Shown here in pieces: positions 1 through 64,000 of a DNA stretch of 64,000 nt (position 1 is its first letter; each line of letters starts with the position of its first letter). The notes below the pieces were generated by a model, which was not told where the DNA came from, searched no databases, and saw nothing but the letters and a program-made list of their open reading frames with translations. Source of the DNA: Catenulispora acidiphila DSM 44928 (GTDB lineage Bacteria > Actinomycetota > Actinomycetes > Streptomycetales > Catenulisporaceae); the NCBI RefSeq assembly GCF_000024025.1, contig NC_013131.1:9342229-9406228 (forward strand), in the 5' to 3' direction. A program made the position numbers and the translations under genes.

Positions 1-401
1 TGGGTGGAGGTGTGTGAGTCGCCGCACACCACGGTCATTCCGGGCTGGGTCAGGCCCAGCTGCGGCCCGACCACGTGCACGATGCCCTGCTGGGCGTCGC
101 CCAGGGAGTGGATGCGCACGCCGAAGTCGGCGCAGTTCTTGCGCAGCGTCTCGATCTGCAGCCGGGACACCGGGTCGGCGATCGGCTTGTCGATCTCCAG
201 CGTCGGGGTGTTGTGGTCCTCGGTGGCGATCGTGAGGTCGGGGCGGCGCACGGTCCGGCCGGCCTGGCGGAGTCCGTCGAAGGCCTGCGGCGAGGTCACC
301 TCGTGCAGCAGGTGGAGGTCGATGTAGAGCAGGTCGGGCTCGCCGTCGGCCGAGCGGACCACATGGTCCGCCCACACCTTCTCGGCCAGGGTGTGGGGCA
401 T
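1..401 (-). CDS. leuC: 3-isopropylmalate dehydratase large subunit, N-terminal part (runs off the left edge)
   Basis: Only the first 133 codons lie in the window. LeuC is the [4Fe-4S] subunit of isopropylmalate isomerase, which with LeuD converts 2- to 3-isopropylmalate in leucine biosynthesis. The visible protein starts [15 protein letters not shown] and continues with family-typical blocks: [20 protein letters not shown] near residue 30, the [11 protein letters not shown] block near 63, and a [11 protein letters not shown] stretch leading to the VCGDSHTST motif near the edge. An AGGAG sits about 6 nt before the ATG at 401. The neighbouring divergent IclR gene is the usual actinobacterial partner (NdgR) and probably controls leuCD. 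The cluster-ligand cysteines lie outside the window. Confidence 0.95.
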
Positions 402-494
402 CGTCGCTCCTGTCTTCCCACTAGGTCGCATCTGTTGTCGCCGATCTCGGGTCGAGGGGCGCCGAGGGAGATTGGATCATTCGCGGCGCACGCC

Positions 495-530
495 TTGCGT
501 CTCGGGATCTGAGACGGCAGAATTCGGTCT
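495..530 (+). promoter_or_regulatory. leaderless promoter and candidate IclR operator before the regulator gene
   Basis: A perfect inverted repeat CGTCTC-N7-GAGACG spans 498-516 in the leuC/iclR intergenic region. TTGCGT (495-500) and CAGAAT (518-523) have 17 bp spacing and can serve as -35 and -10. The -10 ends 7 nt before the ATG at 531 and there is no Shine-Dalgarno, so a leaderless mRNA is expected. The repeat lies between the two boxes, a good place for autoregulation and control of divergent leuC. This is inference from sequence only. Confidence 0.5.
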
Positions 531-1247
531 ATGGACAACTCTAGCGGAGTCGGCGTCCTGGACAAGGCCGCCGTCGTACTGAGCGCCCTGGAAGCAGGCC
601 CGACCACCTTGGCGGGCCTGGTCACGGCCACGGGTTTGGCGCGCCCGACCGCTCACCGGCTGGCCGTGGCCCTTGAGCACCACCGTCTCGTATCCCGGGA
701 CATGCAGGGCCGCTTCATCCTCGGGCCGCGTTTGCAGGAACTGGCTTCGGCCGCCGGCGAGGACCGGCTGCTGGCCGCCGCCGGACCGGTGCTGGCGGCG
801 CTGCGCGACCACACCGGGGAATCGGCGCAGCTCTACCGGCGCCAGGGCGACCTGAGGGTCTGTGTGGCCGCTGCCGAGCGCATGTCAGGGCTGCGCGACA
901 CCGTGCCGATCGGCTCGGCGCTGCCGATGACGGCCGGCTCGGCGGCGCAGATCCTGCTGGCCTGGGAGGAGCCGGACCGCCTGCACCGCGGGCTGCAGGG
1001 CGCGCGCTTCACCGCCACCACGCTGGCCGGCGTCCGCCGCCGCGGCTGGGCCCAGTCGGTCGCCGAGCGCGAGCAGGGCGTCGCCTCGGTCTCGGCGCCG
1101 GTGCGCGGACCCAACAACCGCGTCATCGCCGCGGTGTCGGTATCCGGCCCGATCGAGCGGCTGACGCGCCAGCCCGGACGCCTGCACGCCCAGTCGGTGG
1201 GGGAGGCCGCCGCACGCCTCAGCGAGGCCGTGAAGCGCGGTTCCTAG
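531..1247 (+). CDS. ndgR: IclR-family transcriptional regulator (NdgR-like)
   Basis: The 238-residue protein has an N-terminal winged helix-turn-helix (about residues 8-65, with TTLAGLVTATGLARPTAHRL as the HTH) followed by an IclR effector-binding domain that contains RDTVPIGSALPMTAGSAAQ. NdgR-type regulators in Streptomyces control leucine and other amino-acid biosynthesis genes and are encoded divergently from leuCD, exactly the arrangement here. The ATG at 531 has no Shine-Dalgarno but a -10-like CAGAAT ends 7 nt upstream, so translation is probably leaderless. The family assignment is firm; the NdgR identity rests on context and similarity. Confidence 0.88.
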   Translation: MDNSSGVGVLDKAAVVLSALEAGPTTLAGLVTATGLARPTAHRLAVALEHHRLVSRDMQGRFILGPRLQELASAAGEDRLLAAAGPVLAALRDHTGESAQLYRRQGDLRVCVAAAERMSGLRDTVPIGSALPMTAGSAAQILLAWEEPDRLHRGLQGARFTATTLAGVRRRGWAQSVAEREQGVASVSAPVRGPNNRVIAAVSVSGPIERLTRQPGRLHAQSVGEAAARLSEAVKRGS

Positions 1248-1302
1248 CGAGGTTTTCAGCGCTTCTCACAGCGTGCTGCGAGGAGTAGAGCACACTGGAC
1301 GG

Positions 1303-2607
1303 ATGAGGTCCTTTCGGAGCCGACGACACAACGGCGTGTCCGTCGCCCGGGCCGGACGGGTGCTGCTGGCACTCGGCGTGGCCGCGGCGGCAGGTTGTTC
1401 GGCGACCAGCACAGCCAAGCCGGCGCCGTCTCACAGCGCGATGTCTCAGAACACGATGTCTCAGAGCACGGTGCCGATCGTGAAGCTCGACGGACCGGTC
1501 TACGGAAAGCCGGCCGACGGCGGCGACCGGGTGTTCGCCGCGACAGAGAACGACACGGTCTACGCGCTCTCCCCGACCGACGGGTCGGTGGTGTGGAGCA
1601 AGCATTTGGCCGAGCCCTTCCACCCGCACGGATGCGGGAACATCGTCCCGCTGGGGATCACCGGCGCTCCGGTCTTCGATCCCGATTCCCATCTTCTGTA
1701 CGTGGTCGCCGAGGACGCGAGCGCACACCACGTGCTGTACGGACTCGCCGCGGCGGACGGGCACGTGGTCTCCCAGGTGGCGGTCGACCCGCCGGTCGGC
1801 GATCGCGGGTACCAGCAACAGCGTTCGGCGCTGACCTTGTGGCACGGACATGTGTTCGCGGCGTTCGGCGGGCTGTACGGCGACTGCGGCACGTATACCG
1901 GCGCGGTCGCATCCGTCGACAACGCTTCGGGATCCGTGAACTGGTTCGAGGCCTCGACAAGCGGACGCGGCGGCATGTGGGCGCCCGGAACGGCGGCGGC
2001 GGGCAGCGACCGCTTGTACTTCTCGATCGGCAACGGCGACACGACACAGCCGGGCCAGTCCTACGACGGCACGGACTCCGTGGTCGCCTTGGACGTGAAC
2101 GCCAAACGGGTGGACTTCTTCGCCCCGACATCGTGGGCCGCCGACAACGCCTCGGATCTGGATCTCGGGTCGATGAACCCGGTCCTGGCCGCCGGGCATG
2201 TGCTCATCGCGGGTAAATCAGGACAGGGATACCTGCTGGATCCAGCGCACCTCGGCGGCATCAGCGCCGGGACTGCGTTCCCCGCCTGTGCGGCGTTCGG
2301 AGCGGCCGCTATCGACGGGGACGTGGTGTTCCTGCCGTGCGCCGACGGCACGCGCGCGTACCGGGTCGGCGCTCAGGTCACCCCGCTCTGGCACGCGCCG
2401 AAGGCGAACGGACAGCCGATCCTCGACGGCGGCCGGGTCTGGGTCACGGACTACGACGCCGGCGTGCTGTACGCGCTCGATCCGGCTACCGGCCACGTCG
2501 TCCAGCAGATCCCGACCGGCCCGCTGCCGCATTTCGCCACGCCGGCCGCCGTCGGAGGAAAGCTGTTCCTCGGCACAACAACCGGCGTCGCGGTCGTCGC
2601 TCCCTAG
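1303..2607 (+). CDS. secreted PQQ-like beta-propeller lipoprotein
   Basis: The 434-residue product starts MRSFRSRRHNG, with an Arg-rich n-region, a hydrophobic stretch (VLLALGVAAAA) and a Cys in a lipobox-like AAAGC at about residue 32, so it is probably exported and lipid-anchored. The mature part has repeated blades of the PQQ-like type, for example DRVFAATENDTVYALSPTDG and GRVWVTDYDAGVLYALDPAT. No enzymatic residues were recognised; such proteins often act as scaffolds or bind ligands. A GTG at 1273 is a possible earlier start, but ATG 1303 begins the signal peptide cleanly; CACACT ends 6 nt before it and may be a -10. The gene converges on folD with 7 bp between stop codons. Confidence 0.72.
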   Translation: MRSFRSRRHNGVSVARAGRVLLALGVAAAAGCSATSTAKPAPSHSAMSQNTMSQSTVPIVKLDGPVYGKPADGGDRVFAATENDTVYALSPTDGSVVWSKHLAEPFHPHGCGNIVPLGITGAPVFDPDSHLLYVVAEDASAHHVLYGLAAADGHVVSQVAVDPPVGDRGYQQQRSALTLWHGHVFAAFGGLYGDCGTYTGAVASVDNASGSVNWFEASTSGRGGMWAPGTAAAGSDRLYFSIGNGDTTQPGQSYDGTDSVVALDVNAKRVDFFAPTSWAADNASDLDLGSMNPVLAAGHVLIAGKSGQGYLLDPAHLGGISAGTAFPACAAFGAAAIDGDVVFLPCADGTRAYRVGAQVTPLWHAPKANGQPILDGGRVWVTDYDAGVLYALDPATGHVVQQIPTGPLPHFATPAAVGGKLFLGTTTGVAVVAP

Positions 2608-2614
2608 AGACTCC

Positions 2615-3451
2615 CTAGAGCCGACGCTGCGCCATCTTCGCCGCCGCGACCGTCTGCTCCAGCAGCACGGCGATCGTCATCGGGCCGACGCCGCCCGGCA
2701 CCGGTGTGATCAGGCTTGCCTTGTCCACCGCGCCGGCGAAGTCCACATCGCCGATGTTGCCGGGGTTGTAGCCGGCGTCGATGACGACCGCGCCGGGCTT
2801 GATGGCGTCGCCGGTGATGAACTTCGGCTTGCCGACGGCGGCGACCAGGATGTCCGCCTGCCGCGTGTATGACGCCAGGTCGGCGGTGCGCGAGTGGCAG
2901 TAGGTCACCGTCGCGTCGCGGGCGAGCAGCATCATGCCCACCGGTTTGCCGAGGATCGGGCTGCGTCCCACGACCACGGCGTGCTTGCCGGCGAGGTCGA
3001 CCTCGTATTCGTCGAGCAGGCGCAGGATGCCGCCGGGGGTCGCCGAGACGAAGCCGGGCTCGCCGAAGGCCATCGCGGCGAAGGAGTGCATCGTGACGCC
3101 GTCGACGTCCTTCTCCGGGGCGATGGCCTCGAAGGCGGCGCGCTCGTCGATGTGCGGCGGGACCGGGTGCTGGAGCAGGATGCCGTGGACGTCCGGGTCC
3201 TGCGACAGCTCGGTGAGGGCGGCGACGAGGGTGCGGGTGGTGATGGCCTCGGGCAGTTCCACGTGCCAGGAGCCGATGCCCGCCTTCGCACTGCGGTTCT
3301 GCTTCATGCGGACGTAGGTCACCGAAGCCGGGTCCGAGCCGACGAGCACGGTCGCCAGGCACGGCGTCACGCCGTCGGCCTTCAGCGCGGCCGTGTCGGC
3401 GGCGGCCTGGTCGACGATGCGCTTCGCCGCGGCTGTTCCATCCATGAGCAT
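2615..3451 (-). CDS. folD: bifunctional methylenetetrahydrofolate dehydrogenase / methenyltetrahydrofolate cyclohydrolase
   Basis: FolD interconverts 5,10-methylene-, 5,10-methenyl- and 10-formyl-tetrahydrofolate with NADP, supplying one-carbon units to purine synthesis. The 278-residue protein matches the family length. It has the substrate motif SVTYVRMKQ with Tyr46 and the catalytic Lys50, the dinucleotide-binding segment VVGRSPILGKPVGMML, and the C-terminal PVPGGVGPMT signature. The start is the ATG at 3451 because AGGAGG lies 7 nt upstream; the longer reading frame to 3505 runs through the riboswitch. A second ATG at 3445 is less well placed. Expression is expected to depend on the ZTP riboswitch immediately upstream. 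Confidence 0.96.
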   Translation of the reverse strand: MLMDGTAAAKRIVDQAAADTAALKADGVTPCLATVLVGSDPASVTYVRMKQNRSAKAGIGSWHVELPEAITTRTLVAALTELSQDPDVHGILLQHPVPPHIDERAAFEAIAPEKDVDGVTMHSFAAMAFGEPGFVSATPGGILRLLDEYEVDLAGKHAVVVGRSPILGKPVGMMLLARDATVTYCHSRTADLASYTRQADILVAAVGKPKFITGDAIKPGAVVIDAGYNPGNIGDVDFAGAVDKASLITPVPGGVGPMTIAVLLEQTVAAAKMAQRRL

Positions 3452-3458
3452 GAGCGCG

Positions 3459-3565
3459 CCTCCTGGGCGTCTTGAGGAAGTCGCCCAGGCGCACGGCAAA
3501 GACACGGTGTCGGGCCGCTCCCCGGTGGTGATCCCACCTCAGCGCCAGTCACGGCCTGACTGCAC
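3459..3565 (-). promoter_or_regulatory. ZTP (pfl) riboswitch controlling folD translation
   Basis: Read on the minus strand, the leader carries the conserved landmarks of the pfl/ZTP class in order: a 5' stem ending GTGACTGGCG (about 3543-3555), GGTGGGATCACCACC then GGGGAGCG (about 3514-3540), a variable linker, and the universal GCCTGGGC (3483-3490). ZTP/ZMP is the purine intermediate that builds up when 10-formyl-THF is short, and folD is a classic target. The segment CCTGGGCG (minus strand of 3482-3489) is perfectly complementary over 8 nt to CGCCCAGG (minus strand of 3462-3469), which contains part of the AGGAGG Shine-Dalgarno (3459-3464). Ligand binding to the aptamer should therefore free the ribosome site: a translational ON switch. 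Confidence 0.88.
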
Positions 3566-3600
3566 TCTAATCCACCGCTGTTTCTCCTCCACCGCCGCCG

Positions 3601-3628
3601 GTCCCCGGCGGCTCGCGCCGGCGGGGAC
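3601..3628 (-). terminator. hairpin downstream of the reductase gene
   Basis: GTCCCC at 3601-3606 pairs with GGGGAC at 3623-3628, with GGCG/CGCC pairing inside. It lies between the reductase stop codon and the folD riboswitch and has no T tract, as is common for actinobacterial terminators. Its role as a terminator is inferred. Confidence 0.4.
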
Positions 3629-3636
3629 CCGCGTGC

Positions 3637-3679
3637 CAGGCCTCAGGCCTCAGGCGTCAGGCCTCAAGCCCTCAGGCGT
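3637..3679. repeat. heptanucleotide tandem repeat (CAGGCCT-like)
   Basis: Six near-identical 7-bp units, CAGGCCT or CAGGCGT with one CAAGCCC variant, follow one another and run into the last codons of the reductase gene (stop at 3672-3674). The array looks like slippage-prone sequence at the gene's 3' end; no function is apparent. Confidence 0.75.
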
Positions 3680-4982
3680 CGGGGGCGATCTTCGCCATCG
3701 CGTTGATGATGCGGTCCATCGCGTCGCCGCCCTTGGGGTCGGTGAGGTTGGCGAGCATCTTCAGCGTGAAGCGCATCAGCATCGGGTGCGACAGGCCGCG
3801 CTGGGTCGCCAGGCGCATCACCTTCGGGTTGCCGATCAGGCTGACGAACAGGCGGCCCATCGTGTAGTAGCCGCCATAGGTCTCCTTCAGCACGCGCGGG
3901 TACGCCGACAGCGCCAGCTCCCGCTCCGGGCCCGCCGGACGCGCCAGCGCCTGCGCGATGACGTCCGCGGCGAGCTCGCCGGACTCCATCGCGTAGGCGA
4001 TGCCCTCGCCGTTGAAGGGGTTCACCATGCCGCCGGCGTCGCCGACGAGCAGCACGCCGCGGGTGTAATGCGGCTGGCGGTTGAAGCCCATCGGCAGCGC
4101 GGCGCCGCGGATCGGCTCGGTGCGGTTCTCCTCGTTGAAGCCCCACTCGTCGGGGGTGTTCTTCAGCCAGGCGCGCAGCAGGTCCGGGTACTTCACGTTG
4201 CGGAAGGACTTGGTGGTGTTCAGGATGCCCAGGCCCACGTTGGAGGTGCCGTCGCCCATGCCGAAGACCCAGCCGTAGCCGGGCAGGAGGCGCTCGCCGT
4301 CCCAGAGCTCGAGCCAGGACTCGAGGTAGTCGTCGTTGGTGCGCGGCGACTTGTAGTAGGTGCGATAGGCGACACCCATCGGGCGGTCGTCGCGCTTGTG
4401 CAGACCCAGCGCGATGGACAGCCGGGTGGAGTTACCGTCGGCGGCGACGATGAGCGGCGCGCGGAAGGAGGTCTCGCGCTTGCCGCCGTCGGCGTCGGTG
4501 ATGCGCGCGGTCACGCCGATCACCCGGTTGCTGCGCGGGTCCACCACCGGACCGGTGACGTTCGTGTTCTCGTGCAGCCGGGCGCCGGACTTCTCCGCCT
4601 GGCGCGCCAGGATCTGGTCGAAGTCGGCGCGGGGGCGCACCAGCCCGTAGTTCGGGTACGCCGCCAGCTCCGGCCACGGCATCTCCAGCCGCATGCCGCC
4701 GCCGATGATCCGCAGGCCCTTGTTGTGCAGCCAGCCGGCCTCCTCGGAGGTGTCGACGCCCATCCGCACCAGCGACTTCACCGCGCGCGGCGTCAGGCCG
4801 TCGCCGCACACCTTCTCCCGCGGGAACTGGGACTTCTCCAGCAGCAGGACGTCCAAGCCGGCGGTGGCCAGATGGTGGGCCGTCGCCGAGCCCGAGGGCC
4901 CGGCCCCGACCACGATGACGTCGGCGACGTTCTCCGAGGGCACGGCCTCGCTCGGAGCGGCGGAAGAGGATTGCGCGGTCAC
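3672..4982 (-). CDS. geranylgeranyl reductase family flavoprotein (probable menaquinone side-chain reductase)
   Basis: The 436-residue protein begins (GTG) VTAQSSSAAPSE and has an FAD-binding Rossmann motif VVGAGPSGSATAHHL with Gly26, Gly28 and Gly31. It continues with EKSQFPREKVCGDGLTPRAV, typical of the geranylgeranyl reductase branch of p-hydroxybenzoate hydroxylase-like enzymes, and has a second FAD motif VLLVGDAGGMVNPFNGEGI. Members such as mycobacterial MenJ reduce isoprene units of menaquinone, and this gene sits with menG and the futalosine genes. The actinomycete is therefore likely to make partly saturated menaquinones. The frame stays open far upstream, but that part has no family similarity. 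TAGAAT ends 7 nt before the GTG, suggesting a leaderless start. Confidence 0.85.
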   Translation of the reverse strand: MTAQSSSAAPSEAVPSENVADVIVVGAGPSGSATAHHLATAGLDVLLLEKSQFPREKVCGDGLTPRAVKSLVRMGVDTSEEAGWLHNKGLRIIGGGMRLEMPWPELAAYPNYGLVRPRADFDQILARQAEKSGARLHENTNVTGPVVDPRSNRVIGVTARITDADGGKRETSFRAPLIVAADGNSTRLSIALGLHKRDDRPMGVAYRTYYKSPRTNDDYLESWLELWDGERLLPGYGWVFGMGDGTSNVGLGILNTTKSFRNVKYPDLLRAWLKNTPDEWGFNEENRTEPIRGAALPMGFNRQPHYTRGVLLVGDAGGMVNPFNGEGIAYAMESGELAADVIAQALARPAGPERELALSAYPRVLKETYGGYYTMGRLFVSLIGNPKVMRLATQRGLSHPMLMRFTLKMLANLTDPKGGDAMDRIINAMAKIAPDA

Positions 4983-4995
4983 CCGGCCGATTCTA

Positions 4996-5308
4996 AGCGC
5001 AGCCGGTGCGAGCTCTGCGGCCAGCCCGGGCGCTCCCGCGCGGCGCCCCCCACGAGCCGGCTCGCGCGCCGATCCGCTTGCCACGGATCCGCTCGCATCG
5101 ATCCGCTTGCCACCGATCGCGTTTTTGCTCGACCGACTCAGGGAGCTCGGGCACCACGACCGGGGCGGCAGCTCGCGCAAGACCCGGGCAGCCCGGGCTA
5201 CTCGCGCAGGAAGCTCGACCGGCTCAGCTGGCTTGGCTACGCGCTCTGGTACATCGATAATCCCAACCGCAGCGCGCGCCTGGATCCACCGCGCCGCGCC
5301 GCCCTCGG
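4996..5308. other. non-coding stretch upstream of the reductase gene
   Basis: About 310 bp separate the stop codon of the formamidase-like gene from the reductase promoter. Open frames here have no recognisable protein. Apart from the triple repeat at 5071-5114 no clear element was seen. It probably holds the reductase promoter and the 3' end of the upstream transcript. Confidence 0.5.
5071..5114. repeat. three tandem 14-15 bp repeats (GATCCGCTTGCCAC)
   Basis: GATCCGCTTGCCAC occurs exactly at 5071-5084 and 5100-5113, with a diverged copy GATCCGCTCGCATC at 5086-5099 between them and a GATCGC remnant after. The array lies about 90-130 bp upstream of the reductase start and could be a multi-site protein-binding region. 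Confidence 0.7.
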
Positions 5309-6937
5309 CTAAGGCGCCACCCCGCCCCAGCTCGGCGTGGGCTTCAGCCGCGCGGTGTTGTCCGTCGCGGGGTGGGTCTTGCCGGCGGGCCCGGCGGCGA
5401 AGGCGAGGAGCATGTTGGTGGTCACCTGCTGGGCGAAGGTGTGGGCTGCGGCGTTCATCTGGTCGGTGCAGCCGCCGCTGACGAGGGCGCAGTTCCAGCG
5501 CATCGTGCCGGTGGCGAAGACGCCCGCTCCGGAGGGGACTGTGTAGTACGCCGAGTCCGAGTACGAGGCCTTGCCCTGGCAGGTGATCGGGGAGTGGGTC
5601 AGTGCCTCGATCGGGTGCGGGGTGGTCGAGTCGGCGGCGACTCGGTCGTATTCGATGCCGACCAGTCCCTTGAAGGACTGCCCCGCTTTGGCGCCGGTGC
5701 CGGCCATCAGCCAGGAGTCGGGGTCGAAGACCACCATGTTCGCGTTGGCCGGGTTGCATTCGTAGAACACGCCGGTCAGGACGTTCTCCGGGCGCGGGTT
5801 CGGCGGGTAGCGCCAGTCCTGCGTCGACTCCGCCGGGTCGGTCACGTGCATCGGGTCCTCGGCGGCGTCCTTGTAGTCCACCTGGATGCGGTCCTTGCCC
5901 AGCGGCGAGTCCTGGAAGCGGATGTGGCGGAAGACCGCGTTCGCGCCGAGGAAGGCGAGGTTGGTTCCGGAGTCTCGTGCCTGGGTCACGGTCTGGCGCA
6001 TCTGCGTCGACCAGTACTCGTCGTGGCCGAGCGTGATAATGGCCCGCGCGCCCTGGAACATGCCGGGGTGCTCGTGCAGGTCGAGGTCGGTAGCATAGGC
6101 GAGCTCGAAGCCGTGGCTCGCGGCCAGCTTCTCGGAGAAGACGATCGAGGACTGCTCGTAGGTCTGGAACCGGTCCGCCCCGGTCGTGTCATAGGGCCGG
6201 TCGAAGGACACGATCCGCGCGCGATCCCCATAGGAGTTCCGCGCTCCGCCGCTGTAGAGGTCGTACCCGCCGTAGGAGTTGTACGCCTGCCAGGTGGTGA
6301 CGCCGTTGATCAGCACCACCTTGCCGGCGGTCGAGGTTGACCTCACGGTGACCGGCACGAACCGCGCGCCCTTCACCTTCCCCCCAACGGCGTCCAGGCG
6401 TATCAGGTATGAACCCTCCGGCCATCCGTCCGTGGCGACCGTCATCGACGGCTGCCACGTCGTGCTCACCGTGTTCACCTGCGCCCGCACGGTCGCCGCC
6501 GGCTGCGCCTTCCCCGGCGTCACCGCGGACTTCCACACCTGCCGAGCCTGTGTCCCGCCGTAGTACCCGATCCGGAAAGCTGTGGCCGTGAACTGCGGCG
6601 CGGTGGTGCTCACAAACAGTTTGAAGCTCTGCCCCGGCGTCACCGCGACCTGGTCGTCATACCCCTCGATCCCATGATCGCTGCCGGAGTCGATGCCTTT
6701 GTTCCAGTTAGGGGTTCCGGGCTGTGCGTTCTCCGCCGCAATGTTCAAAGCCCCAGCGGGATCCCCAGTAGGAGCACCGCCAGAAGCAACTGGTGCAGCA
6801 CCACTCTGGGACACGTCCGTGCCGCCGCCGGTATTCGGGCCCGAATGCTTCGAGCCGCCCCCCGAGCACGCCGCGGCCGAGGCCAGAACGAGCATCGCAG
6901 TAACGAGCGCTGCCGCCCGGCCTATTCGAGCCTTCAC
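5309..6937 (-). CDS. secreted N,N-dimethylformamidase beta-subunit-like lipoprotein
   Basis: The 542-residue protein starts MKARIGRAAALVTAMLVLAS and has a Cys after ASAAA at about residue 24, so it is probably a lipoprotein; a Gly/Ser/Thr-rich linker follows to about residue 60. The rest resembles the C-terminal domain of the N,N-dimethylformamidase large subunit: FRIGYYGGTQARQVW near 120, NSYGGYDLYSG and a YEQSSIVF segment, and the GHDEYWS motif near 305. The family includes a glutamine-amidotransferase-like fold and many uncharacterised secreted members. The GTG start lies 4 nt after the menG stop, so the two are probably co-transcribed. Substrate unknown; a link to menaquinone is not evident. 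Confidence 0.7.
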   Translation of the reverse strand: MKARIGRAAALVTAMLVLASAAACSGGGSKHSGPNTGGGTDVSQSGAAPVASGGAPTGDPAGALNIAAENAQPGTPNWNKGIDSGSDHGIEGYDDQVAVTPGQSFKLFVSTTAPQFTATAFRIGYYGGTQARQVWKSAVTPGKAQPAATVRAQVNTVSTTWQPSMTVATDGWPEGSYLIRLDAVGGKVKGARFVPVTVRSTSTAGKVVLINGVTTWQAYNSYGGYDLYSGGARNSYGDRARIVSFDRPYDTTGADRFQTYEQSSIVFSEKLAASHGFELAYATDLDLHEHPGMFQGARAIITLGHDEYWSTQMRQTVTQARDSGTNLAFLGANAVFRHIRFQDSPLGKDRIQVDYKDAAEDPMHVTDPAESTQDWRYPPNPRPENVLTGVFYECNPANANMVVFDPDSWLMAGTGAKAGQSFKGLVGIEYDRVAADSTTPHPIEALTHSPITCQGKASYSDSAYYTVPSGAGVFATGTMRWNCALVSGGCTDQMNAAAHTFAQQVTTNMLLAFAAGPAGKTHPATDNTARLKPTPSWGGVAP

Positions 6938-6941
6938 AGAC

Positions 6942-7637
6942 TCAGTCTTCCTTATACGCGCGATGCAATGCGACGATTCCGCCAGTCAGGTTACGGTGCG
7001 CGACCCGCCGCCAGCCCGCCTTGCCGATCACCGACGCCAGTTCCCGCTGGTCGGGCCAGGCTCTGATCGACTCCGCGAGATAGACGTAGGCATCCGGGTT
7101 CGAACTCACCTTCGTCGCCACCGCCGGCAACGCCTTCATCAAGTACTCGATGTAGACGGTGCGCAGCGGCGCGATCGTCGGGCGCGAGAACTCGCAGACC
7201 ACCAACCGCCCGCCGGGCTTGGTGACGCGCAGCATCTCGCTCAGCGCGCGCTCGGTGTCCTGCACGTTGCGCAGCCCGAAGGAGATGGTCACCGCGTCGA
7301 AGACGCCGTCCCGGAACGGCAGGCGCGTGGCGTCGCCGGCGGCGAACGTCAGATGCGGCAGGCGGCGCTTGCCGACCTGGAGCATGCCCAGGGAGAAGTC
7401 GCAGGAGACGGTGTCCGCCCCGGCGGCGTGGAACGGCTGCGTGCTCGTGCCGGTGCCGGCGGCGAGGTCCAGGACCCGCTGCCCGGGCTTGGCGTCCACC
7501 GCCTGGCGCACGGCGCGCCGCCACAGCCGCGTCTGGCCGAGCGCCAGCACGTCGTTCGTCAGGTCGTAGCGTTCGGCCACGCCGTCGAACATGGCGGCGA
7601 CCTCGTGCGGCTGTTTGTCCAGGGATGCTCGGCTCAC
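6942..7637 (-). CDS. menG: demethylmenaquinone methyltransferase
   Basis: MenG/UbiE performs the last step of menaquinone synthesis, SAM-dependent C-methylation of demethylmenaquinone. The 231-residue protein has the UbiE start region [23 protein letters not shown] motif [12 protein letters not shown] (about residues 55-66), and the family signatures [27 protein letters not shown] and [12 protein letters not shown]. Length is normal. The GTG at 7637 has no Shine-Dalgarno; GAGAAT (7644-7649) ends 6 nt upstream as a -10-like box, so a leaderless start is likely. The formamidase-like lipoprotein follows 4 nt after its stop. Confidence 0.94.
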
Positions 7638-7643
7638 GGGGCG

Positions 7644-7649
7644 ATTCTC
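7644..7649 (-). promoter_or_regulatory. -10 box of leaderless menG promoter
   Basis: GAGAAT on the minus strand ends 6 nt before the GTG of menG, and no ribosome-binding site is present. The same hexamer in the same position precedes the DUF3027 gene at 39530. No convincing -35 was found. Confidence 0.4.
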
Positions 7650-7679
7650 TCACCCGGGGTGTCCGGATCCCGTACCGCC

Positions 7680-8966
7680 TCAGACCGTACGGTGCACGAT
7701 TTTGCCGGCGAGCACCGTCGCCACACACGCGCCGCGGTCGATCAGCCGCTTGTAGGGGTCGCCGTCAGCGTCGCCGTCAGTGCTGCTGTCACCGCTGCCG
7801 TCCGCCACCGAGAACACCGCGAAATCGGCACGGACCCCGGGCTCCAGACGTCCGACCCGATCCGGTCCCTCGGTCAGCCCGAGCGCCGCCGCGCCGCCGA
7901 GCGTCGCCGCCTCCACGATGCGCCGGTCCAGATCCTCGGCGGTGTATCCCTGGTTCCGGGCCACGGCGCGCAAAGCCCGCGCCTCCTCCAGCAGATCGAG
8001 CGAGGGCGAGGAGGCGGCGGAGTCGGTACCGATGCCGATCGGCGATCCCTCCTCCAGATACGCGGCGACCGGCGGCTCGCCGGCCTCCAGGATCCGGTTC
8101 GAGCGCACGCACAACGCCACCGCGGTCCCCCGCTCGCGCAGCAGCGCGCGGTCGGAGGCGCTGACGTGGATGCCGTGCGCGATATGGCAATCGTCGCCGA
8201 GCGCACCGCGCGCGTCGGCCCACTCCACGGGAGTGAGGCCGGTGCCGTGGTCGAGGATGTCGGAGAAGTCGAGCCCGAACTGCTTGGCGTTGTCGGCGAA
8301 GGGACCGGTACCGGTCAGCACGTACTCCGACTCCTGCATGGTCTCCGCGATGTGCGGATGCAGGCGCTTGCCGCGCTCGTGCGCGATGGTGACGCAGTCC
8401 TCGTACACACCCGTGCTGATGGTGAACGGCGTGTGCGGCGAGACGCCCCGGACCGGTCCTCCGGAGCCGTCGACCGCCGTGACCAGATCGGCCCGCTTGC
8501 CCGCCGCCCACGAGGCGTCGTCGGCGAAGACCGCCTCGATGTAGGCCACACCCCGGATCCCGCTGCGGGCGATCGCGGACAGCACCGCCGGCTCGGTCAC
8601 GATGTCCGCGACAGCCGTGGTCCCGGTCTTCAGATACGCGTGCAGCCCGCGGCGTGTGGACTCCTGCCACATCGCGTCGGTGAACGTCGCCCGGCGCGCG
8701 ACCATCTGGTGCAGCCACTCCGGGAACGGGAGTCCGGAGGACGCCAGGTCCCCGAAGTCGTAGTACTGCGTGTGCGCGTGGCTGTTGACCAGTCCCGGCG
8801 TGATGACGCCCGGCCATTCGCGGACGCGCGCCTCGGGATGCGCGGCGACGAGGTCGGCACGGGTGCCGACGGCGACGACGCGGTCGTTGTCGACGACGAC
8901 GGCGCCGTCCGGGATCGGGGCGGCGGTCATCGGCAGGACGAGCGGGGCAGCGTGGAGGGTCAGCAC
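7680..8966 (-). CDS. mqnX: aminodeoxyfutalosine deaminase (amidohydrolase superfamily)
   Basis: The 428-residue amidohydrolase has the metal-binding HxH in LVNSHAHTQYYD (His63, His65), further ligands in HIAETMQESEY and the HGIHVS motif, and the IGTDSAASSPSLDLLEEARAL aspartate block. This pattern matches the ATZ/TRZ-like deaminases of actinobacteria shown to convert 6-amino-6-deoxyfutalosine to futalosine. The gene lies beside menG and mqnC, and the window also encodes MqnE (makes the substrate) and MqnB (uses the product), which supports the assignment. The GTG start at 8966 is preceded by TAACCT (8973-8978) 6 nt upstream, so the mRNA is probably leaderless. A different purine or guanine deaminase activity is the main alternative. 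Confidence 0.82.
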   Translation of the reverse strand: MLTLHAAPLVLPMTAAPIPDGAVVVDNDRVVAVGTRADLVAAHPEARVREWPGVITPGLVNSHAHTQYYDFGDLASSGLPFPEWLHQMVARRATFTDAMWQESTRRGLHAYLKTGTTAVADIVTEPAVLSAIARSGIRGVAYIEAVFADDASWAAGKRADLVTAVDGSGGPVRGVSPHTPFTISTGVYEDCVTIAHERGKRLHPHIAETMQESEYVLTGTGPFADNAKQFGLDFSDILDHGTGLTPVEWADARGALGDDCHIAHGIHVSASDRALLRERGTAVALCVRSNRILEAGEPPVAAYLEEGSPIGIGTDSAASSPSLDLLEEARALRAVARNQGYTAEDLDRRIVEAATLGGAAALGLTEGPDRVGRLEPGVRADFAVFSVADGSGDSSTDGDADGDPYKRLIDRGACVATVLAGKIVHRTV

Positions 8967-8972
8967 GGTTCG

Positions 8973-8978
8973 AGGTTA
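8973..8978 (-). promoter_or_regulatory. -10 box of leaderless mqnX promoter
   Basis: TAACCT on the minus strand ends 6 nt before the GTG at 8966. It matches the TANNNT pattern seen before several other starts in this window, and the same hexamer precedes mqnA. Confidence 0.45.
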
Positions 8979-8984
8979 AAGCAC

Positions 8985-9022
8985 GGCTGCGGGCCGGGGC
9001 GTTTCCGCACCGGCCCGCAGCC
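8985..9022 (-). terminator. hairpin terminator after the phosphodiesterase gene
   Basis: A 13-bp perfect stem, GGCTGCGGGCCGG at 8985-8997 and CCGGCCCGCAGCC at 9010-9022, with a 12-nt loop lies 58 bp beyond the phosphodiesterase stop and just before the mqnX promoter. Confidence 0.7.
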
Positions 9023-9079
9023 TTCGATCCTCAGTCACAGACGCGGAAGCGACGACCGCTCTGTGCAAGCGAACACTGC

Positions 9080-10753
9080 TCAGTCGCGATCGCGGCCGAG
9101 CTCCGGCAGCACCGCGGTGTGCTCGATCCGCACCGCCTGCAGGCGCTGCGGGTCCAGGCCGAGCAGACGCAGGATGGTCGGCGCGATCTGCGTGGTCTCG
9201 ACCTGCTGACCGTTCACGCCGCGCGCGCTGACGCCCGCGCCGGACACCACGATCGGCACGTTGCGGTCGTCCGCGGAAGCGCCGCCGTGCTCGGCGATCT
9301 TGCTCTTCCCGCCGGTGTACACCACGCCCTGCTGCGCGACGCCGAACAGGTCCGGCACGCGGGTGTCGCCGGGCTGCGCGTGGAAGTACCGGCGCGCCTC
9401 GGCGCCGGCGTAGACGGTGGTCAGACCGCCGTGCGTGAACGGCTTGGCGGCACCGGTGATGCCGTTGCCGCTACCGCTCTGCGCCAGCAGGTAGTTCTTG
9501 GCGAAGTCCGCGGCGGCCTGGCTGCGGTCGTTGAGCCACAGCAGCATGGCGTCGTCGTCGACGGAGAACGCGACGAGGTCGCCGGCGCCCGGATGGGCCT
9601 TCTTCCACGCCGCGTTCAGCCCGTCGAGCAGCGGTCCGTCGGGGATGCGGGTCAGCGCGGCCGGATCCTTCGGGGACTGGCCGTGCTTGGCCGACAGGAT
9701 GATCGTGGTGCTCTTCGCCAGACCGTCCTTCTTCAGCTCGGCGGTGAACCGGCCGACCTCGCCGTTGACGAAGTCCAGCGAGCCGGACAGCAGCGGGCCG
9801 GGGGTCTTGCCGTCGGCGAGGTAGCCGCCGCCCTGGCCGTCGGAGGTCGGCAGCTTCTGCGCGGTGGAGACGGACTGGAAGTTCAGGCCGAGGATCGCCG
9901 GGGTGCCGACCTTGGTCTTGCCGCTGTGGTCGTAGCCGTCGATCTCGTTCAGGACGGCCTGGACCTTGTAGTCGTCGTACTGGCGGGTCGCGGCGTTGTC
10001 CGTGGTCCAGTCCTGACCCGCGGGCAGTGCCGGGTCCTGGCTGTTGATTTCGGGCGTGAACAGGTCCTGAATGCCATCGCCGGACGGGCCCGACAGGATG
10101 TCGTAGGCGGCGTGCTTGTCCGACCACGCCGTGCGCAGACCGGCGTCGGCGATCACATTGAAGACCGTGTTCACCTGCAGGTAGGAGTTCGGGGCGACCG
10201 GCTTGCAGGTCTTCGGGTCCACCGGGAGCTTCGCCGGGTTGATCAGCGACTTGGCGTCGCCGGTGAGGTTCAGGATCGAGTTCGGCAGCCCGGTCAGGCC
10301 CTGCCCGGCGTCGATCGAGGCCTTGTTCCAGTCCAGGTCCTCGGTCAGGTCGACCTCGGCGCCGAGCGGGACGCTGCCGTCGCACGCGGTCGTGCCGGCC
10401 GGCAGCAGGCCGTGGTTGTAGGTGTCGTCGTAGTAGACGCCGGTGGTGCCCGGGTCGCCGCCGGTGACCTGAGCGGTCATGCCGGGGAAGGAGTCGGACG
10501 GGACCGGGGTCGAGGCCGCGGAGTAGTCCACGCCGCCCTTGACCAGCGCGGCGAGCGCCGAATTCGGGTGCTGCTTCACGTACCAGGCCAGGTCGGACTG
10601 GTGCAGTCCGTCCACTGAGACCAGGAGTACGTGCTTCGCGGGGGCGTGCGACGAGCCGTGCGAGTCCGCCTGGGACGGGGCGGCGGCCAGGACTCCGCCG
10701 AGCAGGGCGGTCAGGCCGCCGGCGACGGCGAGCCGGGTGACGGTGCGGGACAA
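9080..10753 (-). CDS. secreted type I phosphodiesterase / nucleotide pyrophosphatase family protein
   Basis: The 557-residue protein is in the alkaline-phosphatase superfamily. A signal peptide covers the N-terminus (RTVTRLAVAGGLTALLGG, cleavage likely after PSQA). The metal site is suggested by HVLLVSVDGLHQSD (Asp ligand), the nucleophile region VPSDSFPGMTA, the SAKHGQSPKD segment and AEHGGASADDRNVPIVV with the C-terminal His. It probably hydrolyses phosphodiesters or nucleotide pyrophosphates outside the cell; substrate unknown. The start chosen is TTG at 10753 because AAGGGAG lies 8 nt before it and the signal peptide follows directly; an upstream extension to 10927 lacks signal-like sequence. 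Confidence 0.8.
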   Translation of the reverse strand: MSRTVTRLAVAGGLTALLGGVLAAAPSQADSHGSSHAPAKHVLLVSVDGLHQSDLAWYVKQHPNSALAALVKGGVDYSAASTPVPSDSFPGMTAQVTGGDPGTTGVYYDDTYNHGLLPAGTTACDGSVPLGAEVDLTEDLDWNKASIDAGQGLTGLPNSILNLTGDAKSLINPAKLPVDPKTCKPVAPNSYLQVNTVFNVIADAGLRTAWSDKHAAYDILSGPSGDGIQDLFTPEINSQDPALPAGQDWTTDNAATRQYDDYKVQAVLNEIDGYDHSGKTKVGTPAILGLNFQSVSTAQKLPTSDGQGGGYLADGKTPGPLLSGSLDFVNGEVGRFTAELKKDGLAKSTTIILSAKHGQSPKDPAALTRIPDGPLLDGLNAAWKKAHPGAGDLVAFSVDDDAMLLWLNDRSQAAADFAKNYLLAQSGSGNGITGAAKPFTHGGLTTVYAGAEARRYFHAQPGDTRVPDLFGVAQQGVVYTGGKSKIAEHGGASADDRNVPIVVSGAGVSARGVNGQQVETTQIAPTILRLLGLDPQRLQAVRIEHTAVLPELGRDRD

Positions 10754-11023
10754 GGCGGGGACTCCCTTGTGACGTGGAACCGGCCCGGGATGGCCGGTCG
10801 CCGCCCGGTAGCCTGCGAGGCGAAGATGGACGCAGGCTCCGCCTCCGGCTGAACTCCACGCCAACGGCACCCTGCCGGGCGGTGAGCGGGACGGCGAAGA
10901 GCTGTTATCGCCCGACAGAAACCTCATTCACCGGACATGCGCCGCCTTGCCGCCCGGCCGCGAGCAGGCAGCCGGACAGCCGGACGGCGCACGAGCATCC
11001 ACGAATGCTGAGATACCGGCGAT
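10754..11023. other. intergenic region upstream of the phosphodiesterase
   Basis: Roughly 270 bp between the ligase stop and the phosphodiesterase start contain no convincing gene. The minus strand could carry a leader of unusual length for this window. GGAGGCGGAGCC-type short inverted sequence is present near 10825-10850, but I could not match it to a known riboswitch. Confidence 0.4.
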
Positions 11024-12568
11024 TCAGTTCACCTTGCGCTCCCGGCCCTCCCAGTACGGCTCGCGCAGCTTGAACTTCTGCAGCTTGCCGGTCGCGGTGC
11101 GCGGCAGCGTCTCGCGGAACTCCACACTCGTCGGCGCCTTGTAGCCGGCGATCAAACCCTTGCAGTGCTTGATGACCTCGGCTTCGGTGGTGGCCAGCGA
11201 GGCGTGGTCCTCCTTCAAAACGACCAGTGCCTTGATGGTCTCGCCCCACTTCTCGTCCGGGACACCGATGACCGCGCACTCGGCGATCCCCGGGTGCTTG
11301 TACAGCGCGTCCTCGACCTCGATGGAGGAGACGTTCTCCCCGCCGGTGATGATGACGTCCTTCTTGCGGTCGGAGATCGTCAGGTGGCCGTCGTCGCTGA
11401 TCGCGCCGCCGTCGCCGGTGTGGAACCAGTCGCCGGCCAGGGCCCGCTCCGACTCCTCGGGCTGCTGCCAGTAGCCCTCCAGGACCACGTTGGAGCGCAC
11501 CAGGACCTCGCCGTCGGCGTCGGTGACCATCTGGGTGCCCAAGGAGGGCACGCCGGCGCGCATGAGGTTCTGCGCGCGCTCCAGGCTCGACAGGGCGTCC
11601 CACTCTTCGCGGGTGCGGTTCACGGTGACCAGCGGGGCGGTCTCGGTCAGGCCGTAGATCTGGTTGAACTGCCAGCCGAGGACGTCCTCGACCTGCTGGA
11701 TGACGGTGCTCGGCGGCGGGGCGCCGGCCACCACGACCCGGACCCGGTCGCGGCCGGGGATCTCGCCGTCCCACTCCTTCGCCGCCGCCAGCACCATCGC
11801 GATGACGGTCGGGGCGCCGTTGAGGAGCGTGACGCCGTGCTCTTCGACCCGGCGCAGGACCTCGGCGCCGTCCACCTTCCGCAGCACGACCTGCTTGGCG
11901 CCCAGACCGGTGACCACGTACGGCATGCCCCAGCCGTTGGCGTGGAACATCGGCAGGGTGTGCAGGTAGACGTCGCGGTCGCTGACGCCGAGGTGCAGGC
12001 CCATGAGGACGGCGTTCAGCCAGATGTTGCGGTGCGTCAGCTGCACGCCCTTGGGCCGCGCGGTGGTCCCGGAGGTGTAGTTGATGGTCGCGGTGTCGTT
12101 CTCGCCGACGGCGTGCCGCACCGGCTCGTGGTCGCCTTCGAAGAACTCGGCGTCGGTCTGGGCGCCGATGACGAAGCGGTGCCGCGCCGTGACGCCCTTG
12201 AGCGAGTCCTCCAGCTCCGGATCGACCAGCAGCACCTCCGCCCCGCTGTGCTCGACGATGTAGGCGACCTCGTCGGCGCGCAGCCGGAAGTTCACCGGCA
12301 CCAGCACCCGGCCGTATCCGCTGACGCCGAAGAAGGAGGTCAGCAGCCGCGCGGAGTTGTGCGACACCACCGCGACCCGCGCCCCGGCCTCGACACCCAG
12401 CCGGTCCAGCGCCGCCGCCTGCGCCCGCGCACGCCTGGCGATGTCCTTGTAGGTGACGGCGCCCCAGGACGGCGCGGGCTGGTCGGGTTCGTCGACGACA
12501 GCCGCGCGGTCACCGTAGACGATTTCCGCGCGGTCCAGGAAGTCGGAGACAGTGAGGGGAATCTGCAT
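11024..12568 (-). CDS. AMP-forming acyl-CoA synthetase / fatty acid-CoA ligase family protein
   Basis: The 514-residue ANL-superfamily enzyme activates a carboxylic acid with ATP and CoA. Visible core motifs are [12 protein letters not shown] (A3, about residue 165), IYGLTETAP (A5), DWFHTGDGG (A7), [17 protein letters not shown] (A8) and the C-terminal [14 protein letters not shown] with the catalytic Lys (A10). The [15 protein letters not shown] segment resembles medium- or long-chain acyl-CoA ligases. The substrate cannot be read from sequence. The ATG at 12568 is preceded closely by GAGGGA. It is flanked by mqnC, which does not by itself imply a menaquinone role. Confidence 0.88.
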
Positions 12569-12669
12569 TCCCTCACTGTCTTACTTCCCTGGTCGGTCTG
12601 CATAGAGGGCGTTCGGTGGTTTACCCGGCGTGTCGCGGGATCGGGGCGGCTGCGGGCTGCCGCGCGCCC

Positions 12670-13884
12670 TCAGCGCACGTCGACGAGCTTCAGCTCCGGG
12701 TGCGCCGTCCCGCCCTCGATCGCGGTGGAGGCGATGTGGCTCATCACGTGGTCGTCGACCGGGTCGTTCGCCGGGTCGTCGTGCACGGTGATCAGGTTGT
12801 AGGTGGTGCTGCGCTGGGCCGGGACGCGGCCGGCGGCGCGGATCAGGTGGATGAGCTCCATGCGGTTGGAGCGGTGCTTGGCGCCGGCGGAGGAGACGAC
12901 GTTCTCCTCCAGCATCACCGAGCCGAGGTCGTCGGCGCCGTAGTGCAGGGAGAGCTGCCCGGCCTCCTTGCCGACGGTGAGCCAGGAGCCCTGGATGTGC
13001 GCGACGTTGTGCAGGTACAGGCGGGCGACGGCGATCAGGCGCAGGTACTCGAACATCGTGGCCTGTGTACGGCCCTTGAGGTGGTTGTTCTCCGGCTGGT
13101 ACGTGTACGGGATGAAGGCGCGGAAGCCGCCGGTGCGGTCCTGCACGTCGCGGATCATGCGCAGGTGCTCGATGCGCTCGGCGTTGGTCTCGCCGGTGCC
13201 CATGAGCATCGTGGAGGTGCTCTCCAGCCCGAGGCCGTGGGCGGTCTCCATGATCTCCAGCCAGCGCTCGCCGGACTCCTTCAGCGGCGCGATGGCCGTG
13301 CGGGGACGCGCCGGGAGGAGCTCGGCGCCGGCACCGGCGAAGGAGTCCAGACCCGACTCCTTCAGCCGGGTGATGGCCTCCTCGATGGTGACGCCGGAGA
13401 CCTTCGCCATGTGCTGCACCTCGGACGCGCCGAGGGAGTGGATGACCAGCTGCGGGAACTCGGCCTTGATGGCGCGGAAGTTCTCCTCGTAGTACTCGAC
13501 CCCGTAGTCCGGGTGGTGCCCGCCCTGGAACATGATCTGCGTACCGCCGAGGGCGACGGTCTCCGCGCAGCGGCGCAGGATGTCCTCCAGCGGACGGCTC
13601 CACACCTTGTCGGACTTCGGCGCCGCGTAGAACGCGCAGAACTTGCACGCCGTGACGCAGGCGTTGGTGTAGTTGATGTTCCGCTCGATGATGTACGTGG
13701 CGATCTCGCCGTTCTCGCCGTAGACGCCGGAGTAGCGCTTGCGGCGTGCGGCGTCCGCGGCGGTCCCCAGAGAGTGCAGAGGCGCGTGCCGGTACAGTTC
13801 CAGCGCTTCCTCGTACTCGATCCGTCCGCCGTCGGCGGCCCGGTCGAGCGCGTCTTGGAGCTCCGCGGAGATCTGCTTGCTCAT
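12670..13884 (-). CDS. mqnC: cyclic dehypoxanthinylfutalosine synthase (radical SAM)
   Basis: MqnC cyclises dehypoxanthine futalosine, building the spiro precursor of the naphthoate ring. The 404-residue protein has the radical-SAM cluster motif CVTACKFCAFY (Cys76, Cys80, Cys83), the MqnC-typical GGTQIMFQGGHHPDYG, and YQPENNHLKG in the C-terminal half. GGTQ distinguishes it from MqnE (at 18339-19499). Its start, ATG 13884, has AAGGG about 9 nt upstream. It lies downstream of the DUF1152 gene on the same strand. Confidence 0.95.
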   Translation of the reverse strand: MSKQISAELQDALDRAADGGRIEYEEALELYRHAPLHSLGTAADAARRKRYSGVYGENGEIATYIIERNINYTNACVTACKFCAFYAAPKSDKVWSRPLEDILRRCAETVALGGTQIMFQGGHHPDYGVEYYEENFRAIKAEFPQLVIHSLGASEVQHMAKVSGVTIEEAITRLKESGLDSFAGAGAELLPARPRTAIAPLKESGERWLEIMETAHGLGLESTSTMLMGTGETNAERIEHLRMIRDVQDRTGGFRAFIPYTYQPENNHLKGRTQATMFEYLRLIAVARLYLHNVAHIQGSWLTVGKEAGQLSLHYGADDLGSVMLEENVVSSAGAKHRSNRMELIHLIRAAGRVPAQRSTTYNLITVHDDPANDPVDDHVMSHIASTAIEGGTAHPELKLVDVR

Positions 13885-13936
13885 CGGGCGTGCCCTTCGT
13901 CCGGATCGTCAGTGCTTCTCCAGAGTACTTCGGTAC

Positions 13937-14914
13937 TCAGTGCGGGAACTGTCTGGGTATCCGGCGCTCGGGGAGGCCGTCCCGGAAGGTTCCGATGATC
14001 GTCGCGATCTGTCGGAAGGTCTGAGTACCTTCCAACATCGGCAAGTAGAGATGCCGGGCCGCCAATCCCTCGACGGTGACTGTGAAGTACATCGCCATGA
14101 GAGGGTTCACAAAAAGCACACTGTTCTGTGTGCGTTGTGTGAAGTGGACATTTCCGGACACGCCCAGCATCGCGGAAGCGATCTGGCCCTGCACGATCGA
14201 GGGTCGCGACGGCGTGTTCTCCTGCGCGTACGCGACCGCGTCCAGATACAGCGAGCCCTCGCGGCTGGCGCGCGGGATGGAGAACGCGCCGAGGTAGGCG
14301 CCGTCCGCGTCCAAGTCGGCGAGGTTCTCGAGCACCTGCACGTGGTTCACGCCGTGGTAGGAGTCGATGCCGAAGCCGATGCTGACCACCAGCCGGACCG
14401 ATATCTCATCCAAGCCGGCGACGGTCGCCAGGCTCAGCATGTCCTCCTCGGGCGTTCCGAGCCCGGCTTCGTCGCCGCGCATGAGGATGTCGGTCCCGCC
14501 GTCGACCAGGACGATCGCGTCGATGCCGAGGTGGGCGATCAGTGCTCGGTACGCCTCGCGCAGCGGCTCGACGCCGGTGCGCTGGAACGAGTAGACCGTC
14601 GAGGGCTCGCCCACGGTCTTCAGCCAGCGGGCGAGTGTGCGCTCCGGGAAGTACTCAGCGAAGCCGCCGCTGGCCGGGGTGATGGCCGCGACGTCGGGCG
14701 CGAGCCACGCGTCGAGGCTGAAGCCAGAGGAGACGAAGGTCAGGCTGCCGAGGAACACCTCCGCGCCGCGCTCCCGCAGCGCCATCGCCAGGGGCACGCC
14801 GCCGAAGACGTCAAAGCCGCCGCCGGCGCCGGCGATCAGGACGCGCCGGGAGTCGGCGAGCGCGGCGAACAGCGGCAGCTCGCGCAGACTGGTGGTCGTC
14901 GCACTGGCGGTCAT
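13937..14914 (-). CDS. DUF1152 domain protein
   Basis: The 325-residue protein has a glycine-rich VLIAGAGGGFDVFGGVPLAMAL near residues 25-46, an IVLVDGGTDILMRGDEAGLG block near 155 and VSIGFGIDSYHGVNH near 200. These fit the DUF1152 family, whose function is unknown. The glycine-rich start suggests nucleotide binding, but this is a guess. TACAGT lies 8 nt before the ATG and no Shine-Dalgarno is seen, so it may be leaderless. mqnC follows 52 bp downstream on the same strand. Confidence 0.75.
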   Translation of the reverse strand: MTASATTTSLRELPLFAALADSRRVLIAGAGGGFDVFGGVPLAMALRERGAEVFLGSLTFVSSGFSLDAWLAPDVAAITPASGGFAEYFPERTLARWLKTVGEPSTVYSFQRTGVEPLREAYRALIAHLGIDAIVLVDGGTDILMRGDEAGLGTPEEDMLSLATVAGLDEISVRLVVSIGFGIDSYHGVNHVQVLENLADLDADGAYLGAFSIPRASREGSLYLDAVAYAQENTPSRPSIVQGQIASAMLGVSGNVHFTQRTQNSVLFVNPLMAMYFTVTVEGLAARHLYLPMLEGTQTFRQIATIIGTFRDGLPERRIPRQFPH

Positions 14915-14974
14915 GGCAGAGGACTGTAACCGCGGGCTGCGGACTGTGCTTTGTGCTTGCCGGGCAGGCGCCGA

Positions 14975-15529
14975 CTACTTCTCGCCGGCGCGGAAGATCA
15001 TGCAGGTCGACGTGGCGGTCGCGTACAGCTTTCCGTTGCCGTCGACGATCCGCGCCTCGGCCAGCGCGGTGCGGCGCCCCATGTGCGTCACCGTGCCGAT
15101 GCACTGCACCTGGCCGGTGTCCTTGGTCATCCCGCGCAGGAACTTCACCGACAGGTCGAGGGAGGTGTAGTAGTCGCCGGCCGGGAGCAGCGACTGCACC
15201 GCGCAGCCGCAGGCGGAGTCCAGGAGGGTGGCGTAGACGCCGCCGTGGACCGAGCCGATCGGGTTGTAGTGGTGCTCGGCGGGGGTCAGGGTGAAGATCA
15301 CCCGACCCTCCGCGACGTCGCTGATGCCGTCGAAGCCCAGCGTCTCGGAGATCGGCGGCTTGGGCACGCGACCCTCGGCCATCGCCCGCAAGTACTCCAC
15401 GCCGGACATGCCCGCGCCCTCGGCGAAGGAGGCCAGCGGGTCGTTCCAGGCGTACGTGCGGGTGCGCTGGGCGTCCTCGGCGGCGCCGGTGCTCTCGGCG
15501 CCCTCGATGCCGTCCATGGTCTCGGTCAT
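14975..15529 (-). CDS. PaaI-family hotdog thioesterase
   Basis: The 184-residue protein has a ~45-residue acidic N-terminus followed by a hotdog domain. The family signature is NPIGSVHGGVYATLLDSACGCAV (His/Gly and Asp catalytic region), then SLDLSVKFLRGMT and GRRTALAEARIVDGNGKLYATATSTC. PaaI-like enzymes hydrolyse acyl-CoA thioesters, often aromatic ones. The ATG at 15529 has a good GGAGG 9 nt upstream. A short palindrome lies about 45 bp upstream. Since the futalosine route needs no CoA thioester, a direct role in menaquinone synthesis is not expected. Confidence 0.85.
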   Translation of the reverse strand: MTETMDGIEGAESTGAAEDAQRTRTYAWNDPLASFAEGAGMSGVEYLRAMAEGRVPKPPISETLGFDGISDVAEGRVIFTLTPAEHHYNPIGSVHGGVYATLLDSACGCAVQSLLPAGDYYTSLDLSVKFLRGMTKDTGQVQCIGTVTHMGRRTALAEARIVDGNGKLYATATSTCMIFRAGEK

Positions 15530-15571
15530 GGCCGCGTACCTCCGGGTGCGAGTGGGCCGACGTCAGTTAGC

Positions 15572-15583
15572 TACTGATAAGTA
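15572..15583. promoter_or_regulatory. candidate operator upstream of the thioesterase gene
   Basis: TACT-GATA-AGTA is a perfect 4+4 inverted repeat in an AT-rich island within GC-rich sequence, flanked by GTTA/TAAC on the outside (15566-15585). It lies 43-54 bp upstream of the thioesterase ATG, consistent with repressor control at the promoter. Confidence 0.4.
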
Positions 15584-15604
15584 ACAACGAGTTTAGCCCA
15601 CGCC

Positions 15605-15672
15605 TGGTTCCCGGGTTCCCGGGTTCCGGGGTCTCCGGCTCCTCGGGTTCTCGGGTTCCAGGGTTCTCGCCC
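15605..15672. repeat. degenerate GGGTTC tandem repeats after mqnA
   Basis: Short units of the type GGGTTCCC or CGGGTTCTC recur about seven times immediately downstream of the mqnA stop codon. They are similar in style, not in sequence, to the repeats after the reductase and mqnE genes. Confidence 0.6.
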
Positions 15673-15675
15673 AGT

Positions 15676-16590
<915 letters not shown>

Positions 16591-16667
16591 TCAGGAGTCC
16601 AGTGGCGGGGCACTCGGGCGAAAGCGGCGAGCCGGACACGCGCCCCCGGCGCGCCGCGACCGCCGGG

Positions 16668-17075
16668 TCAGTCCTCGTCCTCCATGGACGCGTTCTCCTG
16701 GAACCGGTCGGCCAGCCGCTCGGTGCGCTGGGTCACCTGCACCGACATCGCGTCGCGCTGGCGGGAGAGCAGGAAGAAGGACGCCACGCCGGAGACCAGC
16801 AGCGCGCCCATCATCAGGTACAGCACGCCGTTGCCGGTCACGATGTGCCCGGTCGCCGCGACCAGTCCCCACAGCACGCCGAGCGACGCGATGAAGATCC
16901 CGATGCGCAGGGTGGCGTAGCGCATCGTGGCGTGCTTGGCCACGGCCGCAGCCGCGCCGGCGGCCAGCACGTCGGAATCGGTCGGCGCGTCCTCGGCGGT
17001 CGCGACCGCGGTGTCCGCCGCGCCCGCGGCGTCCTTCACCTCGGCCTTGTCAGCCGTCTTGTTGTCGGCAGGCAT
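16668..17075 (-). CDS. DUF4229 small membrane protein
   Basis: The 135-residue protein has a charged, Ala-rich N-terminus (MPADNKTADKAEVKDA) to about residue 48, then two membrane segments: YATLRIGIFIASLGVLWGLV, and VLYLMMGALLVSGVASFFLL followed by SRQRDAMSVQV. This is the DUF4229 pattern, a family of unknown function found in actinobacteria near mqnA and prenyltransferase genes. The start is ATG 17075, preceded by GGAAGGAG at 7 nt; a longer frame to 17114 has no such signal. Confidence 0.82.
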   Translation of the reverse strand: MPADNKTADKAEVKDAAGAADTAVATAEDAPTDSDVLAAGAAAAVAKHATMRYATLRIGIFIASLGVLWGLVAATGHIVTGNGVLYLMMGALLVSGVASFFLLSRQRDAMSVQVTQRTERLADRFQENASMEDED

Positions 17076-17121
17076 CCGCCGACTCCTTCCATCGGTATGA
17101 GAGACCAGCCACACACGAGGT

Positions 17122-17631
17122 CTACAGGCTCAGCGCAAAGTAGATCTCGTCCCGGTAGTCGTCCGCCGAAACGCGCAACATCCGCGGGATGCGGCCGACC
17201 TCGGTGTATCCGCACTTGCTGTAGAAGTGTTCCAGCCCGAGCCCGCCGCGACAGGTGAGGTGGAGCATTTCGACACCGTCGAGGGTACGCGCCACGTCCT
17301 CGGCTGCCCGCATCAGTTCCACCCCGTAGCCCTTGCCCTGGTGCTTCGGGTGCACGACCACGGTCTTGAGCAGGCGCGCGTGGCTCTTCAACGCGAACTG
17401 GTGGTCCACCACGACCAGGAACGCCGCCGGCTCGCCGTCCTCGAAGCCGACCAGGAACAGGTCCCTGCCGACCGCGAAGTTCCCGAACGCCGCGGCGTCC
17501 ACGGTCTCGCGCTCCACCGGGGCGACGAAGCCGATCGCGCCGCCGGCGTTGGTGGCGTCGGTCCAGATGTCGACGAGCCGCGCGCGCAGCGAGTCGGGGA
17601 TCTCGGCGTAGGTCTGGAAGGTCAGGGCCAT
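17122..17631 (-). CDS. GNAT-family N-acetyltransferase
   Basis: The 169-residue protein has the GNAT acetyl-CoA site LLKTVVVHPKHQGKGYGVELM (motif A, about residues 87-107; the Q-G-K-G-Y core corresponds to Q/RxxGxG/A), followed by LTCRGGLGLEHFYSKCGYTEVGRIP (motif B). Substrate unknown. GAGGAG lies just before the ATG at 17631. It stands 46 bp upstream of the DUF4229 start on the same strand and may form an operon with it. Confidence 0.85.
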   Translation of the reverse strand: MALTFQTYAEIPDSLRARLVDIWTDATNAGGAIGFVAPVERETVDAAAFGNFAVGRDLFLVGFEDGEPAAFLVVVDHQFALKSHARLLKTVVVHPKHQGKGYGVELMRAAEDVARTLDGVEMLHLTCRGGLGLEHFYSKCGYTEVGRIPRMLRVSADDYRDEIYFALSL

Positions 17632-17648
17632 GACGCTCCTCGTTCGGC

Positions 17649-17879
17649 TCAGCGCTCGACCGCGTCGGCCGCACGGCGCGCCCGCCGCAGCCCCACGGCC
17701 ACGTTCAGCACCGTGACCGCGAGCACGACCAGCGCGGCACCGGCCACCTCGGACGGCACGACCGGCTCCGACCGGCTCAGCAGCAGCGCGCCGCCGGCCA
17801 CCGCGAACAGGCCGGCGGCCATGACCCGCAGCTCGGTCGCCAGGCTGAAGGGGCGGCGGGGGCGGTCACGGAAGTTCAC
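17649..17879 (-). CDS. small two-helix membrane protein
   Basis: The 76-residue product has a basic N-terminus (MNFRDRPRRPFSL), two hydrophobic helices (VMAAGLFAVAGGALLL, then VAGAALVVLAVTVLNVAVGL) and a basic C-terminus RRARRAADAVER. No family was recognised. The gap to the GNAT start is 17 bp, so they are probably co-transcribed. The start is GTG; CATAGT lies 8 nt upstream. Confidence 0.6.
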   Translation of the reverse strand: MNFRDRPRRPFSLATELRVMAAGLFAVAGGALLLSRSEPVVPSEVAGAALVVLAVTVLNVAVGLRRARRAADAVER

Positions 17880-17964
17880 AAGATAGGACTATGCGGCACC
17901 GGTCCGCCGATTCCCAAATCAGTCCCGAAGAGCAGACACGCCCCTTACCGCAGCCGGACACGAC

Positions 17965-17999
17965 ACAGGTGGTGGACATCCAGGATATCCACCACCTGT
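17965..17999. terminator. 35-bp near-perfect palindrome, probable terminator
   Basis: ACAGGTGGTGGA (17965-17976) and TCCACCACCTGT (17988-17999) are perfect inverted repeats. The middle also pairs ATCC with GGAT around a single central base, leaving one mismatch. In RNA this is a hairpin of about 16 bp without a T tract. It lies between mqnE and the small membrane protein gene, about 85 bp before the latter's start, so it could end mqnE transcripts or be an operator. Confidence 0.6.
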
Positions 18000-18338
18000 C
18001 ACGAACCGGTCCCGCTGAGCGATCACCCGCCGGTCATCCGGCTGCGGGACTACCGGACTACCGGACTGCCGGAGCGCCAAGCCGCCGAACCGCCGGTACC
18101 GACCCCCAGCGAGCGAGCGGCTCGGCTCAGAACGTCATCAGCTGCGGCTCTTCGCGGCGGGCCGGCTCCGGGCCGTCGTACTCCCGGAGCGCCAAGCCGC
18201 CGAACTCCCGAACTCTCTGGCCTCAAGATGCCGGAGCACCGGACTCGCGCCTCCGGGCCGCCGAACTCTCGGGCTCTCGGCCTTCCGGGCCGCCGCACCG
18301 CCGGTACCGACCCCCAGCGAGCGAGCGAGCGGCTCGGC
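18000..18338. other. repeat-rich non-coding region downstream of mqnE
   Basis: About 340 bp contain no credible gene. They hold ACTACCGG-type tandem units (18041-18072), two copies of a 22-bp segment (18069-18090 and 18184-18205) and a ~95-bp duplication that includes a copy of the mqnE 3' end. Confidence 0.7.
18089..18183. repeat. copy 1 of a 95-99 bp direct repeat (extra mqnE tail)
   Basis: This segment matches 18297-18395 except for one base and one missing GAGC unit. It contains a copy of the last 19 or so codons of mqnE with an intact stop; the single substitution (ACG versus ACC) is synonymous. The copy is not attached to a longer gene. Confidence 0.9.
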
Positions 18339-18395
18339 TCAGAAGGTCATCAGCTGCGGCTCTTCGCGGCGGGCCGGCTCCGGGCCGTCGTACTC
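18297..18395. repeat. copy 2 of the direct repeat, overlapping the mqnE 3' end
   Basis: This copy spans 42 bp downstream of the mqnE stop and the last 57 bp of the gene. Compared with 18089-18183 it has one additional GAGC tetranucleotide and one substitution. Confidence 0.9.
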
Positions 18396-19499
18396 GCGGA
18401 TGATCTCGTAGCGGGTGTTGCGCTCGACCGGGGTGAAGCCGGCGTCGCGGATCAGCTCGAGGAGGTCTTCGCGGGTCATCTTGTTCGGGGTGCCGTAGTC
18501 GTCGGCGTCGTGGGTGATCTTGTACTCGACCACCGAGCCGTCCAGGTCGTCGGCGCCGTAGTTGAGCGCGAGCTGGGCGGTGGACAGGCCGTGCATGACC
18601 CAGAAGCACTTCACGTGGTCGAAGTTGTCGAGCATCAGGCGGGAGACGGCGAAGGTCTTCAGTGCCTCGACGCCGGTGGCCATCGGCTGGTTCATGAGGC
18701 GGTTGCGGACCTTGCCGTCCTTGCTGTCGTGGAAGTCGTGCTGGAAGCGCAGGGGGATGAAGACGGCGAAGCCGCCGGTCTCGTCCTGGAGCTCGCGCAG
18801 CCGGAGCACGTGGTCCACGCGGTGCCGGGGCTCCTCGATGTGGCCGTAGAGCATGGTGGCCGGGGTGCGCAGGCCCTTGGCATGCGCGAGGCGGTGGATG
18901 CGGGACCAGTCCTCCCAGTGGGTGGCGTGGTCCACGATCTGCGAGCGGATCTCCCAGTCGAAGATCTCGGCGCCGCCGCCGGTCAGGGACTCCAGACCGG
19001 CCTCGATCAGCTCGTCGAGGATCTCCTCCGCGCTCAGGCCGGAGATCTTCTCGAACCAGTGGATCTCGGTGGCGGTGAAGGCCTTGATCGAGACGCCGGG
19101 CAGCACCGCCTTGAGCTCGCTGATCGACTTCGGGTAGTAGCGCCACGGCAGCGTCGGGTGCAGGCCGTTGACGATGTGCAGCTCGGTGATGCCGTCCGGC
19201 TCCATGTCCTTGGCCAGGCGGACCGCTTCCTCAATGCGCATCGTGTAGGCGTCCTTCTCCCCCGGCTTGCGCTGGAAGGAGCAGTACGCGCACGACGCCG
19301 AACAGACGTTCGTCATGTTCAGGTGGCGGTTGACGTTGAAGAAGACCTTGTCGCCGTTTTTGCGGGTCCGCATCTCGTGGGCGAGTTCGCCGAGCCAGGC
19401 CACCTCATCGGTGTCGTACAGCGCCACGCCGTCCTCGAAGGAAAGCCGCGAGCCGGAGAGGACCTTGTCCTCGAGATCCCGCTTGAGCCCGGAGTCCAT
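18339..19499 (-). CDS. mqnE: aminodeoxyfutalosine synthase (radical SAM)
   Basis: MqnE joins the MqnA product to the adenosine moiety of SAM, giving 6-amino-6-deoxyfutalosine. The 386-residue protein has the radical-SAM motif NVCSASCAYCSFQRKPGEKD (Cys66, Cys70, Cys73), then ITELHIVNGLHPTLPWRYY and TGGGAEIFDWEIRSQI, all characteristic of MqnE. ATG 19499 has AGGTGAGG close upstream. The last codons are repeated in the non-coding region beyond the stop. It is divergent from the membrane protein gene at 19628. Confidence 0.95.
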   Translation of the reverse strand: MDSGLKRDLEDKVLSGSRLSFEDGVALYDTDEVAWLGELAHEMRTRKNGDKVFFNVNRHLNMTNVCSASCAYCSFQRKPGEKDAYTMRIEEAVRLAKDMEPDGITELHIVNGLHPTLPWRYYPKSISELKAVLPGVSIKAFTATEIHWFEKISGLSAEEILDELIEAGLESLTGGGAEIFDWEIRSQIVDHATHWEDWSRIHRLAHAKGLRTPATMLYGHIEEPRHRVDHVLRLRELQDETGGFAVFIPLRFQHDFHDSKDGKVRNRLMNQPMATGVEALKTFAVSRLMLDNFDHVKCFWVMHGLSTAQLALNYGADDLDGSVVEYKITHDADDYGTPNKMTREDLLELIRDAGFTPVERNTRYEIIREYDGPEPARREEPQLMTF

Positions 19500-19590
19500 G
19501 CCTCACCTTTTCCCGTCCGCGCGTCTACCTGATCAGACAGCAGAGTACGGCAGAGAAGCGTAACGACCTCGTCCGGATTCGGTGATCACG

Positions 19591-19620
19591 TTGCGATCCG
19601 GTGGTCGGACAGCGGATAGT
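19591..19620 (+). promoter_or_regulatory. leaderless promoter of the 19628 gene
   Basis: TTGCGA (19591-19596) and GATAGT (19615-19620) are separated by 18 bp. The -10 box ends 7 nt before the ATG at 19628, and no Shine-Dalgarno is present. Confidence 0.55.
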
Positions 19621-19627
19621 CGTCATC

Positions 19628-20560
19628 ATGTCCGAAACACCCTCCAGACGAGCCGCCGGCCGACCTCCCGGAGACGACCGGGGCGGCCGCGGGCAGTACG
19701 ACGCCTACGACCGCCAACCCGCGGCGCGCGGCTACGACGACGGGTACGGGCAACAGCCCCGCTCAGGAGGCCGGCCGCCGAGGCCGGCCGCCTACGGCGA
19801 CGACTACACCCCGGTGCCGGCGGCGGCGCCGGCACGGGGCGGCCGGGGCACCCGCGGCCGGGGACCCGGACAGGACAGCTACGACAGCGACGGAGCCGCG
19901 CGCGACCCGCGCGGCTCGCGGGACCCCCGCGCGGCCCGCGACCCCCGTGAGGACCGCGACAGCGACTACGACGACGCCCCGCCGCGCGGCGGCTCCCGCC
20001 GGGCCGCGGCTCCGCCGCGCTCGGGCGGCTCCGGCGGCTCGCGCCGCGCGGGCGCCGCGGCGGCCACCGCCGGCGGCGGCCCGGCGCTGCCGCTCGGCCC
20101 GCGCCTGGGCATGGCCTTCGCCATCGGCGCGATCCCGGCGCTGATCATCGCCTTCGCCTGCGGCGCCGCCTCCAGCGGCGGCTCCTCGCGCTCGATCGCA
20201 GGCATCACGCTGAACTCGCAGCTGCTGGCGCTGTCCGGGCTGGCGATCCCGGCGATGATCCTGATCATCGGCGGGCTGCTGCGCTGGCGGCAGCTCAACC
20301 CGCTCGGGCTGACCTGGGGCTTCACCGTGGTGGCCGGGCTGAGCTGGCTGGCGCTGCTGTTCGCCGCGCAGATGGAGAAGGTGATCCCGCACCTCACCCC
20401 GCTGATCACCGTGCCGCTGGTGACCGGCGCCGCGGTGGCCGCGGCGGCGTACCTGACCGACGAGAACACCACCTCGACCGGCCGGTACGCGTGCCTGGCC
20501 GCGGTCATCGCCTCGCACATCGGGATCGTGGCGATCGTGGTGTCGATCGTGCTGGCCTGA
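19628..20560 (+). CDS. membrane protein with long Arg/Gly/Asp-rich disordered N-terminus
   Basis: The 310-residue protein has about 145 low-complexity residues rich in Arg, Gly, Asp, Tyr and Pro (with RDPRGSRDPRAARDPRED), followed by four hydrophobic helices: LGMAFAIGAIPALIIAFACG, LLALSGLAIPAMILIIGGLL, LTWGFTVVAGLSWLALLFA, and the C-terminal pair including IASHIGIVAIVVSIVLA. No family was recognised. The disordered tail is expected in the cytoplasm and could bind nucleic acid or partner proteins, as RG-rich tails often do; that is speculation. The start ATG 19628 fits the leaderless promoter; an upstream GTG at 19601 would precede the -10. Confidence 0.65.
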   Translation: MSETPSRRAAGRPPGDDRGGRGQYDAYDRQPAARGYDDGYGQQPRSGGRPPRPAAYGDDYTPVPAAAPARGGRGTRGRGPGQDSYDSDGAARDPRGSRDPRAARDPREDRDSDYDDAPPRGGSRRAAAPPRSGGSGGSRRAGAAAATAGGGPALPLGPRLGMAFAIGAIPALIIAFACGAASSGGSSRSIAGITLNSQLLALSGLAIPAMILIIGGLLRWRQLNPLGLTWGFTVVAGLSWLALLFAAQMEKVIPHLTPLITVPLVTGAAVAAAAYLTDENTTSTGRYACLAAVIASHIGIVAIVVSIVLA

Positions 20561-20573
20561 CGGCCGCCCGAAC

Positions 20574-20617
20574 AGCCCAGGACGAGCCCGGGACGAGCCC
20601 AGAACAAGCCCAGAACG
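20574..20617. repeat. four tandem 11-bp repeats (AGCCCAGGACG)
   Basis: Units AGCCCAGGACG, AGCCCGGGACG, AGCCCAGAACA and AGCCCAGAACG lie head to tail directly after the stop codon of the membrane protein gene and run into the terminator hairpin. Confidence 0.85.
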
Positions 20618-20670
20618 AAGGGCCGCGCCGGAGCGATTCGTGAGAATCGTCTCCGGCGCGGCCCTTCGTT
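20614..20670. terminator. long bidirectional terminator hairpin
   Basis: A perfect 20-bp stem (20614-20633 with 20651-20670) is extended by CGATTC/GAATCG around a GTGA loop, with a single bulged T at 20650. It separates two convergent genes and can end transcription from both sides. Confidence 0.88.
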
Positions 20671-20717
20671 TCGCACCCTCTGCTCGGCGGACGGCGCGCG
20701 CCGTGGGCGCCGGTCCG

Positions 20718-21188
20718 CTACTTCGCGTCCTCTTCCTCCAGCTCGGCCAGCGGCATCGGCCGGTCCTCCCACTTGGTCGACAGCGCGACCGTGGTCCGGG
20801 TCCGGGCCACGCCGCGGATCCGGGTCAGGCGCCCGATGATCCGCTCCAGGTCCTCCGGATGCCCGGCGCGCACCTTCAGCAGGAAGGACTCCTCGCCGGC
20901 GACGAAGAAGCAGTCCTCGATCTCCGGCACGTCGCGCAGCCGCCAGGCCACGTCGTCCAGCTCGGCGGAGTCCGACAGCAGGATGCCGATCATCGCCGTC
21001 ACGTTCAGCCCGAGCTGCTCGGGCGCGACCATCGCCCGGTAGCCGGTGATGACGCCGTTGCTCTCCAGCCGGTTGATCCGGTCGGTCACCGACGGCCCGG
21101 ACAGACTGACCAGGCGGCCCAGCTCGGCGTACGACATGCGGCCGTTCGTCCGCAGCGCGTCGATCAAGGCGCGGTCCACCGCGTCCAT
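20718..21188 (-). CDS. Lrp/AsnC-family transcriptional regulator
   Basis: The 156-residue protein has an N-terminal HTH (DRALIDALRTNGRMSYAELG, then SLSGPSVTDRINRLESNGVI) and a RAM ligand-binding domain (about residues 65-150, with VRAGHPEDLERIIGRL). Lrp regulators sense amino acids or related small molecules. In streptomycetes, as I recall, an AsnC-type gene sits between mqnE and ubiX homologues, the same order as here, so regulation of menaquinone genes is possible. Effector unknown. Confidence 0.9.
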   Translation of the reverse strand: MDAVDRALIDALRTNGRMSYAELGRLVSLSGPSVTDRINRLESNGVITGYRAMVAPEQLGLNVTAMIGILLSDSAELDDVAWRLRDVPEIEDCFFVAGEESFLLKVRAGHPEDLERIIGRLTRIRGVARTRTTVALSTKWEDRPMPLAELEEEDAK

Positions 21189-21356
21189 GCTTCCTGATCA
21201 CCTCATCCGCATCGGTGGACGCACCCGCCCGGGCCGTCCGCAACACCAGGGTGCGAGCGTATCGGCTCCCCGGGCCGCCCCGGCCCCCGCGCGGGGCCGT
21301 CCGGGGACGCCGTGGTCCCCCATTAACGATCTGTGACGGTGTTCACCTTCAAACAA

Positions 21357-21392
21357 TTGGACAACCAGCGCCCAACTCCTTAGAATCTAAGG
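21357..21392 (+). promoter_or_regulatory. strong promoter with palindrome over the -10 box
   Basis: TTGGAC (21357-21362) and TAGAAT (21381-21386) are 18 bp apart, the best sigma-70-type pair in the window. A perfect 15-bp palindrome CCTTAGA-A-TCTAAGG (21378-21392) covers the -10 and likely start site, a typical repressor position. It drives the 37-codon gene at 21433. Confidence 0.65.
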
Positions 21393-21432
21393 CAGAGACA
21401 AGGTTAAGCCCGTCGGATCCAAGGAGTCAACG

Positions 21433-21546
21433 ATGAACTTCCAGCCGTACGAGCTGCAGGCCGCGCACACCCGGCTGAACGACCTGCGCAAGCAGGCCGC
21501 CAACGCCCGCCTGGCGCGCACCGCGAAGGCCTCCCGCAAGGCCTGA
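21433..21546 (+). CDS. 37-residue basic helical protein
   Basis: This short gene encodes MNFQPYELQAAHTRLNDL followed by RKQAANARLARTAKASRKA, an almost fully helical, strongly basic sequence with no signal peptide. AAGGAG lies 6 nt before the ATG, and a near-consensus promoter and a tandem pair of hairpins bracket it, so it is very likely expressed as a single-gene unit. Function unknown; RNA or nucleoid binding, or membrane association, are possible from charge alone. Short proteins starting with similar YELQAAH-type sequence are familiar from actinobacterial annotations. Confidence 0.75.
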   Translation: MNFQPYELQAAHTRLNDLRKQAANARLARTAKASRKA

Positions 21547-21643
21547 GCTGCGCCGACAGCGCCGGCCGCACGGCGCGAGCCGAGCAGCTCCAGCACAAGG
21601 AACACCCCGAGTACCGCAAGAACCGCAAGAACCACCTAGAGCT

Positions 21644-21703
21644 CCGGCCGCCGGTCGCGTCGATTACTCCCCCCCGAATCGACGCTCGGGTACCGGCGGC
21701 CGG
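21644..21703 (+). terminator. compound hairpin after the small gene
   Basis: CCGGCCGCCGGT (21644-21655) pairs with ACCGGCGGCCGG (21692-21703), enclosing a second stem CGTCGATT (21658-21665) with AATCGACG (21677-21684). An AAAA run follows. It is the first of two hairpins after the 37-codon gene. Confidence 0.65.
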
Positions 21704-21710
21704 GAAAACG

Positions 21711-21759
21711 GGAGCGCCCCTCCAGTCCGTCCCCCCGGGACTGGAAAGGGCGCTCCTTT
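21711..21759. terminator. rho-independent-type terminator between convergent genes
   Basis: GGAGCGCCC (21711-21719) pairs with GGGCGCTCC (21748-21756), and TCCAGTCC (21721-21728) pairs with GGACTGGA (21738-21745). TTT follows on the plus strand. Confidence 0.85.
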
Positions 21760-21783
21760 GCGTACGCGCTGTCCGGCGCGGAC

Positions 21784-22269
21784 TCAGCCCTCCGGCGCGA
21801 ACAGCCGCTGGAAGAAGAAGGCGTGCGGCGTGGGCCCGTGCTCGCGGAAGTGCGCCAGCCGGTCGTGCGCCTCCTGGACCGTCGGGACCGTGCCCGCCGG
21901 GACCCACCACATCGTGGCGGCGGCCTCGGGCAGCTTGTGGAAGAACTCCTTGCGGCGCGCCAGCAGCGTGCGGTGCTCGCCGGAGAAGGCGAAGGCGCGC
22001 AAGGCGCCCACGGAGTCCCAGACGGTCAGGTTGACGAACATCTCGGGATCGCCGGGCCAGGCGATGTCGGTGGCGCCCATCTCGGGGTCGCTGCCCTCCA
22101 GCAGCCAGACGAAGCCGGGCATGTCCCGGCCCTGGTCGTTGACGCGCGACAGGTTCTTGGTGAAGTCCTCGATCGCCGGGTCGCCCAGCGGCGCGACGAG
22201 CCGGCCGATGTTCACCTGTGCCAGGTGGAAGCCCTCGAAAGGGCCCAGAAGAGCGTCGGGAGTGTCCAT
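21784..22269 (-). CDS. DUF3291 domain protein
   Basis: The 161-residue protein has the DUF3291 pattern: FHLAQVNIGRLVAPLGDPAIEDF at the start, then PGFVWLLEGSD near 52, FVNLTVWDSVGALRAFAFSG near 80, and MWWVPAGTVPTVQEAHDRL near 120. The family is related to antibiotic-monooxygenase/dabb-like ferredoxin folds and has no established function. It lies 58 bp downstream of the ubiX stop on the same strand only in the transcription sense that ubiX is upstream of 22328; its own ATG at 22269 shows no strong Shine-Dalgarno. Confidence 0.8.
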   Translation of the reverse strand: MDTPDALLGPFEGFHLAQVNIGRLVAPLGDPAIEDFTKNLSRVNDQGRDMPGFVWLLEGSDPEMGATDIAWPGDPEMFVNLTVWDSVGALRAFAFSGEHRTLLARRKEFFHKLPEAAATMWWVPAGTVPTVQEAHDRLAHFREHGPTPHAFFFQRLFAPEG

Positions 22270-22327
22270 GGGGCGCAGGCTACTCAGAGGGCTCGCGTCT
22301 ATGCGGGCTGTGTCTCGGGACCCGGAC

Positions 22328-22993
22328 TCAGCGTGCTGAACCCAAGTCGCCGCGCCAGCGCTGGAAGAGCGTGTGCGGCACGCCGATCACGTCCAGGATC
22401 TTGCCCGCGACGAAGTCCACCAGCTGCTGCACGTCCTTCAGCCCGGCGTAGAACCCCGGCGCCGCCGGCAGCACCACGGCTCCGGCCTCGTCCAGCTCGA
22501 CCATGTGCCGCAGCGTGCCGCGGTTCAGCGGCGTCTCCCGCACACAGACCACCAGCGGCCGCCGCTCCTTGAGCGTCACGTCGGCGGCGCGCTGCAGCAG
22601 GTCCTTCGACAGCCCCAGCGCGATCCCCGCGACCGCCGCCGTGGACGCCGGCACGACCACCATCCCCCGCGCCGGATAGCTCCCGGAGGACGGCCCGGCG
22701 GCGAAGTCCCCGGCCGGCCAGTACCGCACGGCGTCCAGCCGCGGATCCTCCGGCGCCCACCCGAGCCACGCGGCCAGGTCCTCGCGCCAGTGCCCGTCCC
22801 GGAACGACACCCCGGTCTCGTCCAGGATCGTCAGCCGCGCCGCCCGGCTCACGACCAGGTCGACGTCCTCGCCGGCATCGAGGAGCGCGCGTATGGTCGC
22901 GGCGGCGTACGGCGTGCCGGAGGCGCCGGACACGCCGACGATCCAGGGGGTGCGGGAGGTGGTCACCGATCTATTGTCCGTCTGCATAGCCAT
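22328..22993 (-). CDS. ubiX: UbiX-type flavin prenyltransferase
   Basis: UbiX makes the prenylated FMN cofactor needed by UbiD-type decarboxylases. The 221-residue protein has the FMN site IVGVSGASGTPYAAATI (about residues 18-34) and the prenyl/phosphate region VVVPASTAAVAGIALGLSKD, then LKERRPLVVCVRETPLN. It follows the prenyltransferase stop by 6 nt in a ubiD-ubiA-ubiX operon, the set assigned to late steps of futalosine-derived menaquinone. The start may be ATG 22993 or ATG 22987. Confidence 0.93.
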   Translation of the reverse strand: MAMQTDNRSVTTSRTPWIVGVSGASGTPYAAATIRALLDAGEDVDLVVSRAARLTILDETGVSFRDGHWREDLAAWLGWAPEDPRLDAVRYWPAGDFAAGPSSGSYPARGMVVVPASTAAVAGIALGLSKDLLQRAADVTLKERRPLVVCVRETPLNRGTLRHMVELDEAGAVVLPAAPGFYAGLKDVQQLVDFVAGKILDVIGVPHTLFQRWRGDLGSAR

Positions 22994-22999
22994 ACCTGC

Positions 23000-23947
23000 T
23001 CAGGCGCCCAACCCGCGCACGATCAGGTCCAGCAGCGCGAAGCAGAACAGCGAGATCCCCACGAAGCCGTTCGTGGTGAAGAACGCCCGGTTCACCTTCG
23101 ACAGGTCGGTGGGCTTGACCAGGGAGTGCTCGTACCAGAAGGCGCCGGCGACCACCGCGACGCCGATCCACCACAGGGCGCCGCCGTGCGCCACCACGCC
23201 GAACCAGACCAGCAGGGCGAGGGTGATGACGTGCGTGACGATGGAGGCGCGCAGGGAGGCGGCGATGCCGAAGCGGGCCGGGACCGACTTCACGCCGATC
23301 ACGCGGTCGGCGGCGACGTCCTGGCAGGCGAAGATCAGGTCGAAGCCGCCGATCCAGAAGCCGACCGCCAGGCCCAGCAGCGTCGCCTGCCACGACCAGT
23401 GGCCCGTCACGCCGATCCAGGCGCCCATCGGGCCGATCGCCTGCGCGATGCCGAGGATGGCGTGCGGGTAATTCGTGAAGCGCTTGCCGTAGGGGTACAG
23501 GACCAGCGGGACCACGGCGACCGGCGCCAGGAACAGCGAGAGCCGGTTCAGGGACGCCGCGGCGGCCAGGAACACGACCAGCGCGGCGAGGGAGCCGAGG
23601 TAGGCGGTCTTCACCGAGACCGCGCCGGTGACCAGCTCGCGCATCTGCGTGCGCGGGTTCCGGGCGTCGATCTCGCGGTCGATGATGCGGTTCATCGCCA
23701 TCGCGAAGGTGCGGGCGCCGACCATGGCGACGGTGATCAGCGCCAGCTTGGCCCAGTTCACGTGGCCGCTGGTCTCGAACATCGCCCACAGCGCGCTGAT
23801 GTAGGCGAAGGGCAGGGCGAACACCGAGTGCTCGATCAGGACCAGGCGCAGGAACGCCCGGGTCCCGCCGGCCACGCCCCGCGCGGTCTCGGGAGCCGCG
23901 TTGACCTCGCGGGTGGTGCCGGTGGGTTCCACAGGAGCCGTGGACAT
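23000..23947 (-). CDS. mqnP: UbiA-family prenyltransferase (probably 1,4-dihydroxy-6-naphthoate prenylation)
   Basis: This 315-residue integral membrane enzyme attaches the polyprenyl chain to the aromatic ring. The first Asp-rich motif is NRIIDREIDARNPRT (about residues 86-100) and the second is DLIFACQDVAADRVIGVKSVP (about 203-223). About eight hydrophobic helices are visible. Its ATG overlaps the ubiD stop (TGATG), showing translational coupling. In this genome the substrate is inferred to be the 6-naphthoate made by MqnD; homologues prenylate 4-hydroxybenzoate. Confidence 0.9.
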   Translation of the reverse strand: MSTAPVEPTGTTREVNAAPETARGVAGGTRAFLRLVLIEHSVFALPFAYISALWAMFETSGHVNWAKLALITVAMVGARTFAMAMNRIIDREIDARNPRTQMRELVTGAVSVKTAYLGSLAALVVFLAAAASLNRLSLFLAPVAVVPLVLYPYGKRFTNYPHAILGIAQAIGPMGAWIGVTGHWSWQATLLGLAVGFWIGGFDLIFACQDVAADRVIGVKSVPARFGIAASLRASIVTHVITLALLVWFGVVAHGGALWWIGVAVVAGAFWYEHSLVKPTDLSKVNRAFFTTNGFVGISLFCFALLDLIVRGLGA

Positions 23948-25440
23948 CAGAGGCCGTATTCCTTCCAGCGGCGGTCGACTTTCGCCGCGGTCATCGGGTC
24001 GGAGGTGATCATCTCCGGCCAGCCGCGGTGATAGCCCTCCTCCGGCAGCTTACGAGTCGCGTCGATCCCCGCCTTTCCACCGTAGAACTGCTGGTAGGAG
24101 GCGTGGTCCAGATGATCCACCACACCCTCGACCACGGTCAGGTCGCGGGAGTAGTCCACGTTGCCGAACGCGCGCCAGGCCACCTCGGCGAAGTCGTGCA
24201 CGTCGCAGTCGCTGTCCACGACGATGATCAGCTTCGTCAGCGACATCAGGTGCGCGCCCCAGATCGCGTGCATCACCTTCTGCGCGTGCTTGGGGTAGCG
24301 CTTGTCGATCGAGACGATCGCGCAGTTGTGGAAGCCGCCGGCCTCCGGGAGCGCGTAGTCGAACAGGTCGGGGATGATGATCTTCAGCAGCGGCAGGAAG
24401 AAGCGCTCGGTGGCCCGGCCCAGCGGACCGTCCTCGGTCGGCGGCCGGCCCACCACGATCGACTGGAGCATCGGCTCGGCGCGCATCGTCACGGCGGTCA
24501 CGGTCAGCGCCGGGAAGGGCTCGACCGGCGTGTAGAAGCCGGTGTGGTCGCCGAACGGTCCCTCCGGCAGCGTCACGCCGGGCTCCAGCCAGCCCTCCAG
24601 CACCACCTCGGCGTTCGCCGGCACCTGCAGCGGCACCGTCTTGCAGTCCACCAGCTCGACCCGCTTGCCCTGCACGAAGCCGGCGAACAAGTACTCGTCG
24701 ATGTCCGAGGGCAGCGGCGCGGTGGCGGCGTAGGTGACCGCCGGCGGGCAGCCGAACGCCACGGCGACCGGCAGCCGCTCGCCGCGGCGCTGGGCGACGG
24801 CGTAGTGGTTGGTGGAGTCCTTGTGGATCTGCCAGTGCATGGAGATGGTGCGCTTGTCCTGGCGCTGGAGCCGGTACAGGCCCAGGTTCCGGGCGCCGGT
24901 CTCCGGGTGCTTGGTGTGGGTCAGGCCCAGGTTGAAGAACGAGCCGCCGTCCTCCGGCCAGGTGTGCAGCGCCGGCAGCAGGTCCAGGTCCACGTCGTCG
25001 CCGGTCAGGACGATCTCCTGCACCGGCGCCTTCTTCACGTGCTTGGGCGGCACGGACTTCAGCTGCGCGGCCTTGCCCAGCGCGTCGCGCAGACCCGAGA
25101 CGCCGTGCGGCAGCTCCGGCTTGAGCAGGTCGCCGATCCGGTCGCCGATCTCGTCCAGGTTCTTCAGGCCCAGCGCCAGGCAGAGCCGCTCCTCGGTGCC
25201 GAAGACGTTCATGGCCAGCGGGATCGGCGTGCCGTCGGGGGTGTGCGCGCCGCGGACGTTCTCGAACAGCAGCGCCACGTTCTTCACGGGCCCGGCGTGG
25301 GAGTCCTCGCGGTCCGCCTTCTGCACGCGGTCGGTGATCTCCCCGACCTCCAGGTGCGGGTCCACCTCGGCGCGGACGCGCTTGAGCTGCCCCCGCCGTT
25401 CGAGGGCCTTCAAGAAGGAGCGCAGATCGTCGTAGGCCAT
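23947..25440 (-). CDS. ubiD: UbiD-family decarboxylase (menaquinone branch)
   Basis: The 497-residue protein is a prenylated-FMN decarboxylase. Visible family features are DLRSFLKALERRGQLKRV at the N-terminus, the SMHWQIHKDSTNHYAVAQRR region, and the active-site block LEGWLEPGVTLPEGPFGDHTG containing the conserved Glu and Arg/Glu network. It should remove the carboxylate of prenylated 6-naphthoate. It is the first gene of ubiD-ubiA-ubiX. The ATG at 25440 has no Shine-Dalgarno; CATACT at 25448-25453 ends 7 nt upstream, so the operon probably starts with a leaderless mRNA. Confidence 0.93.
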   Translation of the reverse strand: MAYDDLRSFLKALERRGQLKRVRAEVDPHLEVGEITDRVQKADREDSHAGPVKNVALLFENVRGAHTPDGTPIPLAMNVFGTEERLCLALGLKNLDEIGDRIGDLLKPELPHGVSGLRDALGKAAQLKSVPPKHVKKAPVQEIVLTGDDVDLDLLPALHTWPEDGGSFFNLGLTHTKHPETGARNLGLYRLQRQDKRTISMHWQIHKDSTNHYAVAQRRGERLPVAVAFGCPPAVTYAATAPLPSDIDEYLFAGFVQGKRVELVDCKTVPLQVPANAEVVLEGWLEPGVTLPEGPFGDHTGFYTPVEPFPALTVTAVTMRAEPMLQSIVVGRPPTEDGPLGRATERFFLPLLKIIIPDLFDYALPEAGGFHNCAIVSIDKRYPKHAQKVMHAIWGAHLMSLTKLIIVVDSDCDVHDFAEVAWRAFGNVDYSRDLTVVEGVVDHLDHASYQQFYGGKAGIDATRKLPEEGYHRGWPEMITSDPMTAAKVDRRWKEYGL

Positions 25441-25447
25441 GGTGACC

Positions 25448-25453
25448 AGTATG
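25448..25453 (-). promoter_or_regulatory. -10 box of the leaderless ubiD operon promoter
   Basis: CATACT on the minus strand ends 7 nt before the ubiD ATG at 25440; no ribosome-binding site lies in between. Confidence 0.45.
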
Positions 25454-25551
25454 TGTCAGACCCGGGAAGACCCCCGTACCGGTCCCGCAGTGAACGCTTC
25501 GCCGTTACTGTTGAATATTGGAAAACCCGCGACTTCCCGGGAGGCTGGGCG

Positions 25552-25953
25552 TTGCTCCGTTTCGTGATCCAGTGGCTGGTGCCGATCGCACTGGCGATCT
25601 TCGCCTGGGTCGACTGCCTGCTCACTCCCCGGCCGTGGGTCCGGTTCCTGCCCAAGCCCGTGTGGGCCGTGCTGATCGCGGTGCCGTATGTCGGCGCCCT
25701 GCTGTGGATCTTCTCCGGCCGGACGGCGCAGCCCCGCGATCCCCGGCGCCGGGCCACGGACTCCCACCCCGGACTGCTCAGCTCGATCGGCCGCGGCGGG
25801 GCGCACCAAGCGCGGCCGCGGATCGTGGACACCCCGGGGCGCCGGACGCGCGGCGGGTCGGCTCCCAGCACATGGACGGTCGCGCCGGACGATGATCCGG
25901 AGTTCCTGCGGCAGCTCGGCGAGCAGTTGAAGAAGGACCGCCCGGAGAACTGA
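25552..25953 (+). CDS. PLDc_N-type membrane protein
   Basis: The 133-residue product begins at TTG 25552, with GGGAGG 7 nt upstream. Two hydrophobic helices, FVIQWLVPIALAIFAWVDCLL and PVWAVLIAVPYVGALLWIFSG, form the two-helix PLDc_N (phospholipase D nuclease N-terminal) motif, with the typical RFLPKPVWAVLI linker between. A basic, disordered tail follows and ends DDDPEFLRQLGEQLKKDR. No catalytic domain is present. Function unknown. A GTG at 25564 is a weaker alternative start. Confidence 0.75.
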   Translation: MLRFVIQWLVPIALAIFAWVDCLLTPRPWVRFLPKPVWAVLIAVPYVGALLWIFSGRTAQPRDPRRRATDSHPGLLSSIGRGGAHQARPRIVDTPGRRTRGGSAPSTWTVAPDDDPEFLRQLGEQLKKDRPEN

Positions 25954-26050
25954 GCCGGCGGCGGGCGACGAAGGATCATGATCTGGGCCGCTCCCGCGAT
26001 TTTCCGCTGCCCACGCCCTGCTCAGCAGGGTTGATCGAACCGCCGCCCGG

Positions 26051-26074
26051 CGATCTTCCCCTTTTCGAAGATCG
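26051..26074. terminator. short hairpin after the PLDc_N gene
   Basis: CGATCTTC (26051-26058) and GAAGATCG (26067-26074) form an 8-bp stem with an 8-nt loop, about 100 bp past the stop. It may be a terminator or an operator for the chitosanase gene. Confidence 0.35.
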
Positions 26075-26168
26075 ACTTCCTGACAAGATCGCGCATTGCC
26101 CGGGTATCGAAAGTTCAAATTTCGGCCAAAGACGATTGCGCGACGGGGTGACTGCTGCTTCTATTCCA

Positions 26169-26187
26169 GTTAGGGAACTTTACTAAC
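26169..26187 (+). promoter_or_regulatory. palindromic operator upstream of the chitosanase gene
   Basis: GTTAG-GGAACTTTA-CTAAC is a 19-bp imperfect palindrome (14 of 18 arm positions pair) lying 22-40 bp before the ATG, right where transcription should begin. It resembles operators I recall upstream of streptomycete chitosanase genes bound by a ROK-family repressor; that similarity is from memory and unverified. Confidence 0.55.
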
Positions 26188-26209
26188 GAAAAACGGAGGC
26201 CCCACCCCC

Positions 26210-27415
26210 ATGTCCTCGAGCCGTAAGCGCCTCGCCGTGGCAGCCGCCGCGGCGATCGCGATCGCCACCCAGCTCGCCATCACGCACACCGCCCAAGCGG
26301 CCACGGCGCACCCCGCCGCCAAGGCCGGCTCGGCGGCGGCGCCGGCCGCCGCCGCGGCCGACTACACCGCCGCCCAGGTTCTGGCCGGCGTGCAGAAGAA
26401 CTCCACGTCCTCGACCCAGGTCAACAGCAAGCCCCACATCAACACCATGACGCGGTCGATGAACGTGAACGTGTACCAGCCCGCTCCGGGCGTGTACTCC
26501 TACACCTCCAGCATGGCCATCGACGACGACGGCAGCGACCCGGACCCGGATCCCGACCACCAGGGCGAGACCACCTTCCAGGACAGCAACGGGGCGCAGC
26601 TGGCCGCGCACCACGTGCCGTTCTTCGTCCTGGGCGACGACTGCTGGGACAAGAAGACGCCGTGCCCGCACTTCTTCTACAAGGAACACGGCATGTCCGG
26701 CCGTCAGTTCGCGCTGATGTTCTACAAGGGCAAGGTCATCGGCTCGATCTTCGGTGACACCCAGACCGGGAACAGCCAGACCACCTCGGACAACGACTCG
26801 CGCGAGCTCGGCGAGGCGTCCGTGAAGGCCGCCTCCCTGCTCGGCATCCCGAGCAGCGGCACCACCGGCGGCGTGGACAACGGCGTGACCGTGGTCATGT
26901 TCTCCGGCCCGTCCTGGGTCGTGAACGGCAGCAACGCCAACCTGAGCAACAACGCCCAGGCCCTGGTGCAGAAGGCGCTGAACACCCTCGGCGCGGCCAT
27001 GGACGGGGGCGGCACGACCCCGCCGCCGCCGACCGGCACGCTCTTCGAGGCCGAGACCGGCTCGATGTCCTCCGGCGGCACATTCGACTCCAACCACACC
27101 GGCTTCACCGGCTCCGGGTTCGCCAACCCGGCCAACGCGGCCGGCTCCTACCTGGACATCCCGGTCACCGCGGACTCCGCGGGCACCAAGACCCTGACGT
27201 TCCGGTACTCGGACGGCACCAGCTCGGCGCGCCCGGCGACCATCTCGGTCAACGGCACCTCGCACGGCACGCTGAACTTCCCGGTCACCTCGGACTGGAA
27301 CACCTGGTCCACCGCGACCATCTCGGTGCCCCTGACCGCCGGCGCCAACACCATCCGGGTCACCGGCACGGTCGCGGACGGCCCGGCCAACATCGACTCG
27401 GTGACCGTCTCCTAG
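26210..27415 (+). CDS. secreted GH75-type chitosanase with C-terminal carbohydrate-binding module
   Basis: The 401-residue protein has a clear Sec signal peptide (cleavage near HTAQA, residue 31) and an Ala-rich spacer. A domain from about 50 to 265 resembles family GH75 chitosanases: PGVYSYTSSMAIDDDGSD, the HHVPFFVLGDDC segment and VIGSIFGDTQTG leading to ELGEASVKAASLLGIP. A GGGTTPPPPTG linker (about 265-275) joins a module starting LFEAETGSM with LTFRYSDGTSSARPATISVNG, typical of CBM6/CBM35-like beta-sandwiches. It should cleave chitosan outside the cell. GGAGG precedes the ATG. Which acidic residues are catalytic cannot be settled here. Confidence 0.78.
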   Translation: MSSSRKRLAVAAAAAIAIATQLAITHTAQAATAHPAAKAGSAAAPAAAAADYTAAQVLAGVQKNSTSSTQVNSKPHINTMTRSMNVNVYQPAPGVYSYTSSMAIDDDGSDPDPDPDHQGETTFQDSNGAQLAAHHVPFFVLGDDCWDKKTPCPHFFYKEHGMSGRQFALMFYKGKVIGSIFGDTQTGNSQTTSDNDSRELGEASVKAASLLGIPSSGTTGGVDNGVTVVMFSGPSWVVNGSNANLSNNAQALVQKALNTLGAAMDGGGTTPPPPTGTLFEAETGSMSSGGTFDSNHTGFTGSGFANPANAAGSYLDIPVTADSAGTKTLTFRYSDGTSSARPATISVNGTSHGTLNFPVTSDWNTWSTATISVPLTAGANTIRVTGTVADGPANIDSVTVS

Positions 27416-27469
27416 ACGTTCCGGGTCGTCGTACCACCGTTTGACACCCACAGTTCCCGCTCACACCGG

Positions 27470-27503
27470 CGCCGGCCGGCGGGTCGCCACCCGCCGGCCG
27501 GCG
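27470..27503. terminator. bidirectional terminator hairpin
   Basis: A perfect 15-bp stem (27470-27484 with 27489-27503) closes a CGCC tetraloop between the convergent chitosanase and acidic-protein genes. Confidence 0.88.
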
Positions 27504-27563
27504 TCTGTGCGTGTGCCGTATTCCGTGTTCCGTGTGTGTCGGAAATCTGTGTCCTGGCCGGCG

Positions 27564-29048
27564 CTAGCCCGCCGTGGACTGCATCGTGAAGCCGAACATG
27601 TGCCGGTCCATCGTGAACACCGGGTCGGCGTAGGACTGCGGGAAGTCCTCGAAGCTCTCCCCGACCGCCTCCACCAGGTACTCGGCGACCGGCTCGGCCA
27701 GGCCGAAGCGCCGGGTGGACCAGCGGGCCCAGGCCAGCGCGGTCGGCTCCAGCATCTCCAGCTGCGCGTCGTCGGCGTTCACCCGGGCCGGGATCAGGAC
27801 GTTGATCAGGGTGTCGAACTTCTCGGGCCCGTACAGCGGCGGGTCGCCGGCGAACTCGGTGAGTCCCAGGCGGGCGAACACCTCGCCCCATTCGCGGACG
27901 ATCGCCGGGTGCGGCAGGCCGCGCACGTCCTCGCAGGACGTGAACTCGTCCAGCAGCGGCGGGAGGTCGTCCAGGTCGTAGCCGATGTCGGTGCCGCCGG
28001 GCAGTTCCGCGGGCTCGGGCAGGACGGCCAGGCGCGAGAGCATGAGGGCGCGCAGGGCGGCGAAGTCGTCGCCCTCGTCCTCCTCGTCCTCGTCTTCCTC
28101 GTCGAACTCCTCGTAGTAGCCGTGGGCCTCGGTGTCGGCAGCGGCCGGGCCGGACTGCTCCAGCGCGGCCAGCGCGTCGAGCTCGGCGAAGGCCTCGTCG
28201 ACCGCCTCGGGCTGGAGCTCGGGGTCGTCCTCGAACTCCTCGTCCAGCTGCTCGAGGCCGTCCTCGGCGTCGTCGTCCTCGGCGTCGTCCGGGTCCTCGT
28301 ACTCGTCGTCGTCCTCGTCGTCGACCAGGGTCTCGCGCACCGCGGGCTCCAGGCGGCGGCGCAGTTCGGCGGCTTCGAGGCGGTCCAGGGAGAAGACGCC
28401 CTCGGGACCCTCGGAGAACTCCGCGCGGATCTCCGCGAGGATGTCGGGGAGGTCCACCGGATCGACGAGGAGCACCTCCACCACGGTGCCCTGCGCGTTG
28501 TTGGCGACGGTCGCGGTGAAGGCGTAGCGGTCCTTGCCGCGCTTGAAGGCGGCGATCAGCAACTCGCCGTCGGCGAACACGTCGGAGACCGACCAGGCCT
28601 CCAGGAACTCGACCTGCTGCAGCGCCGCGCCGTACCAGTCCGGACGGCGGATGCCCTTGTGGAACAAGCGCTCCGAGGCCTGTCCGGCCCGCGCCGCGAC
28701 CTCCGGCGAGGCGACCGAGGCCAGCGCGCACAGCACCGCCTGGGCCCGCGGCGAGCCGACCAGCTCCAGCACCTCGACCAGGCCGAGTTCGGCGCCCTCG
28801 GGCTCGTCGTCCTGCTGCAGCGCCGCGGTCCACAGACCGCCCAGGAAGGCCGAGGCCCACAGTTCGGCGTCCAGCGGGGTGCGGACCGTCCGCGGATCGC
28901 CGTAGACCTCGTCCAAGGCGTCGAAGAGCTGCCCGAACTCCGGCGGCAGCTCCGGCTGCCGGGACGGCGAGGGCGGATGCGCCCGCCGGTTCGGCACACC
29001 GGGACGCGAGGAGTGGTGGGGCTGACGGCGCGGCTTGGGTCTCACCAT
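27564..29048 (-). CDS. uncharacterised protein with long acidic linker
   Basis: The 494-residue protein has a basic Pro/Arg-rich N-terminus (to about residue 30), a helical domain to about 240, an extremely acidic stretch of Asp/Glu-rich sequence (about 240-345, including VDDEDDDEYEDPDDAEDD), and a conserved-looking C-terminal domain with ADPVFTMDRHMFGFTMQ near the end. I do not recognise a family. The charge pattern suggests a nucleic-acid- or ribosome-linked role, or calcium binding, but that is only a guess. Its ATG lies 1 nt after the stop of the small membrane protein gene, so the two are co-translated. Confidence 0.7.
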   Translation of the reverse strand: MVRPKPRRQPHHSSRPGVPNRRAHPPSPSRQPELPPEFGQLFDALDEVYGDPRTVRTPLDAELWASAFLGGLWTAALQQDDEPEGAELGLVEVLELVGSPRAQAVLCALASVASPEVAARAGQASERLFHKGIRRPDWYGAALQQVEFLEAWSVSDVFADGELLIAAFKRGKDRYAFTATVANNAQGTVVEVLLVDPVDLPDILAEIRAEFSEGPEGVFSLDRLEAAELRRRLEPAVRETLVDDEDDDEYEDPDDAEDDDAEDGLEQLDEEFEDDPELQPEAVDEAFAELDALAALEQSGPAAADTEAHGYYEEFDEEDEDEEDEGDDFAALRALMLSRLAVLPEPAELPGGTDIGYDLDDLPPLLDEFTSCEDVRGLPHPAIVREWGEVFARLGLTEFAGDPPLYGPEKFDTLINVLIPARVNADDAQLEMLEPTALAWARWSTRRFGLAEPVAEYLVEAVGESFEDFPQSYADPVFTMDRHMFGFTMQSTAG

Positions 29049-29049
29049 C

Positions 29050-29292
29050 TCATGCTCTCAGATCGCCGGAGCCCGGATGCGGGCAATCCACGACACAGGA
29101 CACCACAGACCGCGCCGGCAACCCATTCGGATGGAGGTGGCCTTTGTGGAACCCGCCGAACATCAGCGACAACAACAGCATGACAACGAGCAAGATCAGG
29201 GCGAACCACACACAACCGCTGCTCCTGGACCGGCGTTCCCGCCGGTCATAGTCCTCATAACGCCTCTTCGCGCGCCCACGGATCGCCGCCAT
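29050..29292 (-). CDS. small single-pass membrane protein
   Basis: The 80-residue product has a very basic N-terminus (RGRAKRRYEDYDRRERRSR), one hydrophobic helix (VWFALILLVVMLLLSLMFGG) and a short tail with two cysteines (SCVVDC) expected outside the cell. No family recognised. TATCTT (29300-29305) ends 7 nt before the ATG, suggesting a leaderless start. It is divergent from the DUF4230 gene with only 26 bp between. Confidence 0.6.
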   Translation of the reverse strand: MAAIRGRAKRRYEDYDRRERRSRSSGCVWFALILLVVMLLLSLMFGGFHKGHLHPNGLPARSVVSCVVDCPHPGSGDLRA

Positions 29293-29318
29293 AGGTCATA
29301 AGATAACTGTGATAGGGG

Positions 29319-30023
29319 GTGGCCGTGGCGGCTAAGGACGAGCCTGTTCAGGAAGGCTCCAAGAACGAGACGCGCATCATCGTCGACACCAAGCGCGGCG
29401 GGTGGCGCTCAAGCCTTTTACGCTGGGGCGGAGGCGCCGTCGTCGTCGTGGTGATCCTGGGCTTCCTGGGATCGCTGACCAACCTGATCCATTTCGGCAA
29501 CCCGTTCGGCGAAACCACCACCGTACGCAGCGGACCAGTGCTTTTGAAGTCCATCACGGAGCTCAAGCGCTTCGAGGCGGCCAGCGGTGAGTTCCAGGTC
29601 GTGACCGAGGTCCAGAACTCCTCCTGGCTGCCCTCGTTCCTGGCGGGCAGCGACACGTTCTTCCTCGGCGACGGCACCGTCGGCGTCTTCGTGGACTTCA
29701 GCAATCTGGACGCCAATCACGTGAAGGTGTCCCCCGATCGGTTGTCGGCGACCATCACCCTCCCCAAGCCGGTCCTCGACCCGACCGCGCTGGACGTCCA
29801 CAAGTCCTACATCATCGGCCAGCAGGAGGGCCTGTTCGACCGCCTCTTCAGCAGCGACCCCAACAAAGTCCAGCCGCTGCTGGTGGAAGCGACCAAGCAG
29901 ATCGACGGCGCGGCCGCGAAGAGCAACCTGGTCTCCATCGGCGAGAAGGACACCACGCAGATGCTGCAAGGCTTGCTGCACTCGCTGGGCTTCACCGGCA
30001 CGATCACGGTGACCTACCAGTAG
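29319..30023 (+). CDS. DUF4230 membrane-anchored protein
   Basis: The 234-residue protein has a polar N-terminus, one membrane helix (GGGAVVVVVILGFLGSL, about residues 38-54) and an extracytoplasmic DUF4230 domain: LLKSITELKRFEAASGEFQVVTEVQN, then GTVGVFVDFSNLD, PDRLSATITLPKPVLDP and the C-terminal LHSLGFTGTITVTY. Function of the family is unknown. Two in-frame GTG codons, 29319 and 29325, are possible starts; AGGGGG is 5 nt before the second. Terminated by a strong hairpin. Confidence 0.82.
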   Translation: MAVAAKDEPVQEGSKNETRIIVDTKRGGWRSSLLRWGGGAVVVVVILGFLGSLTNLIHFGNPFGETTTVRSGPVLLKSITELKRFEAASGEFQVVTEVQNSSWLPSFLAGSDTFFLGDGTVGVFVDFSNLDANHVKVSPDRLSATITLPKPVLDPTALDVHKSYIIGQQEGLFDRLFSSDPNKVQPLLVEATKQIDGAAAKSNLVSIGEKDTTQMLQGLLHSLGFTGTITVTYQ

Positions 30024-30051
30024 CGGCGGCTCCGCAGAGCCGGAAAACCGA

Positions 30052-30082
30052 AGCGGCGCCAGGCGAATCGCCTGGCGCCGCT
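30052..30082. terminator. terminator hairpin between DUF4230 and ccsB
   Basis: AGCGGCGCCAGGCG (30052-30065) and CGCCTGGCGCCGCT (30069-30082) form a perfect 14-bp stem with an AAT loop, followed on the plus strand by CGGCATTTT. Confidence 0.9.
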
Positions 30083-30108
30083 CGGCATTTTCGCCGCTGC
30101 TCTGCCCG

Positions 30109-31185
30109 CTACTTCACTCCGGCGTAGGAGTGCAGGCCGTTCACGAAGATCGAGACCACGAAGTAGTTGAAGATGAAGCAGCCGTAGCCGATCAGGGCGA
30201 TGATGCCGGCGCCGCGGCCCTTCCAGCCGCGGGTCGCGCGGGCGTGGAGGTAGGCGGCGTAGACGACCCAGGTGATGAAGGCCCAGGTCTCGGTCGGGTC
30301 CCAGCCCCAGTAACGGCCCCAGGCCCGCTCGGCCCAGATGGAGCCGGCGATGACGGTGAAGGTCCAGATCGGGAAGGTGAAGGCCAGGATGCGGTAGGCG
30401 GTGAGGTCCAGCTTCATCGCCGAGGGGACCCGGCGCCACATCGAGTTGGGGTTCGCCGTGCCGAGCTTGGCCTTGGTCTCGTAGTGCGACTTGAGCAGGT
30501 ACAGGACCGTGGCGAGGGTGGCGACGGTGAACATGCCCGAGCACAGGACCGCGGCGGCGACGTGGACCACGAGCCAGGGCGAGTGCAGGGCGGGGACCAA
30601 TTGCTCGGCGTCCTTGTACAGGACCTCCATGGCCACGCCGAGGATCGCGACGATCACGCCGGTGACGAAGACCCCGAGCCAGCGCGCGTTCTTGCGGAAC
30701 AGCAGGCCGACGTAGAGCGCCATCGCGACGGCCGAGCCGGCGATGGTGAACTCGTACAGGTTGCCCCACGGCACGCGGTGCGCGGCCAGGCCGCGGCAGA
30801 CCACGCCGACCACGTGCAGCGCGAAGCCGAGCACCGTGGTGCTGACCGCGATGCCGCCGGCGGTGATGGCGCGCACGTCGCCGCCGTCGATCGGCGGGGT
30901 CGGCTCCTCGGCGTCCCGGCGGTCGTCGAGGTCGTCGAGATCGTCGAACCCGTCCGAATCATCCAGGCCGTCGAGGTCGTCCAGGCCGTCGCGGACCCGG
31001 CCCTCGCCGCCGGCCGCGACCAGGACCGCGGCCTGCGCCGGGACCTTCGCGGCCTTCTCCACCACGAACGACGACGCGCGCCCGAACACCCACTCCGCGG
31101 TGTACGCGAAGAACGCGATCAGGTACACGAACATCGCGCCGTAGATGGCGTAGTTCGAGAACCTCGCCAAGGACTCGTTGATCAC
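30109..31185 (-). CDS. ccsB: cytochrome c biogenesis protein CcsB/ResC (heme-handling)
   Basis: CcsB (ResC) forms with ResB the system II cytochrome c synthetase, which exports heme and attaches it to apocytochromes. The 358-residue protein has about eight hydrophobic helices, conserved His residues (LHVVGVVCRGL, HSPWLVVHVAAAVLC) and the tryptophan-rich WWD motif WGRYWGWDPTETWAF (about residues 288-302). An unusual acidic insert of LDDLD-like repeats lies at about residues 66-88 in the first cytoplasmic or loop region. Its GTG overlaps the resB stop by 4 nt (GTGA), so translation is coupled. Confidence 0.93.
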   Translation of the reverse strand: MINESLARFSNYAIYGAMFVYLIAFFAYTAEWVFGRASSFVVEKAAKVPAQAAVLVAAGGEGRVRDGLDDLDGLDDSDGFDDLDDLDDRRDAEEPTPPIDGGDVRAITAGGIAVSTTVLGFALHVVGVVCRGLAAHRVPWGNLYEFTIAGSAVAMALYVGLLFRKNARWLGVFVTGVIVAILGVAMEVLYKDAEQLVPALHSPWLVVHVAAAVLCSGMFTVATLATVLYLLKSHYETKAKLGTANPNSMWRRVPSAMKLDLTAYRILAFTFPIWTFTVIAGSIWAERAWGRYWGWDPTETWAFITWVVYAAYLHARATRGWKGRGAGIIALIGYGCFIFNYFVVSIFVNGLHSYAGVK

Positions 31186-32903
31186 TTCCGGACTCCCGCC
31201 TTCGGAGGACGCAGACCCCTGCCCACGCCCCGCACTTCGTCCCGCAACCGCGCGTCCTCAGCCCGCGCCAGCCCCGCCACCTCGACCCGCACCGGGCCCG
31301 GACCCTGGCCGGAACCCTCGCCCGAGCCCTGATCGGCGGCCGCCACCGGCCGCACCCGCACGAACACCCGGCGCCGCCGGATCCCCAGCGAGCCGAGCAG
31401 CCCGACGATGATGCCCACGGCCGAGACGAAGACGAGCATCTTCGACGGGTCGTGGTTGAGGTCGAACTGCGCCCACTGCTTCACACCGTCGAACTCGATG
31501 GTCCCCGTGCCGTCGGGCAGAGCGACCGTGTTCTTGCCCTTGTCCAGGGTGAGCACCACGGCCGGGTTCGTCGGGTCGGCCGCGTTCGGCAGCTTCACGC
31601 GCTGGGCGTTGGCCACGTTCATCGTGTAGACGCCGGGGTTCGCCCCGAGTTCGCCGCTCCACGCGCTCAGCACCAGCGCCGGGTTCGAGGCCGTCGGGGA
31701 CAGCGACACCGCCCCGAGTCCCGGCACCATCTTCCCCGGGTAGTCGGGGATGAAGGTGCCCTGCAGACCCAGCTGCTGCGGGCTGCCGTACTTGTCGATG
31801 TAACCGTTCTTGACCTTGTAGATGCCCGAGCCCACGCCCAGCGCGCCGGCGTCGAAGAACTCGACCGGCTCGTGGTCGAGGATCGCCTTGCCGGTCTTGT
31901 CCCGGACGGTGATGATCGGCGAGTAGCCGTGGCTGCTCAGGTAGACGCTGACCCCGTCGACGTTCAGCGGGCTGTTCTCCTTCAGCGTCGCCTTCTTCTG
32001 CGGCGACGAAGGCGAGGAGTTGTACGTGACGTCGGCCGTGAAGTCCCGCGCCTGCCCGAAGTCCGGGGCGTTGTGGTTCGTCTCGTAGGTCGCCGTGAAC
32101 TTGTTCAGGACGAGCCCGAAGGGCGGCAGCTTGTCCGGGTCGACGCCGCCGCCGAAGGTGTGGTCGTCGTAGTACATCGCGATGTTCGTGAACCCGTCGC
32201 CCTCGTTGACGACGACCTTGGCCTGGTAGCCGAAGTAGCCCTTGACGGCGAACCCGGCCAGGATGCCCACCAGCGACAGGTGGAAGATCAGGTTGCCGGC
32301 CTCGCGCAGGTAGCCCTTCTCCCCCGAGACCCACCCGCCGCCGTCGGCGTCCGTCCCGCGCACGACGCGGAAGCGCTTCTTCTTCAGCTCCGCCTCGGCG
32401 GCACCGAGCTTGTCCTCCACAGAGGTGCCCGAAGTGTCGTTCCAGCGGAAGTGCGCCGGCATGCGCGCCAGATTGCGCGGCGCGGCCGGCGGCGGCTTGC
32501 GCAGCACCTTGAGATGCTGCGTGGTGCGCGGCAGGATGCAGCCGACCAGCGAGATGAACAGCAGCAGGTAGATCGAGGAGAACCACACCGACTTGTAGAC
32601 GGTGAAGAACTGCAGGTGGTCCAGCAGCGGACCGACCGTCTTGTGCTTGGCGATCCAGTCGACGACCAGCGAGGGGTCGGTGTTGGCACTGCGCTGCGGC
32701 AGCAGCGAGCCGGGGATGGAGGCCAGCGACAACAGGAACAGCAGGATCAGCGCCACGCGCATGGACGTCAGCTGCCGCCAGGACCAGCGCAGCATCTCCA
32801 GCCCGCTCAGCCGGGGCAGCGTGACGGCACCGGTGCCGCCGCCTTCCTCACGCGGCGCCGTGGTGAGGCTGTCCGCGTCCATCTCTTCTGTGGGCGATGC
32901 CAT
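31182..32903 (-). CDS. resB: cytochrome c biogenesis protein ResB
   Basis: The 573-residue ResB has four membrane helices (for example MRVALILLFLLSLASIPGSLLPQ near residue 48, SSIYLLLFISLVGCILPRT near 108, LIFHLSLVGILAGFAVKGYFGY near 205, and one near 510) and a large outside domain (about 225-500). The LPQRS and GCILPRT motifs are family-typical. It partners CcsB in heme attachment to cytochrome c. The C-terminal tail beyond residue 530 is charged and poorly conserved. Gene order tlpA-like, ccdA, resB, ccsB is the classic actinobacterial set. Confidence 0.94.
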   Translation of the reverse strand: MASPTEEMDADSLTTAPREEGGGTGAVTLPRLSGLEMLRWSWRQLTSMRVALILLFLLSLASIPGSLLPQRSANTDPSLVVDWIAKHKTVGPLLDHLQFFTVYKSVWFSSIYLLLFISLVGCILPRTTQHLKVLRKPPPAAPRNLARMPAHFRWNDTSGTSVEDKLGAAEAELKKKRFRVVRGTDADGGGWVSGEKGYLREAGNLIFHLSLVGILAGFAVKGYFGYQAKVVVNEGDGFTNIAMYYDDHTFGGGVDPDKLPPFGLVLNKFTATYETNHNAPDFGQARDFTADVTYNSSPSSPQKKATLKENSPLNVDGVSVYLSSHGYSPIITVRDKTGKAILDHEPVEFFDAGALGVGSGIYKVKNGYIDKYGSPQQLGLQGTFIPDYPGKMVPGLGAVSLSPTASNPALVLSAWSGELGANPGVYTMNVANAQRVKLPNAADPTNPAVVLTLDKGKNTVALPDGTGTIEFDGVKQWAQFDLNHDPSKMLVFVSAVGIIVGLLGSLGIRRRRVFVRVRPVAAADQGSGEGSGQGPGPVRVEVAGLARAEDARLRDEVRGVGRGLRPPKAGVRK

Positions 32904-32924
32904 TGCAGATACGTCTCGTTCTAC

Positions 32925-33749
32925 CTAGATCGGGGACTGGAAACCGGGTGTCTGGCCCTGGAGCCAGGTCACCAGGTGGTCCCACTGCCCGGTCACCAAC
33001 AGGACGCCGATCAGGACGAGCATGCCGCCCCCGATCCGCATCACGGCCTGGTAGTGGCGCTTCACATAGCCGAACGCCCCCATCGCTTTGCGGAACGCGA
33101 TCGCGGTGAGGACGAACGGAAGACCCAGCCCCAGACAGTACGCCACCCCGATGAGGACCGAACGACCGGCGTTCCCGGAGTCGATGGACAGCGAGGAGAC
33201 CGCCGACAGCGTCGGTCCCATGCACGGCGTCCAGCCGAGCCCGAACAGGATCCCGAGCAGCGGCGCGCCGGCCAGCCCGACCCGCGGATCGGTGTGGAAC
33301 CGGGCCTCGCGGTTGAACACCCGGCTGATCACGCCCGGGACCACGCCGGCGAACGACAGCCCCATCAGGATCGTGATGCCGCCGAGCACGATCTGGATGG
33401 CGCGCTTGTGGACCAGCAGGAACTGCCCGCTCCAGCCGGCCACCGCCTCCAGCAGCACGAACACGATGCTGAAGCCGAGCACGAACAGCAGCGCGCCGGC
33501 GATCATCCGCCCGCGCTTGGCCCGCGCCGCCTCGTCCAGCGTCTGGGTGCCCAGATCCACGCCGGTGAGCCCGGTCACGTAGGACAGGTAGCCCGGCACG
33601 AGCGGCAGCACGCACGGCGACAGGAACGAGATGAGCCCGGCCGCCAAGGCGATCGGCACCGCGACCAGGAAGCTGCCGTACTCCACCCTCGTCTCGGTGG
33701 AGGTGTAGCTGGAGGCCAGGTGCGTCAGGACCGCGGCGGTCGCGCTCAT
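32925..33749 (-). CDS. ccdA: cytochrome c biogenesis protein CcdA (thiol-reductant transporter)
   Basis: CcdA carries electrons from cytoplasmic thioredoxin across the membrane to keep apocytochrome thiols reduced. The 274-residue protein has six helices and the paired redox cysteines in [14 protein letters not shown] (about Cys46) and [12 protein letters not shown] (about Cys171), both with the family prolines. It lies 10 bp after the TlpA-like gene and 21 bp before resB. Confidence 0.94.
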
Positions 33750-33759
33750 CGTCGGGTAC

Positions 33760-34344
33760 TCACTGACCGGACAGGACGGTGTCGAGAGCCGTGGACAGGT
33801 CGGTGAAGCTCACCGGCTGCAGCGCGCGCCAGGCCAGGTCGCCGTTCTTGTCGATGATCATCGTGGAGGGGACCGAGGCCAGGGAGGTGATCCCGGCGAG
33901 CTTGCTCAACAGCGTCTCGTTGCCGTCGTCGACCAGGTTCGGGTAGCTGATCTGCTTGGCCTTGACGAAGGCCTGCGCCTGCCCGGTGTTGTCGCGGGTG
34001 TCGATGCCCACGAACTGCACGCCCTTGTCGCGGTAGGCCTCGTTGGCGTGTTCCAGGTACGGAGCCTCCTGCTGGCACGGATCGCACCAGGACCCCCAGA
34101 TGTTGACCACCATGACCTTGCCCTTGTAGGACGCCATGTCCAGCTTGGCGCCGTCGAGGGTGGTCCCGGAAAGCATCGGGAACTGCTTGCGGTCCTTGAC
34201 GGAGAAGGCGGCGGACTTGCCGAGGCCGTCCTTGTTCTTCGGGCCGGAACCGCCGCAGGCGGCCAGGCCGAAGGTCAGTGCGGCGGCCGTCGTCGCCGCC
34301 ATCACGGCGACCGACCTGCGTGTTCCATCCGTCCTGCGCAGCAT
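33760..34344 (-). CDS. resA: TlpA/ResA-like thioredoxin-fold lipoprotein
   Basis: The 194-residue protein has a lipobox LAAC with the acylated Cys at residue 30 and a thioredoxin domain with the redox motif WCDPC (Cys87 and Cys90) in [19 protein letters not shown]. The cis-Pro loop [12 protein letters not shown] follows. It should receive electrons from CcdA and reduce apocytochrome c CXXCH thiols outside the membrane. First gene of the four-gene maturation operon. Confidence 0.9.
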
Positions 34345-34447
34345 GTGAAAAGTTTCGCATGGGAGCTGTACGCACTCGCGGCAGGGTCCCCGAATCGGAC
34401 AAGCGTCGCGCTCTGCCCATGGTGGGAGACAGTGTGCTACTGCGAAA

Positions 34448-34479
34448 CGGCGCTATACGGATTCCTCCGTATAGCGCCG
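34448..34479. terminator. terminator hairpin after the histidine phosphatase gene
   Basis: A 14-bp perfect stem (34448-34461 with 34466-34479) closes a TTCC loop. It lies between the phosphatase stop and the start of the cytochrome maturation operon, separating two minus-strand units. Confidence 0.8.
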
Positions 34480-34516
34480 CATGGCATCGGTCTGCTGTTC
34501 TTCTACGCCGGTTCTT

Positions 34517-35170
34517 CTACGCTCCCGCGACGAACTTCTTCGTGTTCTTCACCGGCAGCAGGTCCTTGGCGGGCTCGCTGTAGCGGACCGCGGTGATGCG
34601 GCCGTCGGTGATCTCGAAGGAGGTCAGGGAGGCCAGCGTGCACTCGCGCTTGCGCGGGTCGTGGAAGAAGGAGCGGTGCTCGGCGGCCAGGCGGCTGATC
34701 CAGATCGGCAGCTGGTGGCTGACCAGGACCACCTCGTGCCCCGGAGCCAGTTCGGCAGCCGCGAGCAGCGCCGCGTGCATGCGCTTGACCTGCTCCTTGT
34801 ACGGCTCGCCCCAAGACGGCTTGAAGGGGTTCCACAGCTTGAACCAGACGGCGGGCCGCTTCAGGACGCCGTCGCCGACCGAGAACTTCTTGCCCTCGAA
34901 GAAGTTCGCCGCCTCGATGAGCCGCTCGTCGGTGCCGATCTCCAGATCGTGGCGGGCCGCGATCGGCGCCGCAGTCTCCTGCGCGCGTTGCAGCGGGGAG
35001 GCGACGACCGCCTTGACGTCGTGGTCGGCGAGGTGGTCGGCGACGCGCTCGGCCATCTTCCGGCCGAGGTCGGACAGGCGGAAGCCGGGGAGGCGGCCGT
35101 AGAGGATGCCGTCCGGATTGTAGACCTCGCCGTGGCGCATGAGGTGGACGACGGTCTTGGTCTCGGCCAT
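34517..35170 (-). CDS. histidine phosphatase (phosphoglycerate mutase-like)
   Basis: The 217-residue protein has the catalytic LMRHGEVYN motif (RHG, His12) and the second His in VVLVSHQLPIWI, with conserved Arg in SPLQRAQETA and Glu in the ERLIEA segment. It belongs to the broad-specificity branch-1 histidine phosphatases. Substrate unknown. It follows hemL by about 65 bp on the same strand, a pairing known in other actinobacteria next to cytochrome c maturation genes. The start is ATG 35170; GGAAGGAA lies rather far (about 13 nt) upstream. Confidence 0.88.
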   Translation of the reverse strand: MAETKTVVHLMRHGEVYNPDGILYGRLPGFRLSDLGRKMAERVADHLADHDVKAVVASPLQRAQETAAPIAARHDLEIGTDERLIEAANFFEGKKFSVGDGVLKRPAVWFKLWNPFKPSWGEPYKEQVKRMHAALLAAAELAPGHEVVLVSHQLPIWISRLAAEHRSFFHDPRKRECTLASLTSFEITDGRITAVRYSEPAKDLLPVKNTKKFVAGA

Positions 35171-35235
35171 GACGTGTGGGGTTTCCTTCCGGGGATCAGG
35201 ACAGGCGATCGGTGGGGCTTGGAGACGGGGAGTCT

Positions 35236-36555
35236 TCAGGACTTCTCGGCGGCGGCCGCGGCGCGGGCGGCGTGCGGCAGCGCCTCGGCGATGGTCTCGA
35301 GCGCCGCGGCGTCGTGCGCGGCGGAGACGAACCACGCCTCGAAGGAGCTCGGCGGCAGGTAGACGCCGTGGTTCAGCATGGCGTGGAAGAACTCCGCGTA
35401 GGCCTTCGTGTCCTGCTTCTTGGCGTCCTCGTAGTTGGCCACGGGGTCGCCGGTGAAGAAGACGGAGAACATCGTGCCGGCGAACTGGACGGTGTGCGGG
35501 ACGCCCTCCTTGGCCAGCGCCTCGGAGGCCAGGTCGGCGATCTCGTGCGCGGTGGTGTCCAGGTGGCTGTAGACGTCCGGGGTGCAGTGGCGCAGCGTGG
35601 CCAGACCCGCGGCGGTCGCGACCGGGTTCCCGGACAGCGTGCCGGCCTGGTAGACCGGGCCGACCGGAGCCAGGTGGCCCATGACGTCGGCGCGCCCGCC
35701 GAAGGCCGCCGCCGGGAAGCCGCCGCCCATCACCTTGCCGAAGGTCATCAGGTCCGGGACCACGCCGTCGATGCCGTACACGCCCTCGCGGGAGGCGCGG
35801 AAGCCGGTCATCACCTCGTCGGAGATGAACAGCGCGCCGTGGGCGCGGCAGACGTCGGCCAGGAACTGGTTGAAGCCGGGCTGCGGCGGGACGATGCCCA
35901 TGTTGCCGGGCGCGGCCTCGGTGATCAGGCACGCGATCTCGGCGCCGTGCGTCTGGAACGCGGCCTGCACCGCCTCGACGTCGTTGTAGGGCAGCACGAT
36001 CGTGTCGCCGGCCTGCGCCCCGGTCACGCCGGGGGTGTCCGGCAGCGCGAAGGTGGCCACGCCGGAGCCGGCGGCGGCCAGCAGCGAGTCCACGTGTCCG
36101 TGGTAGCAGCCGGCGAACTTCACGATCTTGGTCCGCCCGGTGAACCCGCGGGCCAGCCGGATCGCGCTCATCGTCGCCTCGGTCCCGGAGGACACGAGCC
36201 GCACCTGCTGGAGCGGGGCGATGCGCGCGACCATCTCCTCGGCCAGCTCGACCTCGCCGGCTGACGGCGCACCGTAGCTGGTGCCGCTCTGCAGCGCCTT
36301 GAGCGCCGCCTCCAGCACCGCGGGGTGGTTGTGCCCGAGGATCAGCGGACCCCAGGAGCACACCATGTCGACGTAGCGGTTGCCGTCCACGTCCGTCAGG
36401 TACGCGCCCTCGCCGGAGGCGATGAACCGCGGCGTGCCCCCGACCGCGCCGAACGCCCGCACCGGCGAGTTCACCCCGCCCGGTGTCACGGCCCGCGCCC
36501 GGTCGAACAGGTGCTGGGACTGGGTCTCGGGCGGCTCGTACGGATGCGCGTTCAT
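35236..36555 (-). CDS. hemL: glutamate-1-semialdehyde 2,1-aminomutase
   Basis: HemL is a PLP enzyme that converts glutamate-1-semialdehyde to 5-aminolevulinate for heme and corrinoids. The 439-residue protein has [20 protein letters not shown] at the N-terminus, [11 protein letters not shown] (the PLP Asp/Glu region near 245) and the Schiff-base lysine in [19 protein letters not shown], then [17 protein letters not shown]. Length and motifs are normal. Its location next to cytochrome c maturation genes fits heme supply. Confidence 0.95.
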
Positions 36556-36607
36556 GCCGCCATGGTCTCAGATGTGGCGGGCACGCCCGCTATCGCGGTG
36601 GCCGCGC

Positions 36608-37027
36608 TCACTCGGGCGCGACCCTCATCGCGGCCACGGCCTCGACGAACTCCGGCGGAGGCCGGTAGCCGTGGTCGCGGACGTAGTGGACGACGAGCGT
36701 CGGCGCGGTCAGCCACCGGCCGTCGGCGGCGACCACGCGGATCTCGGCGCTGCCGAGGTACAGGACGCGGGTGCCGTAGACGGCGCGGTACTGGTAGTCG
36801 GCCTCGAAGAGATGCCGGAAGCGGCAGCCGTGGACGCTGCGGGTGACGGCGACGGGATGGTCGGCGGCGAGAGTGATGAGGTTCGGCCAGAAGGCGGCGG
36901 CGAGGGGTTCGGCTTCGGTCTCGAAGTCATGGCCGGGCTCGAGCCAGCCGACCGTGAGGAGTTCCACGCCGTGCGGGACGGTCTCCGGCAGATAGTCGTA
37001 GGGCGCCAGGTCGGGGAAGTACGTCAC
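36608..37027 (-). CDS. uncharacterised actinobacterial protein (DUF7919-like)
   Basis: The 139-residue protein starts MTYFPDLAPYDYLPETVPHG, a beginning I associate with a streptomycete family of unknown function, and continues with LLTVGWLEPGHDFETE and SAEIRVVAADGRWLTAPTL. No enzyme motif is visible; it looks like a compact soluble domain. Its ATG overlaps the stop of the MFS gene (ATGA), so the two are translationally coupled. Family name is from recall and uncertain. Confidence 0.65.
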   Translation of the reverse strand: MTYFPDLAPYDYLPETVPHGVELLTVGWLEPGHDFETEAEPLAAAFWPNLITLAADHPVAVTRSVHGCRFRHLFEADYQYRAVYGTRVLYLGSAEIRVVAADGRWLTAPTLVVHYVRDHGYRPPPEFVEAVAAMRVAPE

Positions 37028-38481
37028 GTTTCTGACGTACCCCTGCGCCCCGACGCCGCCACCGCCAACACCGCCGCGATGATGAAGCCGGGGAGCAACA
37101 GGTAGGCGGTGTGGATACCGACGCGGTCGGAGAGGAATCCGAGCGCGAAGGGCGCCGTGCCGACCGCGACCCCGCTGCCGAACATGTTGACCGCACCGGC
37201 GAGTTCCGCCTCACCGCCCGACATCTCGATGGCGCGCGCCGACAACAGCGGGAACTGGAGCGAGACACCGAGGCCGGCGACCGCCAGCCCGCCGAACATG
37301 AGGAACGGATTCGGGGTGGCCCAAAAGATCGCGAAGCCGACCAGGTTGGTGCCGAAGGCGGTGAAGATCAGGCGGTCGATCGGTACCCGCAGAGCGAGCC
37401 GGCCACCGACCGCGCGGCCCACCGCCATGCCCGCCACGACGGCTGTGACGCCGGTCGCCGCGACGCCGGCGGACAGATGCGCACGGTCGCGCAGGAGAGT
37501 GGCGCACCAGAGGGTGAGGCAGAACTCCACGGCGCCGGCGCAGACGCCCGCGAGCTGGTTGAGCCAGAAGCGGCGGGAGAGATCGCGGAAGGTCGCAGCC
37601 CGCGCGGAAGGAAGAGCGACGTGGTCACTCGCACCACGAGGTGAAGGCACGACAGCTTGGGTACGCAGGCCGCCGGCTTGTTCTGCGGGCTGAGCGAACT
37701 GGCTACTCGCTTCGATCGTCGAGCCGCGCGTGCCGTGTTCTTCGCTGCCGCGAACCACAGCGCCACACTCGGCGAGATCCCGATCAGCCGGCTCATCGGC
37801 CTCGCTCAGCCCACCGGCCGTGTCCACCATGCCGAGTCCGTAAGCCTCGACCGCCTCGCCGACCGTCACGGGCTCGGCCTCCGCGGCGATCCACTCCGGC
37901 TCGCGCACGCGCCCGAGCACCACGTATAGCAGTGCACTCAGCGGTGCGACCGACAGCAGTGCCGCGCGCCAGCCGATGCCCAGTGCGTCCGCGCCGCCTA
38001 CTGCGAGCGGGGCGGCGATGCCGACGAATGCGGCTACCGCGTTCGCCTCGGTGATGGCGGCGGGTCCCGTTTCGGGACCGTGTGCGCGGGACAGTGCTGC
38101 GGGCACGGCTATGCAGAGCAGTGAGCCGAAGACTCCGCAGATGGCAGCCGCCGGAAGCGTTACCGACAAAGACGGGACTGCGCAGAACAAACCCACTGAA
38201 AGCGACAGGCCGACCAGTCCCCACCACAGTGCCGGGCGTGAGCCGCCCATGCGGCGGATGTACCAGGGCGTGCTGAGGCTGCCGACGGTGACGCCGACGG
38301 CGTAGCAGGTGCTGTGCAGCCCGGCGACTCCGGCGGAGATGTGGAGGTCGTCCTTGAGGAGGTCGATCGAGGGGCTGAAGGCGTAGAGGAAGAAGGCGAA
38401 GGCGCCGAGTTGGAGGTAGAGCAAGCGGGTCCAGCTGTCGTGCCGGACCCGCAGGACGGTCTCAGTAGGGGTGGCGCTCAC
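37024..38481 (-). CDS. MFS transporter with long central loop
   Basis: The 485-residue transporter has about twelve hydrophobic helices, with the N-terminal half ending near residue 190. An unusual ~100-residue hydrophilic central loop (about 190-300) links it to the second half. Motif-A-like sequence is seen around TPWYIRRMGGSRPALW. Substrate unknown. The start is GTG 38481 with no strong Shine-Dalgarno. It overlaps the small gene at 36608-37027 by 4 nt. Confidence 0.82.
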   Translation of the reverse strand: MSATPTETVLRVRHDSWTRLLYLQLGAFAFFLYAFSPSIDLLKDDLHISAGVAGLHSTCYAVGVTVGSLSTPWYIRRMGGSRPALWWGLVGLSLSVGLFCAVPSLSVTLPAAAICGVFGSLLCIAVPAALSRAHGPETGPAAITEANAVAAFVGIAAPLAVGGADALGIGWRAALLSVAPLSALLYVVLGRVREPEWIAAEAEPVTVGEAVEAYGLGMVDTAGGLSEADEPADRDLAECGAVVRGSEEHGTRGSTIEASSQFAQPAEQAGGLRTQAVVPSPRGASDHVALPSARAATFRDLSRRFWLNQLAGVCAGAVEFCLTLWCATLLRDRAHLSAGVAATGVTAVVAGMAVGRAVGGRLALRVPIDRLIFTAFGTNLVGFAIFWATPNPFLMFGGLAVAGLGVSLQFPLLSARAIEMSGGEAELAGAVNMFGSGVAVGTAPFALGFLSDRVGIHTAYLLLPGFIIAAVLAVAASGRRGTSET

Positions 38482-38498
38482 ATGTCACGCATCGCTGG

Positions 38499-39530
38499 TC
38501 AGCTTTCATCGGCGGGCTCTTCCACTGCTGCTTCCCCAACCACGGATCCGGTGCCGGCGATTCCGTCGGCGGTCGGCTCGCCCGACTCGACCGACTCGCC
38601 TGAATCTCCCGAACCAGTCACCTCGTCGGCCGGCACCGCCGCGACCACGGCGGCGGCCGCCGCCTCAGCGGCCTGCGAAGCCTCGCCGGCGGGCAGCACG
38701 ACCCGCTCGCCGAAGGTCACGGTGTCGTAGTTGTACTCGTCGACCACCGGCTCGGAGGTCGGGTGCGCGGCGGGGACCACGGCGGCCTCGGAGTGCGCGC
38801 CGCAGCCGAAGTCCAGGGAGACCACGCGGCCGTCGCTCGGGGCGATCTCGTTGGTGCACACGCCGAAGCCCTGGCCCAGCATGCCGGCCAGGGGCGCCAG
38901 GAATCCGCAGCCGGAGCAGCGGGCCGGGGCGGCCTGGGCCATCGGGGAGTGCGGGCCGAACTCGCCCTCGTGCCAGCGCTCGGCGGCCTCCTCGCGGCCC
39001 TCGCGGGAGAGCACGCGGGGGCGGCCCAGGCCCAGCTGGTAGGCGATGAACGGCAGGGAGTCGCGGGTGATCTCGCGGTAGATCTGCGGGCGTTCCTCAT
39101 CCTGGCCGGTGTACGCCGGAACCAGGCGGGCGTCGTCCTCGGCGATCGGCAGCAGGTCGCCGGGACCGAGGTCGCCGGGACGCAGGCGCTCGCTCCACGG
39201 CACCCAGTCCGGCGCCAGAACGGATTCCCGGCCCGCGACCAACACGGTCTCGTCCAGGGTGACGAACTTGGTACGGGGTGCGCGGGTCAGCGTCACGGCC
39301 CAGTTCCAGCCGTGGTAACCGCGTTCCTTGCACTCGAACAGGTGGGTGACCACCCGGTCGCCCTCGGCGAGCATGCCGACGTGCCGGCCGACCTCGCCGA
39401 TCCCGGCGACGTCCTCGGCCGCGGCCAGGGCCAGGTCGACTGCGTCGGCGCAGACCTGGTCGAGGACCGGCTGGCGTCCGCGCGGCCGGCTGTCTGCGGA
39501 GCGGGCTGGGGTGGCGGTCGCGGCGTTCAC
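38499..39530 (-). CDS. DUF3027 domain protein
   Basis: The 343-residue protein starts at GTG 39530 (VNAATATPARS) and has the DUF3027 core: HLFECKERGYHGWNWAVTL near residue 70, APDWVPWSERLRPGDLGPGD near 110, and ARCSGCGFLAPLAGMLGQGFGVCTNE with a CxxC...C pattern near 220. An acidic/Ala-rich tail follows. Function unknown. In streptomycetes a DUF3027 gene is found near mqnB-mqnD and a cold-shock gene, as here. GAGAAT (39537-39542) ends 6 nt before the GTG, suggesting a leaderless start. Confidence 0.85.
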   Translation of the reverse strand: MNAATATPARSADSRPRGRQPVLDQVCADAVDLALAAAEDVAGIGEVGRHVGMLAEGDRVVTHLFECKERGYHGWNWAVTLTRAPRTKFVTLDETVLVAGRESVLAPDWVPWSERLRPGDLGPGDLLPIAEDDARLVPAYTGQDEERPQIYREITRDSLPFIAYQLGLGRPRVLSREGREEAAERWHEGEFGPHSPMAQAAPARCSGCGFLAPLAGMLGQGFGVCTNEIAPSDGRVVSLDFGCGAHSEAAVVPAAHPTSEPVVDEYNYDTVTFGERVVLPAGEASQAAEAAAAAVVAAVPADEVTGSGDSGESVESGEPTADGIAGTGSVVGEAAVEEPADES

Positions 39531-39662
39531 TCCTCGATTCTCCCCTATCCAGAGGGGTTCGTGTGACAGTGGTTCGTCTGTCGGTGCATCGGCGCCGCTC
39601 TGGCGGGGTCCGAATTGAATCACCGGCTCCCCACGTTCGGTTTTTCCGGGCAGGATAGGGAC

Positions 39663-41528
39663 GTGGCCAAGGATCAGACGCCGAATCGGGACGGCGAGGA
39701 GCGGACGCGGGTTTTCGACGCCCCAGAGGAGACCCGGCCGTTGATCCCGATGCCCCCGCCGCTGCCGCCGAAGCGCAGGCGGGACGCGGGCGCGCCGGGA
39801 CGGGAGCCGGCTTCGGGGGACTCCGCGCTCGCCGACACGCTGCCGACCGGCGATTCCTCAGCGACCTCAGCGTCGGCCGGGTCGGCTGGGTCGTCCTCGA
39901 CGCCATCATCGGCCGCGTCGCCCACGCCGCCGGCGGCACCACCGGCACGCGGCAGAGGCGGACACCGCGACCCGGTCCCGACCCGCACCATGGCCGCCCA
40001 GCAGCCCGGCGAGGTCCCGGTCGCGACCCTCGACCTCGCCGCGACCCTGCCCGAGCTGGCCGAGGTCGCCCCGGATCTGTCGGCCGCCGACATAGAGATG
40101 TTCACGCCGGTCCGCCCGATGGCTCCGGCCCGCCCGGAGTCCGAGACCGCGCGCCTGCTGCGCCGCGTCGGCGAGGGCACCGAGGCCACGGGACGCGCCA
40201 TGGGCCGCGTCGGCGGCTTCGTCGGCCACCGCATCCGCAAGTACACCGAGTCCGGCGGCGCCCGGGAGTCCGGGCTGTCCCGCCTGATCGAGCTGCACGC
40301 CGTGAACACCGCCGGCGACCTGCTGATCACCCTGGCGCTGGCGCAGTCGGTGTTCTTCGGCGTGCAACCGGGGCAGGCGCGCGGCAAGGTGGCGCTGTAC
40401 CTGGTGGTCACGATGGTGCCGTTCGTGCTGCTGGCACCGGTCATCGGCCCGCTGCTGGACCGCTTCGGGCACGGCCGCCGGCTGGCGATGGCGGTCACCA
40501 TGGCCGCGCGCCTGGTGCTGGCGCTCATCATGGCGCGCACCGTGAGCGGGGACGCCAACCTGGCGCTCTACCCGGCCGCGTTCGGCTGTCTGGCGGCGTC
40601 CAAGGCCTACGGCGTGACCCGCAGCGCGGTCATCCCCCGCCTCGTGCCCCAGGGCAGCACCCTGATCAAGGCGAACTCGCGCACCTCGATGGCCAGCATC
40701 ATCGCCACCTTCGTCTTCGCCCCGATCGGCGGGCTGCTGGTGCACCTCGGCGCCGCCTACTGCCTGATCGGCGCGGCACTGGTCTTCGCGCTCGGCGCGT
40801 ACCTGGCGATCCGGCTGCCGTCGCATGTGGACTCCGCCGAGGGCGAGCAGAAGGCGCAGCTGAAGAAGCGGGATCGGAACATGGACCCCCGCCTGGAGGA
40901 GACCATGCCGAACCTGCGGCTGCGCTCGGTGGGCCCGTCGGTCGTGCTGGCCCTGCGCGCCAACGCCGCGTTCCGCTGCTTCTCCGGCTTCCTGACCATC
41001 TTCATGGCGTTCCTGGTCCGCTACCACCCGCTGGCCGGCTACAAGGACCTGGTCGCGATCGGCATGATCGCCGGCGCCGCGGCCGTCGGCAACGCCGTGG
41101 GCACCTCGCTGGGTTCGGTGCTGAAGGCCCGCGCGCCGGAGGGCGTGATCTCCGCGATGCTGGCGCTGACCACCGGCGCGGTTCTGGCGTGCGCCTTCTA
41201 TTACAACCTGATCACGGTACTCACCGTAGCCGCGGTCGCCGCCATGAGCGCTGCGCTGGCCAAACTCTCCCTGGACGCCCTTCTGCAGCGCGACACCCTC
41301 GAGCGCGTGCGCACCTCGGCCTTCGCCCGGTCTGAGACACTGTTGCAGCTGGCCTGGGTGGTCGGCGGAGGCCTGGGGATCGCGATGTCCTACCCCGACA
41401 ACGGCAACGGGACGTTCGCGTTCATCGTCGCGGCCGTCGCGTTGCTGACGGTGTGCGTGGTGACGCTCAAGGCTCTCTCGGACCTGCGCTTCGTGGCGCC
41501 CAATCCCGCCCAAAGTCTCGGAGTCTGA
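39663..41528 (+). CDS. MFS transporter with long disordered N-terminus
   Basis: The 621-residue protein has a ~170-residue Pro/Ala/Ser-rich cytoplasmic extension and an amphipathic segment (ETARLLRRVGEGTEATGRAM) before about eleven or twelve membrane helices from about residue 210. VIGPLLDRFGHGRRLAMA is the MFS motif-A loop. Substrate unknown. The start GTG 39663 gives VAKDQTPNRDGEERTRVF; CAGGAT ends 6 nt upstream. It precedes mqnB in the same order that I recall from streptomycetes. Confidence 0.78.
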   Translation: MAKDQTPNRDGEERTRVFDAPEETRPLIPMPPPLPPKRRRDAGAPGREPASGDSALADTLPTGDSSATSASAGSAGSSSTPSSAASPTPPAAPPARGRGGHRDPVPTRTMAAQQPGEVPVATLDLAATLPELAEVAPDLSAADIEMFTPVRPMAPARPESETARLLRRVGEGTEATGRAMGRVGGFVGHRIRKYTESGGARESGLSRLIELHAVNTAGDLLITLALAQSVFFGVQPGQARGKVALYLVVTMVPFVLLAPVIGPLLDRFGHGRRLAMAVTMAARLVLALIMARTVSGDANLALYPAAFGCLAASKAYGVTRSAVIPRLVPQGSTLIKANSRTSMASIIATFVFAPIGGLLVHLGAAYCLIGAALVFALGAYLAIRLPSHVDSAEGEQKAQLKKRDRNMDPRLEETMPNLRLRSVGPSVVLALRANAAFRCFSGFLTIFMAFLVRYHPLAGYKDLVAIGMIAGAAAVGNAVGTSLGSVLKARAPEGVISAMLALTTGAVLACAFYYNLITVLTVAAVAAMSAALAKLSLDALLQRDTLERVRTSAFARSETLLQLAWVVGGGLGIAMSYPDNGNGTFAFIVAAVALLTVCVVTLKALSDLRFVAPNPAQSLGV

Positions 41529-41632
41529 AGACCCGTGGCAGAAGTGGGGACGGAGCCCGTTTCCCGGGTACGTTTCCGGAATGCGCCGATCCGACCACGC
41601 AAGCCATCCACGGGATGACGGGGAGTGACCGT

Positions 41633-42280
41633 ATGTACGAGTTCTTGCTGGCGACCGCCGTCGCCGCCGAGCGCGACGCGCTTCAGCGGCACGCCGACGG
41701 GCTGACGGTGATAGTCACCGGCGCGGGTCCCGCGGCCGCGGCGACCGGCGCGGCCTGGGTCCTGGCCTCCGAGCCCTACAAACTGGCGGTGTCGGTGGGC
41801 ATCGGCGGCGGCTTCGCCCCGCGCGCGCCGCTGGGCTCGGTCGTGGTCTCCACCCGGGTGGTCGCCGCCGACCTCGGCGCCGACTCCCCCGAGGGCTTCC
41901 TGCCGATCGAGGAGCTGGGCTTCGCCCCGCACGTGGAGCAGCCCGACGAGCCCTGGGCCGAGCGCATCGGCACCGCGCTCGGCGAGGCCGGCCTGCACGT
42001 GGTCACCGGCGCCGTGCTGACCGTGGCCACCGTCACCGGCACCGCCGAGCGCACCGCGGAGCTGCTGGCGCGCCACCCGGACGCGGCTGCCGAGGGCATG
42101 GAGGGCTACGGCGTGGCGACCGCCGCGACGATGGCCGAGCTGCCCTTCGTGGAGATCCGCGCGATCTCCAACGTGGTCGGTCCGCGGGACCGCGAATCGT
42201 GGCGGATCGGTGAAGCCATGGACGTCCTGGCGACGGTCGGGGAGACCCTGGCCGCCCTCCAAGCGCCCGGCGTCGCATAA
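41633..42280 (+). CDS. mqnB: futalosine hydrolase
   Basis: MqnB removes hypoxanthine from futalosine to give dehypoxanthine futalosine, the substrate of MqnC. The 215-residue nucleoside-phosphorylase-fold protein has LLATAVAAERDAL at the start, VSVGIGGGFAPRAPLGSVVVS near 55, and the base/ribose-binding block AEGMEGYGVATAA near 147, followed by VEIRAISNVVGPRDRESW. The start is ATG 41633 with GGGGAG 7 nt upstream. mqnD follows 8 nt after the stop. Confidence 0.93.
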   Translation: MYEFLLATAVAAERDALQRHADGLTVIVTGAGPAAAATGAAWVLASEPYKLAVSVGIGGGFAPRAPLGSVVVSTRVVAADLGADSPEGFLPIEELGFAPHVEQPDEPWAERIGTALGEAGLHVVTGAVLTVATVTGTAERTAELLARHPDAAAEGMEGYGVATAATMAELPFVEIRAISNVVGPRDRESWRIGEAMDVLATVGETLAALQAPGVA

Positions 42281-42288
42281 TCGGCCAT
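42276..42288 (+). promoter_or_regulatory. -10 box of leaderless mqnD promoter overlapping the mqnB stop codon
   Basis: CATAAT (42276-42281) includes the TAA stop of mqnB (42278-42280) and ends 7 nt before the mqnD ATG. The same hexamer in the same position precedes the gene at 50200. It would give mqnD its own transcript inside the mqnB-mqnD pair. Confidence 0.5.
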
Positions 42289-43107
42289 ATGTCTGACGCG
42301 CCGACCGCCCTGCCCGAGAAGCTGTCCATCGCCTACTCGCCGTGCCCCAACGACACGTTCGTCTTCCACGCGCTGACCCACGGACTGCTGGCCGGCGCCC
42401 CGGCCTTCGACGTGACCTTCGCCGACATCGACGTCACGAACTACTGGGTGCAGGAGGCGGACGCCCCGGACGTCCTGAAGATCTCCTACCCGGCGCTGCC
42501 GCTGGTCCGGGACCGCTACGAGCTGCTGCACTGCGGCGGCGCCCTGGGCCGCGGCTGCGGACCGCTGGTGCTGTCCCAGGGCGCGGTGACGGCGGAGGCG
42601 CTGGCCGGCGGCGTGGTCGCGGTGCCGAGCCTGCTGTCCACCGCCTACCGGCTGTTCGAGCTGTGGGCCGAGAAGAACATCCCGGGCGGCGTGGACATCA
42701 AGGTCCTGCCGTTCCACGAGATCATGCCGGCGGTCGCGGCCGGCGAGGTGGCCGCCGGGCTGGTCATCCACGAAGCCCGCTTCACCTTCCAGAACTTCGG
42801 CCTGACCTGCCACGCCGACCTCGGCGAGTGGTGGGAGTCCGAGACCGGGCTGCCGATCCCGCTGGGCGCCATCGTGGCCCGCAAGGAGCTGGGCGCCGAG
42901 GCGCTGGCCGAGCTGAGCGCGCTGATCCGGGACTCGGTGGACTTCGCCTGGGCCGATCCGAAGGCCTCGCACGAGTACGTGATGGAACACGCGCAGGAGA
43001 TGGACCCGGAAGTCGCGCAGCAGCACATCGGGCTGTACGTGAACGAGTTCACCCGCGACCTCGGCGCGGACGGTCTCGCGGCGGTCGAGGCACTCCTCGC
43101 GAAGTAG
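42289..43107 (+). CDS. mqnD: 1,4-dihydroxy-6-naphthoate synthase
   Basis: MqnD converts cyclic dehypoxanthinylfutalosine to 1,4-dihydroxy-6-naphthoate. The 272-residue protein has the binding-protein-like fold of the family with IAYSPCPNDTFVFHALTHG near residue 15, VTFADIDVTNYWVQEADAPDVLKIS near 44, SLLSTAYRLFELWA near 110 and GLVIHEARFTFQ near 155. The missing Shine-Dalgarno and the CATAAT box indicate leaderless initiation. A perfect palindromic terminator follows. Confidence 0.95.
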   Translation: MSDAPTALPEKLSIAYSPCPNDTFVFHALTHGLLAGAPAFDVTFADIDVTNYWVQEADAPDVLKISYPALPLVRDRYELLHCGGALGRGCGPLVLSQGAVTAEALAGGVVAVPSLLSTAYRLFELWAEKNIPGGVDIKVLPFHEIMPAVAAGEVAAGLVIHEARFTFQNFGLTCHADLGEWWESETGLPIPLGAIVARKELGAEALAELSALIRDSVDFAWADPKASHEYVMEHAQEMDPEVAQQHIGLYVNEFTRDLGADGLAAVEALLAK

Positions 43108-43115
43108 TTCTTCGC

Positions 43116-43151
43116 AACGCGGCGCCGACGGGATCCCGTCGGCGCCGCGTT
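43116..43151. terminator. 36-bp perfect palindrome terminator
   Basis: The sequence from 43116 to 43151 is fully self-complementary around a GATC centre. It sits between the mqnD stop and the proS stop and should end both transcripts. Confidence 0.9.
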
Positions 43152-43153
43152 CT

Positions 43154-44605
<1,452 letters not shown>

Positions 44606-44635
44606 CTATCCAGCCGATACCGGATCGGCACGGGG

Positions 44636-46978
44636 TTATCCCCCGGCCGCCAGGTCCTCCGCGAGTCCCACGACCGCTGCCGACCCCGGCAGCGCCTGCC
44701 GCTGCACCGCGTAGGGATGGAACGACGTGGCCCGCCGCGCCCGCGCGGTCGCGACCACCACCGGCGCGCCGCTGCCGTCCTCGTTCTCGGCCATTGGGGC
44801 GTAGCCGTTGGCCCGCAGACCCTCGAGCAGTTCGGCCGGCGGCAGCTCCGAGACCGCGACGCCGGGCGCGATGCGGCGCAGCCCGAGGCCGCCGGTGCGG
44901 CGGTCGGCGAGCATCTCGGTGAGCGCGGCGTCGTTGTCGGCGCGGACGTAGGAGACGGCGGCGCCGACCCGGACGCGGCCGTGGCGGCGCGCGACGTCGT
45001 CGACGAGGTAGGACAGCGCCTGCGGGATCTCGTGGAGCGAGTGCTCGGCGAGGAAGGCGTGCAGGTCGTCGGCGGCGCGGCCGGCGTCGAAGGCGCGGCG
45101 GACCGAGGCGGTGGTGAAGCGGTAGACGGTCGCGGCGCCGGCCGACTCGATGTCGGCGATCAGCGCCATCTCGCGCGCCACCTCCGGCGCGAGCGGTCCG
45201 GGCGCGATCGCGGTCAGGTCGCCCTGGATCAGGACGTGCCGCACCGGCTCGGGCAGCGCCGCGCCGAGCGCCGAGGCGAGCGCGTCGCGCGGCAGGCCGA
45301 GCAGCAGCGCGCGGCCGTGGGCGGCCAGGATTCCGGCGCCGCCGCGCACCGGCGCGACCAGGCCGAGCCAGACCGCCTCGCGCAGCGTCCAGTCCACCAG
45401 CTGCCGCATCGCCGGACCGCTGCGGCGCGGACGCTCCCAGAACAGGCGCTCCACCACGGCGTCCAGCGCGGTCGTGGCGCCCTGCGGCAGCCGGTCCAGC
45501 TCGCCGAGCAGGTCCCGGCGCATCTCGGTCACGGCCCAGGAGGCGACCTCCGCCGACAGCGGCGCGACCTGCCGGTTGCGCTCGTCCGGCGCCCCGACCC
45601 GGCCCGCGGCCCGGTCCGAGACCAGCCACGCCGCCGCCAGCTCGGCCCAGCGGCGCTCCGGCGGCAGGTCCAGCCAGCGGTCGTAGGCCGGGGTCGGCAG
45701 CCAGAAGCCGGAGGCCAGGTCGGCGGCCACGAGCCCGGCGGCGTAGGCCAGCTCGATCAGGAAGGCGGCCTCCTCCTCGGGCACGTCGAGCAGCGCGGCG
45801 GTGCGCCGCAGATCCCTGATGCCGGCGCCGCCGGAGCGCAGGACGCCGGGCGGGCCGGCGGCCCAGGCGTCGAGCAGCTCCTCGATCCGGCGGGGCACGG
45901 CGATCGCCGCGGCTCCGGCGGCCGCGTCGGCATTACGGGGGTCGTGCTGGGCGATCGCGATGGCGGGCGGCTCGGCGGCCAGATCGCGGTGCAGCCCGGA
46001 GCCGAAGACATGGCGCCGCAGGAAGAACGCGATCTCGCGCGGCAGCACGACGGTGTCCTCGGTCCAGCGGCCGAGGATGCCGCGCGCCAGAAGCCATTCC
46101 AGCGGGGACTCGGAGGGTTCGGCAGTGCCAGAGTCGGGATCCGCGTCAGTCTCAGGGTCCTGGGTTTCCGCTTCGTAGGCGTCATCGTCGGCGGACAAGC
46201 TGATCCGGCCGAACGGCGGTCCCCAGACCAGCTTCTCCAGCACGGCTTCCACCCCGGCCGGCGCGCTGTCCAGCACGGCACGCATGCGCGGCGCGTCAGC
46301 GGCCAACGCGGAGATCGAACCGACCGCGCTGACCGGATCGGGGGTCGCGGGCAGCCCGAGGCGGCGCAAGAACTGCTGCATCCCGGCGGGAGAGGAGTTG
46401 TTCAGCGCCGAGGCCAGCGGCGGACCGAGCCCGACCGGGTTCTCCCCCAACGCCTCGCGGGCGTTGACGAGCGGCCGCAGTCCCTCGTCCGGTCCCCACA
46501 ACAGCGCCGTGTCCCGCAGTTGCTCGATGGCGTCGGCGACCGCACCCTGCTCGGGCAGCCCGAGCAGGGCGGCAGTTGAGGAAGCGGTCACCGGTTCCGG
46601 CGACACGGCGAGCGCTTGGAGCACTTGCAGAGTGAGTGCGTCAAGTCGGTCCATCGCCAACGCCACCGACGCGCGCTGCGAGGCCCGCTCGGCCAACGAC
46701 GCCAGGGACACCGGCGGCGGCACCGCCAGATCCGGCCGCGCCGCCAGCAGGTTGGCCAGCCTTTCCACCGTCCAGGAACGCAGCTCGTCGGCCAGCGAGC
46801 GCCTGCGCGGCACCGAGGCGGAGGCCGGCGAGCCGGTCCCGTTCGCCCCCGTGCGCGCCGGGGGCGTGTCCGAACCCTGAGACGCTCCGCCCCCCGCCGG
46901 GCCCCGATCGGCGCGCGTCACCGCCCGTGCACCTGCGGTGCCGGGTCGTGCGGAATGGCCGGGGTGTTCGGTGGGCAT
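44636..46978 (-). CDS. helicase-associated (XPB/Ssl2-like N-terminal) protein
   Basis: The 780-residue protein corresponds to the actinobacterial helicase-associated family (Rv0862c-like) normally encoded beside XPB helicase. It has an N-terminal disordered part to about residue 55, LADELRSWTVERLANLLAARPDL near 65 (start of a winged-helix-like region), repeated helical segments, and a C-terminal domain with VRHVLIQGDLTAIAPGPL and AAVSYVRADNDAALTEML. No Walker motifs are present, so it is not itself an ATPase. XPB lies about 13 kb away at 59697. The start is ATG 46978; the frame continues upstream without similarity. Confidence 0.75.
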   Translation of the reverse strand: MPTEHPGHSARPGTAGARAVTRADRGPAGGGASQGSDTPPARTGANGTGSPASASVPRRRSLADELRSWTVERLANLLAARPDLAVPPPVSLASLAERASQRASVALAMDRLDALTLQVLQALAVSPEPVTASSTAALLGLPEQGAVADAIEQLRDTALLWGPDEGLRPLVNAREALGENPVGLGPPLASALNNSSPAGMQQFLRRLGLPATPDPVSAVGSISALAADAPRMRAVLDSAPAGVEAVLEKLVWGPPFGRISLSADDDAYEAETQDPETDADPDSGTAEPSESPLEWLLARGILGRWTEDTVVLPREIAFFLRRHVFGSGLHRDLAAEPPAIAIAQHDPRNADAAAGAAAIAVPRRIEELLDAWAAGPPGVLRSGGAGIRDLRRTAALLDVPEEEAAFLIELAYAAGLVAADLASGFWLPTPAYDRWLDLPPERRWAELAAAWLVSDRAAGRVGAPDERNRQVAPLSAEVASWAVTEMRRDLLGELDRLPQGATTALDAVVERLFWERPRRSGPAMRQLVDWTLREAVWLGLVAPVRGGAGILAAHGRALLLGLPRDALASALGAALPEPVRHVLIQGDLTAIAPGPLAPEVAREMALIADIESAGAATVYRFTTASVRRAFDAGRAADDLHAFLAEHSLHEIPQALSYLVDDVARRHGRVRVGAAVSYVRADNDAALTEMLADRRTGGLGLRRIAPGVAVSELPPAELLEGLRANGYAPMAENEDGSGAPVVVATARARRATSFHPYAVQRQALPGSAAVVGLAEDLAAGG

Positions 46979-47015
46979 CACAGACAACGGTAGTCGAGTC
47001 CGAACGATCACAGCG

Positions 47016-47038
47016 CCCGCATACGATACGGATGCGGG
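47016..47038 (+). promoter_or_regulatory. promoter with inverted repeat for the 47097 gene
   Basis: CCCGCAT (47016-47022) and ATGCGGG (47032-47038) form a 7-bp inverted repeat around TACGAT (47022-47027), a plausible -10 box. The repeat could be an operator in this divergent region. Confidence 0.4.
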
Positions 47039-47096
47039 TGCCACAGCCGGCACAGCCGTGGCATCGGGCCTCAACAGAAGCAGGGGGAACGCAGGG

Positions 47097-48110
47097 GTGA
47101 CGGCCGAGACCGACCAGGAGATGTTCCGGTACCTGGCCGAGCTGTCCACGTTGGCGGAGGGGCGCATGTCGCCCACGTCGCGGAACCAGCTCGTCTCCCG
47201 GACCCGCGCGGAGATCGAATCCCGGGTCAGCGACCGCAAGGCGACACGAACCGCCGACGTGCGCCAGATCCTTCTCGGCATGGGCCGCCCCGAGGCCCTG
47301 GTGATGGCCGAGGCGAACAAGGACCCGCTGTACGCCGCGCGGGAGCGGCAGCGCCGCGGCGGCGGCAGCAACGCCTACGGCGCCGCTTCCGTCTTCTCCC
47401 CCGAGGTCGACCCGGCCATCGCCCGGCTGGTCACCCCGGAGTCGCTGTCCAACCCGCCGTTCGGCGGCTCCGGCGGCTCGGACTCCGGCGGCGACGCGCT
47501 GCCCGGACCGGAGATCCCCGCCGAGCCGGACCCCTTCGGCGCCGGCAGCAGCGACTGGTACTACAGCGGCGAGCCGGAGGAAGGGGGAGCGGGCCGAGCG
47601 GGAGGCTCCGGCGGCTCGGACGCCGCCGGCCCGCAGATCCCGATCGAGAGCCTCAGCAGCTTCACGCCGGCTCCCGGACCCGCGCCGGCGCCGCCGCCCC
47701 CGCCGATCGCCGCCGGACCGATGGTGCGGCGCACGGCTCAGGGCCACACGCAGGCGCTGGCGGCGGTGACCGTGTTGTGCGTCGGCGCGATCGTCAACGC
47801 GATCGCCATGTCGCCGTACACGATCGGGATCGTGATCATCGGCTACCTGCTGGCGATGACGTCGTACTCGTACACACCCGGGGAGAAGCGGGTCGCGCTG
47901 ATCGGCGTGCCGCTCACCGCGTTCGTGTTCTACGCCTTCGGGCTGTTCCTGGCGCGCGGCCGCTCGACCGGGCACACCACACCGCTGAACTCCGACCAGA
48001 CCTGGCAGGCGGCCAAGGACGGGTTCACGGCCGTCCCCACGATGCTCGGCTTGCTCGGCGCGCTCTACCTGCTCTGGCGGCTGTTCAAGGCGGTCGCTAA
48101 GTCCGGCTGA
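47097..48110 (+). CDS. uncharacterised membrane protein
   Basis: The 337-residue protein starts VTAETDQEMFRYLAELSTL with a helical N-terminal domain to about residue 80 (similar in feel to cytoplasmic HAAS-type modules), then a Gly/Ser/Pro-rich linker to about 205, then three hydrophobic helices: LAAVTVLCVGAIVNAIAMSP, GIVIIGYLLAMTSYSY, LIGVPLTAFVFYAFGLFLA, and a last one (MLGLLGALYLLWRLF). Family not recognised. GTG 47097 has AGGGGG about 9 nt upstream. Its 3' end overlaps the convergent sucrase/ferredoxin-like gene by 14 bp. Confidence 0.68.
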   Translation: MTAETDQEMFRYLAELSTLAEGRMSPTSRNQLVSRTRAEIESRVSDRKATRTADVRQILLGMGRPEALVMAEANKDPLYAARERQRRGGGSNAYGAASVFSPEVDPAIARLVTPESLSNPPFGGSGGSDSGGDALPGPEIPAEPDPFGAGSSDWYYSGEPEEGGAGRAGGSGGSDAAGPQIPIESLSSFTPAPGPAPAPPPPPIAAGPMVRRTAQGHTQALAAVTVLCVGAIVNAIAMSPYTIGIVIIGYLLAMTSYSYTPGEKRVALIGVPLTAFVFYAFGLFLARGRSTGHTTPLNSDQTWQAAKDGFTAVPTMLGLLGALYLLWRLFKAVAKSG

Positions 48111-48801
48111 CCCCGGCGCGTCCTCGGAAGTGCGCGGCGGACACCTCGCCGCGCAGGCAGCCGAGGGCGACCTCGGCGGCCGAGGCCCGGTCGAGGCGGC
48201 CGTGGTAGGTGCCGTCGGGCAGGCAGACCATGTTCGCCGCGAACTGGTCGCCGCCGAGGTGTGTGGTCTCCCAGACCGGCAGTCCGCGCGCGGCCAGTTC
48301 CCGGGCGACCGGGCCGCCGTAGCGCGCACAGCACACGTCGCGCTTGCCGTGGGTGCAGACCAGCAGGATCCGGTCCCGGAGCGGCGTGCCGAATCCGGGC
48401 GGGCCGCCGTCGGCGAGAGCGGCGAGGTCCAGCTTCCCGATGTCGCGGCCGAGATCGCCGGTGACGCGCCGTTCCAGCCAGCGCGCGCCGGGCGGGCCGC
48501 CGGCGACGAAGACCACCCGGTCCCCCGCCGGCGCGCGCCCCTCGCGGTCCGGACGCCGGATCAGCTGCGGACGGACCGAATAAGCCGGCGCGGCCGTGAG
48601 CACCTCGATCGCCGCGGCGGGGAGATCCTGCGGCCAGCCGAACGCCGGCCACGGACCGGGATGCTCGACCGCCAGCCACGCCTTCGCCCGCGGCGGCGCG
48701 GTGTCGCCCAGCGGCTCGCGCGCCGCCCGGCACAGTGCGGCGCAGCCGCCGAGGGCGGATTCGCAGACGGACACAGGCAGGTCCTTCGGAGGCTTCGGCA
48801 C
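48097..48801 (-). CDS. sucrase/ferredoxin-like (thioredoxin-like [2Fe-2S]) protein
   Basis: The 234-residue protein has the family's cysteine block LLVCTHGKRDVCCARYG (Cys149, Cys157, Cys158) and HLGGDQFAANMVCLPDG downstream, consistent with a thioredoxin-like [2Fe-2S] fold. N-terminal cysteines 13, 20 and 24 may add to it. Some members are linked to iron or siderophore metabolism. An IdeR/DmdR-like iron box overlaps the start region, so iron control is likely. The start is GTG 48801. The 3' end overlaps the convergent gene by 14 bp. Confidence 0.83.
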   Translation of the reverse strand: MPKPPKDLPVSVCESALGGCAALCRAAREPLGDTAPPRAKAWLAVEHPGPWPAFGWPQDLPAAAIEVLTAAPAYSVRPQLIRRPDREGRAPAGDRVVFVAGGPPGARWLERRVTGDLGRDIGKLDLAALADGGPPGFGTPLRDRILLVCTHGKRDVCCARYGGPVARELAARGLPVWETTHLGGDQFAANMVCLPDGTYHGRLDRASAAEVALGCLRGEVSAAHFRGRAGVSRT

Positions 48802-48802
48802 T

Positions 48803-48821
48803 CAGGGTAGCCTCACCTTAC
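48803..48821 (-). promoter_or_regulatory. iron box (IdeR/DmdR-type) upstream of the sucrase/ferredoxin-like gene
   Basis: On the minus strand the sequence TAAGGTGAGGCTACCCT (48804-48820) matches the core of the actinobacterial iron box (TTAGGTGAGCCTAACCTAA orientation) at about 14 of 17 positions. It lies directly before the GTG and covers GAGGCT, a possible -10 box 7 nt from the start codon. Confidence 0.65.
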
Positions 48822-48923
48822 CCCGCTGGCCGTCCGCTCTCCCCTGGCGCGCCCTGCGCGCTCGTCCGAACCGGTGACCCCGGCGCCGGGAGGCGCGATC
48901 GCGGGCGGCACTAGTCTGATCAC

Positions 48924-49541
48924 ATGACCACCGCGCCGCTCACCGTGGGCTTCGACCTCGACATGACCCTGATCGACTCCCGGCCCGGCGTGCACGCGAC
49001 GATGACCGAGCTGTCCCGGCGCACCGGGGTGGCCATCGACGCCGACGCGGTCGTCAGCCGCCTCGGGCCGCCGCTGGACGAGGAGCTCGCCCACTGGTTC
49101 CCGGCCGACCGCATCGCCGCCGCGGGGGACGAATACCGCGCGCTGTATCCGGAGTTCGCGATCGCGCCGACACCCGCGCTGCCCGGCGCCGCCGAGGCGT
49201 TCGCGACGATCCGCGAGCGGGGCGGCCGGGTCATGGTCGTCACCGCGAAGTACGGGCCCAACGCCGCGCTGCACCTGGAACACCTCGACCTCGTCCCGGA
49301 CGTCCTGGTCGGCTGGCACTGGGGACCGAAGAAGGGCGAGGCGCTGCTCGAGCACGGCGCGACCGTCTACGTGGGCGACCACCTCGGGGACATCCTCGGC
49401 GCGCGGGCGGCCGGCGCGGTGGCCGTCTCGGTGGCGACCGGGCCGGTCAGCGCCCCGGACCTGGCGGCCGCCGGAGCCGACGCCGTCCTGGCCGACCTGC
49501 GTGGTTTCCCGGCGTGGCTCGACGGGTATCTGGCCGCCTGA
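48924..49541 (+). CDS. HAD-family phosphatase
   Basis: The 205-residue protein has HAD motif I GFDLDMTLIDS (Asp nucleophile near residue 10), motif II VMVVTAKYG, a Lys in GPKKGEALL (motif III) and VYVGDHLGDILGARAAG (motif IV). It is similar to phosphoglycolate-phosphatase-like enzymes. Substrate unknown. TAGTCT (48912-48917) ends 6 nt before the ATG and there is no Shine-Dalgarno, so a leaderless start is likely. Confidence 0.88.
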   Translation: MTTAPLTVGFDLDMTLIDSRPGVHATMTELSRRTGVAIDADAVVSRLGPPLDEELAHWFPADRIAAAGDEYRALYPEFAIAPTPALPGAAEAFATIRERGGRVMVVTAKYGPNAALHLEHLDLVPDVLVGWHWGPKKGEALLEHGATVYVGDHLGDILGARAAGAVAVSVATGPVSAPDLAAAGADAVLADLRGFPAWLDGYLAA

Positions 49542-49565
49542 TTATCTGTGCGAGCCCAGCGAATC

Positions 49566-49620
49566 CGTATCCGCCATCTGCTCACGCGACCCGTGTCCGC
49601 CCACGAAGTCTGTATCCGCC
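49566..49620. repeat. three spaced copies of a YGTRTCCGCC element
   Basis: CGTATCCGCC (49566-49575), CGTGTCCGCC (49592-49601) and TGTATCCGCC (49611-49620) lie in the region before the cold-shock gene, at 26 and 19 bp spacing. They may be remnants or binding sites. Confidence 0.4.
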
Positions 49621-49728
49621 CAGCCCCTGGTCGAGCCCTGGGATAACCCTGCCCAAGGCGGACGTTTCCTGGTTACGCTTACCCCGCAAGAGTGAATCAC
49701 CGACGACAGCAGACGCGAGGGTCCCACC

Positions 49729-50124
49729 GTGCCTACCGGCAAGATCAAGTGGTACGACACCGAAAAGGGTTTCGGCTTCATCACCCGCGACGACGGGCCC
49801 GACGTGTTCATGCACTCCTCCGCGCTGCCCGCGGGCACCGCGGAGCTCAAGAGCGGCCAGCGGGTCGAGTTCGGGGTGGCCGCCGGCAAGCGCGGCGACA
49901 CCGCGATAGGCGTGAAGCTGCTCGAGACCCGGCCGAGCGTGGAGGCCGCGGTGGCGGCCCGCGACCGCAAGCCGGCCGAGGAGATGGTGGTCATCGTCGA
50001 GGACGTGATGAAGCTGCTCGACGGCATGTCGGAGACCTTCCGCCGGGGCAAGTACCCGGACAAGGCCACCTCGCGCAAGCTCGCCGGGGTGCTGCGCGCC
50101 GTCGCCGACCAGCTGGAGAGCTGA
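49729..50124 (+). CDS. cold-shock domain protein with C-terminal extension
   Basis: The 131-residue protein has a cold-shock domain (residues 1-65) with KIKWYDTEKGFGFITRDDG (RNP-1 region) and DVFMHSSAL (RNP-2 region), then a ~65-residue acidic/helical extension (PAEEMVVIVEDVMKLLDGM) not found in short CspA proteins. CSD proteins bind single-stranded RNA or DNA. The GTG start has GAGGG 7 nt upstream. A homologue of this size is a known neighbour of mqnD in streptomycetes. Confidence 0.9.
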   Translation: MPTGKIKWYDTEKGFGFITRDDGPDVFMHSSALPAGTAELKSGQRVEFGVAAGKRGDTAIGVKLLETRPSVEAAVAARDRKPAEEMVVIVEDVMKLLDGMSETFRRGKYPDKATSRKLAGVLRAVADQLES

Positions 50125-50186
50125 GCGGGGGCGCCGACCAGGCCACCACATCGTGAACGGCTATGCCGCGGGCCGCGACCTGCTCG

Positions 50187-50199
50187 CATAATCACTGTC
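50187..50199 (+). promoter_or_regulatory. -10 box of leaderless promoter for the PLP gene
   Basis: CATAAT (50187-50192) ends 7 nt before the ATG at 50200, identical in sequence and spacing to the mqnD box. Confidence 0.5.
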
Positions 50200-51399
50200 A
50201 TGAGCGAAGATCGGAACATAGCCCGGGTCACCGCCACAGCCGCCGTCCACGCGGGGCGGACCGTCACGAACCCGACGCCGCCGATCGACCTGTCGGCGAC
50301 GTACTACCTGCCCGGCGTCGACGCCGGCGGCGAGAGCTACGAGGCGCTGGTCGCCGGGGGTGCGCCCACCGCCGAGGGCGGCCTGGTCTACCAGCGGATG
50401 TGGAACCCCACGACCGCCGGGTTCGAGCGCGCGCTGGCCGAGCTCGAGGGCCTGCCCGAGGCGGTGTCCTTCGCGAGCGGGATGGCCGCGATCACTGCCT
50501 GCCTGCTGGCCGCGACTGCTACCAAGGCGGCCGACGGCAAGCGGCACATCATCGCCCTCCGCCCGATCTACGGTGGCACCGACGGCCTGCTCACCAAGGG
50601 CACGCTGGGCACCGAGGTCACCTGGGTCGACGGCCCGGCCGACATCGCCGCGGCGCTGGCCGCCCGCCCGGACACAGCGCTGGTCGTGGTCGAGACCCCG
50701 GCCAACCCGACCGCGCAGCTGCTGGACCTCGACGCGGTCGCCGAGGCCTGCGGCGACGTGCCCTACCTGGTCGACTCCACCTTCGCGACCCCGGTCCTGC
50801 AGCAGCCGGCGCGGCACGGCGCGACGCTGGTCGTGCACAGCGCCACCAAGTACCTCGGCGGGCACTGCGACGTCCTCGGCGGCGTGGTCGCCACGACGCC
50901 GGAGTGGGCCGCGCGGCTGCGGGACATCCGGGTCCAGACCGGCGGGCTGCTGCACCCGATCGCCGGCTACCTGCTGCACCGCGGGTTGCAGACGCTGCCG
51001 CTGCGCGTGAAGCGCTCCTCGGAGACGGCGCAGACGGTCGCCGAGTGGCTGGTCGCGCACCCGGCGGTGGAGCGCGTGTACTACCCCGGGCTGCCCGGCG
51101 GCGACCCGGACGGCCTGATCGGCCCGGACAAGCAGATGCTGCTGCCCGGCGCGATGCTCGCCTTCTCGATGCGCGGCGGCTACGACGCGGCCGCGGCGGT
51201 CGCCGAGAACGTGCGGCTGATCCTGCACGCCGCCTCGCTCGGCGGCGCCGAGTCGCTGATCACGCACCCGGCTTCGCTGAGCCACCGGCACGTCGCGCCG
51301 AACGCCCGGCCGGACGCCGGACTGCTGCGGTTCTCGGTGGGCCTGGAGGACGCCGAGGACCTCGTCGGCGACCTCGAAGCGGCGTTCACGAAGATCTAG
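50200..51399 (+). CDS. cystathionine gamma-synthase/lyase family PLP enzyme
   Basis: The 399-residue enzyme belongs to the Cys/Met-metabolism PLP family. The Schiff-base Lys is Lys217 in VHSATKYLGGHCDVLGG; the PLP-binding LVDSTFATPVLQQP, the tetramer-interface Tyr/Arg (VYQRMWNPT) and LGGAESLITHPAS near the C-terminus are present. It could act as cystathionine gamma-synthase, gamma-lyase or O-succinylhomoserine sulfhydrylase; the sequence alone does not decide. A leaderless start is expected. Confidence 0.9.
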   Translation: MSEDRNIARVTATAAVHAGRTVTNPTPPIDLSATYYLPGVDAGGESYEALVAGGAPTAEGGLVYQRMWNPTTAGFERALAELEGLPEAVSFASGMAAITACLLAATATKAADGKRHIIALRPIYGGTDGLLTKGTLGTEVTWVDGPADIAAALAARPDTALVVVETPANPTAQLLDLDAVAEACGDVPYLVDSTFATPVLQQPARHGATLVVHSATKYLGGHCDVLGGVVATTPEWAARLRDIRVQTGGLLHPIAGYLLHRGLQTLPLRVKRSSETAQTVAEWLVAHPAVERVYYPGLPGGDPDGLIGPDKQMLLPGAMLAFSMRGGYDAAAAVAENVRLILHAASLGGAESLITHPASLSHRHVAPNARPDAGLLRFSVGLEDAEDLVGDLEAAFTKI

Positions 51400-51463
51400 C
51401 CGCGCGTCACCCGTTTCCCTCCCCCGGCATGCACCGCCGCGGACCGAGGTGGATAAAGGCTCC

Positions 51464-51823
51464 ATGGACCCGCTGGAGCTCACGCGCCTGGACTTGCTCT
51501 GGGCGCTGATCCGGGTCCTGCTGGGCGGGACGTTCCTGCGCAGGGCCTGGATCCACCACGGTTCGTCGTGGCCGGACGGGCTGTTCGTGCTCGCCCTGAC
51601 GAGTGTCGGGGCGGGGCTCGTCTTCGGGATCCTCATGCGGTACACGGCGGTCTGCGCCGCCGTGCTGTTGGTGTTCACGCACGCCGGCCCGCTCGTGGAC
51701 CACCGCCTCGTCTTCGCGCTCGTCGTCCTGGGCATCGGCTTCACGACGCTGGGGTGGCGGTACGGGCTCGGGCGGTGGTGGTCCGGCACGCCGCTCGTGC
51801 AACGGCATCCCTGGCTGGCGTGA
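51464..51823 (+). CDS. small membrane protein (about four helices)
   Basis: The 119-residue product (ATG 51464) has hydrophobic segments LTRLDLLWALIRVLLGGTFLR, GLFVLALTSVGAGLVFGILM, AVCAAVLLVFTHAGPLV and LVFALVVLGIGFTTLGW, reminiscent of DoxX-like proteins but without decisive motifs. A GTG at 51449 is an alternative start. AAAGG lies close to the ATG. The MarC gene follows 43 bp downstream. Confidence 0.6.
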   Translation: MDPLELTRLDLLWALIRVLLGGTFLRRAWIHHGSSWPDGLFVLALTSVGAGLVFGILMRYTAVCAAVLLVFTHAGPLVDHRLVFALVVLGIGFTTLGWRYGLGRWWSGTPLVQRHPWLA

Positions 51824-51866
51824 CAGGCGTGGCAGCCAAGTCCTTCCAGGTGATAGGTCTTCCTGC

Positions 51867-52478
51867 GTGTTCGACAGCAAGCTCTTTCTCGAGGCGTACA
51901 TCACCCTGTTCGTCATCATGGACCCGCCGGGGACGCTGCCGATCTTCCTGGCGCTGACCAACGGCCGCAGCAAGGCGCAGCGGACGCGGGCGGCGTGGCA
52001 GGCGGCGCTGGTCGCGTTCTGCGTGATCTGCGTGTTCGCGCTGTTCGGCCAGCAGATCCTGGACTATCTCGGCGTCACGCTGCCCGCGCTGCAGGGTTCC
52101 GGCGGCCTGCTGCTCCTGCTCATCGCGCTGGAGCTGCTGACCGGCCGCAGCGAGGAGCCCTCGCACTCCAACGAGGCGGTGAACGTCGCGCTGGTCCCGC
52201 TGGGCACCCCGCTGCTCGCCGGACCGGGCGCGATCGTCGCGGTGATGGTCTTCGCCAAGCGCACCGACCACCACTGGTCCGGCGTGCTCGCGGTCGGCGC
52301 GGCGATCGTGGCGATCCACATCACCCTGTGGCTGACGATGCGGTTCTCGGTCCAGGTCATCCGGGTCATCAAGGACTCGGGCGTGACCCTGGTGACGCGG
52401 ATCGCCGGTCTGCTGCTGTCGGCGATCGCCGTGCAGATGGTGGCCGACGCGGTGCGCGCGTTCATCAAGGCGGGGTGA
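51867..52478 (+). CDS. MarC-family integral membrane protein
   Basis: The 203-residue protein has six membrane segments with family blocks FLEAYITLFVIMDPPGTLPIFLALT (near residue 8), GGLLLLLIALELLTGR and the NVALVPLGTPLLAGPGAIVAVM motif (near 105). MarC/NAAT proteins are membrane proteins of uncertain function; some import neutral amino acids. The start is GTG 51867 (VFDSKLF); a longer frame upstream overlaps the preceding gene. Confidence 0.88.
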   Translation: MFDSKLFLEAYITLFVIMDPPGTLPIFLALTNGRSKAQRTRAAWQAALVAFCVICVFALFGQQILDYLGVTLPALQGSGGLLLLLIALELLTGRSEEPSHSNEAVNVALVPLGTPLLAGPGAIVAVMVFAKRTDHHWSGVLAVGAAIVAIHITLWLTMRFSVQVIRVIKDSGVTLVTRIAGLLLSAIAVQMVADAVRAFIKAG

Positions 52479-52492
52479 CCTAGGATTTTTCC

Positions 52493-53104
52493 GTGACCTT
52501 CGGACAGCAGTTCCTCGACCAGCTCGACGCCTCGGCCCAGGACTTCACCTTCCCGTTCCTCGACCACGGGTTCTACTCGGCGGTCGACGTCCGCCTGCAC
52601 GTCTACCGCGACGACAAGCACTGGGCCGTGGTCTTCGAGACGGTCGGCTTCAACCCGAAGGCCCGCAGCGTCACCGACGCCCTGACCGGCTACGGCGTCC
52701 GAGCCGGCAGCCAGCTGGACCGCGTGGAGAACATCGCCGAACTCATCGACGCCGACGAGAACTATGTCGGCGGCAAACCCCTCCGCGTCCGCGGCGAGGA
52801 CCTCCCCGTCGAGGCGCCGGCCGGCGAGTACTTCGCCGAAGTGGTCCGCGAACTCGTCCCCGAATACCGCGACCTCCTCCTGGCCGACGAATCAGAACTC
52901 CGAGCCCTGATCCCCCCGGACCTCCCGGAAATCCTCCGCCTGGAAGCCTGGCACCACCCCGACGTCCTGGTCGAGCGCCCCAGCCGCGAGGAGGTGTTCC
53001 AGCTCCTGGCCAAGGTCCTCGACACCGGCAACCCGCACGAATACCGGCCGACGCGCGCGCCGAACACGCATTGGTCGAACTGGCCGGAGTCGGGGATCGC
53101 CTAA
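52493..53104 (+). CDS. uncharacterised protein (DUF7003-like)
   Basis: The 203-residue protein starts VTFGQQFLDQLDASAQDF and has a VRLHVYRDDKHWAVVFETVG motif near residue 33 and IRLEAWHHPDVL-type sequence near 155. The beginning resembles a family (DUF7003, from recall) often seen next to toxin/immunity or stand-alone genes. No known function. GTG 52493 is preceded by TAGGAT (52481-52486) at 6 nt, so leaderless. A terminator follows. Confidence 0.6.
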   Translation: MTFGQQFLDQLDASAQDFTFPFLDHGFYSAVDVRLHVYRDDKHWAVVFETVGFNPKARSVTDALTGYGVRAGSQLDRVENIAELIDADENYVGGKPLRVRGEDLPVEAPAGEYFAEVVRELVPEYRDLLLADESELRALIPPDLPEILRLEAWHHPDVLVERPSREEVFQLLAKVLDTGNPHEYRPTRAPNTHWSNWPESGIA

Positions 53105-53115
53105 AGCACTCGCAG

Positions 53116-53173
53116 GGCAGGCGACTCGCCGACGAAGGGGCGCCGATCGCGAGCGAGTCGCCGTCCGCCTGCC
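53116..53173. terminator. bulged terminator hairpin between convergent genes
   Basis: GGCAGG (53116-53121) and CGACTCGC (53122-53129) pair with GCGAGTCG (53153-53160) and CCTGCC (53168-53173), with a 7-nt bulge on the 3' side. Confidence 0.6.
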
Positions 53174-53178
53174 GTTGA

Positions 53179-54708
53179 TCACGCCGCGGCCGCAGCGGTT
53201 TCGGGCTCTGCGACACCGGCTGTGCCCGCGCCAGCATTGGCACCTGCGCCGGCACCCGCATCCGCATCCTGATGCACCGCAGCCGCCGCCAGTGCCGCGC
53301 GCATCGCCTTCGCTCCCGGCAGGAACGCTGCCGTCACCAGGGTCACCGCCGTGCATGCCAGCGCCCACCAGAAGGTGGCGCCGTAGGCGGACGCGACGTG
53401 TGCCGCCGTCGGTGTCCCGTCTGCCAGTCCCCGCACCAGGATCACAGCCAGGACCGCTGTGCCGATCGAGCCGCCGACCCGGTTCAGGATGTTGAACGTC
53501 GTCGTCGCCTGAGGGATCGAGGCGCGGCGCAGGGTGCTGTAACCGGCGGCGATCAGGGGTGCCATCACCAGGCCGAGGCCCAGTCCGCGCAGGAACAGGG
53601 GCAGTTCCAGGGCGGTGGCCGATGTGTGCGCGCCGACGAGGGCGAAGGGGAGGGTCGCCGCTGTCGCGACCGCCGTGCCCGTCACCACCAGGACGCGCGG
53701 GCCGGTGCGGTTGGTCAGGCGGCCGGCGGCGACTGTCGAAAGGGCGGTTCCGAGACCCTGCGGTGCCAGGACCAGGCCGGCGCGCAGGGGTGAGAATCCG
53801 TGTGCCTGCTGGAAGTACAGCGGCAGCAGGAACATCGCGCCGAACAGGGTCGCGCCCATCAGTGCGGAGTTCAGCATCGCGACGGCGAAGGCGCGGTCGC
53901 GGAACAGGCGCAGGTCCACCAGCGGCTGGATCTTGGTGCGCAGGCTGTAGAGCACGAACGCCGTCACCAGTGCCACGCCGGCGGCCACCGGGACCCATGC
54001 CGCCGGGGACGCGAAGCCGCCGTGGTCGCCGGCCGCCGAGCAGCCGTAGACCAGGGCCGCGAGTCCCGGGGAGATCAGGGCGAAGCCGCGCAGGTCGAAG
54101 CGCGCCGTGCCGGCCGGGCTCGGCGTCGAGACCGGGACCCAGCGGCGGGCCAGGGTGATCGCGGCCAGGCCGATCGGCACGTTGATGAAGAAGATCCAGC
54201 GCCAGCCCCACTCGGCCAGCAGCAGGCCGCCGACCGCCGGACCGAGGACCGGCAGCAGCGCCATCGGGACCGACATCACCGCCATCACGCGGGCCATGTA
54301 CCGCGGGCCGACGCTGCGGCCGAGCAGCGCCTGGCCGACCGGCTGGATCAGGCCGCCGCCGAGCGCCTGCAGCACCCGGAAGACGATCAGGCTCGGGATC
54401 GACCACGCCGCGCCGCACAACACCGAGCCGGCCAGGAAGGCGGTCACGCCGAGCAGCCACACCCGGCGTCCGCCGAAGCGGTCCATGCTCCAGCCGGCCA
54501 GCGGCACGACCACGGACATCGTGAGCAGGTAGGCCGTGGACACCCAGGCCACGGCGGACAGCGTCGAGCCGAAGCGCTCGGCCAGAGTGCGGGTGGCGAC
54601 CGCGACCACGGTCGCGTCGAGCATCGCCATGGCGGCGCCGAGGACCAGGGCGACGCCGATCTTGAGGTATTCGCGGGGCAGCCGGTCGTCGGACGGCTGA
54701 GCGTTCAT
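53179..54708 (-). CDS. drug-efflux MFS transporter (DHA2/EmrB type)
   Basis: The 509-residue transporter has about fourteen helices and the family motifs: MLDATVVAVATRTLAERFG (TM1), the motif A loop WSMDRFGGRRVWLLGV, VFRVLQALGGGLIQPVGQALL (motif B) and GPAVGGLLLAEWGWRWIFFINVPIG (motif C). It should extrude drugs or toxic compounds by proton antiport. The start ATG 54708 has GGGGAGG just upstream. It is divergent from a TetR gene with three tandem palindromes between, so it is the likely regulated target. Confidence 0.92.
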   Translation of the reverse strand: MNAQPSDDRLPREYLKIGVALVLGAAMAMLDATVVAVATRTLAERFGSTLSAVAWVSTAYLLTMSVVVPLAGWSMDRFGGRRVWLLGVTAFLAGSVLCGAAWSIPSLIVFRVLQALGGGLIQPVGQALLGRSVGPRYMARVMAVMSVPMALLPVLGPAVGGLLLAEWGWRWIFFINVPIGLAAITLARRWVPVSTPSPAGTARFDLRGFALISPGLAALVYGCSAAGDHGGFASPAAWVPVAAGVALVTAFVLYSLRTKIQPLVDLRLFRDRAFAVAMLNSALMGATLFGAMFLLPLYFQQAHGFSPLRAGLVLAPQGLGTALSTVAAGRLTNRTGPRVLVVTGTAVATAATLPFALVGAHTSATALELPLFLRGLGLGLVMAPLIAAGYSTLRRASIPQATTTFNILNRVGGSIGTAVLAVILVRGLADGTPTAAHVASAYGATFWWALACTAVTLVTAAFLPGAKAMRAALAAAAVHQDADAGAGAGANAGAGTAGVAEPETAAAAA

Positions 54709-54753
54709 GGTTCCTCCCCGAACTGACGGAGCCACGGGCTCCATCGAGCGATA

Positions 54754-54814
54754 TTGGACGATCGAGTCCAGAGAGCTAGACCCATCAGTCCAAGAGATTA
54801 GACTGAGGAGTCCA
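54754..54814. promoter_or_regulatory. three phased palindromic operators between TetR and the efflux gene
   Basis: Three 17-bp imperfect palindromes with left arms TTGGAC, CTAGAC and TTAGAC, 5-bp centres, and identical right arms AGTCCA lie at 54754-54770, 54776-54792 and 54798-54814. Spacing is exactly 22 bp, two helical turns, so bound dimers would sit on one face of the DNA. They occupy the centre of the divergent promoter region and are best explained as TetR sites. Confidence 0.8.
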
Positions 54815-54851
54815 ACTCCGCAACAGGCTTCCGAGCGAGGAGAATGAGCGC

Positions 54852-55523
54852 ATGACCGCGACCGCCACGACCGCGACCGCCGACGAGCCGCAGGGCAACC
54901 CGAGAAAGCGCCGGGCGATCCTGGACGCCGCCGGCACGGTGTTCCTGCGCGAGGGCTTCACCCGCGCCAGCATCGACGCGATCGCGGCCGAGGCGAAGGT
55001 CTCCAAGCAGACCGTCTACAACCACTTCGGCGACAAAGAGCGCCTGTTCATGGCGATGACGGACGACGTGCAGGACCGCACGGTCGCGCACGTCGTGGAG
55101 CTGATGGACCGCGACTTCCCCGACGCCTCGAAGCTGACCGGCCCGGAAGACCTGCGCGCCGCGCTCCTGCAGCTGACCGGCGCCTGGGTCCGCGTCGTCT
55201 ACACCGGACCGCTGGTCGACCTGCGTAAGCTCGTCGACGCCGAGTCCGAGCACCACCCCGACCTCCAGCAGCGCTGGTTCACCAACGGCCCGGGGCGCAC
55301 CATGCCGCGGCTGAACAAGCTGCTGTCCGCGCTGGCCCGCGCCGGGCTGCTCGACGTGCCCGCCGAGGTGCTGGCCGTGCCGGAGTTGCTGGCGCACCAG
55401 CTGACCACGACCGCCGGATCGGACGTCCGGAGGATCGCGCACGAAGCGGACTTCGACGCCGAGTTCGACCGGCGGATCGCGCAGGGCGTGGACTTCTTCC
55501 TCAGGGCTTACGCGCCACGCTGA
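54852..55523 (+). CDS. TetR-family transcriptional regulator
   Basis: The 223-residue protein has an N-terminal TetR DNA-binding domain: KRRAILDAAGTVFLREGFTRASIDAIAAEAKVSKQTVYNHFGDKERLF (residues about 19-66, quoted only as the landmark ends KRRAILDAA and TVYNHFGDKE). The C-terminal ligand domain (about 75-220) is helical. It is divergent from the drug-efflux MFS, the standard self-regulated pair. The ATG at 54852 is preceded by GAGGAG about 8 nt upstream. Confidence 0.92.
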   Translation: MTATATTATADEPQGNPRKRRAILDAAGTVFLREGFTRASIDAIAAEAKVSKQTVYNHFGDKERLFMAMTDDVQDRTVAHVVELMDRDFPDASKLTGPEDLRAALLQLTGAWVRVVYTGPLVDLRKLVDAESEHHPDLQQRWFTNGPGRTMPRLNKLLSALARAGLLDVPAEVLAVPELLAHQLTTTAGSDVRRIAHEADFDAEFDRRIAQGVDFFLRAYAPR

Positions 55524-55604
55524 GGCGGAGGTGGGAACAGAGCAGAGACAAGGGGAGAGGCAGAAACAGAAGCAGAAGCAGCGTCAGACGCAGCTCCCGC
55601 CGAC

Positions 55605-55988
55605 CTACGGGTGCTCCCCGATCGGCACCGATATCGTCCCGCCGAGCGGGCACGTCCACAACGGCGTCCGCTGCCCGCGGGTGGCCATCATCGGATGCGT
55701 GTGGCTCGGCAGGCACGGCGGCCACTCGATGACCCGGCCGCCGATGGAGAGGTTCCCCTGCACCAGCCGCTGCGTCTGCGCGGCCAGGTAGAGCGTGCGC
55801 GAAGCCGTGTCCAGCACGGACGCGCCGAGGGTCAGCCGCCCCACCTTCACCCCGGAGACGATCAGCACGGCGGTGGCGCCGGCCGCCGGCTCGCCCGGGT
55901 TCGGGTCCTCCGTCAGCTGGCAGTCCAGACCCGCGGCACGCAGGTCATGGGCCACCGGCTCGAAGGCCTCCAGCAGGGACACGTCCAC
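55605..55988 (-). CDS. uncharacterised small protein
   Basis: The 127-residue protein starts GTG (VDVSLLEAFEPVAHDLRAAG) and contains ATAVLIVSGVKVGRLTLGASV and TLYLAAQTQRLVQGNL segments; its C-terminus is rich in Pro and Thr. No family recognised. TACGCT (55996-56001) ends 7 nt before the GTG, a leaderless pattern. Coding potential is supported by the codon pattern and the clean start. Confidence 0.5.
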   Translation of the reverse strand: MDVSLLEAFEPVAHDLRAAGLDCQLTEDPNPGEPAAGATAVLIVSGVKVGRLTLGASVLDTASRTLYLAAQTQRLVQGNLSIGGRVIEWPPCLPSHTHPMMATRGQRTPLWTCPLGGTISVPIGEHP

Positions 55989-56225
55989 CCTGCACAGCGT
56001 AAGCGCCGAACCAGCAAATGCACAGACCCTTTGCACGTGCAAAACAGACCCTTGCTTGCCCGGGCCGCCGCCGGAGGACCGATACGCGGTCAGTGCACTG
56101 TTTCGGTCATGTCAGGGTCGGAATACCCCCGGGTGATCACATCGTCACCCGGCGTCCCCGCGCCGCCGGACCCCGCCCCGCGACACGCCGTTTTATCGGT
56201 GAACGATCCGTGAGATCTTGTCGGC

Positions 56226-57743
56226 ATGGACGCGCCCAAGATCTCGATCATCCCCAAACCGCTGCGGATACAAGCCGGATCCGGTCGGCTCACGTTCGAC
56301 TCCGCAACCGTCGTGAACGCCTCGAACGGGCATCCCGAACTCGGCCCGGAGGGCTACACGCTGGTCATCGACGACGACGGCATCACCTTCGTCACCGGCA
56401 CCGAGACCGGCCAGTTCTACGCCGAGCAGACGCTGAAGCAGCTCCTGCCGCCCGACGCGCTGCGCTCCGACGCCGGCGACAAGGCCTGGCCGCTGCCCTA
56501 CGTGACGATCACCGACGCCCCGCGCTTCCGCTGGCGCGGCGCGATGCTCGACGTGGCACGCCACTTCCTGCCCAAGCGCGACGTGCTGCGCTTCCTGGAC
56601 CTGATGGCGCTGCACAAGCTGAACGTCCTGCACTTCCACCTGACCGAGGACCAGGGCTGGCGCATCGAGATCAAGCAGTATCCGAAGCTCACCGAGGTCG
56701 GCGGCTGGCGCCGGGAGACGGTCGGCGACGGCCGCCCGCACGGCGGCTTCTACACGCAGGACGACATCCGCGAGATCGTCGCCTACGCCACCGAGCGGCA
56801 CATCACCGTGGTCCCCGAGATCGACATCCCCGGGCACTCCACCGCCGCCATCGCCGCCTACCCCGAGCTGGGCAACCAGGACGTGCCCAGCGCCGAGGAA
56901 CCGCGCGAGGTGTGGACCCGGTTCGGGATCGCCACCTCGGTGCTGAACGTCGAGGACACGACCGTCGAGTTCTACAAGACGGTGATGGACGAGATCTGCG
57001 ACCTGTTCCCCGGCGAGTTCGTCTGCCTCGGCGGCGACGAGTGCCCGAAGGACGAGTGGAAAGCCAGCGCCCGGGCCCAGGCCCGCAAGGCGGAACTGGG
57101 ACTGGCGACCGAAGAGGATCTGCAGGCCTGGTTCATGAACCAGCTCAGCGAGCACGTCGCGTCGAAGGGACGCAAGCTGCTCGGCTGGGACGAGATCCTG
57201 GAAGGCGAACTGTTCCCGGGCACCGTCGTGTCCTCCTGGCGCGGCACCGACGGCGCGGTCGAGGCGGCACGGCGCGGACACGACACCCTCACCAGCCCCT
57301 ACGGCTGGGTCTACTTCGACTACCGCCAGTCCGACGAGGAAGGCGAGCCGGGCGCCCCCTGGGCCGCGCCGACCTCGCTGGAGCGCGCCTACAGCTTCGA
57401 GCCGATCCCCGAGGACATGCCCGAAGAACTCGCCGACCACGTCATCGGCTCCGAGGCCACCCTCTGGAGCGAGTACATCCCCGACGCCCGGGTCCACGAC
57501 TACCAGGCCTGGCCCCGCCTCGCAGCCTTCAGCGAAACAGTGTGGTCCACCCCCGACCGCGACTTCGCGGAGTTCCAGTCGCGCCTGGAGAAGCACCTGG
57601 AGCGCCTCGACGCACTCGGAGTGGAGTACCGCCCCCTCGACGGTCCGCATCCATGGCAGAAGCAGCCGGCGCCGCACTGGAAGGCCGACCCGAACGAGGC
57701 CGAGGCGGCTGACGGCACGGAAAGCACCGAGAGCACGGAGTAG
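56226..57743 (+). CDS. GH20 beta-N-acetylhexosaminidase, cytoplasmic
   Basis: The 505-residue protein releases terminal N-acetylhexosamine by substrate-assisted catalysis. The catalytic pair is Asp271-Glu272 in VCLGGDECPKDEW. Other GH20 landmarks are RWRGAMLDVARHFLPK near 103, LHFHLTEDQGWRIEIKQYP near 135, VVPEIDIPGHSTAAIAAYPEL near 195 and GWDEILEG near 320. There is no signal peptide, so it acts on imported chito-oligosaccharides. GATCTT ends 6 nt before the ATG (leaderless pattern). The adjacent MFS gene has a LacI-type operator. Confidence 0.93.
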   Translation: MDAPKISIIPKPLRIQAGSGRLTFDSATVVNASNGHPELGPEGYTLVIDDDGITFVTGTETGQFYAEQTLKQLLPPDALRSDAGDKAWPLPYVTITDAPRFRWRGAMLDVARHFLPKRDVLRFLDLMALHKLNVLHFHLTEDQGWRIEIKQYPKLTEVGGWRRETVGDGRPHGGFYTQDDIREIVAYATERHITVVPEIDIPGHSTAAIAAYPELGNQDVPSAEEPREVWTRFGIATSVLNVEDTTVEFYKTVMDEICDLFPGEFVCLGGDECPKDEWKASARAQARKAELGLATEEDLQAWFMNQLSEHVASKGRKLLGWDEILEGELFPGTVVSSWRGTDGAVEAARRGHDTLTSPYGWVYFDYRQSDEEGEPGAPWAAPTSLERAYSFEPIPEDMPEELADHVIGSEATLWSEYIPDARVHDYQAWPRLAAFSETVWSTPDRDFAEFQSRLEKHLERLDALGVEYRPLDGPHPWQKQPAPHWKADPNEAEAADGTESTESTE

Positions 57744-57776
57744 CACCCACGACAGCACCGATCGACGCGGCCTGAG

Positions 57777-57820
57777 ATCTCCTCGGCGCTCCCCTTCGGA
57801 CGGAGCGCCGGGGAGATTTT
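57777..57820 (+). terminator. rho-independent terminator after the hexosaminidase
   Basis: ATCTCC/GGAGAT and CGGCGCTCC/GGAGCGCCG form a two-part stem between 57777 and 57817, with a TTTT run at 57817-57820. This is a canonical plus-strand terminator. Confidence 0.9.
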
Positions 57821-57965
57821 GCTGTCCTTCACTACGATGTGCGGACTCGGCGGGCCAGTGCCGACCGGTAGCGGCCGCTCTTAGTTCGGTGAGCGAGTTT
57901 GCCGAACCATCGACCGTCAGCCCCAGATGCGGTCGGTAGCCCTTACCTCACTCCCCGGAAAAGCC

Positions 57966-58016
57966 TTGACGGTCAGGCCTTTCGCGGGCATCGTGGCGGG
58001 AAAGCGCTTACCCGCC
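57966..58016 (+). promoter_or_regulatory. promoter and LacI-family operator of the MFS gene
   Basis: TTGACG (57966-57971) and CATCGT (57989-57994) are 17 bp apart. Immediately after, GGCGGG and CCCGCC flank AAGCGCTT in a 22-bp palindrome with one mismatched pair (57995-58016). The central AAGCGCTT is typical of LacI/GalR-family operators, positioned to block the start of transcription. Confidence 0.7.
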
Positions 58017-58031
58017 AAGACGAGGAGGGCT

Positions 58032-59540
58032 ATGAGCGAGGTACTCGGAGCGCAGCATCCGGACGCCGCGGCGGCCGATGGCGCGAGACGCGGGACGGCG
58101 ATCGGATCGCCGGGTCCGCTGCGGCCGATCTTCTCCGGCAGCTACCAGAAACTGTGGCTGCTGCTGCTGTTCGGCTGGCTCGTCAGCTACGCCGACCGGA
58201 CTGTCACCGGGCCGGTCGTGGCGTGGATGATCCACGACAAGGGCGGCTTCATCGGCGACTCCGCGCACCCCGCCGCGCTCGGCGGCTTGATCGGCTCGAT
58301 GTTCTTCACCGGCTACATGCTCACGCAGTACGCCGGCGGGCGCCTCGGCGACCGCTTCGGGCATCGCGAGATGCTCGTCCTCTCCTTGCTGTGGGCCGGG
58401 GTTCTGACGCTGGTGTCGGGGCTGGCGACCGGGCTCGTGGTGTTCGTCGTGGCGCGCGTGCTGACCGGTCTGGGCGAAGGCGTCTTCTACTCCAACGACC
58501 GCGTGCTGGTCATCACGCACACGCCGCCCCGGCGCCGCACGATCGGGCTCGGCGTGGCGGTGTCGGGACTGTCCATCGGGCTGACCGTCGCCATCGTCGC
58601 CACCCCGTACATGATCGACTGGGGTACGTCGGCGGGCTTCGGCGCCAGAGCGTGGAGCATGCCGCTGTTCCTGTTCGGCACGTTCTCGCTGCTGGTCGGC
58701 GTCGCCACCTGGCTGTTCTTCCGGGCCCGGGGCGATCGGCCGCTGCGGCTGGGCGCGCCGTTGCTGCGCCTGATCGGCTACTCCGTGCCCTGCGCCGCCG
58801 CGATCACGGTGCTGTACCTGGTCTCGGACAAGGCCGGATGGACGGCGTGGGAGACCGCGATCGGCTCCGGGGTGCTGGCGCTGGTGATGATCGGCTTCGT
58901 GGTCCGGGACCTGAAGCGGACCGGCAAGGCGGAAACGCTGCTGACGAAGGACTTGTGGCTGCTGTACATCGCCTTCATCGCGGTGATGTGGAACCTGTGG
59001 TTCTTCTCCTTCTGGTCGGTCGAGATCGTCGCGGAGACCGCGCACAGCAGCCTGACCTCCGCCGCGCTGACGGCCGCGTTCAACGCCGGCGCCGGCATCA
59101 TCGGCTTCCCGGTCGGCGGCTGGCTGGCCGACCGGCGGGTGCGGCAGGGCAAGGGCCGCAAGTCGCTGGCGATCATCTGCGCCGTGGCGCACACGCTGCT
59201 CGCCGTCGCCTTCGGCGTCTCGCTCGCGGTCGGGCATCCCTCGCTGCTGTTGCTCGGGCTGATCCTGTTCACCTCGGGGCTGTTCTTCAACGCGCTGCAG
59301 CCGATCGTCCACGGCATCCTGGGCGACCAGGTCCCGGACGCGGACCGGGGCGCGGTGTTCGGCGTGTTCAACCTGATCGCCGAAATCGGCGCGGTCGCCA
59401 GCCCGGTGGTCAGCGGGGTGCTGCGGGACTCCACCGGGAGCTGGGCGCCGGGGGTGTTCACGGCCGCCGGAATCATGGCCGTGTCGGTGCCGTTGTACGC
59501 GCTGGTGCGCGAGCGGATACCGGGTGCCGCCCGGACGTGA
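58032..59540 (+). CDS. MFS transporter (anion:cation symporter / sugar-acid type)
   Basis: The 502-residue transporter has twelve helices: LWLLLLFGWLVSYADRTVTG starts TM1 and the MFS motif A is GGRLGDRFGHREML. YADRTVTGPV and GLGEGVFYSNDRVLV resemble the anion:cation symporter family (ACS/sugar-acid or glucarate type), but the substrate cannot be set. GAGGAGGG lies just before the ATG at 58032. A LacI-type operator at its promoter and the hexosaminidase upstream suggest a sugar or sugar derivative. Confidence 0.85.
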   Translation: MSEVLGAQHPDAAAADGARRGTAIGSPGPLRPIFSGSYQKLWLLLLFGWLVSYADRTVTGPVVAWMIHDKGGFIGDSAHPAALGGLIGSMFFTGYMLTQYAGGRLGDRFGHREMLVLSLLWAGVLTLVSGLATGLVVFVVARVLTGLGEGVFYSNDRVLVITHTPPRRRTIGLGVAVSGLSIGLTVAIVATPYMIDWGTSAGFGARAWSMPLFLFGTFSLLVGVATWLFFRARGDRPLRLGAPLLRLIGYSVPCAAAITVLYLVSDKAGWTAWETAIGSGVLALVMIGFVVRDLKRTGKAETLLTKDLWLLYIAFIAVMWNLWFFSFWSVEIVAETAHSSLTSAALTAAFNAGAGIIGFPVGGWLADRRVRQGKGRKSLAIICAVAHTLLAVAFGVSLAVGHPSLLLLGLILFTSGLFFNALQPIVHGILGDQVPDADRGAVFGVFNLIAEIGAVASPVVSGVLRDSTGSWAPGVFTAAGIMAVSVPLYALVRERIPGAART

Positions 59541-59696
59541 CGGGCGTCGCTGCCGGGGCGTGAGCCGGGAAACGGGAAACAACTGCCCGGACCCACGCCC
59601 CCGGAGAACCACGGCCTTGGTCATGAGAAGCGCCGCGATGAGCGACACTAGAAGGATGCCCGTCGCCCGACCGAAGCGCCGCGCCCGGAGGTATGC

Positions 59697-64000: not shown

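Follow-up and report, generated by a model that had tools for sequence, protein, structure and literature searches.

The folD gene of Catenulispora acidiphila DSM 44928 is preceded by a full-length ZMP/ZTP (pfl) aptamer, one strand of which can also pair with the Shine-Dalgarno (SD) region of the gene. This leader probably responds to ZMP/ZTP and switches folD on at the level of translation. The gene lies in the stretch of DNA that was analyzed as a whole (here, the window; 64,000 nucleotides of contig NC_013131.1). Unless noted otherwise, coordinates are those of the window and features lie on its minus strand.

A ZMP/ZTP aptamer upstream of folD

Screening of the window with Rfam (cmscan) gave a single match above the gathering score, RF01750 (ZMP-ZTP), at positions 3562 to 3476. 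The match scored 64.7 bits (gathering score of 39; E = 3.2e-8) and spanned the full length of the model (positions 1 to 86 of 86). A first-pass annotation of this DNA had recognized the pfl/ZTP signature in the folD leader and had staked it on a covariance-model search, and the signature came through that search clearly. The Rfam alignment delimits the P2 hairpin (GGUGG...CCACC, 3538 to 3524) and the two strands of P3 (UUGCC, 3499 to 3495, and GGCGA, 3485 to 3481). The pseudoknot forms between GGCG in J1/2 (3546 to 3543, apparent in the sequence as well as in the alignment) and CGCC (3491 to 3488). With these elements in place and a one-carbon/purine gene directly downstream, the aptamer is, as judged by its sequence, an ordinary member of the known ZMP/ZTP class, and it would be expected to bind ZMP/ZTP. 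In one relative (L009), the pseudoknot strand reads CGTC and J1/2 carries the complementary GACG (ACTGACG), a naturally occurring compensatory change within the core of the aptamer.

The downstream gene (2615 to 3451) encodes a 278-amino-acid methylenetetrahydrofolate dehydrogenase/cyclohydrolase. Both FolD Pfam domains (PF00763 and PF02882) are present, and the best matches to the NCBIfam FolD models fall below those models' own cutoffs. According to Weinberg et al. 2010 (PMC2864571), the genes most commonly associated with pfl RNAs include folD, glyA, and purH. The ATG start codon (3451 to 3449) lies 25 nt from the 3' end of the aptamer and is preceded, at a distance of 7 nt, by the SD sequence AGGAGG (3464 to 3459). 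The reading frame is uninterrupted up to a GTG at 3505 (2615 to 3505), and starting there would place the SD hairpin described below inside the coding sequence. Such a misassigned start is scarcely credible: the GTG falls within the aptamer, AGGAGG is well placed for the ATG, and the upstream frame is not conserved, since linker length shifts by single bases among close relatives (L001, L112, and L113). We therefore retain the ATG. Just upstream of the leader is a geranylgeranyl reductase/MenJ-like gene (3672 to 4958) and, farther up, a demethylmenaquinone methyltransferase gene (6942 to 7637); together, they form a menaquinone neighborhood.

For comparison, we searched for RF01750 in two genome sets, and it matched 125 of 297 Actinomycetes genomes and 13 of 14 Catenulisporaceae genomes. 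The gene-assigned leaders numbered 133, consisting of 92 glyA, 20 folD, 17 purH-type, and 4 serA leaders. All of them contain an SD-like stretch, and the start codon follows the CGCCTGGG block at a median distance of 40 nt. In 129 of the 133 leaders, compared to 0.6% of control windows, ACTGGCG is preceded at 15 to 25 nt by a TANNNT motif, whose spacing is nearly fixed (mostly 18 to 21 nt). Because of this near-constant distance, the aptamer probably stands at the 5' terminus of the transcript. In the window, the corresponding candidate -10 element is TAGAGT (3569 to 3564), with a predicted transcript start at about 3557.

Predicted pairing of an aptamer strand with the Shine-Dalgarno region

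The segments CCTGGGCG (3489 to 3482) and CGCCCAGG (3469 to 3462) are complementary at all eight positions, and the last three bases of CGCCCAGG are the first AGG of the SD. The upstream strand (CCUGGGCG, 3489 to 3482) runs from within the pseudoknot 3' strand, across the U-G of the P3 loop, into the P3 3' strand. In the predicted folds, it is common to the aptamer and to the repressed state, where it acts as an anti-SD strand, and it is conserved in folD leaders. Its partner, which we call the invader, overlaps the SD, as indicated by both folding and conservation. The first-pass annotation had assigned a perfect 8-nt complementarity at the SD to the conserved block GCCTGGGC. A perfect 8-mer does exist, but it is offset by one base from GCCTGGGC, which itself pairs at seven of eight bases; the SD is indeed overlapped, but only its first AGG is covered in the GCCTGGGC register. 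Because AGG occurs twice in the SD, a second register is available, in which GCGCCT pairs with AGGCGC and the other AGG is bulged. Both registers hide the SD in the predicted folds. The proposal that the two structures are mutually exclusive held up, as pairing of the invader takes up the 3' strands of the pseudoknot and of P3 alike.

In the absence of ligand, the SD is predicted to be engulfed by a leader hairpin of about 13 bp, whose 3' arm includes the SD and ends about 3 nt before the ATG. The local hairpin segment has a predicted free energy of -26.3 kcal/mol (z = -2.1; 6 of 200 shuffled sequences were as good), and the fold of the full leader is unexceptional (z = -1.0 versus shuffles). 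The free fold of the leader (-60.7 kcal/mol) and the aptamer-enforced fold (-45.6 kcal/mol) are about 15 kcal/mol apart, with the pseudoknot and ligand not counted. The predicted ligand-free structure thus pairs the SD and excludes the aptamer, as in a translational ON riboswitch. Across the folD leaders, predicted SD accessibility was 0.44 with the aptamer locked and 0.33 in the free state, and this difference exceeded that of shuffled sequences at few single loci. The gain is modest because GC-rich leaders hide their SDs by themselves. An extra helix in the aptamer-locked fold (GUGUCUU:AAGACGC) was dropped, as it was absent from the relatives inspected by eye.

The same hairpin could instead act on transcription, either as an intrinsic terminator lacking a T-tract or through Rho acting on untranslated folD mRNA. 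Its strength and GC-richness are compatible with such a role, the well-studied ZTP switches all act on terminators (PMC10085676, PMC7337938), and literature cited in PMC10907184 links translational riboswitches elsewhere to Rho-dependent termination. Yet the terminator scan detected no terminator-like site in 3300 to 3720, no T-tract lies between the aptamer and the folD start codon, and no intrinsic terminator overlaps the 3' part of the aptamer as in a transcription-terminating ZTP riboswitch. An 8-base stretch with at least five T's occurs ahead of the start codon in only 6 of the 133 leaders. Control of transcription is also disfavored by the position of the SD, within a 3' arm that stops just short of the ATG, and by the pairing centered on the SD, which selection has kept in 49 of 52 folD leaders (see below). 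We regard it as unlikely and favor sequestration of the SD.

Conservation of the pairing in folD leaders

To sample folD leaders regardless of pairing, we searched for the FolD protein in 148 genomes of the order. A close FolD (63 to 100% identity) was found in 59 genomes, and the aptamer was present upstream in 57 of these 59. Two close folD genes had no detectable ZTP aptamer (L143, from G306, a 77% complete assembly, and L187, from G396); in L143, folD follows almost directly after the upstream reductase gene. Together, the protein search and the Actinomycetes RF01750 search yielded 52 distinct folD leaders from Catenulispora and Streptomycetaceae, which are mostly from Streptomyces and hence not independent. 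L069 and L103, two leaders of other families that had also been assigned to folD, were excluded from this set, either as not being close FolD orthologues or due to an uncertain start; they lack the full-length helix of the first register.

In the main register, 29 of the 52 leaders form 8 contiguous pairs, 14 form 7, 6 form 6, and 3 form only 3. At least six pairs are therefore present in 49 leaders and at least seven in 43. Among background AGGAG sites before ATG or GTG, drawn from the window and from the loci of relatives, at least six pairs were found in 10 of 124 (8.1%). Of the three exceptions, L163 and L164 keep a shifted-register helix (GGGCG:CGCCY), and L176 is weaker. When each distinct invader 8-mer was counted once, 13 of 16 had at least six pairs. 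Paired cells made up 92.8% of the alignment in register, compared to 26 to 51% when the strands were slid by 1 to 3 columns. In the 20 folD leaders among the 133, the predicted probability of pairing between the SD and the aptamer 3' strand was 0.46, versus 0.11 with the linker shuffled, and 14 of them had a P value of ≤0.05 in the linker shuffles. A pattern scan of named genomes gave 61 ZTP-associated examples, mostly from Streptomyces; since the scan selects for pairing, it does not count as a test of it.

The changes in the invader are almost exclusively C to T opposite G, which leaves a G-U pair; natural variants of CGCCC (3469 to 3465 in the window) include CGCTC and CGTTC. Variation among the paired positions is greatest opposite the second G, where 26 leaders have C, 23 have T, and 3 have G; these three are the ones that do not use the main register. 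Across the folD leaders, the aptamer strand is invariant, and no double-sided compensatory changes were observed. As the aptamer side never varies, strict covariation is not demonstrable: in the strict test, shuffles of the 3' letters equaled the observed score. What the alignment displays is conservation of pairing via one-sided changes, not covariation. The SD lies 17 to 53 nt after the CGCCTGGG block, and because linker length varies to this extent, it is the pairing that is kept rather than the spacing or an upstream frame.

The aptamer could also be genuine and the pairing without regulatory function, a by-product of GC-richness and of a widespread SD context. Any SD containing AGG is complementary to the CCU of the conserved aptamer block, and the folding scores of single loci are unremarkable, as this explanation would have it. 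Against it, ribosome binding puts no constraint on the five bases ahead of the AGG, yet their pairing is kept, and runs of at least six pairs are far above the 8% background. The glyA, purH, and serA leaders are a further argument against a by-product: they share the aptamer, and their SDs are just as strong, yet they mostly stop at 3 to 5 pairs. We had considered the helix as a general feature of Actinomycetes ZTP leaders and rejected this, since most leaders of these three types do not have it; for the same reason, the extension of the helix is, within this comparison, specific to folD. Because the conservation is folD specific, chance pairing is unlikely, and we consider the by-product explanation highly improbable. 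An SD by itself would give far less conservation of pairing than the folD leaders show.

In the other leaders, predicted pairing between the SD and the aptamer was weak or close to that with shuffled linkers, at 0.15 versus 0.07 for glyA, 0.07 versus 0.06 for purH, and 0.24 versus 0.05 for serA (4 loci). C. acidiphila itself has a second ZTP riboswitch before glyA (positions 1501 to 1606 of locus L002; genome positions 1863420 to 1863525, plus strand; 54.5 bits), which folds no better than shuffled sequences (z = 0.11). Some glyA leaders (L016, L017, L025, and L047) have a CCUCCGGC:GCCGGAGG hairpin over the SD after the aptamer, and the 5' arm of this hairpin seems to contact the extended 3' strand of P3. 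This hairpin is possibly a different translational platform.

A candidate translational ON-switch and its relatives

The following sequence of events would account for the arrangement of the folD leader. The mRNA would start at the 5' edge of the aptamer. When 10-formyl-THF is plentiful and ZMP/ZTP low, the nascent CGCCCAGG would displace the 3' strands of P3 and the pseudoknot, and the resulting GC-rich hairpin of about 13 bp would bury the SD and leave folD untranslated. When 10-formyl-THF runs short, ZMP/ZTP would build up and lock P3 and the pseudoknot ahead of the invader, whose synthesis follows about 20 nt later. With the SD left free, folD would be translated, and FolD would restore 10-formyl-THF. 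The hairpin, once formed, would be hard to undo, so the ligand would have to act in the brief interval before the invader appears. The choice between folds is probably made once, during transcription (kinetic control), because the predicted stability of the repressed fold far exceeds that of the aptamer fold without ligand. The ON direction fits the physiology, since ZMP/ZTP signals a shortage of 10-formyl-THF and FolD helps to make this compound (PMC2864571, PMC7266159). We infer the ON direction, the translational level, and the kinetic control of the switch from these considerations.

The genome of C. acidiphila contains a second FolD outside the window (G000:C1:9256694-9257518), which is 44% identical and has no ZTP aptamer. 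Given this aptamer-less copy and the occurrence of the riboswitch type in 59 of 148 genomes, the riboswitch-type FolD looks like an accessory inducible copy. The ZTP riboswitch class was reportedly defined by Kim et al. in 2015, and sequestration of the SD is a standard riboswitch output. Our literature search returned no description of SD sequestration for actinobacterial ZTP riboswitches; Kim et al. 2015 may mention translational examples. The remark in the first-pass annotation that described ZTP switches mostly act on terminators agrees with four published accounts (PMC2864571, PMC10085676, PMC7337938, PMC13273304), and a covariation study of full-length ZTP riboswitches set out from terminator-containing sequences (PMC13273304).

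The folD leader resembles the described ZTP riboswitches of RF01750 in aptamer sequence, P1/P2/P3, pseudoknot, and gene association. Unlike those members, which mostly overlap a terminator, its competing strand holds the SD. In the pfl switch of Clostridium beijerinckii, the invading strand first pairs with the 3' side of P3 and then works its way through the pseudoknot, yielding a terminator unless the ligand blocks it (PMC10085676). Like this switch, the folD leader would be an ON-switch in which P3 and then the pseudoknot strand are displaced without ligand, but the C. beijerinckii invader builds an intrinsic terminator, whereas the folD invader is predicted to build a ribosome-binding-site hairpin. 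A strand-exchange translational ON riboswitch of Vibrio vulnificus (PMC10907184) likewise holds the SD/start region in a hairpin that is freed on binding. It has another aptamer and ligand, and unlike in that example, the anti-SD strand of the folD leader is the pseudoknot/P3 strand of the ligand-binding core itself.

The riboswitch class, the folD association, and SD sequestration are thus already known, and what the folD leaders would add is a conserved translational expression platform for the ZTP class. On balance, and with less assurance than for the single leader, we favor the view that the folD ZTP switches of Catenulispora and Streptomycetaceae are a translational branch in which the pseudoknot/P3 strand doubles as the anti-SD, control is kinetic, and the regulated gene is an accessory inducible FolD. 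No part of this overturns existing views. The compact pair CCUGGGCG:CGCCYAGG suits tests of kinetic control in translational ZTP switches. The ZTP mechanism has so far been worked out on terminator-controlled examples, and a conserved set in actinomycetes that employs the same displacement of strands to gate ribosome binding would show one aptamer wired to two outputs.
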